DNA of 64,000 nucleotides. Origin: a candidate division KSB1 bacterium. Its GTDB lineage: Bacteria; Zhuqueibacterota; Zhuqueibacteria; Residuimicrobiales; Krinioviventaceae. Under the pieces are notes generated by a model, which saw nothing but the letters and a program-made list of their open reading frames with translations, made no database searches and was not told the DNA's origin. Made by a program: the position numbers and the translations under genes. The DNA lies in assembly GCA_034521575.1 (NCBI GenBank), contig JAXHMJ010000005.1, positions 186,001 to 250,000 on the forward strand. The letters are read 5' to 3'. Below, piece after piece: positions 1 through 64,000 of this stretch; within the stretch, counting starts at the first letter, position 1, and each line of letters begins with the position of its first letter.

Positions 1-607
1 ACAGGGCAGCAGCAACAGTCCGGCAGGCAGAGTCAAACCGTTTATTACCTGGCTGTCTACAAGCAAACCGATAAATGCAATGATAGAAAGAGCACCTGAA
101 AGCACAAAAAGCAATGCAAACCATCTCTGTGGACCTATGGTATTTAACTTTCCGATGAATAAGAAGAGGGCACCGACCCCGAACAAACAATATCCCAGTT
201 GATTAAGATAATAAGGGATAGAATGCGGATTGAAAAAGTAAAACAATCCCAACAGATCGGACTGATCGTGCAAAAGAGCGGGAACAAGAGAAAGTTGTGA
301 TGTGTAAGAAATAGTGGCCAGGACAGTATAAATACCAGTAAAAATCAAGCCCGCCTGCTGAGTTAAAGTCAGCGGCTCTCCGGTTTTCCGGATCACACTC
401 AGGATCAAATAATAAAGCAAAGGGGCAATCAACGCCGCCATAGCAAAACTCAGGCGGAAAGTGTCGCATTATCACGCAGGTGATTAATCTGATCTTCAAG
501 CGTGCCCTGAGGTGCCGATAGCGCCATAAAAACAGGCCAAACTAAAATAATCACAGTGAAAAGAATACCACTGATCCTTACACTGATTGTACGGTAATTT
601 TTGCATA
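1..607 (-). CDS. Polytopic membrane protein, 3' part, cut by left edge and frameshifted
   Basis: The minus strand encodes a hydrophobic protein with about six membrane segments that continues past the left edge. I do not recognise the family with certainty; it resembles small multi-pass proteins of the DUF4386 kind. The frame is broken near 458-460. Upstream of the break it reads NHLRDNATL and downstream FRLSFAMAAL, and one extra T in the minus-strand TTT run joins them cleanly. The start is uncertain: the reading frame opens after a stop near 650, and the most natural start lies near 607, where an ATG sits one base out of frame beside a run of five A. The gene points away from the GH105 gene. 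No function is proposed. Confidence 0.55.
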
Positions 608-846
608 TTTCCCGTCTTGTTTCCTTGAAACCTGACAGATTTTATTGCAAGCCTGTGTTGATCACTCTGATTCATGCCCAGTCTATCCACATGCTGCGTA
701 TTGTTCCGGGCGGAGCAAACCCACAGATCGGTAAAAGTCAACAGCCTTTTGTTTTGCAGTTTTTTCAGCCACAAATGAGCACGGATTAAAACACATGGCT
801 GATTACAAGAGCCCTTAAACCCGTTTGACCTGCATCAATACCCTCT

Positions 847-1977
847 TTAATCCTGCAGCAACAATTCACCGGCAAAAGCATAAATCAACGCCGGCGCACC
901 ATGCGGATCATTGACAGGCGCTTTTTGCTTCAAACAGGGCGTTTCCGAGCGCAAAGGGCCGGGACCGGGACAGGTTCCCAGAACAGCGCCTTGCGGTGTC
1001 ATATAATGATAGAGCGCCTGAATCGCTTTCCTCGCTGCCTTTTTGTATTTCACATCTTTTATATATTCTTTATCCCAGGCATGCGCCAGATAATAAGCTA
1101 TTAAACCGGTGCCGGAGGATTCAGGGTAACTTTGAGAAAAAGGACGATTCAGCAGCTGATGCCACATGCCATTATCATTCTGGACCTTTAATAACGAATC
1201 AGCCAGTTTCTGCAGCAGTTTTCGCATATCGCGAAATTCGGGGGATTGCGGCGGAAGCACATCCAGCGAGGTCACCATGCCGCGGATGAGCCAGCCGTGA
1301 CCGCGTGACCATGCGCCCGGTGACAAGGTCGCCGGGTTTTGCAGCCATCCTCTGCCCTGGCGCCATAAACCGGTATCCGGATCACGCAGAATACGTGCGT
1401 AAAGTTTATATTGGTCAACACACTCTTTATAAAGCTCGCGTTCACCCGTCAAATGTCCGGCACGTGCCGTGCGACTGCTGTATTCCTGCAGGTAATCGAT
1501 CAATAGCTGACATCCCGGTTCATCATGAATATGACAAACAGCTCCCTCGCGCGACCGTTTCACCTCTCGGAGCATTCTTTTGGTTTCGCTGACAAAGGGC
1601 GCAATATAATCAGAATCCTGCTCGGCTTTGAACAGGGCAAATGTAATATTACAAAACGGCTGAACGCTAAAAGAAACCGTATCGGACGGTTCGTAATGAC
1701 GTTTGCGCATCACCTCCTGTATACGCGGCAGATAACGCGGTGAATTCAGTACAGCATCGACTGTCAGCAAAGCTTCAAAGGTCAAATCCAGATGATAAGG
1801 CCCCCAAACATCTTTTTCATCCGCAAAATGATTGTGCGATTGCCAGAAATGCTGGGCAAGACGGTCTATCATCTTGAGAGGCTGTTGTTTATCAGAAACA
1901 GCTGTATTCTCTCCAGAATACGCCAAGCCAGGCAGGAGAAGGATACCCACCCAAATCACACGATAAAGCTTTATCAT
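847..1977 (-). CDS. Secreted GH105-type unsaturated uronyl hydrolase
   Basis: The 376-residue product matches the glycoside hydrolase 88/105 (YteR/YesR-like) fold. These enzymes use a hydration mechanism to remove the unsaturated uronic acid left by polysaccharide lyases at the ends of pectin-derived oligosaccharides. Visible marks are a signal peptide (residues 1-21, ending LAYSG), the WSRGHGW motif near residues 223-229, DNGMWH near 265 and an SGTGLIAYYLA stretch near 290, all typical of this (alpha/alpha)6-barrel family. The length is normal and the frame intact. A terminator at 2070-2116 separates it from the symporter/GH3 operon upstream, so it probably has its own promoter, although its theme is the same. 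The exact substrate (rhamnogalacturonan or another uronide) cannot be read from sequence. Confidence 0.85.
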   Translation of the reverse strand: MIKLYRVIWVGILLLPGLAYSGENTAVSDKQQPLKMIDRLAQHFWQSHNHFADEKDVWGPYHLDLTFEALLTVDAVLNSPRYLPRIQEVMRKRHYEPSDTVSFSVQPFCNITFALFKAEQDSDYIAPFVSETKRMLREVKRSREGAVCHIHDEPGCQLLIDYLQEYSSRTARAGHLTGERELYKECVDQYKLYARILRDPDTGLWRQGRGWLQNPATLSPGAWSRGHGWLIRGMVTSLDVLPPQSPEFRDMRKLLQKLADSLLKVQNDNGMWHQLLNRPFSQSYPESSGTGLIAYYLAHAWDKEYIKDVKYKKAARKAIQALYHYMTPQGAVLGTCPGPGPLRSETPCLKQKAPVNDPHGAPALIYAFAGELLLQD

Positions 1978-2069
1978 ATCAGCGCATCTTCCGTGCTATT
2001 AATTTTTGATTGATCAGGTTCTCTGCACAGATAATATACAATTTTTCAGGATCATTTTAAAGTAAATAT

Positions 2070-2116
2070 AAAAAAAGGCAGTTGTTCCGGGATCATCCGG
2101 CAGCAACTGCCTTTTC
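2070..2116 (-). terminator. Rho-independent terminator after the symporter gene
   Basis: A 10-bp perfect stem (AAGGCAGTTG at 2075-2084 with CAACTGCCTT at 2104-2113) is followed, in the minus direction, by a run of seven T (complement of 2070-2076). It ends the GH3-symporter transcript and may also act on plus-strand readthrough, which would have a shorter T run. Confidence 0.85.
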
Positions 2117-2137
2117 CTGCTTTTCATTTTACACAAC

Positions 2138-3541
2138 TCAGTCCTGTTCTTCCTCTATGCGGCGTGCTTCCAGATCTTTTTCAATCTTGATCATCATTGT
2201 ATTATTCAGCGGATAAAAGTAAATCAATGCTGAACCGAGTAATCCGAATACAGCCGGATAGATACTCATGATCAACCGTATACCCAGCAACGCATCAGCG
2301 GCCTGGGCCTGATTGGCCACAAACCCGTAATATCCCAGAATCCAGCCGACAATGGCGCCGCCCAGTGTCAAACCAAGCTTGAGAGCAAACAATGAAGCGG
2401 ACATGATCAATCCGGTAGAACGTCTGCCTTTTGCCCACTCTCCATAATCAGCTGTATCCGTGTACATGGCCCATTGGAGCACAGACACCGGTCCGAGGAA
2501 AAATGATGTAATGATCTGCATGATGTAAATCAACAGTACATTCTCAGGTTTCACCAGAAAAAACAGACCGGTTAATATTGCACTGGCGGCCATAAATCCG
2601 CCATAGGTATTCTTTTTATCCAGCACTTTGGTAAAAGTTTTGGTCAGCAGCGCACCCAGAATGGTAAATGCCGTACCAATCATCATAAAACTGGATGTAA
2701 AAGTATCAAAGGGAAGATTAATCGTATTGCCAAACAGGGTCAACACTTGATCCTGTGTGTAATACTTGAAATAGTACACCATGGCGCTGTTCCGAATAGA
2801 GATAAACGCGAGTTGTAATACAGTCGCTCCGGCGATCAACACCCAGGCCTTGTTGGTAAACAGATCTTTGATATCCTGTGAGAAAATATTCTTTTGCTCT
2901 CTGGGGGGATGAACCCGTTCTTTTGTCGTGAAAAATGTAAAAAGGAACAATAGTATTGCAAGGGCCGCCAGCACGCCCATGGCGGCCTGCCAGCCCAGGG
3001 TTTCCCGACCTTCTCCAAACGCTTTGACCATGGACATGACCGTACCCTGTACGATAAAGGCGCCGATAAAAGCGGCGACAAATCGGAACGTGGACAGCAC
3101 CGTGCGCTGCATTGAATTGGGTGTCATCACACCCATCAATGAGGAATAGGGAACGTTAATGGCCGTGTACACCATCATCATGAGGATATAAGTGACATAG
3201 GCATAGATGATTTTGCCGTTTACACTGAAATCGGGGGTGGTAAACATGAGGAAACCGATAACACCAAAAGGTATGGCAATCCACAGCAAATAGGGACGAA
3301 ATTTTCCCCAGCGGGTATTCGTTCGGTCCGCGATCATTCCCATGAGGGGATCAGTCACTGCATCCCAAATTCGGGTGACCAGAAACATGGTTCCGACAAT
3401 TGCCGGCGGAATGCCGAATACATCGGTATAAAAGTACATCAGGAACAGCATAAACGTTTGAAAAAAGAGATTAGACGCAGTATCACCCGCACTGTATCCA
3501 ATCTTTTCGATCAGTTTCAATTGTCCCGCTTTTTTTTCCAT
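2138..3541 (-). CDS. GPH-family sugar:cation symporter (MelB/XynP type)
   Basis: This is a 467-residue inner-membrane transporter of the glycoside-pentoside-hexuronide:cation symporter family within the major facilitator fold. It has twelve predicted hydrophobic segments. The family marker [12 protein letters not shown] followed by [15 protein letters not shown] lies near residues 57-85, and the second conserved region [17 protein letters not shown] lies near residue 360. The start is supported by GAGGAGAAT just upstream. The gene is 16 bp downstream of the GH3 gene in the same direction and ends at a strong terminator, so the two form an operon: the symporter imports an oligosaccharide or glycoside that the GH3 enzyme cleaves. 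The substrate is inferred, not shown; xylosides, glucosides or uronides all fit the family. Confidence 0.9.
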
Positions 3542-3557
3542 ATTCTCCTCGCTGAAA

Positions 3558-5884
3558 TTATGATTTTACTGTCAATGTAACAGTTTGAAGGTCTACATCC
3601 TGAGACGAGTCACCAACCATCAACCAGAATTCACCGGGTTCTACGCTATATTCCATACTGATATCATAAAAAGCCAGCATATCCGGAGTGATTGTGAATG
3701 TAAGGGTCCTCTTTTCATCCGGTTCCAGAGTGATGCGTTCGAACGCCTTGAGCTCTTTCACCGGTCGGGTGACCGAGCTTCTGACATCGCGAATATACAA
3801 TTGCACCACTTCGTCACCCTTGCAGGTACCTGTATTCGTAACATCCACGCTGATTCGAGTCTCTTCATCCCGCTTGATTTTGGGTTTATCCAGAGATGGA
3901 ACTGAAAATTCAAACGTGGTATAACTCTTGCCAAATCCGAATGGAAACAGCGGACTTTTATCTGCGTCAAGATAACCGCGCCGGGCCGAGGGCTTGTGAT
4001 TATAGAAAACCGGGATATGGCCGACGGACCGCGGAATACTCATCGGCAATTTGCCGCCCGGGTTCAAATCACCAAACACAGCTTCCGCAACCGCTTCACC
4101 CGAAGCCTGTCCCAGATACCAGCATTCCAGAATAGCAGACACATTCTGATTCAAGATATTGAACGAAAGCGGCCGACCGTTAAACAGCACCGCTGCAATG
4201 GGTTTACCCAGATCAGCCAGAGCTTTAACCAGTTCATTCTGTCGGCCGAACAATTCCAGATCCGTACGGTCGCCCATATGGTTCAAAGCCCAGGCCTCAC
4301 GAGACGTCTGTTCGTTGCCGCCCACTGCCAGAATAATCACATCCGCCTTTTTTGCGGTTTCCACGGCTTCCCGGATCAAAGCCCTGTCTTTGTTCTCCTC
4401 CGGCAATATGACGTTATCCTGGTGCCAGGCTCCGTCGATGGTGATCTTGCAGCCTTCGCTGTAAAGCACCTCAACATCCCCTGCCTTATCTCTGATGCCC
4501 TGATACACTGTTGAGTAATGTACAGGCGCGCCGCTATAGCCACCCAGCATTTCGCGATCCGCATTCGGACCGATAACGGCAAGGGTTTTTACATTTTGTC
4601 TGTCTATCGGCAATACATGATCATCATTCTTTAACAGCGTAATGGTCTGGCGGGCGGATTCCAGCGCCAGCGCACCGTTGTCCTTATTGGCGACAAACTG
4701 TTCAGCCCGTTCCGGATCAACATAGGGATCATCGAACAAGCCCAGTCTGAATTTAAATTCCAATGGTTTTTCAATGAGTTCATCGATCAGGCGTTCATCA
4801 ATTCGCCCCTCTTTTACCGCATCGACCAGTTCCGGATAATACTCGCCGTCCGGCAGTTCAATATTTACACCGGCCTGAGCCGCCAGCACCGCTGCATCCT
4901 GTTTGGTCGTGGCGATTCCATGATCAAACGTATCCTCGCGTTTGTGCAGCTCTTTGACGGCAAAATAATCGGAAACAATGTATCCGTCAAAGCCCCACTC
5001 GTCGCGTAAAACAGAGCGCAAGAGCTTGCAGTTTATGTGCGATGGCACCGCATCCACTTCATTGTAAGAAGCCATCACGCTTACCGCCCCGGCCTGCTGA
5101 ATGGCTGCCTTGAATGGCGGGAAAAACACTTGACGAAGAACCCGTTCCGATACATTCGCAGGCGCGCAATTGGTGCCGGATTCAGGCTGTCCGTGTCCGA
5201 CAAAATGCTTTAATGTTGCAATCAATTTTTCCTTGTTTGAAAAATCCTGATCGCCTTGAATACCGCGTATGGCCGCCACAGTCATTTGCGTGGCCAAAAA
5301 CGGATCTTCACCAAAGGTTTCCTCCACTCGTCCCCATCTTGGATCCCGTGCTATATCAGCCACAGGAGCGAGTACCTGATGCGCACCGCGGTAACGCACT
5401 TCTTTTGCGATAACCTCGAAAATATGGTGGATCAAATCAGGATTAAACGTAGCGGCGAGACCGATGGGCTGCGGAAAGCTGGTCGCCCGGTTGGCAGCAT
5501 GTCCGTGCAGACATTCTTCGTGAAACACAACCGGAATGCCCAGGCGTGTATTTTCAATGAAAAACTTTTGGATCCTGTTGGTATACTCGGCCATTTGTTT
5601 GGGGAGCAGGCCGTCCGGAACGGCAATATCGCTGGCATGAATATCGCTGGGACGCGCCATCTGTCCGAGGCCATTGGATAAATGATCGGAAGCATATTTA
5701 TGATTGAACTCCCCCTGTTCGCTGAATAAATGTGCGGAGTCACATCCCGCCATACGCAGGTCATCTGCGCGATTTTTTCTTCCAGGGTCATACGGGATAT
5801 CAAATCCTTGACGCGTGCTTTTATCGATTCCGCTGGATTTTTATAAAGCCTTATTTCAGGAACCTCTTTCACTTCCGAATCCAT
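3558..5884 (-). CDS. GH3 beta-glycosidase (glucosidase/xylosidase type), one frameshift
   Basis: The full product would be 775 residues with the usual GH3 layout: an N-terminal TIM barrel, an alpha/beta sandwich (with KHF and GGNEQ segments) and a C-terminal fibronectin-III-like domain. The catalytic nucleophile is the Asp in [11 protein letters not shown] near residue 305. Earlier signatures are [14 protein letters not shown] and KHFVGHG. The first 45 residues (from the ATG at 5884, including [12 protein letters not shown]) are one frame away from the rest. Adding one G to the minus-strand GGG at 5746-5748 joins VWRG to CDSAHLF. There is no obvious signal peptide, so it probably acts on imported oligosaccharides together with the adjacent symporter. 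The divergent LacI gene and its operator-like site suggest sugar-responsive control. GH3 specificity is not readable from sequence. Confidence 0.88.
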
Positions 5885-6100
5885 ATACTCATCTCCTGTA
5901 TTATATTTTTTTCATTCAAAATCACGCTACCAGGGGCTCTGGTAAAACAATAGAAATAGAATAGTCCGATGTGTTGATGTAATTAAAGAAATCCGGGCAC
6001 GTGATATTTTACCCAGAGTTTCCCAAGATTTCTAAATTTTATTGATTTTTGTAAACAAATTAAGTATCTTATGTAACTTGTTATATAATTTCAAATATAA

Positions 6101-6115
6101 TTAAAACGTTTCAAT
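6101..6115. promoter_or_regulatory. Candidate LacI-family operator in the GH3/LacI divergent region
   Basis: The 8-bp palindrome AAACGTTT at 6104-6111, with extended symmetry TTAAAACGTTTCAA, lies about 32 bp before the LacI start and about 220 bp from the GH3 start. The CG-centred palindrome is the usual form of LacI-family sites. TATAAT-like boxes lie next to it near 6083 and 6096. Binding is inferred from position and symmetry. Confidence 0.5.
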
Positions 6116-6142
6116 ATGTCAACAAAAAATTGGGCCTGAACC

Positions 6143-7186
6143 ATGAAACAACCAACAATAACCGATATTGCAAAAGCAGCCGGAGTGTCGACAGGAACGG
6201 TTTCCGCAGTGATCAATGACAAAAAAACCGTAAAACCGGAAACCCGGAAACGTGTATTGTCAATCATTAAGCAATTCAATTTTCGGCCGCGCGCCACAGC
6301 ACGGTATATGAAACAGGTCAACCAGGAAAAGAGTATTGGAATACTAATCAAGGACTTGAACAATCCGTTTTATACTTCCATTGCCATGGCTGTCAAAGAA
6401 TACGCCAATGAAAAAGGCTATTTATTATTTATCAGCAGCTCTGAAAATCAGCACGAGTATGAAGAACGGCTCACCTATCTGAATTCGGTTAAAGGCATCC
6501 AGGGAGTGATCATTGCTCCGGTGCTGGATGGCGATGAAGAGATTGAACATCTGTTTCAGTTGAAACGTATCAATTACCCCTTTGTGCTGCTTGAAGAAGT
6601 CAAAGGCATTCGGGCCAATATGGTCAGTATTGACAATAACAAAGCCATGGCCAAAGCGGTCCATCATCTTATAGATTTGGGACATAAACGCATTGTGCAT
6701 TTCGCCGGGCCCAAGAATGCCTCACATGCTCTGGAACGAATGCGGGCATTCCGGAATGTGTTCAGCGAGTGTCATCTGGTTTTCAAGCCCGAGATGATTG
6801 CCTTGTATTCCGCCCATTATAACGAGAGTTATGACAAGACAATAAAGTATTTCAACAGTATGGACCGGGCGGATTTCCCGACAGCGATTATCTGTTTCAA
6901 TGATCAGCAGGCTCTCGGCGTATTGGCAGCCCTGAGCGATATGAATATCAAAGTACCGGAAGACATTTCTCTCATCGGAAATGACGATATTTATTTTGCC
7001 AAACTCTACCCTATTCCACTCACCACTATAAAAGCGCCGATGCAGGATCTGGGAACAAAAGCAGCGGAAATTCTCATCAGGCACATAGAATCTGAAGATA
7101 TGCTGGACGCGGAACGTGTCATTTATGATGCGGAACTGGTGATCCGTGATTCAACACGGGCATTGGAAGACCACGAACAGAAATAA
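6143..7186 (+). CDS. LacI-family transcriptional regulator
   Basis: The 347-residue protein has the LacI N-terminal helix-turn-helix (TITDIAKAAGVSTGTVSAVIN, residues 4-24), the hinge segment, and a periplasmic-binding-protein-like effector domain with the usual GILI(K)DLNNPFY start near residue 70 and the late signature PEDISLIGNDD near residue 270. It is divergent from the GH3-symporter operon across a 258-bp intergenic region that carries an AAACGTTT palindrome, so it most likely represses that operon and itself until a sugar ligand binds. The different operator class at 11381-11574 (GAACCGGTTC core) argues that this protein does not control the TonB-receptor locus, but that has not been tested. 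Frame and length are normal. Confidence 0.93.
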   Translation: MKQPTITDIAKAAGVSTGTVSAVINDKKTVKPETRKRVLSIIKQFNFRPRATARYMKQVNQEKSIGILIKDLNNPFYTSIAMAVKEYANEKGYLLFISSSENQHEYEERLTYLNSVKGIQGVIIAPVLDGDEEIEHLFQLKRINYPFVLLEEVKGIRANMVSIDNNKAMAKAVHHLIDLGHKRIVHFAGPKNASHALERMRAFRNVFSECHLVFKPEMIALYSAHYNESYDKTIKYFNSMDRADFPTAIICFNDQQALGVLAALSDMNIKVPEDISLIGNDDIYFAKLYPIPLTTIKAPMQDLGTKAAEILIRHIESEDMLDAERVIYDAELVIRDSTRALEDHEQK

Positions 7187-7280
7187 ATAGCACAGCCCCC
7201 ACCCGGCTCCCGCATTCGGTTCGTTTTTAAACGACACAGCGACCAGACTCTAATCAAAGAATCCAGCCGCTTTACTTTAC

Positions 7281-9716
7281 TTACTTGACACACTGCAGCA
7301 CGGCTTTATCCGCATCCAGACCTTTGGCTGCGGCATGTAACGTAACCGTGCCGGCGGCGCCCGGCCTGGATTTTAAAATAAGCATGGCCTTGCCGTTAAA
7401 CAATTTACGATAATCCGCCTGAAACGGCTCGCAGGATTGCGGATTACCATTTCCGACTCCGGCGATAGCAGCCGGACCTTTGACTTTAAAATGAACAAGA
7501 TCATCGGCCAGGGGACACACTGTACCCTGCTCATCAACAGCCTCGACAAGAATATAGCAAAGATCATAGCCATCAGCCTGCAGGACTGCCGACTCGGGTG
7601 ACAACCGCAGCGCCCGGGGTTCACCGGTGGTGCGCACATTCGTCCGGCCGATTTCCCGCCCCTCTTTATAAGCAACCGCAACGAGTTCGCCGGGCTGATA
7701 CTGCACATCTTTCCACATCAAGCGGTATCGTTCAACAGAGATTTTAGATCCGGGCGTTTTACAGCGGCCACCCAGCGACAGGCCGTTCAGAAAAAGCTCA
7801 GCCGAATCGCCGCTGGTGTAAACAAACACCGGGATCGTCTGTCCTTCCCGGCCCTGCCAGTTCCAATGCGGCACCATATGGATTGTGGTTTCGTTTGTGT
7901 TCCAGTGACTTTTGTATAAATAGTATCTATCCTTGGGAATCCCGCAGAGATCGACGATGCCAAAATAGGAACTCTTGGCAGTTTGCGCATCAGATTCAAG
8001 GTGCCCTTCCCGAACCGCCGTACCATTGAACGGCGTGGGTTCGCCCAGATAATCAAAACCGGTCCAGACGAATTCACCTGTCAAATATTCATCATCCTGG
8101 TACCACATAAAATCATCATCCGGGATTTCCGCCCATGCCGGGGCATTCAAATCGTAGGAACTGACGTGACCGGATTCCCAGTCAAAATCGGTTTTCTGCC
8201 CGGGCAGGTCCGGATTATACCAGCCGCGCGTGCTCACGGTAGACGCAGATTCGCTGACAATCACCGCTTTATCCGGGGCCGCTTCATAGGCTGGTTCCCA
8301 ACGCTGTGAATAATTCCAGCTGTGAACATCAAAATAATCAAAATGCCGGTAAACCACCGCTTCCGGGATACACATCACCCAGGTCACCGGCCGGGTCGGA
8401 TCGTATTTGCGCACCATTTCGGTCATCGTTTTGATCTTGAATGTCGCATTATTTTCATTGCGCTGCAGATCCCACAGCTCATTGCCGGTGCTCCAGATAA
8501 TCACGCTGGGATGATTGCGGTCGCGTCTGATAAAATTTCCGATCTGGCGCTCGGCAAATTCACGGAAATCTGTCTCCGATAATATATCCGCTTTTTTATT
8601 CCACTTGTCAAACGCTTCGTCAAACAACAGCATTCCATGCTTGTCGCACAATTCGGCCAGCTCCGGAGCGGGCACATTATGACTGGAACGGATGGCGTTG
8701 CATCCCATCTCTTTCATAATACGAATTTTGCGCTCCATGGCGGCGGGGTAAAATGCAGCGCCCAGCGGACCATGATCGTGATGCAGATTCACACCTTTGA
8801 GATGAACTTTTCTTCCGTTTAAGTAGAATCGATCACCGCCACGGAATTTAAAGGTGCGGACGCCAAACATGGATTCATAAAAGTCAGTGATTGTTTCATT
8901 TACCCTTACTTCGGACCGAACTGTATAACGCTCAGGATTTTCAATATCCCAGCGCACTGGATTTTCGATTTCCGCATACTGACTGAACACATGATGATCG
9001 CCCGCATTGATGACACAAAGCGCTTTGGGCTCAACAACGACCGTGCCCTCCGGATCAATTATTTGCGTGGATACATTTACAGTGCGTACGCTGTCGGTTC
9101 GGTTGTGAATGGTTGTTTTGATACGTACGGATGCCCGTTCATCAGATACTGTCGGGGTTGTAATCTGAGTGCCCCAGACATCTACAGCCACCGGATCCGT
9201 GACTAACAGAGTGACTTTTCTGTATATCCCGGCGCCGGGATACCAGCGGCTCTCATGTTGGCGGGTATCCACAGAAACAGCCACAACATTTTTCCCGGAT
9301 TTTAAATGATCACTGATATCAATGTAAAATGAATTATAGCCATAATCCCACTCTCCCACCAGTTTGCCGTTCAAATATATTTTGGGAAAGGCCATCACGC
9401 CGTCAAACAACAGGCGCACAACCCGGTCCTGGAGACTGTCAGGAAAATTAAATGGTTTCCGATACCAGCCCTGTCCCTGCCAGGGCAGTTTTCCGGTCGA
9501 TCCTTCAGCGTCCGGATCAAAAGGACCGGAAATGGCCCAATCATGCGGCAGATGGACGGATTGCCAGGCACTGGCATCAAATTGGACGGTCTTTGCTTCA
9601 GGATGGTCGCCTTTGCTGAATTTCCACCCGGCGTTAAAATCGATATTCCGACGTGCTGATGCAAACACTGTCAAAGGAATTAGAGCAAGTACAAAATACA
9701 ATACACCTTTATTCAT
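7281..9716 (-). CDS. Secreted GH2 beta-galactosidase-like enzyme with DUF4982
   Basis: The 811-residue exported enzyme starts at the ATG at 9716 (GGGAG upstream, then a signal peptide ending VFASA). Domains in order are the GH2 sugar-binding jelly roll (about 25-190), an Ig-like domain (about 190-290), a TIM barrel (about 290-590), a DUF4982-like domain, and a C-terminal GH2 domain-5/invasin-like segment ending near 810. The acid/base Glu is in STGNELWDL and the nucleophile Glu in VSESAS; DEYLTGEFVWTGFDY follows. This is the architecture of polysaccharide-utilisation GH2 enzymes that act on beta-galactosides or related side chains. It stands alone, convergent with the LacI gene. An upstream in-frame start at 9782 is less likely because it would precede the ribosome site. 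Confidence 0.9.
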   Translation of the reverse strand: MNKGVLYFVLALIPLTVFASARRNIDFNAGWKFSKGDHPEAKTVQFDASAWQSVHLPHDWAISGPFDPDAEGSTGKLPWQGQGWYRKPFNFPDSLQDRVVRLLFDGVMAFPKIYLNGKLVGEWDYGYNSFYIDISDHLKSGKNVVAVSVDTRQHESRWYPGAGIYRKVTLLVTDPVAVDVWGTQITTPTVSDERASVRIKTTIHNRTDSVRTVNVSTQIIDPEGTVVVEPKALCVINAGDHHVFSQYAEIENPVRWDIENPERYTVRSEVRVNETITDFYESMFGVRTFKFRGGDRFYLNGRKVHLKGVNLHHDHGPLGAAFYPAAMERKIRIMKEMGCNAIRSSHNVPAPELAELCDKHGMLLFDEAFDKWNKKADILSETDFREFAERQIGNFIRRDRNHPSVIIWSTGNELWDLQRNENNATFKIKTMTEMVRKYDPTRPVTWVMCIPEAVVYRHFDYFDVHSWNYSQRWEPAYEAAPDKAVIVSESASTVSTRGWYNPDLPGQKTDFDWESGHVSSYDLNAPAWAEIPDDDFMWYQDDEYLTGEFVWTGFDYLGEPTPFNGTAVREGHLESDAQTAKSSYFGIVDLCGIPKDRYYLYKSHWNTNETTIHMVPHWNWQGREGQTIPVFVYTSGDSAELFLNGLSLGGRCKTPGSKISVERYRLMWKDVQYQPGELVAVAYKEGREIGRTNVRTTGEPRALRLSPESAVLQADGYDLCYILVEAVDEQGTVCPLADDLVHFKVKGPAAIAGVGNGNPQSCEPFQADYRKLFNGKAMLILKSRPGAAGTVTLHAAAKGLDADKAVLQCVK

Positions 9717-9845
9717 AAGAACTCCCTTTGTGAAAAGAAAAAGATAAACTTTAACAACCGGACAACAACTGATGAGAGTCACAGATTAAATATACTATAC
9801 ATTCGAAACTATTGCAACAAGGAGATGAAATTTGTATTTTAAAGC

Positions 9846-10410
9846 ATGACATTTTCAACAAAAAATCTGGTTATGGCCGGACTTTTCTGTGCGCTGACTG
9901 CAGTTGGAGCGTTTATACGCATTCCATTTGCACCAGCGCCGTTTACCCTGCAAACCCTGTTTACAGTTACCGCCGGTCTTGTCCTGCCGGCACGCCTGGC
10001 CGGAATCAGTCAGGCTGCTTATCTGATCATGGGACTGGCCGGATTGCCGATCTTTGCCAACGGCGGCGGTCCTGGATATGTGGCTCAACCGACGTTCGGA
10101 TATCTACTGGCTTTGCCGGCCGCGGCATGGACCTGCGCACAATTGTTTCAGACCTTTCGTTTAAACTCTCTGCTGTGGCGGGCCGGAGTGGCAGCCACAG
10201 CAAGCCAGATTATGATCCTGGCCTTTGGCAGTTTATTCGTTATACGCACATATGCGTCTTGTGCAACATCAGCCCTTTGCTCTGCGGCAGGCCTTTTTCT
10301 ATGGCGGCATCATTTTTATTCCCTCCCTGTTGATTAAAAGCATGGCCGCGGTATTTCTCTATTTGCGTCTGGCTGGTATTGTCTCTGACGGCAAAGCGGA
10401 TCAATCATAA
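9846..10410 (+). CDS. bioY: BioY-type biotin transporter substrate-binding protein, one frameshift
   Basis: The restored product is 187 residues, the normal length for BioY, the membrane S-component that binds biotin and can work alone or with an ECF module. Typical features are the N-terminal FTLQTLFTVTAGLVLP segment, the AAYLIMGLAGLPIFANGGGPGYV motif near residues 58-80 and FGYLLALPAAAW. After about residue 126 the frame shifts. Removing one T from TTT at 10224-10226 joins QIMILA to LAVYSLYAHM and runs to the stop at 10410. No biotin ligase or ECF ATPase gene is nearby, and I see no clear BirA site upstream. A ribosome-binding sequence (AAGGAG) lies unusually far (about 20 bases) from the ATG, so the exact start is moderately certain. 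Confidence 0.82.
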
Positions 10411-10803
10411 AACAGGTCGCTATTTGGCATCCAGCGAGTCACTTTTGGGAGCCCCACCTTTTTGAGATCGCAATGGCAACTGTCAACACATATAATGGTG
10501 CGGATACTATTCACAACTCTGCAAAATATTCGCATTCTGCTCGTGGCCTGAACTTGCCGCAACTACTTGTAATGCATTTAATGCATTCAAAAACAATAAT
10601 AGATTACAGTATGCCGGCTGGCATGGAATTTGACTTTGAGTGATCATACCTTAGAGGGCAGAAACTTGACAGGTACATCCGGCAAGCAAGGACAAATCCG
10701 CTAATTAAATGATCAACAGTCCGTACTTTGAGGATTTGCCTGCATGATCCGGGAAAAAGAAAATTGCCAACAGTCAGACTTGTTTATAGTAAGAAGACAT
10801 ATA
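10411..10803. other. Intergenic region without a convincing gene
   Basis: About 390 bases hold no supported gene. The only structure I notice is a pair of 8-bp palindromes one base apart, AATGCATT at 10571-10578 and again at 10580-10587, of unknown meaning. Confidence 0.6.
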
Positions 10804-11226
10804 ATGAAAAATCTAATTCCCTGTATATTTATTTTGATTTTGTTTTTATCAAGCTGCAGAATTCCCGATCAACCGGAAAACACACTGCATCTGAATGAAG
10901 ACCTGTCACTTGATTTCAATGAAAAACTGGAACATCACCAATTGAGCATTTCAATATCGTTCGACTCTCTGTTAAGCGATTCCAGATGTCCGATCGGTGC
11001 AATGTGTGTCTGGGCCGGAAATGCTGAACTTTTGTTTACATTGAGGGAAAATAACTGCACCCACAAATTAAATCTGAATACAAATCCGCACTCTCAACAG
11101 GATACAACAACGAACGCCTATAGGGTAAAACTGATTGATGTTCAACCGTATCCACATGTAGACAGCACCTTTAGTGAGAACGATTATACTGCTCTCATCC
11201 GAATAAACCGGCAAGAGCCCCAATGA
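10804..11226 (+). CDS. Small lipoprotein with paired-Cys DSRCP/CVWAGNA motif
   Basis: From the ATG at 10804 the 140-residue protein has a type II signal peptide (hydrophobic stretch then LSSC lipobox near residue 16), so it should be an envelope lipoprotein. The body contains DSRCP followed by MCVWAGNAEL near residues 60-77. This two-cysteine motif is found in many small uncharacterised bacterial lipoproteins, and the cysteines may form a disulphide. No enzymatic function is known to me. The gene is isolated between the BioY gene and the promoter/operator region. An upstream in-frame ATG at 10744 would place 20 polar residues before the signal sequence, so I prefer 10804. Confidence 0.7.
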   Translation: MKNLIPCIFILILFLSSCRIPDQPENTLHLNEDLSLDFNEKLEHHQLSISISFDSLLSDSRCPIGAMCVWAGNAELLFTLRENNCTHKLNLNTNPHSQQDTTTNAYRVKLIDVQPYPHVDSTFSENDYTALIRINRQEPQ

Positions 11227-11351
11227 CAGGATAGAAATGCAGGTTTGGATTAATATCACAATGATCCTGCAGGTTTAATTCAATCAAAGCCGTAAAGTGA
11301 TGAGTTATGGTAATTTTTTCATATCATTACCCTTTAATATTATAATTTTTC

Positions 11352-11380
11352 TTGACATTAATCAAAAATATTGTTATGAT
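11352..11380 (+). promoter_or_regulatory. Consensus-like sigma-70 promoter for the TonB-receptor locus
   Basis: TTGACA at 11352-11357 and TATGAT at 11375-11380 are separated by exactly 17 bases. The first operator begins immediately after the -10 box, an arrangement typical of repression. The next large genes downstream are the TonB receptor and its partners, leaving a leader of about 600 nt. Confidence 0.8.
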
Positions 11381-11392
11381 TAAACCGGTTCA
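11381..11392. promoter_or_regulatory. LacI-type operator copy 1
   Basis: The sequence TAAACCGGTTCA shares the CG-centred core AACCGGTT with two further copies downstream. It directly abuts the -10 box of the promoter at 11352-11380, so a bound repressor would block initiation. Confidence 0.7.
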
Positions 11393-11474
11393 GTGTTTAT
11401 TTAAAGAGTTCAATTAAAAAATGAAAACATATGATTTCAATTAATTTTAATGCGGATTTTATCGAGCTTACAAA

Positions 11475-11486
11475 TAAACCGGTTCA
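11475..11486. promoter_or_regulatory. LacI-type operator copy 2
   Basis: TAAACCGGTTCA is identical to copy 1 and lies 94 bp downstream of it, close to nine helical turns, which would suit DNA looping. A weaker partial site, AAACCGGATT, follows at 11508-11517. Confidence 0.65.
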
Positions 11487-11562
11487 CCTCATTCAAAAAG
11501 GCCGAACAAACCGGATTACATGCCAATAAGTTAAGTGCAATCTGATTTGTTGTGCTGAAAGG

Positions 11563-11574
11563 TGAACCGGTTCA
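11563..11574. promoter_or_regulatory. LacI-type operator copy 3, perfect palindrome
   Basis: TGAACCGGTTCA is a perfect 12-bp palindrome and the best of the three copies, 88 bp after copy 2. The array spans 194 bp in all. Confidence 0.7.
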
Positions 11575-11649
11575 GAAGCACAACATAGAATTTGGCTGCG
11601 GAACTGAACAGTAAACTGAATCATATTTAAAATTTGAAGAGGAAGCGAA

Positions 11650-11880
11650 ATGCCACAACAGACAACACTTCAAATGAAACAGCAGACCTCGATGACGACC
11701 AACAGCCTCTTCTTTTTGAAATATAGCAGACCTTTGTATAACATCCATTCAGACCATCTTTTCAGCAGCTGTTCACCGTTTATAGAAAATCAGTTGAGTC
11801 ACACGGATTTTTCCGTTTATGCTCTCATTGGTTCTTTTCCATATTTAGCAAATCAGATGCGTGAGAATGAGATTTTATAA
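11650..11880 (+). CDS. Possible 76-residue leader ORF, unrecognised
   Basis: An ATG at 11650 follows GAGGAAG at a suitable distance and opens a 76-codon frame rich in Ser, Gln and Thr, with no domain I recognise. It sits in the long leader between the operator array and the TonB receptor. It could be a small leader peptide or a chance frame. No membrane segment or signal sequence is evident. Confidence 0.25.
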   Translation: MPQQTTLQMKQQTSMTTNSLFFLKYSRPLYNIHSDHLFSSCSPFIENQLSHTDFSVYALIGSFPYLANQMRENEIL

Positions 11881-11979
11881 TGCAAAATAGAAATTTCAGA
11901 CTGATCAAGGACTAATTCAATACGAATATTAACCCAAATAATTCATTTGGTCAGATTAACAAACAAAAGGGTAAAATTT

Positions 11980-14900
11980 ATGAAAACGTTGAGAGAATAT
12001 TGGATGAACGTTGCTAAAGCTGTGATGCAGGCTTTTAAAGATGATCGCAGATATGAGCAGACAAGCGCTTTTCGTTGCGGGATTGGTGTTCCTGTTGACG
12101 AGCCAGTCTCTTATGGCAAGAGCCACAATCAAGGGACAAATATTTGATGAAAACACGAACAATCCGCTACCGGCCGCTAACGTCACCATTCAGAACACCA
12201 GTATTGGCGCGGCAGCAAACCTGGATGGTGAATACACCATTCCCAATGTCCCTCCCGGTACATATACGCTGGTCGTTTCTTATATCGGGTATGTCAGAAC
12301 CTCGGAAGAAGTCAAGGTTCCGGGCAGCGGCACTGTTTATAAGGATTTCACATTGATACCCGCAGCACTCGAAGGCGAGGAAGTTGTGGTCACCGCCCAG
12401 GCAGCCGGGCAGCAACAGGCGATCAATCAGCAGCTGACTTCGGACAAAATTGTCAATATAGTGTCCGAATCAAAAATCCAGGAGCTGCCGGATTTCAACG
12501 CGGCTGCAGCGATCAGCCGGTTACCCGGTGTGTCGTCAACGCAAAGCTCGGGCGAAGCCAACAAAGTCGTGATCCGCGGACTTTCGCCCAAATACAATGC
12601 CATCGAGATTGACGGAGTTCAGCTCTCTTCTACCGGAAGTTCAAATATTGGTTTGACTTCTGACCCCTATGTGTACACCGCGGGTGTCAGTAATGACCGC
12701 AGTGTCGATCTCACCATGGTCTCTCCCTATATGATCAGAACCATCGCTGTATACAAATCACTGACACCGGACATGAATGCCAATTCCATCGGCGGTACGG
12801 TGAATATGGAGCTTAGAGAAGCCCCTTCGAAATTTCACTGGAATGCGTTATGGCAGCAGGGATATACCGCAAAAAGCAATGACATTGGAAACTATCGTGC
12901 TGTTGTTTCGGGAAGCAACCGTTTCTTCGATGATAAACTGGGTATCTATGCACTGATCAATGCCGAATCTTATGACCGGAATTCCGATAATATGAACGCC
13001 AGTTACGGCATCGCCGGCGAAGAAGTGGAGATCGATCCGGAAACCGGGTATCGGCCGGTCAAAGTCAATTCTGTCACATTTAATCGGCATATGGAAACCA
13101 GGAAGCGTTACGGCGCCAATCTAATTATGGATTACAAACTCAACAACGGGTCCATCAAATTTGTCAATATGTTAGCGAGAATCAATAAAGATTTCAACGA
13201 ATACAGACAGACCATCAATTATAACGGTGGACGCATGGACTGGCAAAACCGCAAGGGCGAAAATACCATTGATCAGCAGATGCATTCTCTGAAAATGGAT
13301 TATGATTTTTCCTTTATGACTGTGGATTTATCAGCCAACTATACCGCTTCCAGAAACCTGACAGATGATCTGCCTGTCATTAATTTCAACCAAACCGATG
13401 CGCTGCAGAGCGGAGTTCCACGAAACAATAAAGTACCTGAAAATCTCACATATTTGCTCACGGAATACAAGGGAGACAGCGCGGTTGTGCTGAGAAGCGG
13501 AAATTTGTTTACCAATGATTATAATGAAAACAAATTTTCCTATAAAGCCAATTTCGAGATGCCCTTTAATTTAGGCAATATGGCAAGCGGTTTCTTTAAA
13601 TTCGGCGGTGAAATGCACAATCAAACCAATACGACCGATCAGGAGACTCCTTATCTCGGTTTTAATGGAAGCGCAACGAGCGACGAAGATGATATTCAAT
13701 CCAACCTGATGCGGACTATACAGGAAAAATATGGAATCTCAACGAATAAAATGGGCGAACTGACGGGAGAAACATTTTTGTCTTCTGATAACGATATTTT
13801 TGATCCGTTTCTTAACGACAAGTATGGCGACATCTATTACGCGGCCAATCCCGACAAGCTGATTGACGTATTGAATTATATTATCGGCAATCCGGAATTT
13901 GACGCTTCTAATCGTCAGGTTAGTTCAGGCGCCCAGGGGGGCTGGTATGACGGTCCCTTTCAGCAATTGACCAATGATTATGAATACAATGAAGACTATT
14001 ACGCCGCCTATGCCATGTCGAAAATCAATTTTTGGGATTTCATGATGGTCGGCGGTGCGCGCTACGAAAGAGCGGAATTTGATTATTTTGCCTACAACGC
14101 CCGGGACATGAGAAATGCCCAGGCGCAGAAAATGTACGATACCACTGCCGTGGAATCCAACGAGTTTCTGCTGCCCATGGTGCAAGCCAAATACACTCCC
14201 GCCGACTGGATGGATATACGCTATTCTTATACCCATACACTCGCCAGACCTGACTACCATCTGTTGACCCCCAAGTTCACGATCACCCAGGGTAACTCGA
14301 TACATACAGGTAATCCCGAACTCAAGCCCGCCCGGGCATACAACCATGATCTCGGCATTTCATTTCACAGCAACAAATTAGGCCTTTTTACCATAGGTGG
14401 TTTTTATAAAACGATCGAAAACTTTGTCTATACGGCTAACTATCAACTAAATCTTGCTGACAAAGCAGGGATTGACACACTGGCAAATTATCAGATCATC
14501 CGTGATGGACAGCCGGTTGTCACACCAACCATTAATCCGACAAGCGGAAATGCAACTTCCAGTGTTTACAGACCCTTTAATAACCCTTTTGATGCCAAAG
14601 TCAAGGGTTTGGAATTCGACTTTCAGCACAATTTTTGGTACCTTCCGCAACCATTGAAAAACGTGGTGATGGGTGTGAACTATGCGCGGATTTGGTCTGA
14701 AACCCGGTATCCGTTCTATGATGTTGATTCAAGAATTGAAGGTGAGGGCAGACAGGCCAAGAGAGAATTTTTCCTGATCGACAGTTCATCGGCTGGACGT
14801 TTGATCGATCAGCCCAACCATGTTCTCAACGGATACCTGGGATACGATTACAAAGGCTTTTCATCCAGATTATCGGTTACCTTCCAGGATAATGCGGCAA

Positions 14901-15127
14901 GGAACACCGGAGGTCGATATCCGGAAAATGACAGTTATACAACGGAATACTTTCGCCTGGATTTTTCAGCCCGTCAACAGCTTCCGCTGTATAACAGTGA
15001 ACTGTTTCTGGATATCAGCAACCTGAACAGTGCCAATACCCAGTGGGTTCAGGAATCAACCGGCGGATTTATGGGTGTTGAGAACTATGGATTAACAGCC
15101 AATCTTGGAATTCGTATCAGGTATTAA
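11980..15127 (+). CDS. TonB-dependent outer-membrane receptor with carboxypeptidase-regulatory N-domain
   Basis: The restored product is 1048 residues. After an N-terminal extension (MKTLREYWMNVAKAV) and a hydrophobic signal segment comes a carboxypeptidase-regulatory-like domain (GQIFDENTNNPLPAANV, about residues 50-130). A plug domain follows (SKIQELPDFNAAAAISRLPGV and VVIRGLSPKYN), then a large beta-barrel ending in the aromatic strand NLGIRIRY. Such proteins import sugars or siderophores across the outer membrane. No SusD partner gene follows. The first 19 codons are one frame off; removing one A from AAA at 12037-12039 joins MQAFK to MIADMSRQALFVAG. If that is not an error, translation starts at the ATG at 12041. 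The operator array upstream and the exported proteins downstream point to carbohydrate uptake. Confidence 0.9.
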
Positions 15128-15174
15128 TATAATACAGCAAATAAACAAACATTCTAAACAACAAGGAGAAAAAT

Positions 15175-17014
15175 ATGAAAAAGTTAGGGTTACTGGTCAT
15201 CATGATGTTACTTTTGAGCAGTGTATTATACGCTCAAAAAGACACGGTGTACGTTAAAGGCTATTATGAATCCGGTTTCGTTTATGGTACTTTGAACGAT
15301 GCCATTGATTCCGTATTGGCCGAAGGCGACATCAACAATACGGTGTTCAAGCTGACGCCGTACGAACAATATGTTCTGAGTAAGACTATTTACATGGACA
15401 AAGGTCAAAACCTTGAGATCGTTGCGCCGAAGCCGCTCAGAGCCGGAGACGCGGATGCTGAAACTGTACAAAATTCTGCACCGCCGCAAATCCTCTGGAC
15501 TGAAGAAGAGATAGACCGGGAATACATGATCCAGACCTATGGTGATCTCACACTGAAGAACATCTGGGTGCGGCATTCCGATACACAGGGCAGTAAAATG
15601 ACGGCTTCCATTGTCATTGAAAATCAGGAAGAAGCCAATGATCCTGAACTCGGTCATTTTGACGGCTGCCTGTTCGATTATTTCCAAATTGGAGCCGAAG
15701 CCGGCGGCGCAATCACGGTCAAAGCCGATCATTTTGAAGGCACATTTACAAACTGTTACTTTAGAAACGGCAATGATCCCCACTTTCAGTATTACGGACG
15801 CGCCGTATCATTTCCTTATCAGAGTTCGGGCTGGCATTATGACAAACTGTTTTTCGAAAACTGTACCTTTACTAATCTGAGCCGGATTATCATGCAGGAA
15901 GGCAACGAGTACGGCAGCAACATTCATCTCAATCACTGTACGCTGCTGAATTCGATTGAATGGGTCTGGCAGTCCGCGGGCTGGTTGGAAACCGCTTCGA
16001 TCACCAATTCTATCTTTGTCAATCCCAAAATTAATGGGATACAGAGCGGTTGATGTATGCGGTGAAGACCAGGATTTTGATGATTTTCAAGACGGATTGT
16101 GTGATCCTCCGGGCGGCGGTCTGATCAACGGTATCACAGAAGTCGATTCGTTTGCGTTTCAAGTTCCGTTCACCGATCAGGACCGACAACTGTTCATCGG
16201 GAATAACGCCTATATGATACAGGACTGGATGCTGGACTGGTACGTAAATTGCCCCTGGTGCAAAGAGCAGCATCAATCCAGAGAAGATATCATGATGCGT
16301 CAGCCATCTCCCATGCTGGGTCAAGATGCCATCGATTTTATCGACTCAACTGACACTGAAGGCAACAAGGTATTCGAAACCTTGAACGTCGACTGGGCGA
16401 CCATATACGAAGAAGACCCTGATTTCATTGTACCGGCTACCAACAAAGATACCCTGAAAACCTTTATAGAATACAAATGGAGCACCAATGCCGATGTTGA
16501 CTGGTCTTACAAACCGGCACCTGCCTTTAATCAGGAATGGCCGTTGCCGGAAGACCTGGCCTACAATAATGCAACCTATCAAACGGCGGCCATAGGCGGT
16601 TTTCCTCTGGGTGATCTGAACTGGTTCCCGGATCAATTGGCAGACTGGGAAGCCCAACGGGATGCCGAGTGGGAAACCATCAATAACTGGCTTGAATATG
16701 GAAGCCCTGAAGGACCGAACCGTGTTGAAATGCTGGATGCTGCCAGACCTCGGGATTATAAACTGGGTCAAAATTATCCAAATCCATTCAATCCTGTGAC
16801 AAGAATAAAGTATTCTATTCCAAAAGCAGGATATGTATCACTGAAGGTGTATAACAATATCGGGCAGCAAGTGGCGACTTTATATGAGGGCAACCAGATC
16901 GCCGGACAATATATCGCAACCTTTGACGGTTCCGATTTAAGCAGCGGTATCTATTTTTACACACTGCAGTCAGACAATATTTCTCTGACCAAAAAGCTGA
17001 TTCTGATGAAATAA
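15175..17014 (+). CDS. Exported beta-helix protein with C-terminal sorting domain, one frameshift
   Basis: The restored product is 612 residues. It has a signal peptide (ending VLYAQ), a right-handed beta-helix region (about residues 25-300) with repeated NCxF turns such as FDGCLFDY, FTNCYFRNG and FENCTFTN, then a WD-rich segment and a Por/type IX-like C-terminal domain (QNYPNPFNP, then a GIYFYTL strand, ending KKLILMK). Similar beta-helix proteins include polysaccharide lyases and binding proteins, but I see no lyase active-site signature. The frame breaks near 16036-16038; taking one G from GGG turns NPKING into NGYRAVDV and restores the rest. It lies 48 bp behind the TonB receptor with an AAGGAG site and is probably co-transcribed. 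A role in surface polysaccharide binding or cleavage is an inference. Confidence 0.8.
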
Positions 17015-17028
17015 TATTATTTTTAAAC

Positions 17029-17060
17029 CTGGCCTGCCCTGTTTATACAGGACAGGTCAG
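17029..17060 (+). terminator. Hairpin between beta-helix and repeat-protein genes
   Basis: A 13-position stem with one mismatch and one wobble (CTGGCCTG.CCTG at 17029-17041 with CAGG.CAGGTCAG at 17048-17060) has a six-base loop. Only TTAATT follows, so it is a weak terminator or an mRNA-stabilising hairpin that lets the two genes be expressed at different levels. Confidence 0.5.
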
Positions 17061-17176
17061 TTAATTCCAATAGACTTTTCCATTATCCAGTTCACTTGAC
17101 AAAGGAGGTGAGCCAAACCATCGACACAAAAAAGCGGTTTCTAATTCATTAAACTTTATTATGGAGGAGAACAATT

Positions 17177-20100
17177 ATGCGTAAAATCTTACATGCTTTT
17201 CTGGCGTTTGTGATTGTGATCGGTTTGGGAACAATCCAGGCGCAGACTCTTGATTTTGAGGATCAAAACATCGGAGACACCTTCGGTGCTATTGGCTGGG
17301 GTGAAGGTGACCTGGTAGCCGAAGTCGCTGATGACCCGCTTGCAGCCGGAAACAATGTTCTAAAATGCACAGTCAATAACTACAATGCAGCCCCTGTCCT
17401 CGAGGTCACCCTCCCGGCAGGCAAAACTCTGGCTGATTATTCAACCTTTGCATTCAAGGGTTACTTTGCTCAAGGTGATGTCGGCTGGAAGGATATCGTT
17501 GTAGAAGCCAATCAAACCATGCCGGCAGGCTCCGGATGTCAGGGCATACCAGAATGAATTGGATATTCAACTCGGTTCCTGGAATCGGGCCATGGGCGGT
17601 TCCGCTGCCTGGGAAAATATAACCATTGACATCACCAATAACTCTGACTTGTCCGGAACCATTTATCTTTCGTTCGGAATCAACTGCTCCGGTACCGGTG
17701 ACGTTGGAGGTTCCGGTGTTACCACCATCTGGTATGCTGATGATATTGAACTGGTAGCCCCCGCGGGCGGCAAGGTTTCTGACTGGGGAATAACTGACCG
17801 CGGTGACGGCTGGCCGATCCTGAATACCGAAGAAACACCGGCCGGAAATGGCTCGATCGGCAGCGATGAACCGCTGACTGCCTGGGCAACGCTGCGCGGA
17901 AGTTTTGGCGAAGCGCTCGAAGCGACAACAGAGCAAGCCTTTGTCGTTCAGGGACAGCTTGAATATGCCGGCGCAGGCACCAATGACAGTTATGTCGGAC
18001 TTCGCTATGCATTGACCCTGCAGGCGGATACGTTAAAAAATCCTGATGAAGGTACGCTTGAAAACCAGTATTCCGACTCGGCAAAATGGGTCGGCGGCGG
18101 CGTTCATTACGGGTACGAGTTCACTCCGCAATCCGGCACCACAGTGATGGCAAACGGCGCCGGCGGCGCCGGCACCACCTGGATTGTGAACGGCGGCAGC
18201 GGCTGGAACAGCACCTGGAGCAATAACGGCTATCCGATTGCAGCAGTCGAACCGGCTCCGCGTCGCGCCTCGATTGAAGAAGGCGTTTATGACTGGGCGA
18301 TTTCGGTACAGCCTTTGGGCGACGGCACTAACGAAATTCGCTGGTATATGATGCATGAGGATGAAACCTACTGGTTCGGTGGAACAACCATTGATACCGC
18401 TCAGGTCGCTACCAAATTTAACGGCGTTGCGTTTGGTATCGGCGATGATTTGCCCCCCGAGTTGACAGAATTCAAACTGATGGATGTGACCTATAGACTG
18501 GGCGATCCGATTAAAGTACCGGAAGCGCCGTTTAGTTCATTCTACGTTGCAGACTGGGGCGCCGCTGGATATGAAGGCTGGCCGATTCTAAACGATTCAA
18601 CCACACTTGACGGCAATGCCGGTATGGGTGCTGACGGACCTCCCGACGGTTGGGCGTCTCTGCGCGGCAGTTTTGGCACTGACGTTAAAGCAACCACAGA
18701 AGAAGCCATTATTGTGGAAGGTAAAATTGAATGGGTTGGCGGCGACTGCGGTGACAGCTATATTCCGATCCGTTACGCCTTAACCTTTCAGGCTGATTCA
18801 TTGATGAACCCTGCTGAAGGCACCCTTGAGAATCAATACACCGACTCGGCACGATGGGTCGATGGCGGTAATCATTTCGGTTACAGCTTTATGCCAGTGA
18901 CCGGCGCAGGTACCATGTCAAATGGTGGCGGCGGTGCCGGTACAAACTGGATCATCAACAACGGCAACTGGGTCAGCACCTGGAGCAACAACGGTTATCC
19001 GATTGCTGCAGTAAAACCTGCACCCCGCCTTGCAGAAATCACAGAAGGCGTTTACGAGTTCGCCATTTCAGTTCAACCCTTAGGTAACGGCACCAATGAA
19101 ATCCGCTGGTACCTGGTTGATGAAAATATGGAGAGTTACTGGTATGCCGGTTCTGCCATTGACACAGCCCAGGTAACCACCCAATTCAATGGTGTGGAAT
19201 TTGGTCTGACCGGTGAACATCTGGATGAAATCACCGGCCTGAATGTCATGGACGTAAAGGTTGATAAAGGCGAGCCGATCACGGTTCCGCCGCGCATATT
19301 CCAGTCATTCTATGTTGCGGACTGGGGTCTCACCAACCGCGGTGACGGCTGGCCGATGCTGAATGATTCCACAACTCTTGACGGCAATGCCGGCATGGGC
19401 AGTAATGAACCGCTAACAGCCTGGACGACCATGCGGGAGAATTCGGTACGGTTGTTGAAGCAACAACAGAAGAAGCGATGATTATCACAGGTCAAATGGA
19501 ATATGAAGGCGCCGGCACTGGCGACAGCTATGTCGGACTTCGTTATGCACTGACCCTGCAGGCGGATACGCTCAAAAATCCTTTAGAGGGCACGCTTGAA
19601 AATCAGTACACCGATTCCGCAAAATGGGTTGCGGAAAACGCAGTTCATTACGGCTACGAGTTCACGCCAGTATCCGGTGCTACAGTGATGGCAAACGGCG
19701 CCGGCGGCGGCGGTACCACCTGGATTATCAACGGCGGCGGCGGCTGGAACAGCACCTGGAGCAACAACGGTTATCCGATTGCGGCTGTGGCACCGGCTCC
19801 GCGCCGCGCTTCAATCACCGAAGGTGTCTATGACTGGGCGATTTCAGTTCAGCCGTTAGGCGACGGCACCAATGAAATCCGCTGGTATATGGTTAAAGAA
19901 GATACTTCTTACTGGTTCGGCGGCACAACCATTGATACTGCTCAAGTCACAACCCGATTCAATACCATTAATTTTGGTATCGGTGATGATTTGCCGGCGG
20001 AATTGACGGCATTTAACGTCAGGGATGTCAAAGTAGACCGCGGTGATCCGATCACGGTTCCGGCGCCTCCCTGGGAAGCCTTTTACCTGGCAGACTGGGG

Positions 20101-21109
20101 TTTCATCGGCGATCGTTTCGGCGGCTGGACCTTGACGCCCGGCGAACTGGACGGAAATGTCACCATCTCCGGCGAAGAAGCTCCAAGTGACTGGGCTGCG
20201 GTACGCGGCGGATTCGGTCTTGATGTGATGCCGACCGAAGAAGATGCCCTTGTTATCGAAGGCTCGGTTGAATTTGCAGGCGGCGGTTTTGAAGACTGGA
20301 GCAGTTTTCGCTTTGGCATGTTCTACAGTGACAGCGCCGGGACAATCGACTCGACAGAAACAAACGGCTATGCATGGAATGGCACAGAAGACCATCATTC
20401 CGGTTATCTGTTCCTGCCGCTGAGCGGCGATGCTGCACCTGTCGACTGGCAGGGTATCGGTGAAACAGGCACCTATGGCGCCGTTGTGGATCGGCCCTGG
20501 ATGAGCACAAACGGTGCAAACGACTATGTACTGGGCAGTACAATGCCCGTACCTGCGGGCGCCGTGGCAGGCGCCGGTACCTATAACTTTGAGCTGTCGG
20601 TACAGCCTATAGAAGGCGGTATGGATGTCAGATTCAAACTGGTCAAAGATGACGAATCTTATTTCTTCCAGGATATCGCAACAGATACCCATGATCCGGT
20701 TGCCACTGAAAAATTCAACTGCGTGGCATTCGCCATCAACAATTCTACAACCACAGCTATGAATATCACTGATGTGCGCGTAGATATGGGCGATCCGATC
20801 GAGGTACCTGTCAGTGTTGAATCGGATGAACAAGCCGAGCTGCCTCAGGAATATGCACTGAATCAAAACTATCCAAACCCGTTCAACCCGAGCACGACCA
20901 TTGAATTTGCTTTGCCGAAATCCGGCAAAGTCAACCTCGTGGTGTATGATATCATGGGCAGAACGGTAGCCAATCTGGTTCAGGATAGCATGGAAGCCGG
21001 ACATCATAAAATTACGTTTGATGCCTCCAAATTGACATCCGGTGTCTATTTCTATAAACTGTCAGCAGGCGATTTCACTGAAACCAAGAAATTCATGCTG
21101 CTGAAATAA
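17177..21109 (+). CDS. Giant exported protein of four ~257-residue repeats plus sorting domain; two frameshifts
   Basis: The restored product is 1310 residues. It has a signal peptide (ending TIQAQ), an N-terminal beta-sandwich-like domain beginning LDFEDQNIGDTF (residues 20-190), four tandem repeats starting at DWG near 17781, 18552, 19320 and 20093, and a C-terminal Por/type IX-like domain (NQNYPNPFNPSTT, then FYKLSAG, ending KKFMLLK). Each repeat holds GWPILN, a TLRGSFG segment, LRYALTLQAD and TLENQYTDSAKW stretches, a Gly-rich WSNNGYPIAAV segment and an EGVYDWAISVQPLG segment, and closes with GDPIxVP. The fourth is divergent. I do not recognise the repeat family. The frame breaks near 17542-17544 (one extra base) and 19435-19437 (one missing base), so total length stays a multiple of three. 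GGAGGAG precedes the ATG. A surface carbohydrate-binding or adhesive role is plausible but unproven. Confidence 0.75.
17781..20810 (+). repeat. Four in-frame tandem repeats of about 770 bp
   Basis: Units begin at 17781, 18552, 19320 and 20093, giving periods of 771, 768 and 773 bp. Units 1 and 3 are the most alike even at base level, for example in the TGGAACAGCACCTGGAGCAA stretch. Unit 4 is clearly diverged. This suggests duplication followed by recombination among the first three. Confidence 0.85.
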
Positions 21110-21154
21110 AACAGATCATTTACAGGCTTCCCCGAAATGCCTGTAATCTGTACA

Positions 21155-21193
21155 AACAGCCTGTCCATATGATTTGGACAGGCTGTTTTATTT
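21155..21193 (+). terminator. Rho-independent terminator after the repeat-protein gene
   Basis: A 12-bp perfect stem (AACAGCCTGTCC at 21155-21166 with GGACAGGCTGTT at 21176-21187) with a nine-base loop is followed by TTTATTTA. It ends the TonB-receptor transcript, so the esterase genes downstream form another unit. Confidence 0.85.
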
Positions 21194-21391
21194 ACTATAG
21201 AGAAAAAATATGATCTCATTCATAGATTCAAAAAAATATATAAAAATGCTGCCGGCAACAGAGACAATCAGCCGCCCTGACACGGCAAAATAAAAATACT
21301 TTAGTAAATAGCAGAAAAGGTCTATATATTCAGTTCAATTGACTACCATCTGAAGCAAAAATAAGCTATACATCCTGCCATGGAGAGCCTT

Positions 21392-23347
21392 ATGAAATTA
21401 CGTCCTGGTCAAATCCTGATCATTCTCATGATGATCATATTTTCATCGAATGTCCGAAGCAAAGTCTGCTTACCCGAGCTTGTCAGTAACGGCATGATTT
21501 TACAGCGTGATACCCAAAATACAATTTGGGGCTGGGCGGACAGAGGTGAACAAATTACCGTCACATTTAAAGATTCTGTTTACACCACCCTCCCGGATTC
21601 AAACGGCTGCTGGTCGGTTGTTCTGCCCGCCGTTAATGCCGGAGGTCCTTATAGCATACAAATCAGAGGAAAAAACTCTATTACACTGAATAATATCCTC
21701 TTTGGTGATGTCTGGATTTGTTCCGGTCAGTCCAATATGGAACTTCCGCTGCGCCGGGTCAGCTGGGTTTATGACTCGCTCATGAACCACTATGAAAATG
21801 ACAACATTCGTCAATTTTACGTTCCCAGAACCTATAATTTTACAGATCCACAACATAACATCGCTTCCGGGGCTTGGAAGCCGGCTGTCTCGGAAAACAT
21901 TTCCGATTTTTCAGCAACCGCTTTTTTCTTTGCAAAAGCACTGTATGAACAGTATCAAATTCCTGTCGGTTTAATCAACACGGCGCTGGGCGGTTCACCG
22001 GTGCAGGCCTGGATGAGTAAAGATGCGCTCAAATCGTTCCCCCATTATTATCATCAGGCTCTCATGTATAAGGACAGTGAACTTGTTCATCTGATTCAAA
22101 AATCAGATTCTTACAGAAGACAGGTCTGGTATGATATACTAGAGCGGCAGGACAATGGTAAAAAAACGGAAAACAACTGGCTTGATCCGGACACCCATAC
22201 AGATACCTGGGAAAGCATGCAGATACCCGGCTTTTGGACAAACCCGGAACTCGCCGATATCGACGGCGCCATCTGGTTCCGCAAAACAATTCAGGTACCT
22301 CCCGCTCTTTCCGGAAAACAGTCAAAGCTGATATTGGGTCGAATTGTGGACGCCGACTCTGTTTTTCTCAACGGACACTTTGTTGGCACCACGAGCTATC
22401 AATATCCGCCCAGACGGTATGACATTCCCCGAGGTGTGCTTCAAACCGGAGAAAATACTATCGTCATCCGGGTCATCAACGAACGCGGCCGGGGCGGATT
22501 TTTTCCGGACAAACCCTATACGCTTGCAGTCGGCGATCAACATATCGATCTGACAGGCGAATGGAAATACAAATTGGGCACATCAATGCCGCCGCTGTCA
22601 CCGCAAACCTTTATTCGCTGGAAACCTATGGGATTATACAATGCCATGATTGCGCCGCTGCTGAACTACAGGATCAAGGGAGTGATCTGGTACCAGGGCG
22701 AGTCAAACACAGGCAACCCCGTAGAATACAGGGAACTGTTTCCAACCATGATCCGTGACTGGCGCAACCAGTTCGGTCAAGGAGCATTTCCGTTTCTCTA
22801 TGTTCAGCTGCCGAATTATATGCGGCCCTCCCCGAAACCGCAGGAAAGCGACTGGGCGCTGCTGCGTGAATCTCAACTGAAAACACTGTCCCTGTCGAAA
22901 ACCGGCATGGCAGTCGCCATTGATATCGGCGAATGGAATGACATTCATCCATTGAACAAAAAAGATGTGGGACACCGGCTCGCCCGGGCGGCGCGTCACG
23001 AGGCTTATGGCGAAAAAATCGTCTATTCCGGCCCTATATACAAATCCATGCAAATCGACGGCGATAAAATCATTCTGTCCTTTGAGCACACCGGTAGCGG
23101 ACTATTGGCTAAAGGCGGAGACTCGCTGAAATCGTTTGCGATCGCGGGACTGGATAAACAGTTCGTCCGGGCGCAGGCGGAAATCAAAAAGAACAACGTT
23201 GTCGTATGGAGTCATCAGGTAAAAAACCCGGTTGCTGTGCGTTATGCCTGGGCGAATAATCCGGATCAAGCCAACCTTTACAACAAAGAAGGCTTGCCGG
23301 CCTCGCCGTTCCGCACAGATCAATGGAATGCAAAGGAAACAAAATAA
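21392..23347 (+). CDS. Sialate O-acetylesterase-type carbohydrate esterase with jelly-roll insert
   Basis: The protein is about 651 residues, exported (hydrophobic segment after MKLRPGQ), and belongs to the SGNH-fold sialate O-acetylesterase family, which removes acetyl groups from glycans. The catalytic Ser lies in CSGQSNMELP near residue 118. The second block is VIWYQGESNTGNP, and the Asp/His pair lies in NDIHPLNKKDVGHRLA. A GH2-like sugar-binding jelly roll (about residues 270-390) is inserted between the two halves, as in many family members. The ATG at 21392 is preceded by GGAGAG; another ATG at 21380 would overlap that site. It is 55 bp upstream of the beta-helix protein and likely co-transcribed. 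In gut and soil degraders this family deacetylates plant and host polysaccharides; the actual glycan here is unknown. Confidence 0.9.
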   Translation: MKLRPGQILIILMMIIFSSNVRSKVCLPELVSNGMILQRDTQNTIWGWADRGEQITVTFKDSVYTTLPDSNGCWSVVLPAVNAGGPYSIQIRGKNSITLNNILFGDVWICSGQSNMELPLRRVSWVYDSLMNHYENDNIRQFYVPRTYNFTDPQHNIASGAWKPAVSENISDFSATAFFFAKALYEQYQIPVGLINTALGGSPVQAWMSKDALKSFPHYYHQALMYKDSELVHLIQKSDSYRRQVWYDILERQDNGKKTENNWLDPDTHTDTWESMQIPGFWTNPELADIDGAIWFRKTIQVPPALSGKQSKLILGRIVDADSVFLNGHFVGTTSYQYPPRRYDIPRGVLQTGENTIVIRVINERGRGGFFPDKPYTLAVGDQHIDLTGEWKYKLGTSMPPLSPQTFIRWKPMGLYNAMIAPLLNYRIKGVIWYQGESNTGNPVEYRELFPTMIRDWRNQFGQGAFPFLYVQLPNYMRPSPKPQESDWALLRESQLKTLSLSKTGMAVAIDIGEWNDIHPLNKKDVGHRLARAARHEAYGEKIVYSGPIYKSMQIDGDKIILSFEHTGSGLLAKGGDSLKSFAIAGLDKQFVRAQAEIKKNNVVVWSHQVKNPVAVRYAWANNPDQANLYNKEGLPASPFRTDQWNAKETK

Positions 23348-23402
23348 AACAAACACCCGGGCTATAAACCACAAAGATTCAACAAATAATGAGGAGATAT
23401 TT

Positions 23403-25313
23403 ATGAAGGTCTTATTCATGTCAGCAAAACGATCTGTTGAAGAAACATTACCGGCCAGCACGGGCATTTTTCACAAAGCCTGGATGACATTTTTCTGTCT
23501 CATCGCTATGGCCGGAGTCTTTTCTGTCATCGCAGCTCCTTCCGGCGGTCCTTATGGACCGATTCATCAAACCTATAAACTGCCGAATATATCCGGAACT
23601 CTTTACTTTGTTGCAGCCGATGCCGACCCCAACGCGACGGGAACATCACTTGAAGCGCCAACCCGCCTGGAAACGGCAATGGCCACAGTCAAAACCGGAG
23701 ATGCCGTCATTCTACGCGGCGGCACGTATCGCACAGGCGATCTTGTCCTGAATCAGGGCATCGTTATGCAGCCGTACCAGGATGAACGTCCGGTGATCAA
23801 GGGGAGTTTTATCGCTCAAGAATGGCGAAATCTCGGAAACGGGCTCTGGACCACCTCCTGGCCACATTTGTTTCCTTCCAGACCCGCGGATTGGTGGCGG
23901 CGCTACCGTCAGGGCAAAAAAACCCCCCTGCATCGTTTCAACAATGACATGGTGTTTGCGGATGGTCATTTTTTACAGTCCGTGGGATGGGAAGGTGATG
24001 TGGATAAAGACACCTATTACATCGATTATGAAACAGGCACTGTCTATATCGGTATTGATCCTGATGATCATCTCATCGAGATCACCGCGTTCAACAGCGC
24101 TCTCACCCGCACCACCGGCAAAGTTCATGGAAAAACATCAGACAGACGCGGTCCTGTGATCCGGGGTATTACATTTACCCAGTATGCATACCGGGCCCTG
24201 GAAATAAAAGGCACCGAACCGCAGGGTGTATCTGATGAATCTCAACACGGCAAGGATGTCATCGGCACCACTCTGGAGCATTGTACCCTTTCTTACTGCT
24301 CACGAGTCGCAGGTTATCTGCGCGGTGATTCTTTGACCATCAGACACTGCAAAGTGAGTGACACCAGCACGGAAGGCATTTATATCATCGCATCCAATGA
24401 CGTGTTGCTGGAAAAAAATATTTTTACTCGCAACAATATCGAACGCATCACCGGCTATTATCCGGCAGCGGTAAAAATTTTTAACCAGAGCCATAGGGTC
24501 ACATGCCGGGACAATCTGGTCATTGATCTGCCCTATTCAAACGGTATCTGGTACGATGTGGGCAATGTTGACGGGGTATTTGTAGACAACTGGGTACAGG
24601 GTGTTGGAACTAACGAGACACCGATTGCCACCAACCGTTTGTGGCCGAGCGATAATGGTTTCTTTTTCGAAATCTCCAAAGGCGCAGTTTGTGCCGGCAA
24701 CGTATTTGTCGATTGCGATCACGGCGTCATGATCCTCAACAGCTCTGATGTTCACATGTACCAGAACACGTTCGTCAACAGCCTGGCTTGTATCGGGCGG
24801 GACGGACGCAGCGCGGAAGGAGATCATTTTGGCTGGCATCCGGCAACCGGTCCGGGCGTTGAAGAACGCGATGGCCATATTTTCGCCAACAACCTGCTGA
24901 GCGGTAAAGATATGAATCGTCCCCTGCTGTTTGTCTGGCAGCCGTCGGAGTTGTGCGACCGTCTTCGCGATCCCATGCTGGACATGCTGGATCACAATGC
25001 CTATGTTCGCGGGTCTGATAAAACCGAATCCCCTCTCATCCTCTGGAGTCCGGCAGCTAACCAAACCTGTCAAATTGAAATTGAATCTCCGGATGAACTG
25101 CATAGTTTGCATTCCCAATACGCGGCAAACAGCCGGTTTTACGATCAATATGCAGGTCCTCTTTTTCAAAGCCGAGAGTTGGAAAACTTTTATCCCCTGC
25201 AAAATTTTCCCGGACTGAATTCAGGTCTAAAGCTGCCTGCTCAGATTAAAAACCTGTTGAAACAGACTGAACTACCGGAAAACACGGTTGGTGCATTCCC
25301 CCCCGCCGACTGA
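23403..25313 (+). CDS. Exported right-handed beta-helix protein (pectate-lyase-like fold)
   Basis: The product is 636 residues from the ATG at 23403, chosen because GAGGAGAT precedes it. A long N-region and hydrophobic segment (about residues 27-45, ending VIAAP) form the export signal. The mature part begins with the typical GTLYFVAADADPNATGTS opening and TGDAVILRGGTYRTGDL, followed by beta-helix coils with NNIERITGYYP and VDGVFVDNW stretches. This layout is shared by DUF1565-type proteins and by family PL9-like lyases, but I cannot point to a catalytic triad. No C-terminal sorting domain is present, unlike its neighbours, so it may be periplasmic or freely secreted. It follows the O-acetylesterase and probably works on the same acetylated polysaccharide. 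Confidence 0.8.
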   Translation: MKVLFMSAKRSVEETLPASTGIFHKAWMTFFCLIAMAGVFSVIAAPSGGPYGPIHQTYKLPNISGTLYFVAADADPNATGTSLEAPTRLETAMATVKTGDAVILRGGTYRTGDLVLNQGIVMQPYQDERPVIKGSFIAQEWRNLGNGLWTTSWPHLFPSRPADWWRRYRQGKKTPLHRFNNDMVFADGHFLQSVGWEGDVDKDTYYIDYETGTVYIGIDPDDHLIEITAFNSALTRTTGKVHGKTSDRRGPVIRGITFTQYAYRALEIKGTEPQGVSDESQHGKDVIGTTLEHCTLSYCSRVAGYLRGDSLTIRHCKVSDTSTEGIYIIASNDVLLEKNIFTRNNIERITGYYPAAVKIFNQSHRVTCRDNLVIDLPYSNGIWYDVGNVDGVFVDNWVQGVGTNETPIATNRLWPSDNGFFFEISKGAVCAGNVFVDCDHGVMILNSSDVHMYQNTFVNSLACIGRDGRSAEGDHFGWHPATGPGVEERDGHIFANNLLSGKDMNRPLLFVWQPSELCDRLRDPMLDMLDHNAYVRGSDKTESPLILWSPAANQTCQIEIESPDELHSLHSQYAANSRFYDQYAGPLFQSRELENFYPLQNFPGLNSGLKLPAQIKNLLKQTELPENTVGAFPPAD

Positions 25314-25316
25314 GAA

Positions 25317-25754
25317 TTGAACAAAAAGGATGCTTTGGCATTCTTTTTGTCTTTATCCGTCATACAATATTTTTCTTTTAATGATCTTTACATGTGTGGG
25401 GAAATGTGCACTTTGGGCGAGGAGACTTTGCCTGTTGCACAGAGCGGTACCATACAGCCTGTGGTACGGGATATTTTTGTATACAAAGCTGCCCGGAATA
25501 GTGACGTTGAGCAGGTCGGATTCAGTGCGTTTTTCAGGAAAATCAAAACAGACCCCATAGCGCGTATTCAATCAGATAAATCCGGTTTTTTTCAGGTGAG
25601 CCTGGCCCCCGGTATCTATAGTTTCTTTGTTATGGAAAATTCGCTGTTTTACGCCAATTCAGTCGATTCGCAAGGATATATCCAGGCGGCCCGGGTTTAT
25701 CCGGATTCAGTGAGCCATCGGCCTATCAACATTACCTATAAAGCCACCTTTTAA
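25317..25754 (+). CDS. Small secreted protein with carboxypeptidase-regulatory-like fold
   Basis: The 145-residue frame starts with TTG three bases after the upstream stop, so it may be translated by coupling; the start is uncertain. A hydrophobic stretch (ALAFFLSLSVIQYFSF) would serve as the signal sequence. The conserved part runs from VVRDIFVYK through SDKSGFFQVSLAPGIYSFFV to a terminal YKATF, typical of short beta-sandwich proteins related to carboxypeptidase regulatory domains that are common in the FCB group. The function is unknown. It is the last gene of the esterase/beta-helix unit and faces the ccm operon. Confidence 0.55.
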   Translation: MNKKDALAFFLSLSVIQYFSFNDLYMCGEMCTLGEETLPVAQSGTIQPVVRDIFVYKAARNSDVEQVGFSAFFRKIKTDPIARIQSDKSGFFQVSLAPGIYSFFVMENSLFYANSVDSQGYIQAARVYPDSVSHRPINITYKATF

Positions 25755-25774
25755 AGCCAAAAGGGGTGAACATC

Positions 25775-25897
25775 TTATTCAAGATGCTGTATTTTTTTTT
25801 CGATTCGTGTTAAAACAGCAAAATTGCGCACCAGATACAGCAAAACAGCAGTGACAATAATAAAATAAGCCGCAAAAAGATAGACAAAATCAGACAT
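25775..25897 (-). CDS. ccmD: CcmD-like 40-residue membrane protein
   Basis: A 40-codon frame begins with ATG directly after the ccmC stop codon. It encodes one membrane helix (FVYLFAAYFIIVTAVLLYLV) followed by a charged tail (RNFAVLTRIEKKIQHLE). Size, single helix, basic tail and position after ccmC are exactly those of CcmD, the small protein that releases haem-loaded CcmE from the CcmABC complex. It is the last gene of the ccm operon here. Confidence 0.8.
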   Translation of the reverse strand: MSDFVYLFAAYFIIVTAVLLYLVRNFAVLTRIEKKIQHLE

Positions 25898-26596
25898 TTA
25901 TTGACTCTCCAAACTTGTTTTCCAGATTAACGCTTCCGCTTTATCCCCCATTCTCAACGTTCGGCTGCGCAACAGGACCAGAGTGATGAATAGCATTGTA
26001 AACGCCACAAGAGAAACCAACAGAGTGATCAGCATGTGCGGATGCAAGCCGCTATCCTCGCCGCCGCCGATCACCGCGCCTGGATGCAGGGTGCGCCACC
26101 AGCGGATCGACATATACACCAGAGGAACATCAAGGAACCCGACAATCCCGAATACGGCCGCAAACTGGGCTCGACGCTGCGGCTCTTCGATAAATCGACG
26201 CAGCAGCAGATAAGAAATGTATAAAAGCCACAATACAAACGATGTGGTCAAGCGTGCGTCCCAGGTCCACCAGGTATTCCAGACCGGCCGCGCCCATAAC
26301 GGGCCACTGAGCAGCACCAGGGTGATGAACAATACACCGATTTCAGCCGCGGCATGCGCCAGATAATCCCACTTGAAACACCGCGACTTTAAATACAGTA
26401 TTCCGGACACGCACACGATGAAAAATGACAGGAATGCAGTCCAGGCCGAGGGCACATGAAAATAGAAAATACGCTGTATATGTCCCATGCTCTGTTCGGT
26501 CGGTGCAAAGAAAAAAACCATATACAAAGCAACGGTTAACAACAACCAGGTCACCAGGGATAGTAAAAGATAGAGAGGTTTGATCGATTTTAGCAT
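25898..26596 (-). CDS. ccmC: Haem exporter/handling protein CcmC
   Basis: The 232-residue protein has six membrane segments and the haem-handling signature WNTWWTWDARLTT near residues 106-118, with flanking histidines at FYFHVPSAW (near 45) and LHPHM (near 190). It belongs to the CcmC/CcmF/CcsA family. CcmC presents haem to CcmE in the periplasm during system I cytochrome c maturation. It follows ccmB after a short gap and abuts ccmD. A CcmE gene is not in the window. Confidence 0.92.
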   Translation of the reverse strand: MLKSIKPLYLLLSLVTWLLLTVALYMVFFFAPTEQSMGHIQRIFYFHVPSAWTAFLSFFIVCVSGILYLKSRCFKWDYLAHAAAEIGVLFITLVLLSGPLWARPVWNTWWTWDARLTTSFVLWLLYISYLLLRRFIEEPQRRAQFAAVFGIVGFLDVPLVYMSIRWWRTLHPGAVIGGGEDSGLHPHMLITLLVSLVAFTMLFITLVLLRSRTLRMGDKAEALIWKTSLESQ

Positions 26597-26605
26597 AGTA
26601 CTTCC

Positions 26606-27277
26606 TTATTCATCTATCACATATTCAAATAATAGAATACAAGCCGTGATCATTATGATATCAAAGACAAGCAGCAGTCTCAGCCACGCTGACAGGAATC
26701 CGCTCGAGGCCTCGCTGTATAAAGTCAGGGTTGTTCCTCTGACCGCGGCCAGAATAACCGGCACAGTTAGTGGAAACAGCAAAATCGGCAGCATCAAATC
26801 CCGGGCACGAGTTTGCAGCGCCATGGCAGCCAAAAAAGTGCCGGCAGCTGAATAACCGATGCATCCAAGCAGAAGAATCAAACCAAAGCGCAGGGGCTGG
26901 ATCGGCATTTGCATGTTGAAAAAAACAATCAAAAGCGGCAGAACAATCGCTGCAGTTAGCAGCATAAAGATCAATTGGCTGAGTAATTTGCCCACATAGA
27001 TTGCGCTGCGGCTGACCGGACATACCCGCAGTCCAGTCAGAGCGCTGTTTTCGATTTCGCGTTCCATTGAACGGTTCATACCCAAATTTCCGGCAAACAG
27101 CAAGGCGGCCCAAAGGATTCCGGGGATGAGCGTTTTTTCCGTTCCATCAAAGACAATGGCAAACACAGTAATGACGATAAATGCAAACATGAGCATGGCA
27201 ATCATGACATCTTTGCTGCGCCATTCGATTCGCAGGTCTTTGAACAGCAGCGTTGACATTTGACGCAGCCAGATCAT
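26606..27277 (-). CDS. ccmB: Haem exporter permease CcmB
   Basis: The product is 223 residues from the ATG at 27277, which overlaps the ccmA stop as ATGA. It has six hydrophobic segments and the CcmB-type N-terminus LLFKDLRIEWRSKD, then NRSMEREIENSALTGL near residues 70-85. It is the membrane subunit of the CcmAB transporter that powers haem transfer to CcmE. A longer frame from 27295 is possible but would overlap ccmA more. Confidence 0.9.
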   Translation of the reverse strand: MIWLRQMSTLLFKDLRIEWRSKDVMIAMLMFAFIVITVFAIVFDGTEKTLIPGILWAALLFAGNLGMNRSMEREIENSALTGLRVCPVSRSAIYVGKLLSQLIFMLLTAAIVLPLLIVFFNMQMPIQPLRFGLILLLGCIGYSAAGTFLAAMALQTRARDLMLPILLFPLTVPVILAAVRGTTLTLYSEASSGFLSAWLRLLLVFDIIMITACILLFEYVIDE

Positions 27278-27963
27278 AACCCTGTCACCGGCCAATCATC
27301 CAGTTCCAAAGTTGTGATATCTTTAACAGAACAATCCGCTCGAATGCCCAGGTTTTTAAGAACAAGAATCCGGTCTGCGTGCTGCTTTGCAAAATCAAAG
27401 CGATGTGTTGTAAAAAAGATTGTGGTGTTGCGGTTGCGGCTTTCCAGAATATCAATCAAAGCATGCTGTGCTCCGGCATCCAGTCCGGTCAATGGTTCAT
27501 CCAGCAACAAAATATCCGGACGGTGCAAAATTGCTTTTGCGATCGACAGCCGCTGCAGCATACCGCGGGAAAAATGACGCACAAACAGTCCGTTTTGACG
27601 AGCCAGCCCCACCTGCTCAAGCAGGTCCCGCACTCTACCGGCCGGTTTTTGAATACCATACATGCGCGAAAAGAGCATTAGATTTTCATACGCTGTCAGA
27701 TCAGAATACAACCCTGGTTGGTGAGCAACAAGACCTGTCATTTTCCGGACTATATGAGGATATTGAGTGACGGAATATCCCCCCACCCGAACGGTTCCGC
27801 CTGACGGTCTGATCAATGCGGCCAGGATAAACAACAATGTCGTTTTGCCGGCTCCATTGCCTCCCAGCACGGCTGTTCGCGATCCGGGTTGCACTGAAAA
27901 ACTGATTTTATTCAGAACCGGCCGATGACCATAATATTTGCTGCATTCCTGAACCGTGATCAT
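27274..27963 (-). CDS. ccmA: Haem exporter ATP-binding protein CcmA
   Basis: The ABC ATPase is 229 residues from the ATG at 27963, which overlaps the preceding stop as ATGA. It shows Walker A (GGNGAGKTT), a signature helix in the form FSRGMLQRLSIAKA (a relaxed LSGGQ, usual in CcmA), Walker B (ILLLDEPLTGLD) and the switch His (FFTTH). It pairs with CcmB and CcmC. Its product is cytoplasmic and membrane-associated. Confidence 0.9.
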   Translation of the reverse strand: MITVQECSKYYGHRPVLNKISFSVQPGSRTAVLGGNGAGKTTLLFILAALIRPSGGTVRVGGYSVTQYPHIVRKMTGLVAHQPGLYSDLTAYENLMLFSRMYGIQKPAGRVRDLLEQVGLARQNGLFVRHFSRGMLQRLSIAKAILHRPDILLLDEPLTGLDAGAQHALIDILESRNRNTTIFFTTHRFDFAKQHADRILVLKNLGIRADCSVKDITTLELDDWPVTGL

Positions 27964-28907
27964 TTCCGTTTTACCCGCAGTACGATCAGATAGGCGCCAA
28001 TACAAAAAAACACACTGATGATGATAGCCGGCCAGGGAGATTGAGCGCTCACGCCCTCGCGTTTTACAGCAAACTGCAAAAGAGTCTTATCCCCGGCCCG
28101 AGTGCCGCTGTAACGTCTGTAGATATGCGAACCAATCTGAAAATCACCGCGATCCTGCAGATGCTCCGATATCGCCTGCAGATGCGTGTCTGCGAGAAAA
28201 ACGCCAAACGAACGTGTATCAGGATGAATATCGGTTAAAACAGGCGTACGGTTGCCCTTCCAGTTCAATTCATAGGTATAGGTAAGCTGACTTTTTCCAG
28301 GTGGTAAAATTCGTTTGTCATACACCCGGCCTTTTTCATACATCACATCAGCATCCGAAAGCCGTTCGCCCGGCTGAAACAGCATTAATTCCTTCGGAAC
28401 GGAAAATTGAAACAGCGCCGGACCGACCGGTGTGTCAGAGCGAACATCGAGAACCGTGAGGTTTGAATCATTTTCAAACACACGGGTCTCACGGATGTGT
28501 ACGGTTTTACCTAAATCCTGAACCACAACATGGTGCATCAGAATATGCAGCGATGCAGCGCTGTGGGTGGTATCATAAACAAAAAGCGTCAAACCTGAAG
28601 ATTCATCCGGCGACAAAGCATCCGAATAATAGCGCACGCCCTGATTTTGAGCCGATGCATATACAGTCCCCCCGCTCGCGGGTTGATTCAGCTGTAGTTT
28701 AAAACGCCCCCTTGAATCAGTGGTCGTCGTATCAAGAGTAAAGGGAGCCTGCTGACCAATAACCGCCAGGAGCTCAACATCAATACCGGGAGCGGGCATA
28801 CTGTCCCGGCTTGCATTCAAAACAGTACCCGCCAGTTCTCCGGCTTCAAGCGAGGAAAAAACAACCGGCACCGTAAAAAGTATAATAATCTTTATAAAAT
28901 CGAGCAT
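27960..28907 (-). CDS. Envelope protein with carboxypeptidase-regulatory domain, inside the ccm operon
   Basis: The 315-residue protein has a signal peptide (ending SSLEAGE), a carboxypeptidase-regulatory-like domain (AGTVLNASRDS to GGTVYASAQ, about residues 24-90), a second beta-rich domain with repeated ETRVFEND and LTYTYELNW stretches (about 120-270), and one C-terminal membrane helix (PAIIISVFFCIGAYLIVL) with a basic end. It is therefore anchored in the inner membrane with its bulk in the periplasm. It lies between ccmF and ccmA with an ATGA overlap into ccmA, so translation is coupled. I do not recognise it as a standard maturation protein; it may replace or assist CcmE/CcmH-type steps, but this is guesswork from position. 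Confidence 0.7.
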   Translation of the reverse strand: MLDFIKIIILFTVPVVFSSLEAGELAGTVLNASRDSMPAPGIDVELLAVIGQQAPFTLDTTTTDSRGRFKLQLNQPASGGTVYASAQNQGVRYYSDALSPDESSGLTLFVYDTTHSAASLHILMHHVVVQDLGKTVHIRETRVFENDSNLTVLDVRSDTPVGPALFQFSVPKELMLFQPGERLSDADVMYEKGRVYDKRILPPGKSQLTYTYELNWKGNRTPVLTDIHPDTRSFGVFLADTHLQAISEHLQDRGDFQIGSHIYRRYSGTRAGDKTLLQFAVKREGVSAQSPWPAIIISVFFCIGAYLIVLRVKRK

Positions 28908-28957
28908 GCAACTCCTTTAGGATCGGATTATAAAAGTTCAGTTCATCTGCACCGGTT

Positions 28958-30931
28958 TCATTGCAATGATACGCCGGCGTCGTCCTGCATGGCAGATGGG
29001 TAGCGTTTTTTATCGCCAAAAGAAACCAGAGTACCCAGTACCATAATTATACCTCCCATCCATATCCACAGAACCATAGGATTCACCATAATCTGCACCG
29101 TAGCGGTTTGGGAGTCCAGTTGATAATCCGCCAAAATAACATAAATATCCCGCAGCAGTGATGATCGTATACCGACCTCGGTTACAGGCTGATAATTGGA
29201 ATGGAACTGTCTCTGGGAAATAATAGGGTTTACCTGCCTGCCATTTCTCAATAAATCAAAACGCGCGGAAATCAGAGTCAAGTCACGCTCGGATGATTTT
29301 TCCAGGCCTTTGTAATTCAGCGTCATACTCCCTACCTGTATGGATTCGCCCGGACGGAGGGTGCGTTCCAACTGAGAATCAAAGGTCGAAGATAGGGTCA
29401 AACCGATAAAAAACAAAGTGACGCCGAGGTGAACAATATAGCTTCCGTACCGGCGTTTGTTGCGGGTCAAGGCAGCGGTCAACCCGCGGAAAAATCCTTT
29501 CTCACTGGTATGCAGCGATTTCTGAATGGTTTCCACAGCTTGATTAACGGTCAGGATCAGGACAAACACACCGGTGGCCACAGCCAGAACCAACCCGGCA
29601 TGGTGTATACCTTTTATCAACAAAAGAATCAGTGTAAAGACCGCAATCACACCGGGGATGCGGATTTTTCTCCAGATTAAATCCAAAGAGGTTCGTCCCC
29701 ATACCAGGAGCGTGCAGACTCCCAGGGTCAGGAAAAGTGCAACGCCGAGTACCGCGGCAATCCGGTTATAATAGGACTCACCAACAGACAGCTGCTGATC
29801 TCCTATAGCCTGCGAGATTGCAGGAAACAGAGTGCCGATAAGCACAGCAATCGCAAACAACAGCAAGATGAGATTGGTCAATAAAAAAGCGGATTCTTTC
29901 GAACGCCAGCTTTGGATGACACGGCCTTTAAACCGGTCTTTACGCTTTAGCATTAAAAGCAAAGATCCGGCCAGAATAGCCCCCATAAACACCAGAAAAG
30001 CCGGTCCCAGGGAGGAAACACCAAATGCATGCACAGACGAAATGAGGCCGCTGCGGGTCACAAAGGTTCCGAAAATGGTCAGAGCAAATGTCAGGACAAG
30101 CAAGGCAAAACTCCAGGTTTTCAGGGTATCCCGTCGTTCCCGGGCAATGATAGAATGCAGAAACGCCGTACCGGTCAGCCATGGTAACAGAGAGGCGTTT
30201 TCAACCGGGTCCCAGGCCCAGTATCCACCCCATCCGAGTTCCACATAAGCCCATTGCATGCCCAGAATATTACCGGCAGTCAGAAATACCCAGGCGAAAA
30301 GTGACCAGCGGCGTACCAGAGTTAACCATTGCAGGGTTTGCTCATTCAGTATAAATGCAGATATCATAACGGCAAAAGGAACCGTGTACGCAACAAACCC
30401 GATATAAAGTGACGGGGGATGAAAAATCATACCCGGATTCTGCAGCAAAGGATTCAGTCCGGTGCCTTTTTCGGGAGCAAAGGGCAAGAGATAGAATGGA
30501 TTGCTTTTAAAAACCAGCAAAAACAGGAAAAAACACAACGAGACGGCCATAATGCCCAGAGCATTGGGAAGAAAAGATTCCGAGTGTTGTTTTTTTCTCC
30601 ACAATAATAGAATGGAAAACAGTCCGAGCAGCCAGGCCCACAAAAGCAGGGATCCGGCCTGCCCTGCCCACAAGGCGGTCAATAAATAGTACCAGGGCAA
30701 AGACCGATTAGAATACCGGGCCACGTATTCAAGCTGAAAATTATGTGTAATGAGTTCATAGAGCAAAACAGCGAGCGCTATGGTACAAAGCGCCGCCGCT
30801 GCACCCAGTGCGCGATCAGCAATCCATATAAAAGATGAATGCATTCTCCGGCCATGCAAAAAATAAAGCAGCGCCGCAAAAGCAGAAAAAACAAATGCAG
30901 CATTCAGTGACTGGTATCCGAGTTCAACCAC
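28958..30931 (-). CDS. ccmF: Haem lyase subunit CcmF (NrfE family)
   Basis: The 657-residue polytopic protein has the CcmF marker GWGGYWAWDPVENASLLPWL near residues 230-250, the AGSLLLWAW segment near 90-98 and PPSLYIGFVAYTVPF near 170. The large periplasmic loop and the last membrane helix (WIWMGGIIMVLGTLVSF) are present. CcmF carries out covalent haem attachment in system I. The start is a GTG with GAGG upstream. It opens the ccm operon behind a good promoter (30959-30987). No CcmG or CcmH gene and no cytochrome gene accompany it here. Confidence 0.92.
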   Translation of the reverse strand: MVELGYQSLNAAFVFSAFAALLYFLHGRRMHSSFIWIADRALGAAAALCTIALAVLLYELITHNFQLEYVARYSNRSLPWYYLLTALWAGQAGSLLLWAWLLGLFSILLLWRKKQHSESFLPNALGIMAVSLCFFLFLLVFKSNPFYLLPFAPEKGTGLNPLLQNPGMIFHPPSLYIGFVAYTVPFAVMISAFILNEQTLQWLTLVRRWSLFAWVFLTAGNILGMQWAYVELGWGGYWAWDPVENASLLPWLTGTAFLHSIIARERRDTLKTWSFALLVLTFALTIFGTFVTRSGLISSVHAFGVSSLGPAFLVFMGAILAGSLLLMLKRKDRFKGRVIQSWRSKESAFLLTNLILLLFAIAVLIGTLFPAISQAIGDQQLSVGESYYNRIAAVLGVALFLTLGVCTLLVWGRTSLDLIWRKIRIPGVIAVFTLILLLIKGIHHAGLVLAVATGVFVLILTVNQAVETIQKSLHTSEKGFFRGLTAALTRNKRRYGSYIVHLGVTLFFIGLTLSSTFDSQLERTLRPGESIQVGSMTLNYKGLEKSSERDLTLISARFDLLRNGRQVNPIISQRQFHSNYQPVTEVGIRSSLLRDIYVILADYQLDSQTATVQIMVNPMVLWIWMGGIIMVLGTLVSFGDKKRYPSAMQDDAGVSLQ

Positions 30932-30958
30932 AATGTATCCTCAAGTTTATGTTGTATC

Positions 30959-30987
30959 AATATAAAAAACACAACACTTATTGGCAA
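30959..30987 (-). promoter_or_regulatory. Sigma-70 promoter for the ccm operon
   Basis: On the minus strand TTGCCA (complement of 30982-30987) and TATATT (complement of 30959-30964) are spaced by 17 bases, ending about 28 bases before the ccmF start. The match is good and the position suits a short leader. Confidence 0.65.
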
Positions 30988-31208
30988 GACTAAAAAAAAG
31001 CCATTGGTTCAGAAAATGATTGACTTTTCGCTCATTATTTCGTAAATAAAGATCAACAGCAGATCGGGGCGCGAATTTACTTATGACTAGCTATTCCACA
31101 GACGACCATACCCTTGGACTCTCATGCTTCTGGATTGCGACTCTCATCAGATTGTAATTGGCGAGTCACATTCATAACATACATTCTTTATCAAGGAGGA
31201 GGAGCATT

Positions 31209-33848
31209 ATGAAACGTCTCATTTTATCGCTCATGGTTCTGGGGGTATGTACAACCGGATTTTCAAAAACACACTATGTAAACAACAACGCGGACAGCGG
31301 TCCCGGGTCTTTGAGAAATACGATCGCCGGGGCAGCCAAGGGAGACACGATTAAATTCAAAAGTATCACCACTATTGGACTTTCCAGCACTCTGGAGATT
31401 AACAAGACACTTTACATTATTGGGAACGAAAAACAATCCGTGGTTCTGGACGGACAGGACAAAACCGCAATTTTACGGGTTGTCAAACCGGCTTTCAGTC
31501 GGACAGCCACCGCTTACATTTATAGGATCCAGTTTATTAATGGGAAGAACGGTAAGTTTCCCCGACTACCGGAAAACGGCGGGGGTATTCTGAACCATGC
31601 AACGCTTTATTTGAGTCATTGCCGTGTACTCGACTGTTATGCAACCGGCGATGGTGGTGGTATTTACAATGAGGGTAACCTGTATGTTTACGATACGGAA
31701 ATCTCCGGCAATAGAGCCCTGCTCGACGGCGGTGGAATCATGCTTGATACCCAGTCCGGTAAAGTCGAGATCAGGGAATGCAAAATCAATAACAATGAAG
31801 CGGATCATGGGGCAGCAGTCTACAGTTTTGTCGATTTTTCATGCGAAAATTCCATCATCCGCAGCAACATCTGCAACAACAATTCCGGCGCCGTGCATTT
31901 TAAAATGACGAGCAATGATACCAGTCAATTTATATCCACAACCATCGATTCCAACAGCGCAATTGGATTGCATGCAGACGGTCCGATTGAAATGCATAAT
32001 GGAAACATCAGTTACAATGGCAGTATAGGGATCAATATGATGGATTATGGCAATATGCCGTTTCTGGATATTTTAAACACTGAAATACAAAGCAATGGAC
32101 AGGAAGGGATTTCTCTGGATGAATCCTGTAACCTGTTCATGGAAAATTGCAGACTAAAAATGAATAGCAGAGGTGTTTTCGCATTTGCAGAAAATCTTTT
32201 GGATATTAATCAATCCGAGTTTGTAGAAAACATAACCACAAGCAACGGGGGTGGTATTTACAGCGCCAATGATGCCGATTTGATTTTAAATGAGACGACA
32301 TTCTCAAAAAATGAAGCAAATAAGGGCGGTGCGATCGCAGGACTGTTTGAGGAGGTGACCATTGATTGGTGTCAGTTTAATCAGAACAAGTGCCAGACCG
32401 ACGGGGGAGGTATTTCTTTACTGTCCCTGGGACCGGTGCATGTCAATAATAGTGTGTTCTCGCAAAACGAATGCGTGGATTATGGCGGCGGATGTTATCT
32501 AAAAAGCTATGAATGGATCGAACTGAATTTGACCCGGTTTATGCGGAACACATCAGGAAGCGGCGGCGCCTTGTTCAACGAAAACGACAGTCTGATATTA
32601 AATTCAGTCCAAATGCAGGAAAACTATGCCGCAACGGACGGCGGCGGCATTTTCAATACACTCGGCGGTAATATTTATGCATTTAACTGTACATTACATT
32701 CAAACACCGCGGATCAGGATGGCGGCGGACTGTACAACGGATTTGCCCCAGGTTATCCGACGAGCGGCATGGGAAGCTATATCGAGATGGACAGCTGCCG
32801 CGTACACGCAAATTTATGCGACGGAGACGGGGCCGGCATCAACAACACCGATTATTTGCTACTGACCCGATCCTCGATCAGGGCCAATCACGCCCAGAGC
32901 AACGGCGGCGGTTTTTACAACGAAGGTGAAGAAGCGCGTTTGATTACGGAAGAGACGAGTTTCACTTTAAACACAGCAAACAACGGCGGCGGAATCTGCA
33001 ATATGAAGTTTATAGAAATGGATCGATGCAACATCAGCGGCAATTCAGTCGACAATCGCGGAGCTGGTATATACAATATTTCTACAGATCCCTGCGAGAT
33101 CACCAACACCACATTTTATGAAAACCTGTGCAGCGCAAGCGGACAGGGCGGCGGTATGTACGGCGCCGGCATGATGACTGAACTCATTAATTGCACGTTT
33201 AATAAAAACAAGGCCATGGACGGAGCTTCGATCAACAACATGGACCCCGGGTTGATGATTTCCAACACAATCATGGCCAACTGCCTGGCTGACAGTGAAT
33301 TCAGCGGAACCGTGCCTTCAGTGAATAACCACAATCTGGTGATGGACGGCAGCCTGGCCGGCGCCGCAACCAGCGATCCGCAGCTGCTGCCTTATGGGGA
33401 TTACGGCGGATTGACCCTGTCCTGCGCGCTCGCAGCGGAAAGTCCTGCTATTGATGCCGGAGACAATTCAGCCATCTCTTGTACGTGGGATCAGTGTAAC
33501 AATCCACGTTTTTACAACAGCGTGATTGATATCGGTGCGGTCGAATTCCAGGGAGCAACAGAGGTGGAAACAAAACAACTGCCGGAGCAGTTTGCTCTGT
33601 TTCAAAACTATCCGAACCCGTTCAATGCAGTTACAACCATCCGCTACAAAGTTGCCGATCCGACAACTGTACTTTTATTGATTTATGATATAAAGGGTCG
33701 CCTGGCCAGCACACTCGTAAATGAGCAGCAAACGCCGGGTGAATATCAGGTCCGCTGGCAAGCAGACCCGTTCTCTTCAGGACTGTATTTTTTCAGATTA
33801 AAAACAGAAACGTTCGATTGCACAAAATCAATGATACTGCTGAAATAA
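31209..33848 (+). CDS. Exported beta-helix repeat protein with C-terminal sorting domain
   Basis: The product is 879 residues. The ATG at 31209 is preceded by AAGGAGGAGGAG. A signal peptide (ending TGFSK) is followed by HYVNNNADSGPGSLRNTI, the usual opening of polymorphic-outer-membrane-like beta-helix proteins, then many coils of the type NxADGGGIYN with GGG turns (for example GGGIYNEGNLY, GGGIFNTLGG, GGGLYNG). From about residue 794 comes a Por/type IX-like domain (FQNYPNPFNAVTT, then YFFRLKTE, ending KSMILLK). It should be displayed on or released from the outer surface. Such proteins are adhesins or polysaccharide-active. The coils show no enzyme signature I can name. The gene is intact and monocistronic. 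Confidence 0.85.
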   Translation: MKRLILSLMVLGVCTTGFSKTHYVNNNADSGPGSLRNTIAGAAKGDTIKFKSITTIGLSSTLEINKTLYIIGNEKQSVVLDGQDKTAILRVVKPAFSRTATAYIYRIQFINGKNGKFPRLPENGGGILNHATLYLSHCRVLDCYATGDGGGIYNEGNLYVYDTEISGNRALLDGGGIMLDTQSGKVEIRECKINNNEADHGAAVYSFVDFSCENSIIRSNICNNNSGAVHFKMTSNDTSQFISTTIDSNSAIGLHADGPIEMHNGNISYNGSIGINMMDYGNMPFLDILNTEIQSNGQEGISLDESCNLFMENCRLKMNSRGVFAFAENLLDINQSEFVENITTSNGGGIYSANDADLILNETTFSKNEANKGGAIAGLFEEVTIDWCQFNQNKCQTDGGGISLLSLGPVHVNNSVFSQNECVDYGGGCYLKSYEWIELNLTRFMRNTSGSGGALFNENDSLILNSVQMQENYAATDGGGIFNTLGGNIYAFNCTLHSNTADQDGGGLYNGFAPGYPTSGMGSYIEMDSCRVHANLCDGDGAGINNTDYLLLTRSSIRANHAQSNGGGFYNEGEEARLITEETSFTLNTANNGGGICNMKFIEMDRCNISGNSVDNRGAGIYNISTDPCEITNTTFYENLCSASGQGGGMYGAGMMTELINCTFNKNKAMDGASINNMDPGLMISNTIMANCLADSEFSGTVPSVNNHNLVMDGSLAGAATSDPQLLPYGDYGGLTLSCALAAESPAIDAGDNSAISCTWDQCNNPRFYNSVIDIGAVEFQGATEVETKQLPEQFALFQNYPNPFNAVTTIRYKVADPTTVLLLIYDIKGRLASTLVNEQQTPGEYQVRWQADPFSSGLYFFRLKTETFDCTKSMILLK

Positions 33849-33854
33849 ACCGAA

Positions 33855-33887
33855 CGCCCTGTATCGGACTATCTTCGATACAGGGCG
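33855..33887. terminator. Hairpin between convergent genes
   Basis: A 12-bp perfect stem (CGCCCTGTATCG at 33855-33866 with CGATACAGGGCG at 33876-33887) sits between the ends of the beta-helix gene and the flavodoxin gene. No T run follows on either strand, so it is a bidirectional terminator candidate of the Rho-assisted or hairpin-only kind. Confidence 0.6.
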
Positions 33888-33888
33888 A

Positions 33889-34356
33889 CTATACAAGCTG
33901 TTTCGCCCATGCTTCGGCTCGCTCCAGTTCGCCTTGTTTGATCGGACCTTTGGTAGCATTGACGATAAACCCGGCCGGGTCACCTTTTACAGTACCGCCC
34001 TTTTGCTGTAATGTCCTGAGCATAGGTTCCGCAGCATAGCCGAAAAGTTTGACAAAAAAGCGCAGGAGCCAAGAATTTGTATCCTCAACTGAAATCCGGG
34101 TATCAAAGGCAGCCACGCCAATGCCATTTAATGATCGACGCTCAAGCTGTTTTAAAAACGTTTGAATGTCAGCTGTGGGCTGAAATTTTCGCGTTGGTGA
34201 ACCGACAATCAGCAAATCAGCTGCTACCTTAAAAGCGTCAAGCTCGGCAGGACGAGCCCATTTGACAGTGTGTCCGGTTCCGAATGCGCTGCCGACGGCA
34301 CGCGCCACTTTTTCCGTGTTGCCGAACACCGAGTCATAGACGATCAGGATATTCAT
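33889..34356 (-). CDS. Flavodoxin-like protein
   Basis: The 155-residue protein has the flavodoxin FMN-phosphate loop SVFGNTEKVA (residues 9-18) after the first strand MNILIVYD, then the second FMN contact region VGSPTRKFQPT near residues 51-61. The family carries electrons in one- and two-electron steps using FMN. The start has a strong AGGAGG and lies inside the 3' end of the GDPD gene (23-bp overlap), so the two are translated together. Its redox partner is not in the window. Confidence 0.85.
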   Translation of the reverse strand: MNILIVYDSVFGNTEKVARAVGSAFGTGHTVKWARPAELDAFKVAADLLIVGSPTRKFQPTADIQTFLKQLERRSLNGIGVAAFDTRISVEDTNSWLLRFFVKLFGYAAEPMLRTLQQKGGTVKGDPAGFIVNATKGPIKQGELERAEAWAKQLV

Positions 34357-35137
34357 ATCGCCTCCTTTGATTTCTTTTTGTACGGGATAAATTTAATTCC
34401 GAATAGACAAGATCCGGTCTGTCGGTAGTGATCGAATCCACACCGCAGCGGTTGAAATAACGAATTCGATCGGGACGGTTGATGGTCCACACATGTGCGG
34501 AAAACCCGGCTGCGTGCAGACGGGTCACCCAGGCCGGTTTGACAATTCCGGGCAAACCACGGCTGTTCACCCCGCTCGCCCCTGTCTTTAACAGTTTTCT
34601 GATGGTACGCCGCGCACCGGGACGCCAATATCGATACAAACCTTTGTAATCGACAAGCAGCAATGTTTGAACCTGCGGCAGCAGATTGCCGCAGGCCGCT
34701 ACAATGCTCTCCTCAAAGGACATCAGTCGCAGCTGCTGAACCGGAAACCGGGCGCGAATCAGCAATTGTCGTAGCGGCTCTATAATTCGCAGTCCATCCT
34801 TGATCTCGAGAAAAAGATACTTGCTTGACGGCAACCAATCAAACAACTCGACCAATCGCGGAATACGCTGCTCCCGAAACCGACTGTGCTTCCAGGTCCC
34901 GACATCAAGTTTCCGGATATCATTATAACTGGCCTGCACCACATTGTGGTAAAGTTTCCCGGTACGACGTGTTGATGGATCGTGAATACAGACAATCTCC
35001 CCGTCCCGGGTCATGAAAACGTCCGTTTCGATACCATCGGCATTCTGCTCGAGGGCCAGTTCGAAAGCAGCCATTGTATTCTCCGGCGCCCCATAAGAGG
35101 CGCCGCGATGGGCGATGACCAGCGGATGGGTGTTCAT
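34334..35137 (-). CDS. Glycerophosphodiester phosphodiesterase family protein
   Basis: The 267-residue protein carries the GDPD active-site set: HRG at residues 10-12, ENTMAAFELAL, the metal-binding ETDVFMTRDGEIVCIHD block near residues 37-53, and LEIKDG near 110. No signal peptide is evident, so it is likely cytoplasmic and hydrolyses glycerophosphodiesters to glycerol 3-phosphate plus alcohol. The C-terminal tail after DRPD is basic (RTKRNQRRR). It overlaps the flavodoxin start. Confidence 0.88.
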   Translation of the reverse strand: MNTHPLVIAHRGASYGAPENTMAAFELALEQNADGIETDVFMTRDGEIVCIHDPSTRRTGKLYHNVVQASYNDIRKLDVGTWKHSRFREQRIPRLVELFDWLPSSKYLFLEIKDGLRIIEPLRQLLIRARFPVQQLRLMSFEESIVAACGNLLPQVQTLLLVDYKGLYRYWRPGARRTIRKLLKTGASGVNSRGLPGIVKPAWVTRLHAAGFSAHVWTINRPDRIRYFNRCGVDSITTDRPDLVYSELNLSRTKRNQRRRYEYPDRL

Positions 35138-35275
35138 TGTATATATTCACAATTCATTTCACAATTTTCTAAAGATATCCAAATCCCCCGGGGAATGCAA
35201 TTGTTTTTTTTGCAGCCCCCCTTCTTTCAATCTTGTAAAGAATTCTGCAACTTTTCCGGAGAATCGAATATGATA

Positions 35276-38200
35276 CTATTTCAGGTAAAGCAGTTTTCTC
35301 TGTAACGATTGATTTCCCGCAGTCATTTTCAGCATATACATCCCGGAACCTGCATCAATGCCATAGTTGTTTTTCCCATCCCACGATACAGTATGAATAC
35401 CGGCCTGCATGGGATTGTGCACAAGTTCCCGTACCGGTTGGCCCAGAATATTGTAAATTTGAATATCAACCCGTCCCGCAATTGGAAGTTCGTAGCGAAT
35501 CACAGTCCGATTGTTAAACGGATTCGGATAATTGGCCAATTTGTAGGTCTCGGGCAGGGTCTCGATTTCCAGATTATCCTGATTGTCCCGGATAACACTG
35601 ACCGGAGTATTATCCGGGCTGCGCAGATCAACCTGCTCAAAGCAGAGCGCGGACGCTCCGCCCTGGCCGGTTCTTTGAAAGAGAATGGAAAATAAAACAC
35701 CGCTCGGGTTAATCACAGCGCTCTGGTTGGTGCCGGTCAGCTTCGAAAAGGTGACATCGACCTGTCCCGGCTGCCCCGTGTCTGTAAACAGCACACAGGA
35801 TTCATCGGAGGGTGTCAGGAGACTGCCCGATTCAATCCGGTCAACTGTCAATGCAGCAGTATTAAACGACAGTTTTAGGTGCCCCATGGCAAGACGGTTT
35901 ACATTTTTTAGATAAACATCATAGCGCAGTTTTCCGTCGTTTTCACTCCATTGTCCGAATAAACGGCCATCCTGTTTGGCAAGAGAGGAGCCGTTTGTAT
36001 TCAGAGCCAGATAGTACCAGTTCCACATGCGGGTAAAGGTGAACAAATCTTCAAACCCGACGCGCCCGTCCGGCGCCGGTGTCAGCATCGGCACAGCGCC
36101 GCTGGCCGGCCCGACATCCCCGCTTGCATGATTGACCGGTTTCCAGTAGGTTCCCAACAGTGCAAAATCCCGGGTATCGATATCCAGATCCTCATCAAAA
36201 TCACACAAGATCGATGATGAACCGCTTGATCCGGCGGACTCTATTTCCGTGCCGGAACTGTTCACTTCGATGGCTGTTCCATCAGTCTGCCGCAAATCCA
36301 GTCCGTAAAAATCTATGGTACTGGCGCAATTTCTGACTTTGACCTCAAATTCAACAGATGCCAGCAGGCCGCTTCCGGAAATTGATTCAGTCGAATTCCC
36401 CTGAATCAGCCGCGATTGATTGATTTCAATTCGACCATTGGCCTCATCAATATCAGACAAAAACGCCTCCGAAGCTCCGCCGCTGCTCATAAACCCGCCG
36501 GACGTCACCTGCAGAGCGCTGATTTTATTCTTGTTGTAGAGCAGATAATACTGTGCGGCCGAAAGGTTCATTACATTTTGCGCGTAAACATCGATGGTAA
36601 ATGTTCTGCCTTCTATGCCCAGAACAACCTGCGGAAAAGTCAACAACTGACTGGAACCGATATAATAGGTCCCCTGATCGCTTCCGGTTTTGCTGTTGTA
36701 ATTCACCTGGACTTTTGCAGTGCGTTGAGTGTTATCCGGAGTCGTATTGGTAGGAACATAGGTGATCACATACTGTTGTAAAATCTGGTTACCGATGCGG
36801 TCCAGGATATTATTAAAGCCCTGGCTTAGCTTGTAAAAGTAGCCGCCGGTCTGTTCCGCCAGTTTTTCAAACTGGGGTTCATCCGGTCCGACCACGTTAC
36901 AGAGAATATTTCGGGCGTTCAGATGCGAAATCATAGTTTCCGTGGTAAAATGGGTGATCCCGTCGCCGCTTTCACCCGCCTCATGATAATCCGCATCTGT
37001 AATCAGAACTGCAATCCGCTGCGCCACAGCGCGGTAGCTGAGTTCAGCTGCAGCTTCCAGGCCTTTTAGAGCATTCTCTTTGCTGTCGCCGCCGCCGCTG
37101 GGATCCAGTCCATCGACCCATGTCTTGAATTCAAGGGCATCCGTTGTAAAATCATGAATAGACGTTATCTCGTCTTTGAACGTCACCAGCCCCAGACGAT
37201 AGTCCATGCCCCGGGCTGCAATAGAATCCGCAAACGCCAGACTGCGGTTCTTGAGCGCATTCCATTCATCATCAAGGCTGCCTGTGATATCAAATACAAA
37301 AACGATGTCTGCCTTTGCACCGGATGTCATGCTCAGTGTAGATATTGACAGATCAGATACAGCCTGATTGTCCTCTGTAACATCAAATGCAGAAAACGGC
37401 AAGCCCGTCAGGGGTGCATTTGTCAGCGTATCAATCACAGATACAAACAGCTTGACAAGCGGAAAATTCGTCGGATCGATGCTGGTAATGGACACCTTAT
37501 AAGCATCTTCTCTTGAGGGCTCGCCGGTAACTGTGATATAATGAGTCTTGGTTTCAACATAATCGCGGGTTCCATCCGAAACGGTCAGGGTCACAGTATA
37601 GTTTCCGGGATTTGCATAAACCCACTGCGGATGCTGTTCCTCAGAATCGACCACACCATCGCCGTCAAAATCCCAGGACCAGGATACAATATCCTGCGCC
37701 GCCTGAACCTGCTTTTGATCCAGCGCCGCGGCCATGCCTTTGTGCAGTGCGCCGGTACTGGGCCGCAATCCCTGTATGTAACTGTCAATCAACACCTGTC
37801 CGGTATTGCCGTCGATTTCACCCACCATCCAATAGTCACCGGTGCCGCTGGCGGGGACATTCACTGTGTGAACCAATCCTGCCCGCGTATAAATCTGCAC
37901 CACAGCCTCAGATGCCGTTAAACTCCCTGTTCCTGCATATCGATGCACATAAAATTTGTATCTCCCGGATACAAATTGCTTAATGGTAATCGTCTCCGGT
38001 CCGTAACTCTCTGTATCATCGTGATCGAGATAGGCGTAAGGAAATGAGTCACTTGATCCCTTGTCCGAATAGTAAACCAGATGATGCGTATCCTCGCCGG
38101 GCTTGGGCACCAATAAATGAATATCCAGGTCTCTCGGATTCAGACCCCAGTTCAACACAATACGCATTTCCGCATCTGTGATCATCGGACTCAGAGAGAT

Positions 38201-39343
38201 ATCCAGGGTTTTTTCTTCCCCCTCTGACAAGGAAACCGTAGATCGAAATGTTGAATAGGTTTCTGCGGATGCGGAGATCGTTGACACACCGACACCGGAC
38301 AAATTTTCAAACTGTACGGTCAACGGTGCCGGACCGGACCTGGGCGTGCCGCTGAAATTGGCCAGAATAACATTTGTGGGTATGTTCTGGATACAATAAT
38401 TTCCATCGTTGTCTGTAGTCGTGGACAGCCCTGCAACCGTGATTTGCGCCCCGGCAATACCATCACCGGTTGTGGCATCTGTCACCTGGCCGCAAAGTGA
38501 TGCGCCTCCTTCGCCGCCGGCTGTCTCGCCGACGGTAAGAATCAGACGCGCAGACACATAACCGGAAGCCGTGGCTTCAATGGCCGAGGTGCAGCCGGTG
38601 TCCGCATCCGCCGGAACCGTGGCATCAAACTCTGCATATGAGGCACCGGCATTAATGGTGATATTCGCGGGCACTTCAAAACACGGATTTTCAGAGCTCA
38701 GGGAAATTTCTACATCTGAAGCCGGAATTTCATTCAAACTCACACGCACCCGCGAATTTGAATTGGGTGGGGTGACCAAAGGATTTGCCGTCAAAATAAT
38801 GCGTTTTTCAAAGACACTCGATATTTCCAGCTCTGCCGAAGCATCCGGATAATCCGATTTGTAATAAAAGGAAAACGTTGAATTGATCAAACCAGACCAG
38901 TCGCCGCTCCACGCTGCAGGAGCCACCGCATAATGCCAGTCGCCCCGGGCCCAGTCATGCACAGCAATATAGCCGCTGTTTGATACACCGCCGGTTTCCG
39001 TCCACTGCATCGTGCCGTCGCCATGCGCGTTCCAACCGTCGAGTCCCGAATTGAACTCACTGGAAAAGCGCGTACCTACGGTGACGTTATCAATCGAGCC
39101 GATATCATGTCCACTGTGCGTTTCCGTACGAATACGAATCCGCTGGACATTGGCCATCACCTCTTCAAAATCGGATTGCGACACACCGAATTGATCCGCT
39201 GTCAGAGAAATCTCGAATTTCTGCCATTCATTGGCAGCGGACGGCGGCCCCCAGTTTGCAGTAATGATGGTACCTTGCGCCCGGACTGCGGGCTGTATGA
39301 GTAAAATCGACAACAGGAAACCAAAGACAATCGTTCTAAACAT
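35276..39343 (-). CDS. Giant surface protein: VWA, PKD, cohesin-like, dockerin-like and sorting domains
   Basis: The product is 1355 residues. The ATG at 39343 is chosen because GGAG precedes it; a GTG at 39355 is also in frame. From N to C: a signal peptide (ending VRAQG), a jelly-roll-like region, an Ig-like domain, a carboxypeptidase-regulatory domain (about 284-321), a segment with NPRDLDIHLLVP (about 397-497), a PKD domain (SWSWDFDGDGVVDSEE near 554), a VWA domain with MIDAS motif DITGS (near 685), a cohesin-like domain (about 907-1011), a dockerin-like block (CDFDEDLDIDTRDF and DGRVGFEDLF, about 1049-1111), a second cohesin-like domain (about 1137-1228) and a YPNPFNN sorting domain (about 1266-1355). 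It is co-directional with a cohesin-like lipoprotein and an SH3-like protein. A calcium-dependent surface scaffold or adhesin is inferred. Confidence 0.82.
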   Translation of the reverse strand: MFRTIVFGFLLSILLIQPAVRAQGTIITANWGPPSAANEWQKFEISLTADQFGVSQSDFEEVMANVQRIRIRTETHSGHDIGSIDNVTVGTRFSSEFNSGLDGWNAHGDGTMQWTETGGVSNSGYIAVHDWARGDWHYAVAPAAWSGDWSGLINSTFSFYYKSDYPDASAELEISSVFEKRIILTANPLVTPPNSNSRVRVSLNEIPASDVEISLSSENPCFEVPANITINAGASYAEFDATVPADADTGCTSAIEATASGYVSARLILTVGETAGGEGGASLCGQVTDATTGDGIAGAQITVAGLSTTTDNDGNYCIQNIPTNVILANFSGTPRSGPAPLTVQFENLSGVGVSTISASAETYSTFRSTVSLSEGEEKTLDISLSPMITDAEMRIVLNWGLNPRDLDIHLLVPKPGEDTHHLVYYSDKGSSDSFPYAYLDHDDTESYGPETITIKQFVSGRYKFYVHRYAGTGSLTASEAVVQIYTRAGLVHTVNVPASGTGDYWMVGEIDGNTGQVLIDSYIQGLRPSTGALHKGMAAALDQKQVQAAQDIVSWSWDFDGDGVVDSEEQHPQWVYANPGNYTVTLTVSDGTRDYVETKTHYITVTGEPSREDAYKVSITSIDPTNFPLVKLFVSVIDTLTNAPLTGLPFSAFDVTEDNQAVSDLSISTLSMTSGAKADIVFVFDITGSLDDEWNALKNRSLAFADSIAARGMDYRLGLVTFKDEITSIHDFTTDALEFKTWVDGLDPSGGGDSKENALKGLEAAAELSYRAVAQRIAVLITDADYHEAGESGDGITHFTTETMISHLNARNILCNVVGPDEPQFEKLAEQTGGYFYKLSQGFNNILDRIGNQILQQYVITYVPTNTTPDNTQRTAKVQVNYNSKTGSDQGTYYIGSSQLLTFPQVVLGIEGRTFTIDVYAQNVMNLSAAQYYLLYNKNKISALQVTSGGFMSSGGASEAFLSDIDEANGRIEINQSRLIQGNSTESISGSGLLASVEFEVKVRNCASTIDFYGLDLRQTDGTAIEVNSSGTEIESAGSSGSSSILCDFDEDLDIDTRDFALLGTYWKPVNHASGDVGPASGAVPMLTPAPDGRVGFEDLFTFTRMWNWYYLALNTNGSSLAKQDGRLFGQWSENDGKLRYDVYLKNVNRLAMGHLKLSFNTAALTVDRIESGSLLTPSDESCVLFTDTGQPGQVDVTFSKLTGTNQSAVINPSGVLFSILFQRTGQGGASALCFEQVDLRSPDNTPVSVIRDNQDNLEIETLPETYKLANYPNPFNNRTVIRYELPIAGRVDIQIYNILGQPVRELVHNPMQAGIHTVSWDGKNNYGIDAGSGMYMLKMTAGNQSLQRKLLYLK

Positions 39344-39379
39344 CTTGCACTCCACATTTTATCATTAAACTGAACGGTT

Positions 39380-40207
39380 TTATTGTATCGTAATGCGTCC
39401 GCCCAGTCCCATTGCGTACATGAGATTTGCATTCTGATCAAACAATGCATAATTGGAATTGACGTCATGATCAACGCGTACCGATAAATCAGTGATACCG
39501 GTGTCAACAGCCGTAAACACAATACGGCCTACGGTTCCTTGTCCGGTCACAGCAGCAGAAGCGGGAAAAATCCCAAAAACAACATCTACCGTACCCCCGC
39601 TGTTATCCTTGCTGAATAACAGCTGATTCACATTTCCGGCATTGCTTTTCAAAAACGCGTCCTCGCGTCCAAGTTCCTGAACCGTCAACACGGCCGGATC
39701 GAACTGCACTTGCGCGCCGAATGTTGCCATGTTAACCACCTGACGTGCCGCCAGATACAAGGTTATAGATTGTCCCACTGAAAGTGTCGAATCCGGAGGT
39801 GAGACAATAATGGTGGGAACGAGGAAATTCATCATAATAGACAAAGGAACAGTTTCTCCATCCGAAACCCGGAAACTGTCAGCACCGCTCATCACCTGAC
39901 GGGTATCCCGGTAGGCAACCGCCGTCGCGAGAAGGTCCTTGTTCGCCGGAACATTAATCCGGGCCCGGCCCTTTACACCGTCAAGCAGCAGTGAATCCCT
40001 GATCGGAGAAATACCGTCACCGGTGATGGTGATCACAAGACTGTCGAATGAGGCCGGCGTTAGTCCGGCCTGATTGAAAGAGATGCGGGCAGCTATACTG
40101 CTTTGTCCTTGCGTATGACCCCCAGGAGACTGCAGACTGCAGGACAGAGACACAACGAGAAAAATCAGGATAACAACAATGCATAAAATGCGCGCTTTAA
40201 GAAACAT
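39380..40207 (-). CDS. Lipoprotein with cohesin-like domain
   Basis: The product is 275 residues from the ATG at 40207 (TTGGAG upstream). It has a type II signal peptide with lipobox VSLSC near residue 23. An N-terminal beta domain (ITGDGISPIRDSL region) precedes a cohesin-like domain (about residues 140-265): VGQSITLYLAARQVVNMATFGAQVQFDP, then TVGRIVFTAVD. The protein would be held in the membrane and display one cohesin-type module. It lies 36 bp upstream of the giant protein, which has both dockerin-like and cohesin-like modules, so the lipoprotein is a candidate anchor for it. The family assignment rests on strand pattern and conserved spacing and is not certain. Confidence 0.7.
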   Translation of the reverse strand: MFLKARILCIVVILIFLVVSLSCSLQSPGGHTQGQSSIAARISFNQAGLTPASFDSLVITITGDGISPIRDSLLLDGVKGRARINVPANKDLLATAVAYRDTRQVMSGADSFRVSDGETVPLSIMMNFLVPTIIVSPPDSTLSVGQSITLYLAARQVVNMATFGAQVQFDPAVLTVQELGREDAFLKSNAGNVNQLLFSKDNSGGTVDVVFGIFPASAAVTGQGTVGRIVFTAVDTGITDLSVRVDHDVNSNYALFDQNANLMYAMGLGGRITIQ

Positions 40208-40238
40208 TGGATTCTCCAAAAGATGATTCAAATCAACA

Positions 40239-41042
40239 CTACTCCCATTCTACCAGAACATCAACAGTACCCTCTTTATCCGATTGCATTTGTGTCAGAT
40301 AATAGTAGGTACCGCCGCCTGCGGCAAGCAGCAGCAGCCAGAACCAACCACGTTTGTATACCGGCCGGGAAGTTCGGGAGCCGGTACTGCTGACTGCCTG
40401 TCTCCCGCTTGATCTTTCCCGGGCTTGGGCCTGTTTCTCGGTTGAAAAACGTATGTCAAATGGATCGGTTACCCGTTTATTACCGTAAACATCCTCCGCC
40501 TCGATTTGATAGGTCAAACCGGATCGACGTGTGATGGATTCCGGCAGGGTTACACTATATAGAGTGCCGGCTCCCAGCACCTTGACAGCATTCCTCGCAA
40601 TAAATCCGTGCGATCCGTTACTCGAAACAATTTGTATGTAATTGTCAAAAAGTTGTGCAACTTTGAAGCGTCTTCCGGCAGGCATGGTGCCCTTGTAATC
40701 ATAACGCTTGCCGGGCCCTGAATATACACGCGCCTCCTGCCGGGTTTCGGCGACAACCGGAACCTGCTCCGACATGTTTCGCATCTGGCCGCGTTTGCTG
40801 ACCCCGTTAATCGTGAGAACAAGCGTTACCTTTTGCAGCGAAGACTGATCCCCAATATGCGCACGAATCGGCAATTTCTGACCATATACTGGATTTTCCA
40901 CGGGGACATGCGCGATCACCGGCGGATAATTGTCTGCCGCTAGAGCAAATAGTAGATCACACAGGATCGGAGAAAACACCAGATACAGGATAAAAAACAC
41001 GGAGAAAAACGCCATCATCATTTCAGATTTAAAACATTTCAT
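40239..41042 (-). CDS. Membrane protein with bacterial SH3-like domain
   Basis: The product is 267 residues from the ATG at 41042 (GGAGAACG upstream). An N-terminal signal or anchor helix (FFSVFFILYLVFSPIL) is followed by an Ig-like strand set, then an SH3b-type domain (ARVYSGPGKRYDYKGTMPAGRRFKV to SHGFIARNAVKVL, about residues 90-155), a second beta region, a basic Ser/Arg linker and a second membrane helix (WFWLLLLAAGGGTYYYL, about 238-254) near the end. SH3b domains bind peptidoglycan or peptides. It begins the cluster leading to the cohesin lipoprotein and the giant VWA protein (31-bp and 36-bp gaps), so all three are probably one operon. Confidence 0.68.
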   Translation of the reverse strand: MKCFKSEMMMAFFSVFFILYLVFSPILCDLLFALAADNYPPVIAHVPVENPVYGQKLPIRAHIGDQSSLQKVTLVLTINGVSKRGQMRNMSEQVPVVAETRQEARVYSGPGKRYDYKGTMPAGRRFKVAQLFDNYIQIVSSNGSHGFIARNAVKVLGAGTLYSVTLPESITRRSGLTYQIEAEDVYGNKRVTDPFDIRFSTEKQAQARERSSGRQAVSSTGSRTSRPVYKRGWFWLLLLAAGGGTYYYLTQMQSDKEGTVDVLVEWE

Positions 41043-41492
41043 AACTTTACGTTCTCCACGAGATACAAGGTCCATCACTATCAAAAAATGAATTGATTAG
41101 GCAAAAAACAGCAATGTTTTACAGTCCGGTTGGGTTTAAAACTCCGTTCGGACATAGTTTTATGAACCAGATCAGCTGATCTGATAAAACGTCTTGAGAT
41201 TGTATCCGTAAAACCGGATCAAAAAACAAAAGAAAAAGGCCGGAAAAAGTGGCAGGGTAAACGATACTCGGCCATAAGCTGTCCTATCAAATAATAAAGG
41301 AAAGTATTAGATAGAGGCACTGCTCCAGTTTTCCTCTATCCGGCATATAATAGCAATTTTTTTTATTTATGTCAAGCAACATTATCAAATATTTTAAACT
41401 GATAAAATCTGATGTTTTTAGGATGAATCTGTATCAAAAGCTTTGTTACTATAAACAGGAGCAACAAAACAAGCAAAAGCAAGGAGAAAACA
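41043..41492. other. Divergent intergenic region with a 16-bp palindrome
   Basis: About 450 bases separate the surface-protein operon from the glycosylase gene. The clearest structure is the perfect palindrome CAGATCAGCTGATCTG at 41168-41183, a possible regulator site. I see no gene and no riboswitch that I can support. Confidence 0.5.
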
Positions 41493-42290
41493 ATGCCGGA
41501 ATTGCCTGATGTTCAGGTCTTTAAACAATATGTGGATTCGACCAGTCTGCATCAAACCATCCGCAAAATAGACCTGCGTTCCCCGGAACTTCTTGGCGAT
41601 GTTTCCGCAGAGGAATTAAAACAGCATTTGCTGGATCACAGCATTCATGCCAGCAGACGGCATGGGAAATATTTATTCCTGCGGCTTGACAACAGCGCTA
41701 GCGTGGTGCTGCATTTCGGCATGACCGGATTTCCCGTGTATTTTCTAAACCAAGAAAGCGCTCCCGATCACATCCGGCTGCTTTTAACCTTTTCCAGCGG
41801 TTATTACCTGGCCTATGACTGTCGGAGAAAATTAGGGCTGATTGATTTGGCAGGGAATGAACAGGACTTTATCGATTCTAAAGAGCTGGGCATTGATGCA
41901 TTCTCGGAACATTTTACCTATAAAACTCTGAAAGATCTATTGAAAAATAAAAAGGGATCAATAAAGTCGACTCTTATGAATCAAAAAATCATTGCCGGAA
42001 TCGGCAATATCTATTCAGATGAAATTTTGTTTCAGTCCGGCATACATCCGAAAAGCTGCGCCGGCGCTTTGGACGACAGCCGGCTCAAACATTTGTATAA
42101 TGAAATAAAACGTGTATTTCAGCAAAGTATTCAGAGCCTGGCTTCGACTCGTGCATTTCCCAAAGAATTTTTACTCCCGAACCGCGAACCGGGCGCTGAA
42201 TGTCCATTATGCGGTGGAAATATCGTAAAACAGACCATTTCCAGCCGTTCCTCCTATTTTTGTAACCAGCATCAAACCGATATTTCCTGA
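41493..42290 (+). CDS. Formamidopyrimidine/endonuclease VIII-type DNA glycosylase
   Basis: The 265-residue protein starts with MPELPDVQ, supplying the catalytic N-terminal Pro and Glu of the Fpg/Nei family. The beta-hairpin lysine is in RRHGKYLFL near residue 58, the helix-two-turn-helix includes KIIAGIGNIYSDEILF, and the C-terminal zinc finger reads CPLCGGNIVKQ then SSRSSYFCNQH. The finger has Cys-Cys-Cys-His in place of four Cys. Such enzymes excise oxidised bases and nick DNA. An AAGGAG site precedes the ATG. Fpg and Nei cannot be told apart with confidence. It is followed 23 bp later by a DUF72 gene. Confidence 0.88.
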   Translation: MPELPDVQVFKQYVDSTSLHQTIRKIDLRSPELLGDVSAEELKQHLLDHSIHASRRHGKYLFLRLDNSASVVLHFGMTGFPVYFLNQESAPDHIRLLLTFSSGYYLAYDCRRKLGLIDLAGNEQDFIDSKELGIDAFSEHFTYKTLKDLLKNKKGSIKSTLMNQKIIAGIGNIYSDEILFQSGIHPKSCAGALDDSRLKHLYNEIKRVFQQSIQSLASTRAFPKEFLLPNREPGAECPLCGGNIVKQTISSRSSYFCNQHQTDIS

Positions 42291-42313
42291 GTGTTTCAGG
42301 AGAATATTCAAGT

Positions 42314-43042
42314 ATGAGTACAAAAAAAATCTATATCGGTACATCCGGGTGGAATTACAAACACTGGCGTGGTACCTTTTATCCCGAAAACATGCCTCAG
42401 AAAAAATGGCTCGAATATTACATGCAGCGATTCCGAACCGTTGAACTCAACAATTCATTCTATCAACTGCCCCGGCAGCAGACTCTGGAAACATGGCGGG
42501 ATACCGTACCGGAGGATTTTCATTTTGCTGTCAAGGCCAGCCGCTACATCACGCATATGAAAAAACTCAAGGATCCGAAAGACGCGGTGAGGACCTTTTT
42601 TCAACGTATTGAATCTCTTGGTGAAAAGAGTTCAGTCATTTTATTTCAGCTGCCGCCAAAATGGAAATTCAACAAAGAGCGTCTGCAATCTTTTCTGCAA
42701 ACACTGCCAACAGCGTATCGTTATACATTCGAATTTCGTGACCCCAGCTGGTGGAATGAACAAACCTATGAAATTCTGACCCAATATAATGCCGCCTTTT
42801 GTCAATACGAACTTGCCGGTACAACTACCCCATACCAGGTAACGGCAGATTTCGTCTATATTCGTCTGCATGGTCCGGGTGACGCTTATGAGGGGTCTTA
42901 TGATCAGACCACCCTTGAGCAATGGTGCGAACGGTTTCTCACCTGGACTCAAAAGGGCTATGACGTCTATTGCTATTTTGATAATGATCAAAACGGCTAT
43001 GCTGCAAAAAATGCCCTGACACTTCAGTCTATACTGGCTTGA
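42314..43042 (+). CDS. DUF72 family protein
   Basis: The 242-residue protein is a clear DUF72 (YecE-like) TIM-barrel: it begins IYIGTSGWNYKHWRGTFYP, followed by VELNNSFYQLP, FAVKASRYITHMKKL and FEFRDPSWW. Its biochemical role is not established for the family. It is probably co-transcribed with the glycosylase gene. Frame and length are normal. Confidence 0.9.
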   Translation: MSTKKIYIGTSGWNYKHWRGTFYPENMPQKKWLEYYMQRFRTVELNNSFYQLPRQQTLETWRDTVPEDFHFAVKASRYITHMKKLKDPKDAVRTFFQRIESLGEKSSVILFQLPPKWKFNKERLQSFLQTLPTAYRYTFEFRDPSWWNEQTYEILTQYNAAFCQYELAGTTTPYQVTADFVYIRLHGPGDAYEGSYDQTTLEQWCERFLTWTQKGYDVYCYFDNDQNGYAAKNALTLQSILA

Positions 43043-43239
43043 ATTCACTATAACCCATTATACAATTTCGTCGTTTCAATCCCATAGGGTTCATCCTAAA
43101 AAAAAGCGAATGATCAAATCGATTGTATTTGTTTTGATAGGAAACACCATGATTTTGGATTTTTATGAAAGCTCCTGTTATGAAAATATATACAATATTA
43201 AGGTACAACACCAAATACAATACAAAAAGGAGGAATAAT

Positions 43240-43466
43240 ATGACAAATGTTGCAATCAACGGACTCGGACGTATTGGCCGTGCAACATTGAAAATAATAA
43301 CGAATTCAGGTTCTGGCTGAAACAGATCCTGAAAAGCTGCCCTGGTAAAAAATGGATATTGACCCAGGTTGTGGACGGTGATCTTTTAAAAGTGATGAGC
43401 TGGTATGATAATGAGTGGGGGTATGCAAACCAGATGGTCCGGGAAGCGGTTCGAAGCGTTGAGTGA
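43240..43466 (+). pseudogene. gap: Internally deleted glyceraldehyde-3-phosphate dehydrogenase remnant
   Basis: Only three pieces of a GAPDH gene remain, each near-perfect. The N-terminal NAD-binding start (MTNVAINGLGRIGRATLKII) is followed by a short block (VLAETDPEKLPW, stop, KMDID, normally near residues 68-85), then the last 33 residues (QVVDGDLLKVMSWYDNEWGY to VRSVE). The catalytic Cys region (SCASCTTN) and about 250 residues are gone. The middle block holds a TAA where AAA would be expected, and the total length (227 nt) is not a multiple of three. A strong AAAAAGGAGGAAT site and a perfect terminator still flank it. An intact copy presumably exists elsewhere. Confidence 0.88.
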
Positions 43467-43483
43467 TCATCCAGATCCGTTAA

Positions 43484-43528
43484 AAGCGAATGCCGTCCTG
43501 TGTCAGGCGGCATTCGCTTGATCTTTTT
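43484..43528 (+). terminator. Rho-independent terminator behind the GAPDH remnant
   Basis: A 12-bp perfect stem (AAGCGAATGCCG at 43484-43495 with CGGCATTCGCTT at 43508-43519) is followed by GATCTTTTTATT. It reaches the end of the convergent TPR gene and may serve both strands. Confidence 0.85.
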
Positions 43529-44306
43529 ATTGCCATTCCTCCAATATCTTTTTGGCGTTCTGTTTGGCAACAAAATCCTCCACAACGCCTACAGATATGT
43601 CCATCGTGATCACTTTGTTCATCAGTTCAACAGCGCGGTCTTTTTGATCGCGTTCCCAAAGCGCTTCAGCCAGATATTGGGTTGTCATGATATGATCAGG
43701 TGAAATTTCATAAGCTTTTTCAAGATACTCGACAGCTTTCTTTTTTGACGGCCAGCCCAGAATTAACGGAATTTTTGGCGCTTTAAAGTGCAGACGGCCC
43801 AACACCCGGTATCCGGCTCCCTGTTTATAGTCCGGATTTATCTCGATGACTTTTTCCGAGTGTTCTCTGATCTTGCCGGCTACACCTTGCCGCGCTGCGG
43901 CAAATATACCGTAAGCTTCGCCCCAAACACCCCACAAAATCGCAGTCCAGAGGTGAACCCCGATCGATTCCGGAAATTCATTCAATCCGGTTTGTCCCCG
44001 CTCTTTACCAAGATCAAATATTTTCTTTTGCAAATCGACATTGTCTGTGCAATAATGCCCTTTAAAATAATAGGCGCGCATCAGTTTCCAAATGGCTTCC
44101 TGTTTTGCTTCGCCCTGTGAGGATTCAACAGCGCTTTTGTATGCCACGATACTTTGATCAATCTGCATGGAATCCGCAATCATCGTTTCTTCATTGAAAC
44201 CCTGACTGCGCAATGCATAAAGACTGTCCGCTTTGACAATCAACTCGTTTGCGGACAATGTAACGGTGATAAACAACATGATGTAAACGGGTAGCATGCG
44301 TTTCAT
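43527..44306 (-). CDS. Periplasmic TPR-repeat protein
   Basis: The 259-residue protein has a signal peptide (ending TLSAN) and at least two tetratricopeptide-like helix pairs: near residues 140-180 (KVIEINPDYKQGAGYRVLGRLHF) and 190-225 (AVEYLEKAYEISPDHIMTTQYLAEALWER). It resembles the small TPR proteins that accompany solute uptake or envelope complexes, but I cannot name a partner. AGGAGG precedes the start at a good distance. It is monocistronic by its spacing. Confidence 0.75.
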   Translation of the reverse strand: MKRMLPVYIMLFITVTLSANELIVKADSLYALRSQGFNEETMIADSMQIDQSIVAYKSAVESSQGEAKQEAIWKLMRAYYFKGHYCTDNVDLQKKIFDLGKERGQTGLNEFPESIGVHLWTAILWGVWGEAYGIFAAARQGVAGKIREHSEKVIEINPDYKQGAGYRVLGRLHFKAPKIPLILGWPSKKKAVEYLEKAYEISPDHIMTTQYLAEALWERDQKDRAVELMNKVITMDISVGVVEDFVAKQNAKKILEEWQ

Positions 44307-44384
44307 GAGGGATGTCCTCCTTTCGGTTAACGATCCATTGGTTAATGAATGTCACTCAGTTGCAAAAGATACGAAAACCTGAAA

Positions 44385-44561
44385 TCAAATGCCAAAGTAA
44401 TTTTTCGATACAAAAAATTGTTTTTCTTCAACATCCTGAATCCACATATTATTCAGTGGCTTGAAACCCCGCGGGCCTCGTTCATAATAGTCCAGCAGAG
44501 ATTCCGTGAATTGTATATACATTTCTAAAACTCTTTCATAGAGTCCTGACTTTTCTCGCAT
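44385..44561 (-). CDS. Possible 58-residue ORF, unrecognised
   Basis: The short frame begins MREKSGLYERVLEMYIQF and continues through YYERGPRGFKPLNNMWIQD to a terminal NYFGI. Its composition is protein-like (balanced charge, aromatic residues), but no strong ribosome site precedes the ATG and I know no family. It fills the gap between the ThuA and TPR genes. It could be a fragment of a lost gene. Confidence 0.35.
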   Translation of the reverse strand: MREKSGLYERVLEMYIQFTESLLDYYERGPRGFKPLNNMWIQDVEEKQFFVSKNYFGI

Positions 44562-44580
44562 ACTCTGAGTCAGTATTACA

Positions 44581-45312
44581 TTAATTTACGGATGATGATG
44601 CTTTAACCCAGTCAATCGCCTGCCGAACCAGCTTTTGATAATTCGGGTTTTGATAGGCATGGTGGTCATGTCCCAGCTGGATATAGACGATACGGGAGTT
44701 TTTATAGATGTGATACCAACCAATCATTTTACTGCTTTGCGGATGATTCGTTGACAAGAGCGGATGCACTGTTTCCGATACACGAAACCCGCCGTACACT
44801 TCATCATGTATTTCAAAGTCGTTGACTCCCCGGGTCACTGGATGCGACGTTTCCATAACCTTAACAGGAATATCCACATCATGCTGATAAGTTGAAGCAT
44901 CTGTTTGCCCTGAATCGGTTTTCTCAATATATCTGCCGCCGATAATCTGTTCATATTCGTCCCAGTCCTGATAGGATACCAGCGCGTGGTGCAGAAAAAC
45001 CATGCCTTTTCCCTGTTTCAGGATATCCAAAAATGCAGCTTTTTGCTCAGCAGTGATCTCCTGGTACATGTCATAGAACACCAGAGCATCATACGGGTCC
45101 AGATCACCGGTGGTATAAAGGACATTGGCTTTCGGCTGAACGGCTATGTCATAGGTGATATCTGCAAAGCTGTCAAACATGGCGTAAAACGCATCCTCTT
45201 GAAAATCATGCCCACCGGTTACGACCAACACTCGAGTCGCTTTTGTATCACATGATAGCATCAACGACATCAGCGGTATCAACAAAAAACAACACATCAT
45301 TTTCTTTATCAT
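44581..45312 (-). CDS. ThuA-domain lipoprotein
   Basis: From the ATG at 45312 (AAGGAGTGG upstream) the protein is 243 residues with a lipobox (LMLSC near residue 20). The rest is a ThuA-like glutamine-amidotransferase-fold domain: VLVVTGGHDFQED, the DALVFYDMYQEIT strand-helix, the typical VFLHHALVSYQDWDEY near residue 103, and a final IVYIQLGHDHHAYQNP. ThuA-like proteins are linked to sugar metabolism (trehalose and similar) in many bacteria; here the protein is an anchored envelope form. Neighbours give no pathway. Confidence 0.85.
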   Translation of the reverse strand: MIKKMMCCFLLIPLMSLMLSCDTKATRVLVVTGGHDFQEDAFYAMFDSFADITYDIAVQPKANVLYTTGDLDPYDALVFYDMYQEITAEQKAAFLDILKQGKGMVFLHHALVSYQDWDEYEQIIGGRYIEKTDSGQTDASTYQHDVDIPVKVMETSHPVTRGVNDFEIHDEVYGGFRVSETVHPLLSTNHPQSSKMIGWYHIYKNSRIVYIQLGHDHHAYQNPNYQKLVRQAIDWVKASSSVN

Positions 45313-45552
45313 GATCCACTCCTTTACAGACATTAGAGTTGACAACGGATTGCGCTGCATTCCATCCCGTTTTCTTTTGTAAATCTCTGTTTGAACTCCG
45401 GAATACAGCTTTTGATCCGGCGATTTATGTCACGCTCAGCCGGATTTTTATTTTTGCTCAAAGAGATTTAAATAAAATGTAAGCTTTAATATTGCGGACA
45501 AATGAATAAAGAACCAGAAACCAATAATTATACAGCGTAAACGGATGATTTT

Positions 45553-46437
45553 TCAGCAAATATTCTTACATTTTTGATCCAGTCGGCTGCTCTCAACCTG
45601 AAGTGTGGTATGCTCTATTCCGAATTTTTTCCGGAGATCTTTGTTGAGTTGAACCATAAACTCATCATCCTGACCACCGGGCATCACCAAATGTGCGGTC
45701 AATGCGACCTGCGTGGTGCTCATGGCCCAGATGTGCAGATCGTGTATATCCTCAACCCGTTCCCGGGACAGGAGAAACGTTCGCACCTTTTCCGAATCAA
45801 TATGTCCGGGCACCGCATCCAGAGCCAGATCCAGAGAGTCTCTGAACAGCTCCCAGGTTGACCATAAAATTATCGCAATGATAACAAAACTGGTCACGGG
45901 ATCGATCCACAGTTTGCCGGTCAGGGTGATCAAAAAACCCGCAATTACCACACCCAGGGACACACCCGCATCCGCCGCCATGTGCAGAAACGCGCCCTTT
46001 ATATTCAGATCCTGCTTTTGGCCACGGATAAACAATAATGCCGTGACCGTATTGATGATCACACCGATACCGGCCACGATCATCACCTGTCCTCCGGCCA
46101 CAGGTTCGGGATTGCGGAATTTACCAAAGGCATCCCAGCCGATCACCAGCACCGCACCCAGCAGCAGCAAAGCGTTGAGAATGGAAACCAGTATCGTGGA
46201 TTTGCGCAAGCCGTAGGTATATTTGCCTTTGGGTTTTAGAGTGGCCAGCCAGGTGGCGGTCCAGGCAAACACCAGGCTCAGCACATCGCTGGCGTTGTGG
46301 CCGGCGTCAGCCAGCAATGCCGACGAATTGGCGATCAAACCGTAAATAATCTCGATAGCAACAAAGAGTATGTTCAGCCCGATCCCGACGGCAAAAGCCG
46401 TATTATAATTCTTATGTAGATCGTGTGAATGTCCCAT
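45553..46437 (-). CDS. Cation diffusion facilitator (CzcD/ZitB-like) metal exporter
   Basis: The product is 294 residues from the ATG at 46437. It has a His-containing N-terminus (MGHSHDLHKN), six membrane helices, and the metal-site pairs DAGHNASD in helix 2 and HMAADAG in helix 5, then a cytoplasmic C-terminal domain ending in Cys-Lys-Asn-Ile-Cys. It exports Zn2+, Co2+ or Cd2+ against protons. It lies directly downstream of the RND efflux genes, separated by a hairpin (46484-46514), and completes a metal-resistance cluster. Confidence 0.92.
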   Translation of the reverse strand: MGHSHDLHKNYNTAFAVGIGLNILFVAIEIIYGLIANSSALLADAGHNASDVLSLVFAWTATWLATLKPKGKYTYGLRKSTILVSILNALLLLGAVLVIGWDAFGKFRNPEPVAGGQVMIVAGIGVIINTVTALLFIRGQKQDLNIKGAFLHMAADAGVSLGVVIAGFLITLTGKLWIDPVTSFVIIAIILWSTWELFRDSLDLALDAVPGHIDSEKVRTFLLSRERVEDIHDLHIWAMSTTQVALTAHLVMPGGQDDEFMVQLNKDLRKKFGIEHTTLQVESSRLDQKCKNIC

Positions 46438-46483
46438 AAATCCTGAATCCAGATTCTTTACCGTCCTTGTTATGAATAACAGA

Positions 46484-46514
46484 GATGGTGAGCACACAAT
46501 GTATGCTCACCATC
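46484..46514. terminator. Strong hairpin between efflux adaptor and CDF genes
   Basis: An 11-bp perfect stem (GATGGTGAGCA at 46484-46494 with TGCTCACCATC at 46504-46514) and a nine-base loop lie just after the adaptor gene. No T run follows on the minus strand, so it could attenuate or protect the transcript as well as terminate it. Confidence 0.55.
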
Positions 46515-46569
46515 AATACAATAATATAAACGATAGCGCCGGAACAAATATTTCGTGCTGCCGGCGCTG

Positions 46570-47896
46570 CTAATGCGCATGTCCGTGGCCATCGCCGCCT
46601 TTTTTCATCTCGGACAACAGCGCCTGTGCATTGTGAACCGCAAATTGCGCCTGCTCGGAAACGGGGGTCTCAAAACGGACTGTAATATATCCGCCGCCCG
46701 ACAGTCCGGTTTTCACATGCAGTTTTTCAAAAACATATTCGGGCGGAGGTTCAGGAGCGTGCTCCGCATGGCCGGCATGGGTTTCTCCCGTATGATGGCC
46801 TTCCTCCCCGGACACGGATACGAGTTGAAACACATAATCCGTTCCCTGGTCTGTGACAAATGCTTCTTCGGGAAGCACAGCGGCTTTTTCCCCGCCCGCT
46901 TGAATATGAGCCCATACCGGCATACCCGGAAGCATGCTGTCTTGCGGGTCCGCAATACTCGCGTGCACGAGGGCTGTACGCCGCTGCGGGTCAATTTGCC
47001 GGGCTGTTTTCATAATGCTGCCCTCAAAAATATCAAACTTTGACTGATTGGCCAGCGTAAAGACGAGCCGTTGTCCGGTGTGGATTTTCGGCATGTCGTT
47101 TTCATACACCCGGAGATCAATGTGCAGCTGATTGGTATCCATGATCATTGCCAGGGACTGCTGAGGCGCAATATGCAGTCCGGTATTCACATTAACATCC
47201 GCGACATATCCGCTGATCGGAGTTTGCACCGCATAGCGATTGGTCATAGTTTCCGGAGACAATGTCTCGGGATCAATATACATCAACTTGAGTTTTTGTT
47301 TCAAGCCGCCCACCAGCACTTGATTTGAAAAATACTCGGCCTTTGCTTTTTGAAAATCTCTGGCCGCGCCCACCTGATCTTCAAACAGTTGCTTTTGCCG
47401 TTCATACTCTGTCCGCAGATATTCGCTCTGGACAAGAGCCTGTAGATAGTCTTTTTGCAGTTCCGCGACATCCGGATGTTCGATATACGTAAGAATATCG
47501 CCCTTGCTTACGTAATCACCTTCGATCACCTGAATATCCCGCACAACCCCGCCAACAACCGCACTCAGTGTGGCTCGCGCCGACGGCGGCAGTACAATCT
47601 CACCAAAGACCTCTATCTGATCCGACAAATGCCGTGTCTGAATCGAACCGAGCTGGATGTCAGCGGACTGCATTTGCCGTTCAGTAATCACGACCTGTTG
47701 TTCATCAGAGCTGTGCCTCTTTAGCATACTTTTCAGCTGAATGATCATGAACAGGTTGTTGTGACCGTTCCGCGGCATGTTCACGGGCATGCTGTTCTGC
47801 ATCTGCAGTATGCGGCGATTCACTTTGACCGCATGCCGACATCACAATACCGGCAGCCGGTATAAGCGCCGCAATTATGAATTGTTTACGATTCAT
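46570..47896 (-). CDS. RND efflux adaptor lipoprotein (CusB/CzcB type), one frameshift
   Basis: The restored product is 441 residues. It has a lipobox (VMSAC near residue 22), a His-rich segment (HAREHAAERSQQPVHDHSAEK), then the membrane-fusion core: a lipoyl-like half (GGVVRDIQVIEGDYVSKGDIL), a coiled-coil hairpin (LQKDYLQALVQSEYLRTEYERQKQLFED), the second lipoyl half (TPISGYVADVNVNTGLHI) and beta-barrel domains. The C-terminal end has a second His cluster (GEEGHHTGETHAGHAEHAP) and ends GDGHGHAH. The frame breaks near 47720-47722; removing one A from the minus-strand AAA joins EKYAK to RHSSDEQQVV. It links the inner-membrane pump to the channel in metal efflux. The histidines suggest metal capture. 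Confidence 0.88.
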
Positions 47897-47918
47897 ATTC
47901 TAATCCTCTATAATAAAT

Positions 47919-50900
47919 TTATTGTCCTGTAAGATAATGCAATTCGATCACTGTCCTATTATAGTCACGCAGTACGTCCAGGTAATTCAACCGGATGGCC
48001 GTTGCCTGATCGAAATACTGCACATAATCGAGGTAATCTATATTTCCAGCCTGAATCTGCTCTTTTGCGCTTTTCATGATCAGGTCAGCCCGCCGCAAAC
48101 GGCTGTCCCGGTAATAATCGAGTTGTGTCCTGAGTGTATTCATACGGTTCAGAAGATTTTCAAATAGAGCCTGAATCTGACCTTTAACGTTGCGGTACTC
48201 CTGATGCTGAATCTGCGCTTCATATCGGGCTGCACGATTCCTGCCCTGTTCGGCCCAGATATCAAGCGGCAGCCTGAATCCAAGTTCAAAAGCGGATGCT
48301 TTGCCCGAACCGGGTAAATCCCGCTGGCTGTATCGGAAAAACGGATCCGGCCACGATTCGGAACGGGTTGCTCTGTGCTCAGCCTGAAACGCCATCCAGC
48401 GGCTGTAAGACACCCGGATTTCAGAATTATGACCCGGAAACGACTCTTTCATCCGCAGAGTATCCGGCAGCAGCGGATACAGTTCATCTTCTGCCGGCTC
48501 TATCATCCGGTCCGTTTGCAGATAATTTGCCAGTTCGCGTTTGTAATTCTCCAGGTCAGTCCGACCCTGCTCCTGAGCAACCAGAATATCATTATATTTG
48601 GCCTCTGCCGATACTTTTTCCAGAATCGACACATCGCCGGTTTCGTAGCGCAGTCTTCCGGCCTTTTCCAGGTCCCTGAACACGCTCAATTGTTCCCGTA
48701 TCAGAACAGCGCGATCCCGGGCGTACAAGACATTCATAAACGCAAACCGCACATCACGTTTCAATCGCGCCCGGATCTGCTCCAGCATCCGGCTGCTTTG
48801 AACAATTTGCTGCCGGGCAGCCCGGTTCCGGGATAAGGTCTGCAGCGGAAAATCAAACTCCTGTTCCACAGACCAGATCTCGGCGCCGTCAGGATTTTCC
48901 TGTTCGTAGATAAACCGGGTATCCGGTAAATCCCAGGTAGCCCTGCGCTGCTGCCGACTCTGTTTCACCTGCAGCTCCCCTGCTTTGACAGCGGGATAAC
49001 GTTTTAGCGCCGTGTCAATAGCCTCCTGCAGGGTCATGCGGGTGTCCGGCTGATACAGATTGCGGGCACATGCACCGGTTGGCAGCATTATAATCAAAAT
49101 AAGTAAAAGTGTAGACATTCGGCTCTGACCTCCCTTTATTATTCGTCCGGCGATTTTAGCAAGGGTTGGAATTCCCTTTTTCTGTTCGCTGAATGAATAA
49201 ATGATCGGCAATAAAATCAATGTTAGAACGGTCGCGGAAATCAGACCGCCGATTACCACCGTCGCCAAAGGCCGTTGTACTTCAGCGCCGGACGAGGTTG
49301 AAATCGCCATCGGCAGAAATCCGAACACATCTGTCAGTGATGTGAGAATGACCGGACGCACCCGCATGTCGGTGCCGTGATAAACTCTACGATACACATT
49401 GTTCATACCTTCCGCCTTGAGTTCGTTGAAGAAGCTGATCAGAACCACGCCGTCCAGAACCGCGATTCCGAACAAGGCAATGAATCCGATACCCGCCGAT
49501 ATGCTGAACGGCATGCCGCGAATCCAAAGTGAAAACACGCCTCCAATAGCAGCCAGCGGCACCGCAGAAAACACCAGAGCCGCCTGTTTTAAGGATCGAA
49601 ATGTAAAATACAAAAGTGTAAATATGAGCCCCAGAACCATCGGCACCACCCAGGACAAGCGTTTCTTGGCACGCTGCAGACTTTTGAAATCGCCTTCATA
49701 GGTGAGATTATAGCCGCGCGGCAGATTCAGATGCTGCTGCAGCCGGCTCTGCATCTCTCTGACAAAGGTCTCGGTATCCCGGCCGCTCACATTGATATCC
49801 ACTTCAAGTTTCCGCTTGACATCCTCGCGGGAAATGGCAGCCGGCCCGGTCTGTATGGAAATATCAGCCAGTTGTTTCAGCTGCACCTGTTCCCCGTTCG
49901 GCCGTTTGATATACAACTCACCGATGGCATCCGGATTATTCCGATAACCTTTTTCAAGACGCACCACCTGGGAAAACTGGCGTTCGCCCTCGTAAATGAT
50001 TCCTGCCGTTGCTCCGGAATAGCCAAACTGGATCGTGCGGTTGAGCGTCTCAATATCCAGCCCGTACAACGCCAGCCGGTCCCGGTCATAACGAATGATG
50101 ATCTGCGGCAGTCCGACTACTTTTTGCACGTTGAGGTCTCCGGCTCCGGGTATGTCCCGGATAATCGACTGCGCTTCATTGCCGAGGCGGTACAAGGTGT
50201 CCAGATCACTGCCGTAAATGTTCAGCAGGATATCCGCTGTTGATCCGGTCATCAGGTGTTTGAACAGCATTTCAATGGGCTGGGAGAAGAAAAAACTCAC
50301 TCCCGGGATTTCTGCGGACATTTCATGCTTCATCATCTGTGCCAGCTCATTCTTGCTGTCGGTTCGGGTCCATTCATCCCGGGGTTTCAGATTGATGATC
50401 ATTTTAGCCATTTCCAGAGACATGGGATCAGTCGGGATTTCACCCGTACCGATTTTGGTGGCAACCTGCTCCACTTCATCCGGAAACCCGGTCAGCAGGA
50501 TCTGCTCAAGCCGGGTATTAATCTCAACCGTTTCCTGCAGAGATGTTCCCGGCTGGAGAATGGGATGAATAGCAAAATCACCTTCATCAAGCTGTGGAAT
50601 AAAAACCGAGCCCAACCGGGTGAACAGAAACAGTGCCACGGCAAACAACAGAACAATAATAGCGGTCACCGCATATCGGTAACGCAAGGCCCGGCGCAGC
50701 AGCTGCTGGTAACGTTTGCGCAGCCAAATGATAAACCGGTCGGCAAAGCTGCTTCTTTCGCTTTTTTCAGGCCGCAGGAGCAGGGCCGACATCATTGGAA
50801 CATAGGTAAAACACAGAATAATCGCACCAATCAGCGCCGACCCAAATGTGATAACCATGGGTTTGAACATATCGCCTTCCTGTCCCGTGAGTGTCAGAAT

Positions 50901-52298
50901 AGGGATAAAAACAATGAGAATGATCATCTGACCGAAAAACGCGGTGCGCATCATACGTCCCGCAGACCAGATGGTGATATCATCTATATCTGAACTCAAT
51001 AGCCGTCCCCTGGAAGCGATTAAAACCGAGCGTTTGCGGCTGATCTGAAACACAATAAACTCAACAATGATCAGCGCCCCATCCACGATAATCCCGAAAT
51101 CCACAGCCCCCAGACTGATGAGATTGGCGGAAAAATCAAAGGTATACATCACCCCCAGGGCAAAAAGCAGAGACAACGGAATCACCGAAGCGGTAATCAA
51201 ACCGGAACGCATGCTGCCCATCAGCAGCACGAGCACAAAAACCACAATTAAAGCGCCCAGCGCCAGATTTTCGGTGACCGTGTTTGTGGTTTCGCGAATC
51301 AACGTGGAACGGTCCAGAAACGGCGTCAGTTCCACACCTTCCGGCAGGGCCGCGCGCACCCGCGGCAGCCGTTCTTTTACATTGGTAATCACATCCGCCG
51401 GATTCTCTCCGCGCAGCATCATGATCTTGCCGCCGACCGCCTCACCGGTGCCATTATACGTAAAAGCGCCGAAGCGCGGAGCATGTCCGAACCTGACGGT
51501 TGCCACATCACCGATCCTCAACGGCATACCGTTTTCATTGCCGAGCACAACCGCGCGAATATCATCAAGAGAGCGGGTCAATCCCTCCCCGCGAATAAAG
51601 TAGGCGCGCCGGTTTTTTTCAATATAGCTGCCGCCGGCATTGGCATTGTTTTGCTGCAGCGACCTAAAGATATCCATAATGGATAGATTATAGCTCCGCA
51701 GCCTGACCGGATTGACCGCTACTTCATATTGTTTTAAATATCCGCCCATGGTATTCACCCCCACAACACCGGGGATATTGATCAATTCTTTTTTCACGAT
51801 CCAGTCCTGAATCTCACGCAGGTCCATAGCCGTGTACACCGAATCATACCCCGGTTTGGCATACAGCACATACTGATAAATCTCACCCAGCCCCGTGGTC
51901 ATAGGACCAATGGAGGGCCGGCCGACGCCGGGCGGCAGCTTTTCCGCGGCAGTTTCCAGTTTTTCCCGCACCAGCTGGCGCGGTTTGTACATGCCCATCT
52001 TGTCTTCAAAGACCAGCGTAATATCCGATAACCCAAACTTGGATACAGAACGAATTTCCTGCAGACCGGGTAGATTGCCCAATTCCAGTTCAATGGGGTA
52101 TGTGATCAGCCGCTCAACCTCTTCAGTTGCCAGATCCGGCGACCAGGTGGTCACTTTGACCTGATTATTGGTAAGATCAGGTAATGTGTTCAACGGCAGA
52201 TGGAACAGTGAGTACAGACCCCACGCAATCCAGGCCGCTGTGAACAAAGCGATAACAAATTTGTTTCTGACAGAAAACGCAATTATTTTATTTATCAT
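47919..52298 (-). CDS. CusA/CzcA-type RND pump fused to a TolC-like channel
   Basis: The 1459-residue protein joins two proteins. Residues 1 to about 1035 are a heavy-metal RND permease: NTLPDLTNNQVKV, the proton-relay helix GAVDFGIIVDGALIIVE (near 400), FSQPIEMLF in the porter domain and GIAVLDGVVLISFFNE near 960. After a linker (KIAGRIIKGGQSR) and a new signal-like stretch (MSTLLLILIIMLPTGACA), residues from about 1060 form an outer-membrane factor (LQEAIDTALKRYPAVKAGELQVKQSR; LPLDIWAEQGRNRAARYEAQI). The start at 52298 gives the usual MINKIIAFSVRNKF. The same fusion is known in FCB bacteria. Because the TolC half keeps a lipobox-like PTGAC, it may be processed after export. It acts with the adaptor downstream. 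Confidence 0.92.
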   Translation of the reverse strand: MINKIIAFSVRNKFVIALFTAAWIAWGLYSLFHLPLNTLPDLTNNQVKVTTWSPDLATEEVERLITYPIELELGNLPGLQEIRSVSKFGLSDITLVFEDKMGMYKPRQLVREKLETAAEKLPPGVGRPSIGPMTTGLGEIYQYVLYAKPGYDSVYTAMDLREIQDWIVKKELINIPGVVGVNTMGGYLKQYEVAVNPVRLRSYNLSIMDIFRSLQQNNANAGGSYIEKNRRAYFIRGEGLTRSLDDIRAVVLGNENGMPLRIGDVATVRFGHAPRFGAFTYNGTGEAVGGKIMMLRGENPADVITNVKERLPRVRAALPEGVELTPFLDRSTLIRETTNTVTENLALGALIVVFVLVLLMGSMRSGLITASVIPLSLLFALGVMYTFDFSANLISLGAVDFGIIVDGALIIVEFIVFQISRKRSVLIASRGRLLSSDIDDITIWSAGRMMRTAFFGQMIILIVFIPILTLTGQEGDMFKPMVITFGSALIGAIILCFTYVPMMSALLLRPEKSERSSFADRFIIWLRKRYQQLLRRALRYRYAVTAIIVLLFAVALFLFTRLGSVFIPQLDEGDFAIHPILQPGTSLQETVEINTRLEQILLTGFPDEVEQVATKIGTGEIPTDPMSLEMAKMIINLKPRDEWTRTDSKNELAQMMKHEMSAEIPGVSFFFSQPIEMLFKHLMTGSTADILLNIYGSDLDTLYRLGNEAQSIIRDIPGAGDLNVQKVVGLPQIIIRYDRDRLALYGLDIETLNRTIQFGYSGATAGIIYEGERQFSQVVRLEKGYRNNPDAIGELYIKRPNGEQVQLKQLADISIQTGPAAISREDVKRKLEVDINVSGRDTETFVREMQSRLQQHLNLPRGYNLTYEGDFKSLQRAKKRLSWVVPMVLGLIFTLLYFTFRSLKQAALVFSAVPLAAIGGVFSLWIRGMPFSISAGIGFIALFGIAVLDGVVLISFFNELKAEGMNNVYRRVYHGTDMRVRPVILTSLTDVFGFLPMAISTSSGAEVQRPLATVVIGGLISATVLTLILLPIIYSFSEQKKGIPTLAKIAGRIIKGGQSRMSTLLLILIIMLPTGACARNLYQPDTRMTLQEAIDTALKRYPAVKAGELQVKQSRQQRRATWDLPDTRFIYEQENPDGAEIWSVEQEFDFPLQTLSRNRAARQQIVQSSRMLEQIRARLKRDVRFAFMNVLYARDRAVLIREQLSVFRDLEKAGRLRYETGDVSILEKVSAEAKYNDILVAQEQGRTDLENYKRELANYLQTDRMIEPAEDELYPLLPDTLRMKESFPGHNSEIRVSYSRWMAFQAEHRATRSESWPDPFFRYSQRDLPGSGKASAFELGFRLPLDIWAEQGRNRAARYEAQIQHQEYRNVKGQIQALFENLLNRMNTLRTQLDYYRDSRLRRADLIMKSAKEQIQAGNIDYLDYVQYFDQATAIRLNYLDVLRDYNRTVIELHYLTGQ

Positions 52299-52429
52299 AA
52301 CAGTCCGATTTTTAGAATTAAACAGCTTTGATCTGCCACGCCGATAACGAAACGGCATGTAAACACAAAATTCCCGTCAGGTTTTCAGCAGGCAAACCTA
52401 AAATATCAGCAAACAGTTTTCTAATAAAA

Positions 52430-52777
52430 TCAGAAAGGGGGAGCTCTGAGAGGAGAGCGCGAGGATAAATAGGCAGGTACAGAATTAAAACCGGCATCGG
52501 AAAAAATAAATCCGCATCGTCTTTTGCGGTATTCCGAAACCAGAGGATCAATCAACAAGTTTACAGCAACAACGAAATCTTTGTCCGCGCCCCAGTCTAC
52601 AACCGGCTCGCCGAACGCATGACAGTGATCACAGTTGCTGTCATTGGGTTCTGCCGTCTCTGCATGGCTATCATGATGAACCTGCATCGGTGCGCATACC
52701 ACATCATGGTGTTCGTGCGGTATCACTTCATGCGATGCAAACAAAAAGCCGGCCAGCAGAATAAAAAACAGCGCCAT
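52430..52777 (-). CDS. Small His/Cys-rich exported protein of the metal-efflux cluster
   Basis: The 115-residue protein has a hydrophobic N-terminus (MALFFILLAGFLFA), then HEVIPHEHHD, HHDSHAE and CDHCHAFG, which form a dense cluster of possible metal ligands (about residues 15-55). The C-terminal SRSPLRAPPF resembles short periplasmic proteins commonly encoded upstream of CusA-type pumps. It probably binds metal before efflux or acts as a sensor; this is inferred from composition and position. The start is provisional; a frame extending a few codons upstream is open. Confidence 0.65.
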   Translation of the reverse strand: MALFFILLAGFLFASHEVIPHEHHDVVCAPMQVHHDSHAETAEPNDSNCDHCHAFGEPVVDWGADKDFVVAVNLLIDPLVSEYRKRRCGFIFSDAGFNSVPAYLSSRSPLRAPPF

Positions 52778-52881
52778 AGTTCGTCGTTGTGTATTCAGAG
52801 TAGATTCCTGTAAAATTGTATCCTTAAAAATTTCTGAACAAAATGTACAAAAGCCAAAATAGAAATCAAAGAAAAAAATAC

Positions 52882-52909
52882 TTGACTTTTAACGACTTTA
52901 TCATATATT
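52882..52909 (+). promoter_or_regulatory. Promoter of the membrane-protein/regulator pair
   Basis: TTGACT (52882-52887) and TATATT (52904-52909) are spaced by 16 bases, followed directly by an operator-like palindrome and then, about 24 bases further, the ATG at 52955 with AGGAGA upstream. Confidence 0.6.
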
Positions 52910-52930
52910 GTACTTTGTAATTCAAAGTAC
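52910..52930. promoter_or_regulatory. Inverted-repeat operator candidate
   Basis: GTACTTTG (52910-52917), a five-base spacer and CAAAGTAC (52923-52930) form a perfect 8-bp inverted repeat immediately after the -10 box. It is the natural site for autoregulation by the winged-helix protein encoded 620 bp downstream. Confidence 0.6.
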
Positions 52931-52954
52931 TTTAATCTTACAGGAGAACTGAAA

Positions 52955-53554
52955 ATGAATCAAAATAACATTCAGCAGGAAATTTCAATCATTAAAAACA
53001 TGATTGAAAAAACCAGTCGCAGAACAGCAGAATCCGGCGCTTTGTTTATATTCATCGGTATTGCCTGTATTGCATTTGTCGTCATTGTCACAGCATTGGA
53101 ACTGCTTGGACTTTATAACTGGGTCATGCCCGCTATGCTGGGTCTGACGGTCATTCTCGCCGTAATTGGCGGCATCATCACCAGCCGCATTGACCACAAA
53201 AATGTCCGGACTTTTGCAAACGTTATCAACCGTACAGTCGTCAGTGTATGCTCTTTTGCCATTGTGATCACTTCACTTTTATTTCCCCTGACACACGTTT
53301 ACACCTGGTCGCTTGCCCCCGTGTTTGCAGCACTGCTATTTGGCGTTATTCTGTTTATTTCGGGAGCCATTAATGAGATGAATACTTTTTACCGGGGCGG
53401 GGCGGTTGCCTGGGCCGGCGCCTTGGTTATGGCATACACACAGAACGTACAGTTTCCGGTGCGTGGGATCGCCATGATTGTCATTCTGGTGTGCGGATTC
53501 ATCCTGCCGGGTATGGCCCTGAATCGTAAATACAAACAGGAACTGAAATCATGA
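52955..53554 (+). CDS. Six-helix membrane protein paired with a winged-helix regulator
   Basis: The 199-residue protein has a short polar N-terminus (NIQQEISIIKNMIEKTSRR) and about six hydrophobic helices, then a basic tail (RKYKQELKS). The last four bases overlap the regulator start (ATGA). Small membrane proteins encoded next to PadR/ArsR-like winged-helix proteins often respond to membrane stress, but the family has no settled function that I know. It is expressed from the promoter at 52882-52909. Confidence 0.7.
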   Translation: MNQNNIQQEISIIKNMIEKTSRRTAESGALFIFIGIACIAFVVIVTALELLGLYNWVMPAMLGLTVILAVIGGIITSRIDHKNVRTFANVINRTVVSVCSFAIVITSLLFPLTHVYTWSLAPVFAALLFGVILFISGAINEMNTFYRGGAVAWAGALVMAYTQNVQFPVRGIAMIVILVCGFILPGMALNRKYKQELKS

Positions 53555-53877
53555 ACCGTGAACAAATCCAAAATCTTGATCCGATTGTTCATGCTCCGGT
53601 TCGTCTGGCGGTTTTGTCCATACTCAATACCGTTCTCAGCGCTCAGTTCACCTGGCTCAAAGAACAGACCGGCGCTTCGGACGGGGCATTGAGCACTCAT
53701 TTGAGCAAACTTGAAGAGCACGGCTATATCAGTGTGGAGAAAAAATTTGTCGGGAAAAAACCGCAAACCTCCTACAGCATCACTGCCAAAGGCAGCCGGG
53801 CGCTGCTGGATCATCTGGAACAATTGAGAATAATCATAGAGCAGCAGGAAAAGATAAATCCGCACCCGGGCACATAG
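53551..53877 (+). CDS. Winged-helix transcriptional regulator
   Basis: The 108-residue protein consists almost wholly of a winged helix: LDPIVHAPVRLAVLSIL, the recognition-helix region TGASDGALSTHLSKLEEHGYI (residues 42-62) and the wing KKPQTSYSITAKGSRALLDHL. It belongs to the HTH_34/ArsR-MarR-like group of one-domain regulators. It overlaps the membrane-protein gene by ATGA. The palindrome at 52910-52930 suggests repression of its own operon. The ligand is unknown. Confidence 0.85.
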   Translation: MNREQIQNLDPIVHAPVRLAVLSILNTVLSAQFTWLKEQTGASDGALSTHLSKLEEHGYISVEKKFVGKKPQTSYSITAKGSRALLDHLEQLRIIIEQQEKINPHPGT

Positions 53878-53884
53878 TCTTCCC

Positions 53885-53910
53885 CCGGCCGGTATGAGAA
53901 TGCCGGCCGG
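53885..53910. terminator. GC-rich hairpin between convergent genes
   Basis: An 8-bp perfect stem (CCGGCCGG at 53885-53892 with CCGGCCGG at 53903-53910) has a ten-base loop. There is no clear T run. It likely ends transcription from both sides. Confidence 0.5.
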
Positions 53911-53986
53911 ATTCATACTTTCCTTACCACATCAGCCGGGACGAACACACATCTGTCAACATCAATCCCTGTGACAAACCGCAGTC

Positions 53987-55822
53987 TTAAAATTTATACC
54001 CGAACTTAAAACAGGTCACTGTCTGCATATCGGGAGAACCGAGCAGATTCTCATTTCCCGGCTGACGATCAATTCAATGGGGCCCACAAGTGAAAGCACC
54101 TTGACTCCGAATCCGTATCCATGCACATCATGAGGAGTGTACGCCCCGGATCGATCCCGCAGTTCCATATCAAACGCCGTATTGTACATGAGTTTTGCAA
54201 ACACCGATTCAGTGATCTGATAGCGGTAATCCAGGCGCAGTACTTTTAATCTGCCGGCCCGCAATTGATCGTACTGCATCCCTGCAAAATGCTCGGGGCC
54301 GCTTTGACACATAAACTTGTAAACCGGAATAGAAGAGCCGTCGCCGTAAAAGCCATGAAACCTCAACGTGTGCCGAGAGAACAAAGTGTGATAAACATCA
54401 AGGTCCAAATGATACAAATTATACGAAAAGTCTGTGCCGAATTTTTGATAACTCCCTTCGTAGACGCCGTTTGCCGACACACCGTATCTCGGCAGCAGCA
54501 CATCATCCAGGGTATCGAATATCAAGGAAAGCTTTAATTTGCGCAATTTATCCTTCCAGACCGGAAACAGATTCGGATCGGCAGGAGCAATGCTTGTTTT
54601 GATATTCATTTTCTCGTACTGATATTCCAGTTCTGCCGTCATTTCGCGTGAAAACAGTAAACCCAGCCCAACACCGGCAGTCGTGGAGCGGTCGCTGTAT
54701 TCCGCAATTTTATCCCCATAACCGTCAGTAAATTCAACCGGAATATCTTTATATAATACATGAACATAGGGATAAATAGGCAAATCCAGCCCGCGGGACG
54801 GATAATATGTTTTAAAATACCATCGCCATAACCCGGCGAACTGCAATTCGTTTACAAAACGAATTCCGGGAATCAGGTAGTTTGTTGCCTTTACACTGAT
54901 GTTGGCCACAGCCTTGTACTGACTGTCATAACGGAGTCCCAGTCGTAACCGCCGCAGAGTGCGTTCCTTGACCGTAAACACCAGATTCACCATATTGTCG
55001 AATATCGGTTCAACATGATACTGAATATACTGAAAATACCCCAATGCATATAAATTCATAATTTTCCGGGTGATCACATCCGTATCCAGTACATCCCCCG
55101 GTTTGATCCCGAGAAGACGATAGATAAATGAAAAGCTTAGGGTTTCGTTGCCCTGAATATGGATATCATGAATGATCGTTTCTTCTACAGCAGATTCACG
55201 GGATACAGCTGTTTGTTCTGTTGCGGATTCGTTTCCAGCAGTGGAACCAGGATTGTATTCTGTTTTTAATTGGATCAATACCGGCAGAGCCTTGTGAGCC
55301 GCTGTATCCCCGCGTTGAAGAATTTCTTCAATTTTCCCGCGATTAAAATCCACCATGGATAAAGAAGACATATCCGGAGAGATCAGAAAATAACAGATAA
55401 ATCTTTTGCCCGGCAATCACACCAGTGCTGGGCCGCGGCCGCAATCCTTTTAATCCGAATTTCAGCTGGTACCTGCCGGTCTCGCGTTTTTCGAAAAACG
55501 GCAAATCAGCCCGCAGCGGTTCATCGCTGAGTACCTCCTGCCAGTCGGTTTGCTTTGCCAGAACCTCGAGAGAATCTCCGCTATATCCAACGGCATACAA
55601 CGCACCGACAATTCCTCCCATGCTGGTTCCGACGATATAATCGATCGGAATATCCAGTGAATCCAGCATTTTCAGCGTACCGATATGGGCAATGCCTTTG
55701 GCGCCGCCGCCGGACAGCACCAGGGCGATCTTTGGTCGTTCTTTTCCCACGGTAACAGAGATAAATATAAAAATTAAACATAGTAAAAATGTTCGTAAAA
55801 TGAGTTCTTTATCAACTTTCAT
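53987..55822 (-). pseudogene. Patatin/POTRA/outer-membrane-barrel protein with internal deletion
   Basis: The ends match a PlpD-like protein. There is a signal peptide, the patatin oxyanion and nucleophile blocks (LSGGGAKGIAHIG and GTSMGG, residues 33-70), the late patatin end (SLSMVDFNRGKIEEILQRGDTAA), a POTRA-like domain (IHIQGNETLSFSFIYRLLGIKPGD) and a 16-strand-type barrel. Between LLFSDL and ISPDM near 55370-55410, roughly 120 residues are missing, including the catalytic Asp of the DGG/DGA motif, and the frame changes. A second shift at 54057-54059 is repaired by adding one G, giving SRGNENLLG and a barrel-closing FKFGYKF at 53987. As it stands, the lipase would be inactive. Deletion in the organism or assembly collapse are both possible. 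Confidence 0.8.
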
Positions 55823-55824
55823 TT

Positions 55825-57178
55825 TTATTTCATCTTGCCCGTATTAGAATCAGACACACAACGCACCGATAATCCATGCACCTTGCTGTAACGGGTGCGC
55901 ATAATGTCGGCACGATTATATTCGAGAATACGACAGAGAGGAGAACCGGTTTCAGCTTCTGTTTTGGTCCAGAAAAAAGCCGTGGAAAACCCCAGATAGA
56001 AAAAATACCCGTTCTGGTCCCGGTACCCGGCCGGAATTGCACTGAATCCGCTTTCATTGGTGGCGCCGGTATTGGGCGGAAACCAGAGACCGGTGCCGTC
56101 CTCAATGGTACCAGTAGCTTTCAATTTTCCGCCTTCATTTGTCCCGCGCCAGCCCGGCATATCCGCCTGCAGTTCATTCATACCCAGATAAATCTCGATA
56201 TCCTTCCATTCCCGGTCTGTGGGTATGCGCCAGCCTTCAGGCGCCAATCCATCCGGATGGGTCACAGCATACCAGTTGTACAAGCGGCCATAGGGTTCCG
56301 TATACAACGCATCATTCTCATAGTTGCAAAAAGCGCCGCTTGTTGTCTGTCCCCATTCCGCCGTTCCGGTGACCTGAGGGATATCTTTTCCATTGCGATA
56401 ATGGGTGACTCGGAGATTTTCCGCCATCCACCATAAATCACCAATCTTAACCGTGCGATACTCGTTGCCGTCAATATCTGTAACCGAGGATACCGTCCGG
56501 ATAACCGTCACATTCAATGTCATATTATCGGTAATGACAAGGTTGCGCTGTTCAAAGGGTTCAATTTCATTTCCGGAAACCCGCAGGATATAATGATCCC
56601 GACTGGTTTTGTTGAGAAATCCAGTATTGGCCAAATCCGGTGTCAAATTCACCTGATTGGCTATACCTTTATCAACCAACAGCATTTTTTTGTGAACACG
56701 TTTATGTTCAGCAAACAGACTGTAAAAATAAACTCCGGCCGGCGCCAGGTTTCCATGTTCATCTCTCCCGTTCCATATAATCTGATTAAATCCGTTTCCA
56801 GTATAGCTGTCAAAGCTCTTTACTCGTTGTCCCAGGATATTTCGGATGACAAGAGTGAATTGATCATGGGTAACGGATTCCCAGGATATACTCGTAGATG
56901 TATGAAAAGGATTGGGATAATTTTGATGCAGTTGAAAGGTTCCCGGAACTGGATTCTATACCAACTCTTGTTGTGAGCCAAAGCACATAATGTCCGCTAT
57001 TATCCGTACGATCCTGAACCAATAAAGAATCCGCCACAGTATACAATTCAACAAGCGCGTTGGCTACCGGCTCACCTTTCGTATCCGCAACCAAACCCTG
57101 AATTTGAATATCACATGCACCGATATGGTAAAAAAGCCCTACACAAACAAGTGTAACCAAACCTGTATATAACTTCAT
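55825..57178 (-). CDS. FISUMP-domain exported protein with internal sorting-like domain, one frameshift
   Basis: The restored product is 450 residues. It starts with a signal peptide (ending HIGAC), a carboxypeptidase-regulatory domain (QGLVADTKGEPVANALVELYT), then HQNYPNPFHTSTS and PAGVYFYSLFAEHKRVHKKMLL, which is a Por/type IX-like domain placed in the middle, and finally a FISUMP domain (IDGNEYRTVKIGDLWWMAENLRV, NWYAVT, PEGWRIPTDREWK, GATNESGFSAIPAGYR, HGLSVRCV). The frame breaks near 56951-56955; removing one base there joins VGIE to VPGTFQLHQNYPNP. FISUMP proteins are exported and lipoprotein-like; their function is unknown. GGGAGGCG precedes the start. Confidence 0.82.
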
Positions 57179-57362
57179 ATCGCCTCCCGACCCATGTTAT
57201 CAAAAATCACCAAAATAATCATCACAAATGACAGACCCATCACTGGATAAAACCCATTTTTTTACTGCAAGAGATGAGAATGAACAGACACATGCAAAAA
57301 TCAAAACAAGTATTTGACAGATTCCCCCTGTATCTTTAAAATCAATCAGATGGCCATCCCGA

Positions 57363-58061
57363 TCATCCCTTAAAATCTCTGTAATTTTGCGCTTCGAATA
57401 ATTCACCGCTGGGACCGTTATCCTCCAGTAAGGCCGGCACCAAAGCGCCGGGCAGGACGGTTTCGACCTCATGCTGCGCGTGCTCCCCGCCCATATCCGT
57501 GCGCAGCCATCCCGGATCCAGCCGATTCACCAGTACATTGGTTCCCCGCAGTTCCGCGGCCAGATCCATGCTGTATTTGTCCACAGCCGCTTTGGAGACG
57601 CTATACGGTGAAAGCTGAGGCACATCCCTGATACCGGAGGTCAGATTTACAATACGCCCGAATCCGCGTTTCTTCATATCCGGCGCAATCGCATTGCAGA
57701 TGCGGATCATGGCAAATAAATTGATCTGCAGGGTGCGCAGCCACTCGTCCTGGTCGATATCCCAAATTTCATCCCACTTGTTCTGAATCGCTGCATTGTT
57801 GTACAAAATATCAATCGCCGGTCCGGTTTTCAGCCGGCCAATCATATCATCAATTTCAGATGTTAGAGACAAATCAGCGGAAATCGCAAAAGTTTCGATG
57901 CCGTAATTGCTCAGTAAATCCAGTGTTTCCGCCGTATGTAAATCTGTTCGGGCATGCACAATAACATTACATTTTCGTTCCGCCAAACCGCAGGCAATCT
58001 GCCGCCCGATTCCCCGACTGGCGCCGGTCACCAGCGCCCAATTGTTTTCCAGGTATTGCAT
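57363..58061 (-). CDS. Short-chain dehydrogenase/reductase
   Basis: The 232-residue protein is a classical SDR: the cofactor motif TGASRGIG (residues 13-20), NNAAIQ near 88, the catalytic Ser in NLTSGI near 140, YxxxK in YSVSKAA near 152-157, and PGWLRTDMGG near 188. The basic residue after the glycine motif favours NADP(H). The substrate is unknown. It is not linked in an operon to the FISUMP gene (184-bp gap). Confidence 0.92.
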   Translation of the reverse strand: MQYLENNWALVTGASRGIGRQIACGLAERKCNVIVHARTDLHTAETLDLLSNYGIETFAISADLSLTSEIDDMIGRLKTGPAIDILYNNAAIQNKWDEIWDIDQDEWLRTLQINLFAMIRICNAIAPDMKKRGFGRIVNLTSGIRDVPQLSPYSVSKAAVDKYSMDLAAELRGTNVLVNRLDPGWLRTDMGGEHAQHEVETVLPGALVPALLEDNGPSGELFEAQNYRDFKG

Positions 58062-58293
58062 AATCGTTTGTATCCTGATTTATTAAATTCTGTAACGTTT
58101 TCAAAAGATAAACATTCTGGTTAGCAAAACAAAGAGTCAATCGTGAAACCATCCGATCAAACTTGTTGAAATATGCACACCCTGCCACCCGGAAAACCGA
58201 TATCGCCCTTTCAGCGTTTGAAATATGCCGCCAGCGTGAATAGAAAAAGCTACCCGATCCGAACGCCCTGCATGTTTCGCAACCCATCCCATG

Positions 58294-58779
58294 TCCTCAA
58301 CGCAAACAACCAACCCTGAAAGGGCGCTGTCAGCTTCGGGCAACGCCCGGGGATCATGCATGAACCCAACCCAAGCCCTGAAGGGGCGACATCAGACGCA
58401 TTGATCGCTCAAACCAAATCGACAAGCCATCCGAATATGAATGTCAAACCCGTACTTTTTTCTCAAGATTTCCATCCTATACCCTCCACGCAAACAACCA
58501 GCCCTGAAGGGGCGGTATACAAAAGCCCCGGGCAGCGCCCGGGGATCATTCATGCACCCAACCCAAGCCCTGAAGGGGCGACATCAGGCGCATCTGATCG
58601 CTCAAACCAAATCGACAAGCCATCCGTATATGAATGTCAAACCCGTACTTTTTTCTCAAATTTCCATCCTATACCCTCCACGCAAACAACCAGCCCTGAA
58701 GGGGCGGTATACAAAAGCCCCGGGCAGCGCCCGGGGATCATGCATGCACCCACACCAAGCCCTGAAGGGGCGACATCAG
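58294..58779. repeat. 192-bp tandem repeat with paired palindromes
   Basis: Two full units and one partial or diverged unit: the CCTCCACGCAAACAACC start recurs at 58295 (diverged), 58483 and 58675, and the CGCCCGGGGATC block at 58344, 58536 and 58728, a period of 192 bp. Each unit carries two copies of CCCTGAAGGGGCG and one hairpin CCCCGGGC-AGC-GCCCGGGG (58526-58544 and 58718-58736). An inverted relic (CGCCCTTTCAG) lies at 58209. Open frames across it (such as SPEGAT repeats) look like by-products. It resembles mobile intergenic palindromic repeats. Confidence 0.75.
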
Positions 58780-58879
58780 TCGCACTTTACGCATCCACAT
58801 CAACATAAATAATCCGTGGATATGCAAGTCTAAACGATATTATTGTTCTCGTATACCCTGTCTGTGTTCCGCTATAAAC

Positions 58880-60070
58880 CTAAGCTTTAGCAATCTGTAT
58901 AATATGTTCCATATCTGCAAGTTTGCGGATCAATTCAGGCGACACACTGTCGTCCAGCTGAAGCGTGCACGAAGCAGCCCGACCGCCATCGAAAATAATA
59001 TTCTGCATTTCTTCAATATTGATATTGGCGCCGCGCAGTTCATCCAGCACACCGGCCAGAACACCGACTTTGTTGTAATGCCGAACCACCAGTTTGTTCA
59101 CCGCAGTCGATTGTTTCTGCAAATTGACGACATTGATCGGCGTTCCCGTATACCGATACGCATTGACAATATTGACCACCTCATCCGCGATCGCTTGCGC
59201 CGCTTCCCTGGTTGAAGCGCCAATGTGCGGCGTACCCGTTACGGCCTGTGCCATATCCGTCGCTTCAAATGCAGAATCTCCGGCAGCCGGTTCGTTCTCA
59301 TACACATCCAGCCCCACCCGCAGACCTTTTGTCTTCATCGCCTGCTTTAATGCGGCTGTATCCACCACCTCGCCGCGCGACGTATTGATAAAAATCGCGC
59401 CATCTTTTATATGACTCAGAAAATCCTCATCGATAAAATGGGCTGTTTTTGGTGTTGAGGCCAAATGGACGCTGACGACATCGCATGTTTCAGCGACCTT
59501 TTGAGCAGAATCAATATATTCAATCCCCAGCGCTTCAGCTGTTTCAGGCGTCAGGCTTCGCGACCAGGCGGCCACCTGCATCTCCAGTCCCTGCGCGCGT
59601 CTGGCCACCGCCTTGCCGATCGATCCCAGACCAATAATGCCCAGCGTCCGGCCTTTTAAACCCTGCGACAGGCTGCTGTAATGTTTTTTACGCCATTTTC
59701 CGTTGCGCAAATCCTGAGCCGCATTGACAATATTCCGGTCCGCCGCGATGATCAAGCCGATGACCAGTTCGGCAACGGCAGCGGTATTTTTTCCGGGACA
59801 ATTGGTCACATAGATTCCGTGACGGCTCGCGCATTCGAGATCAATCGTATTAACCCCGGCGCCGGCACGGATAATGAGCGAGAGTGAAGACGCCGCCTCA
59901 ATGGCCGCCTGCGTCACTTTGGTTGAGCGAACGACCAGTACTTCTGAATCTCCCAGCGCTTTCGATAAATCATCTGCACCCAAATCAGGCTGCATTGATA
60001 CGGTTGCCCCCAATGCCTCTAATTGTTCAACAGTCACATCAGCGAGCTTGTCAGCGATCAGTATGTTCAT
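58880..60070 (-). CDS. serA: D-3-phosphoglycerate dehydrogenase
   Basis: The 396-residue protein has the D-2-hydroxyacid dehydrogenase fold: RAGAGVNTID (substrate Arg region near 69-78), the NAD loop GLGSIGKAVA near 147-156, NTSRGEVVD near 230, the catalytic His in TGTPHIGAST near 285, and a C-terminal ACT domain (from about 320: VVRHYNKVGVLAGVLDELRGANINIEEMQN) for serine feedback. It begins serine synthesis from 3-phosphoglycerate. The partner genes serB and serC are not in the window. Frame and length are normal for the ACT-bearing short type. Confidence 0.92.
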   Translation of the reverse strand: MNILIADKLADVTVEQLEALGATVSMQPDLGADDLSKALGDSEVLVVRSTKVTQAAIEAASSLSLIIRAGAGVNTIDLECASRHGIYVTNCPGKNTAAVAELVIGLIIAADRNIVNAAQDLRNGKWRKKHYSSLSQGLKGRTLGIIGLGSIGKAVARRAQGLEMQVAAWSRSLTPETAEALGIEYIDSAQKVAETCDVVSVHLASTPKTAHFIDEDFLSHIKDGAIFINTSRGEVVDTAALKQAMKTKGLRVGLDVYENEPAAGDSAFEATDMAQAVTGTPHIGASTREAAQAIADEVVNIVNAYRYTGTPINVVNLQKQSTAVNKLVVRHYNKVGVLAGVLDELRGANINIEEMQNIIFDGGRAASCTLQLDDSVSPELIRKLADMEHIIQIAKA

Positions 60071-60316
60071 GGCAAATTCCTTTTGTTGTTTGACTTTAAT
60101 ATTTCCGGAAAATGTCCGGCTCCGGCTGCAACGAATCCTGCCTGTTTTCGGGAACGAAATACTCGTTCAATCCATTGCATGCAGTCTGAATATTTGATAA
60201 AATTTGCTAAAAAGCAATGAAAAAATTATTTTCCCAGGGTATTACAACCGTTCCATGTGCAAAAATCATTCTTTCAAAAGAGGTCAATCATGCGTTCCTG
60301 GAAAGGAAAGCTCGTC

Positions 60317-61117
60317 TCAGTAACCGCGCTGAAACAATTTTTTTTTAATGATCTTTCTGATCTTGTCATAACTCAGCGGCGGTCCCTGGTAAATATTTTT
60401 GTCATCGACAAATAATGCGTCCGACAAACCCCATTCACGTATCACAGATCGCTGGCTCGTATCGATTTCCTGATAAATGACCCGGTCTCCGAATTCACCG
60501 CAAACTTGTTTGGCACGTTCGATCATGCCGTTGATTCCGGAACACCAACCGTTGGCCAGGGCGGTGACCACAACCTTGCCGGGAACCGGCTCGGGTTTCT
60601 TTTTCACTTTGATCCAGTTTGGAGGCCTGGCATCCTCTGCAAATGGTTTCCACAACAATACGCTGATCCCGTTTCTATCGGCTTTTTGATATCCGTGTTT
60701 TTTAAACCATTTTGCGCGCATAAAAAACGGCAACAGCATCCCCCACACAACCAGACCTTTGGCCCGCAGACTCTTTGCATCGTCTTCCGCAGCCTGCAAT
60801 AGCATCGATCCTGCACCATGTCCTCTCATATCTCCGCGTCCCTGTTTGTGTCCGTGCACCCATATACAATAGACAAAGTAAAGATTTTCCCCCTCGACCC
60901 AGGTGTGTTCAATCGGTGCATAATGAATCATTCCGGCAACCACGCCGGCATTATTGCGCGCCAGTTTCACGCGCAAACCGTTCTCCAGCATCGAACGCAT
61001 CCAGCATTCTTTACGACAGACGCCGTCCTTGATTTCATCCGACCACTCTTCCAGACAGGTTAGATAATCCAGTTCCCTGTCTTTTGTCAAGTCAATAATA
61101 CGCATCGTTTTCATCAT
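60317..61117 (-). CDS. GNAT acetyltransferase fused to YoaP-like domain
   Basis: The 266-residue protein has an N-terminal GNAT domain (about 1-160) with the acetyl-CoA loop in modified form (RGHGAGSMLLQAAEDDAKSLRAKGL near 100-125), followed by a thioredoxin-fold YoaP-like domain (from VVVTALANGWCSGINGMIERAK, about 188-205, to DDKNIYQGPPLSYDKIRKIIKK). The Cys in NGWCSG is conserved in such tails. The product is cytoplasmic. The substrate is unknown. It is intact and monocistronic; a second ATG at 61105 is an alternative start. Confidence 0.85.
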   Translation of the reverse strand: MMKTMRIIDLTKDRELDYLTCLEEWSDEIKDGVCRKECWMRSMLENGLRVKLARNNAGVVAGMIHYAPIEHTWVEGENLYFVYCIWVHGHKQGRGDMRGHGAGSMLLQAAEDDAKSLRAKGLVVWGMLLPFFMRAKWFKKHGYQKADRNGISVLLWKPFAEDARPPNWIKVKKKPEPVPGKVVVTALANGWCSGINGMIERAKQVCGEFGDRVIYQEIDTSQRSVIREWGLSDALFVDDKNIYQGPPLSYDKIRKIIKKKLFQRGY

Positions 61118-61461
61118 TTTTTAAGGGAAGCAGCCCAATTTTGTTCAAGTCATGCGTCGTTCACCGACACTCATAATTCGGCGGAATATAATGCCCTATC
61201 TATTCCCCTGCCAATTTCGCTACGAGCCGCCGGGCGACTATAAGAATTTGCATCTTTGCTATCACACGCATTCACAAGAAGAAGAGGTTATAAAAAGATC
61301 ATTCTGAACCGATATTCCATAAAGCAATACTTTTTTTCCATAAACGGCACAAACGAATTTAGGTATCATACATCTCGCACCGAATCCGGTTCACGCCGTC
61401 AACGGCTTTAATCATAACAAAAACTTGTATTATCATCATTCTCTTGCCTGCTGTCACGAAA
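61118..61461. other. Region with only weak small frames
   Basis: About 340 bases. A 51-codon plus-strand frame (61152-61307, MRRSPTLIIRRNIMPY start, QEEEVIKRSF end) is present but lacks a ribosome site and known relatives. I see no RNA gene. Confidence 0.45.
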
Positions 61462-61830
61462 TCATTGCCATTTGCCAATTGCGCAAAAATTAATAAAATT
61501 CCTTCCACCATAGGTATAGAATTTTGCACTTGATTCGGTAACATGTGTAACCCCGCTTAAATCCTGTCTTAACGCCTGAGTGATGAACACTTTGGGGGGT
61601 TCAATAAAAACGACGGGGAATTCGATGATGACCCCTTTATCATTCGCAAAACCACCTCCCCAACAGATTTGCAGACTGTCAAATCGCATAAAATCTTTAC
61701 CTGTGGTTGGCAGACTGGAAATTAATAATTGAATCGTCTGATTTTGATTCGAAATAAGAGATTGTAATTCATTGTACAAGGAATCCGAATACTCTATATT
61801 TCTGTTCTTTAATGAATCAATTAAAGTCAA
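61462..61830 (-). CDS. Small phage-tail/H-lectin-like protein, start uncertain
   Basis: The 122-residue frame starts at TTG. It has a polar helical N-terminus (SLYNELQSLISNQNQTIQLL) and a beta-rich C-terminus (EFPVVFIEPPKVFIT, then SSAKFYTYGGRNFINFCAIGKW). The latter pattern is that of the trimeric tail-fibre tip and H-lectin domains of phage or contractile-injection fibres. There is no other phage gene next to it. The TTG start without a good ribosome site and the missing head suggest a truncated gene. Confidence 0.4.
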   Translation of the reverse strand: MTLIDSLKNRNIEYSDSLYNELQSLISNQNQTIQLLISSLPTTGKDFMRFDSLQICWGGGFANDKGVIIEFPVVFIEPPKVFITQALRQDLSGVTHVTESSAKFYTYGGRNFINFCAIGKWQ

Positions 61831-61883
61831 GTTGTCTCATTCTATTCACAAAATTCACTGTGCATAAAGACTTTTCACCCGCT

Positions 61884-62695
61884 TTAAAAAAAAAGTGCAA
61901 ATTTTGAAATTACGGGAGCAATAATTTCATGCATGATGGTTGCCCTAATGACAACATTTAAAATAACATCTGAAAAAGAAGCAAACGCTTCATTTTGTTT
62001 GATGAGCAAAGTCAAACCGATGACAATACCTCCCTGGGGAATCAGACCACCGGCGATACATTTTTGAACATTTGCAGAAGATTTTGACAGTTTACAACCA
62101 AGAAACGTACCACAATATTTCCCACTCGCTCGAAAAATAACAAAAAGCTTGATGTGCAATGCTTATATTAACACTAAAGTTAATAATTCCGAGAATGTCA
62201 TCAAATGCGGCAACCCTCATGATAGTGGAGGTAACCTCACCCTTTGCATAATATTCATGTTCGACCGCCAAAGTGGCAGACGGGTCTATTGGCGAAGCAA
62301 GAGAAGCCAAAAGCAAGCCAGGCGGGATAAAATATGTCAACAAACCATGCTCAGAAGGCATGATCAAAGGAGCCAAAAAAACAAGAGACAGCAACGAACA
62401 GGTAAGCGAATTCAGCTTCAAAAGGAACAATATATAGAATAGATTTGCCCAGAGTGCGGATTTTGGAATACAGCAATGTGCCGCCGACAGAGAAAGTAAT
62501 AAATGATAACGCAATATTGGTTACCAGACTGGTATGATCGACGACTGAAGCCGGAATAATATGTGTAATGCCGGGATTGACGATCAATCCCGGCAAAATA
62601 TAACCTGGTACTTTGGGTAGCCCAAAATGAAAACACAATTCTCCCACTATGTAACCGGTGAATAATATAATACCTAATAAAAGAATTGGCGGCAT
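61884..62695 (-). pseudogene. Broken CPA2-type cation:proton antiporter
   Basis: Three frames hold successive parts of one transporter. The first helices (MPPILLLGIILFTGYIVGEL, FHFGLPKVPGYILPGLIVNP to FEAEFAYLFVAV) run from 62695. The second part (SLASPIDPSATLAVEHEY, KGEVTSTIMRVAAFDDILG, IINFSVNISIAH) contains the ion-binding Asp pair region. The third (FVIFRASGKYCGTFLG to QGGIVIGLTLLIKQNEAF, then HEIIAP) is the C-terminal end. A frameshift lies near 62370-62400. A large internal deletion near 62155 removed perhaps 100-150 residues between SIAH and KLFVIF. It cannot make a working transporter as written. Confidence 0.75.
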
Positions 62696-62711
62696 ATCGC
62701 AACACTTTCAA

Positions 62712-63393
62712 TTTTATACAATCGACTGCAGGTCAAACCAGCCATAAAAATTGTCCAACTCGATGGTCCATTCCATCTGCCTAGTGTTTCGCTTCTCAAA
62801 AGATCAGAGACGTTTATTTCTAACAGACCAAATTTTGGGCGTGTATACCACTCTTTATCCCAATCGATCCGAGTGTTTCAGATTTATATTCAACGACTTT
62901 CTGTTGCGAGTGCATTCCCAGGCACAGTAACTCCCTTGGCTGATCCGGACAATTGCTACAATCTCGTGCGCTTCGTGTGGCACCGTAAAAAACCCCGTTT
63001 TTTTGGTTTACTTTTATAAAATATCCAATTTTGGACAAGAACGCAAAAAAAGGGGCAAGCCAGGAATTTAGGAACAGGGAATCGAACAGGTATTGCGACT
63101 GCCTTTTTCAATGACGCCATTAAACAACTGAAACTGGCTGTAGATGCGGGAGCATCAGATATTCGGGGTACAAAATCCGAAAATCGCCGAAATCGGTTTT
63201 GCCAGCATTATGGGAAGCACCGAACAACGTTCATTCGGAACGTTTGAGATTATCGGCATCTTCTATTACTTGCATCATGTCTTCCGTCTGAGGCATCATC
63301 AAGCACTTTTATTCGCCCCGGAAATACCTTTGAGGGAATAGGATCGACCTCATATTAAGTCCTCCATGCAATATTTTAGGGATGCATCATCAT
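62712..63393. other. Degraded region between antiporter and GH95
   Basis: About 680 bases without a supported gene. A 72-codon minus frame at 62820-63038 (MSKIGYFIKVNQKNGVFYGA start, with CSNC) and plus-strand fragments around 63070-63340 (GIATAFFNDAIKQLKLAVDA; EIGFASIMGSTEQRSFGTFE) look like pieces of old genes in shifting frames. I could not identify them. Confidence 0.4.
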
Positions 63394-64000
63394 TTAAAAA
63401 GTCCTGAGCGTATAAACTCCTCCGGCCTGCGTGGACAGATCATACATAAACGTGGGTTCAATATCGACCGCATTGAGCTCGGCGGCGTCTGAAATCAGCG
63501 GTTTTTTGATTTCAGGAATCCAGTAAAACGGATTCGGATTTTCGCCCCGGGCCGGTTTCATCTCAGCGGATCCTTGCACCTGAATCGGACAGCGGGCTCG
63601 AATCCGCCGCGGGCGCGCAGACCCGCAACACTGCCGGTATCCCATGCATCGGGAAGCGCGGGCAGAATATCGATACAGCCGTCGTCGCTTTGCACCAGCA
63701 TTTCGGCCACACCGGATGTAAACCCGAAATTACCGTCGATCTGGAACGGCGGGTGCGCGTCGAACAGGTTGGGATAGGTGCCGCCTGTTTCAGAAAATCC
63801 ATTCCCGTCCGAATCCCCATGCCGCGACGGTTTGATCTGTTCCCGCATCAGCTTGCAGGCGTGATTCCCGTCGAGGAAATGCGCCCATAGATTGATTTTC
63901 CAGTTCATCGACCAGCCGGTCGAAGGATCGCCGCGAAATAACAGCGAGGTGCGGGCGGCTTCGAACAGCTCTGGCGTGCGAAACGGCGATATCTGGTTTC
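63394..64000 (-). CDS. GH95 alpha-L-fucosidase-like enzyme, C-terminal part, cut by right edge, one frameshift
   Basis: The minus strand at the right edge encodes the end of a GH95-type protein: [29 protein letters not shown], then [31 protein letters not shown] and [23 protein letters not shown]. These are the hallmark blocks of the (alpha/alpha)6 catalytic barrel and the start of the C-terminal sandwich. After GFEP the frame shifts; adding one C to the minus-strand CCC at 63594-63596 continues [21 protein letters not shown] to the stop at 63394. GH95 enzymes remove alpha-1,2-fucose or alpha-L-galactose from xyloglucan and similar glycans, matching the pectin/hemicellulose theme of the left part of the window. 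The N-terminus lies outside. Confidence 0.85.

Follow-up and report, generated by a model that had tools for sequence, protein, structure and literature searches.

An interlaced CPD/PKD module in the giant protein of a conserved KSB1 three-gene operon that probably encodes a cell-surface complex

Three adjacent genes in the window (the whole 64,000-nucleotide stretch of KSB1 DNA analysed here) probably build a protein complex at the cell surface, and the largest of their products carries a module in which segments of two mobile β-sandwich families, CarboxypepD_reg (CPD) and PKD, are interlaced along the chain. The reading that best explains the set as a whole combines such a complex with a tether between the dockerin-like block of the giant and the lipoprotein, a partner role for the SH3b protein and a clamp formed by the interlaced module, and we put its probability at about 0.5. 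In its favor are the gene order, the confirmed cohesins, the single-copy and conserved block, the presence of SprA and PorV, the PKD and CPD profile matches and the AlphaFold models, whereas the low confidence and degenerate second loop of the block and the degraded VWA metal site of some relatives count against it.

The three-gene operon and its conservation

An earlier note, made from the sequence letters, had reported three co-directional genes separated by about 31 and 36 bp. This observation is real: all three ORFs lie on the minus strand, with gaps of 36 and 31 bp when the genes are counted from their ATG codons (Table 1). The SH3b protein has an N-terminal hydrophobic segment, the SH3b domain, a C-terminal hydrophobic helix and a short tail ending in VEWE; its assignment in the earlier note is upheld by SH3_3 matches in 10 of 12 relatives (best 6e-9), the window copy itself scoring below the Pfam cut-off. 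In the lipoprotein, the cysteine at the end of the signal is invariant across nine relatives.

Within one KSB1/Calditrichota order, the full succession of SH3 protein, cohesin lipoprotein and giant is present in 17 genomes (the window genome, G001-G006, G009, G044-G047 and G049-G053), including G006 and G009, where the giant runs off the contig past its start, and G049, which holds a second complete copy. The operon is cut by contig ends in G008, G043 and G048, and the neighborhood that the earlier note had proposed to look for in relatives is contradicted in no genome. Conservation of both the gene order and the domains throughout a whole order shows that the operon is not a chance arrangement. 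Among the 82 genomes of the phylum searched, the lipoprotein was present in 20, all from the order of the window, and was not found outside that order.

A decayed second copy of the operon is found elsewhere in the same genome (L047:7994-9777; C5, ~1.7100-1.7118 Mb), with a frameshifted SH3 gene, a diverged cohesin lipoprotein and adjoining cyclase and MATE genes; no giant was found at this locus. The intact operon of G001, G002, G003, G008 and G009 adjoins genes of the same kind, and for this reason the window copy is taken to stand at a different site. Further along the window, a 1479-residue minus-strand ORF (47919-52358) fuses an RND efflux pump (ACR_tran, 25-1056) to TolC-like OEP repeats, so that inner- and outer-membrane parts are contained within one chain.

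Table 1. Features of the operon, all positions being those of the window. Residues of the giant are numbered from the GTG start; subtract 4 for numbering from the ATG.
Feature	Position	Strand	Residues	Remarks
SH3b-type membrane protein	40239..41042	-		order-wide ortholog, first in operon; ORF 40239-41084, ATG at 41042
Cohesin lipoprotein	39380..40207	-		one cohesin domain; ORF 39380-40231, ATG at 40207
Giant exported protein	35276..39343	-		ORF 35276-39355, opening at GTG 39355; ATG at 39343 gives 1355 residues
CPD-a	38378..38503	-	285-326	first CarboxypepD_reg part
PKD-a	38288..38371	-	329-356	N-terminal PKD segment within CPD
CPD-b	38180..38287	-	357-392	second CPD part
TerD-like β-sandwich	37766..38179	-	393-530	no Pfam family
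PKD-b	37526..37696	-	554-610	rest of PKD domain
VWA domain	36824..37309	-	683-844	MIDAS-like DITGS
Cohesin 1 of giant	36233..36652	-	~902-1041	
Dockerin-like block	36011..36211	-	1049-1115	first calcium loop complete, second degenerate
Cohesin 2 of giant	35582..35971	-	~1129-1258	
Type IX C-terminal sorting domain	35279..35530	-	1276-1359	

Cohesins and the dockerin-like block

The giants share a constant core of VWA domain, cohesin, dockerin-like block, cohesin and type IX tail, preceded by variable N-termini that contain interlaced modules, a second VWA domain, BNR repeats or PPC repeats. The MIDAS-bearing VWA domain described earlier has an intact DITGS motif in the window copy; in G003 and G004 the metal motif is degraded.

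Both cohesins proposed for the giant were recovered by Pfam PF00963 (two stretches, 51.1 bits; cut-off 24.1), and the giant has such a match in all ten relatives. The cohesin of the lipoprotein was recovered as well, at 24.3 bits just over the same cut-off and with matches in seven of nine relatives, and it is a relative of the cohesins in the giant. AlphaFold predicts cohesin 1 of the giant confidently and cohesin 2 with moderate confidence, and the model matches solved cohesins, in agreement with the cohesin-like domains called in the earlier note: a Foldseek search gave 477 matches at E ≤ 0.001, solved cohesins making up nearly all of the 50 listed. The fold matches that of the non-cellulosomal Archaeoglobus fulgidus cohesin 2xdh with a TM score of 0.81 on the target. 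By gathering score and by fold, these domains belong to the cohesin family.

The dockerin-like block lying between the two cohesins of the giant is strongly conserved across the order. By our own reading of its calcium loops, the first (DFDEDLDIDTRDF) is a complete dockerin-type loop that aligns to solved dockerins, and the second (TPAPDGRVGFED) is without ligands at positions 1 and 3 and finds no match among solved dockerins. Pfam Dockerin_1 matches weakly in four of ten relatives (best E 0.008) and gives no hit in the window copy, and AlphaFold, with only 10 sequences, predicts two helices in the block, most of which has a pLDDT below 50. The dockerin-like block of the earlier note thus retains its one good calcium loop but falls short in the rest, and the two calcium-loop/helix repeats and gathering score that define dockerin family PF00404 were not found.

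Searched with a profile of the block, eight family genomes each gave exactly one copy, located in the giant every time; the remaining two of the 10 family genomes have a giant that is truncated where the contig stops. Because of this single copy, confined to the giant, a cellulosome-like system with many clients was rejected for the block, and the earlier descriptions of the set as self-contained and as lacking a classical cellulosome both fit, no client carrying the block. Pfam dockerin hits in the window's own genome are few and weak. If the block docks, which is putative, its docking stays within the operon.

The most likely tether of the giant would be the binding of this block to the cohesin of the lipoprotein. 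Another reading, which we hold to be possible and somewhat doubtful, is that the block is a calcium-stabilized spacer packed on the flanking cohesins of its own chain, with no docking between proteins and with the three proteins co-expressed and joined by other means. Such a spacer would agree with the degeneracy of the second loop and with the fact that the block is always placed between two cohesins of one protein and nowhere else in the family genomes, whereas the anchored, related cohesin that is always encoded next to it argues for a partner outside the chain, and the low pLDDT of the block means that no confident in-chain packing is seen.

The interlaced CPD/PKD module

The PKD domain reported in the earlier note is indeed of the PKD family, but it is not continuous, as its N-terminal part lies inside a CPD domain. 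This CPD domain (285-392), the TerD-like sandwich that follows it and the interlacing of these parts had not appeared in the earlier note. The Pfam PKD match at residues 538-609 begins only at profile position 13-15. The missing start, VILANFSGTPRSGPAPLTVQFENLSGVG, is found in the hairpin loop of the CPD domain, which places the first 24 positions of the PKD profile 197 residues upstream of the remainder.

With a profile built from continuous PKD domains only, the 28 residues of PKD-a match positions 2-25; the median score is 26.5 bits and the lowest 18.6, the best of 345 shuffles reaching 5.0. PKD-b matches positions 25-80 with 68 bits, and the two pieces joined score 96 bits; the median gain on joining is 27.8 bits, and a gain is seen in 69 of 69 copies. 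Shuffled PKD-a sequences placed before PKD-b gain about nothing, and the native upstream linker does likewise. The CPD domain, rejoined without its insert, scores 54.7 bits over profile positions 2-82 of 82. Judged by these profile matches, no full-length PKD match is contained in one continuous stretch and the domain would consist of the two pieces, and the chain order is therefore read as CPD-a, PKD-a, CPD-b, sandwich, linker and PKD-b. Once their pieces are joined, PKD (PF00801/PF18911) and CarboxypepD_reg (PF13620) are each recognized along almost all of their profiles; the usual members of these families are continuous, independent modules, whereas here the two are interlaced.

The AlphaFold model of the module has a mean pLDDT of 89.1 and a pTM of 0.73, with ten-residue blocks of PKD-a at 83-93. 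Structure matches to the CPD domain span about 110 columns on targets of 82 residues, which fits an insertion of about 28 residues, as interlacing predicts. The fold of the sandwich is nearest to that of TerD proteins (2qng, 2qz7). No solved structure covering the module was present in the copy of the PDB searched.

The first PKD strands, housed in the CPD hairpin loop, would complete the PKD domain after the sandwich, and this pairing would clamp the three β-domains into one rigid unit. Against the pairing, covariation between PKD-a and PKD-b (mutual information with APC) is no higher than background in 77 sequences, of which about 47 are effective. The same lack of a specific signal would suit a reading in which PKD-a is an enlarged CPD hairpin that came to resemble PKD by convergence, and PKD-b a truncated domain able to fold on its own. 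PKD-a nevertheless matches exactly those profile positions that PKD-b lacks, in every copy scored and far above the shuffled maximum, and we regard convergence as very improbable.

The interlaced order was seen in 74 of 74 distinct full copies from KSB1/Calditrichota, Bacteroidota and Neomarinimicrobiota, most of them from Bacteroidota; 67 passed a motif scan, and the other seven, read by eye, have both PKD pieces. All 13 full copies of the family are included in this pattern. In G003 and G004 the module stands three times in tandem, repeating as one unit, and in Bacteroidota the carriers contain between two and four modules in tandem together with a type IX tail, those scanned having neither VWA domains nor cohesins. 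A scrambling of the PKD domain by sequencing or assembly error was rejected, the same order being present in 74 distinct copies from many genomes and phyla. A Neomarinimicrobiota protein (L081:2221-7290) carries, in addition to the interlaced module, a cohesin, a type IX tail and a Dockerin_1 match that at 27.1 bits exceeds the Pfam cut-off.

It is rather probable that the arrangement is a conserved interlacing A1-B1-A2-C-B2 of two mobile β-sandwich families, inherited and tandem-duplicated as a unit in three phyla and forming a clamp that is indivisible along the chain. Relatives with a CPD domain and sandwich and without either PKD piece exist, and in an alignment with two of these plain pairs the PKD-a insert appears as a clean gap after a conserved turn. 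The ancestral state is plausibly such a plain CPD-sandwich pair, and a tree test of a single origin gave three changes of state. As to the route, our guess is that, next to another PKD domain, the CPD loop took up a whole PKD domain and that complementary halves were then lost. In other folds, for example that of periplasmic binding proteins, a chain passing between two lobes is familiar. No published description of interlaced mobile domain families, or of a PKD domain split with CPD, was found in the part of the literature covered, and an interlaced pair of module families that are otherwise mobile appears to be undescribed.

The proposed surface complex and its significance

The type IX-like sorting domain noticed earlier at the C-terminus of the giant is recognized by Por_Secre_tail (30.3 bits, cut-off 27), and the same genome gives a SprA_N match of 136.9 bits and 18 PorV-family matches over the cut-off. 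With both the sorting domain and the secretion machinery encoded, the giant would qualify as type IX cargo, and its export by this route is plausible because the genome carries SprA and the PorV-family proteins. Type IX tails are very many in this genome; one belongs to an 896-residue right-handed β-helix protein with Chlam_PMP repeats that is encoded next to the operon on the plus strand (31158-33848).

We propose that the giant is exported by, and attached to the surface through, the type IX system, that its variable N-terminal β-modules, here the interlaced module, serve as a stalk and a ligand-binding head, and that the core running from the VWA domain to the second cohesin holds it to the envelope. 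The SH3b membrane protein could be a cell-wall or inner-membrane partner. The earlier note had suggested that chains could be built; in these, giants would join head to tail, the block of one binding a cohesin of the next and the lipoprotein cohesin serving as end anchor. With its single block and two cohesins, each giant, together with the anchored cohesin, would provide for this, but the giants would in any case be held at the surface by their type IX attachment, and we consider such chains improbable. A giant tethered individually through its block to the lipoprotein is the reading that we prefer.

Cohesin and dockerin proteins outside cellulosomes and cellulose degradation are found in ANME archaea (PMC9012536). 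Like these and the Archaeoglobus proteins (PMC9012536; 2xdh), the giant has cohesins, several of which share one polypeptide with a dockerin or, here, a dockerin-like block; what sets it apart is an unvarying operon of three genes, a private block present once in a genome, and the addition of a VWA domain and a type IX tail. The cellulosome-like complex of the Cloacimonadota 'Ca. Stygibacter', with several dockerin-bearing enzymes as clients (PMC8542988), likewise has a cohesin scaffold with a C-terminal surface-attachment domain, whereas here there is a single dockerin-like block, borne by no client protein.

Extracellular modules of the PKD and CPD type are treated by domain databases and by most evolutionary models as beads, each shuffled intact. 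A stable module of wide inheritance whose two domains share chain segments would be another route of domain combination, would account for the way PKD is annotated as truncated in these proteins, and would offer protein design a natural rigid clamp. For the uncultured KSB1 bacteria themselves, the operon would supply a private surface complex of cohesin/dockerin-like type that can be tested and that differs from a cellulosome.
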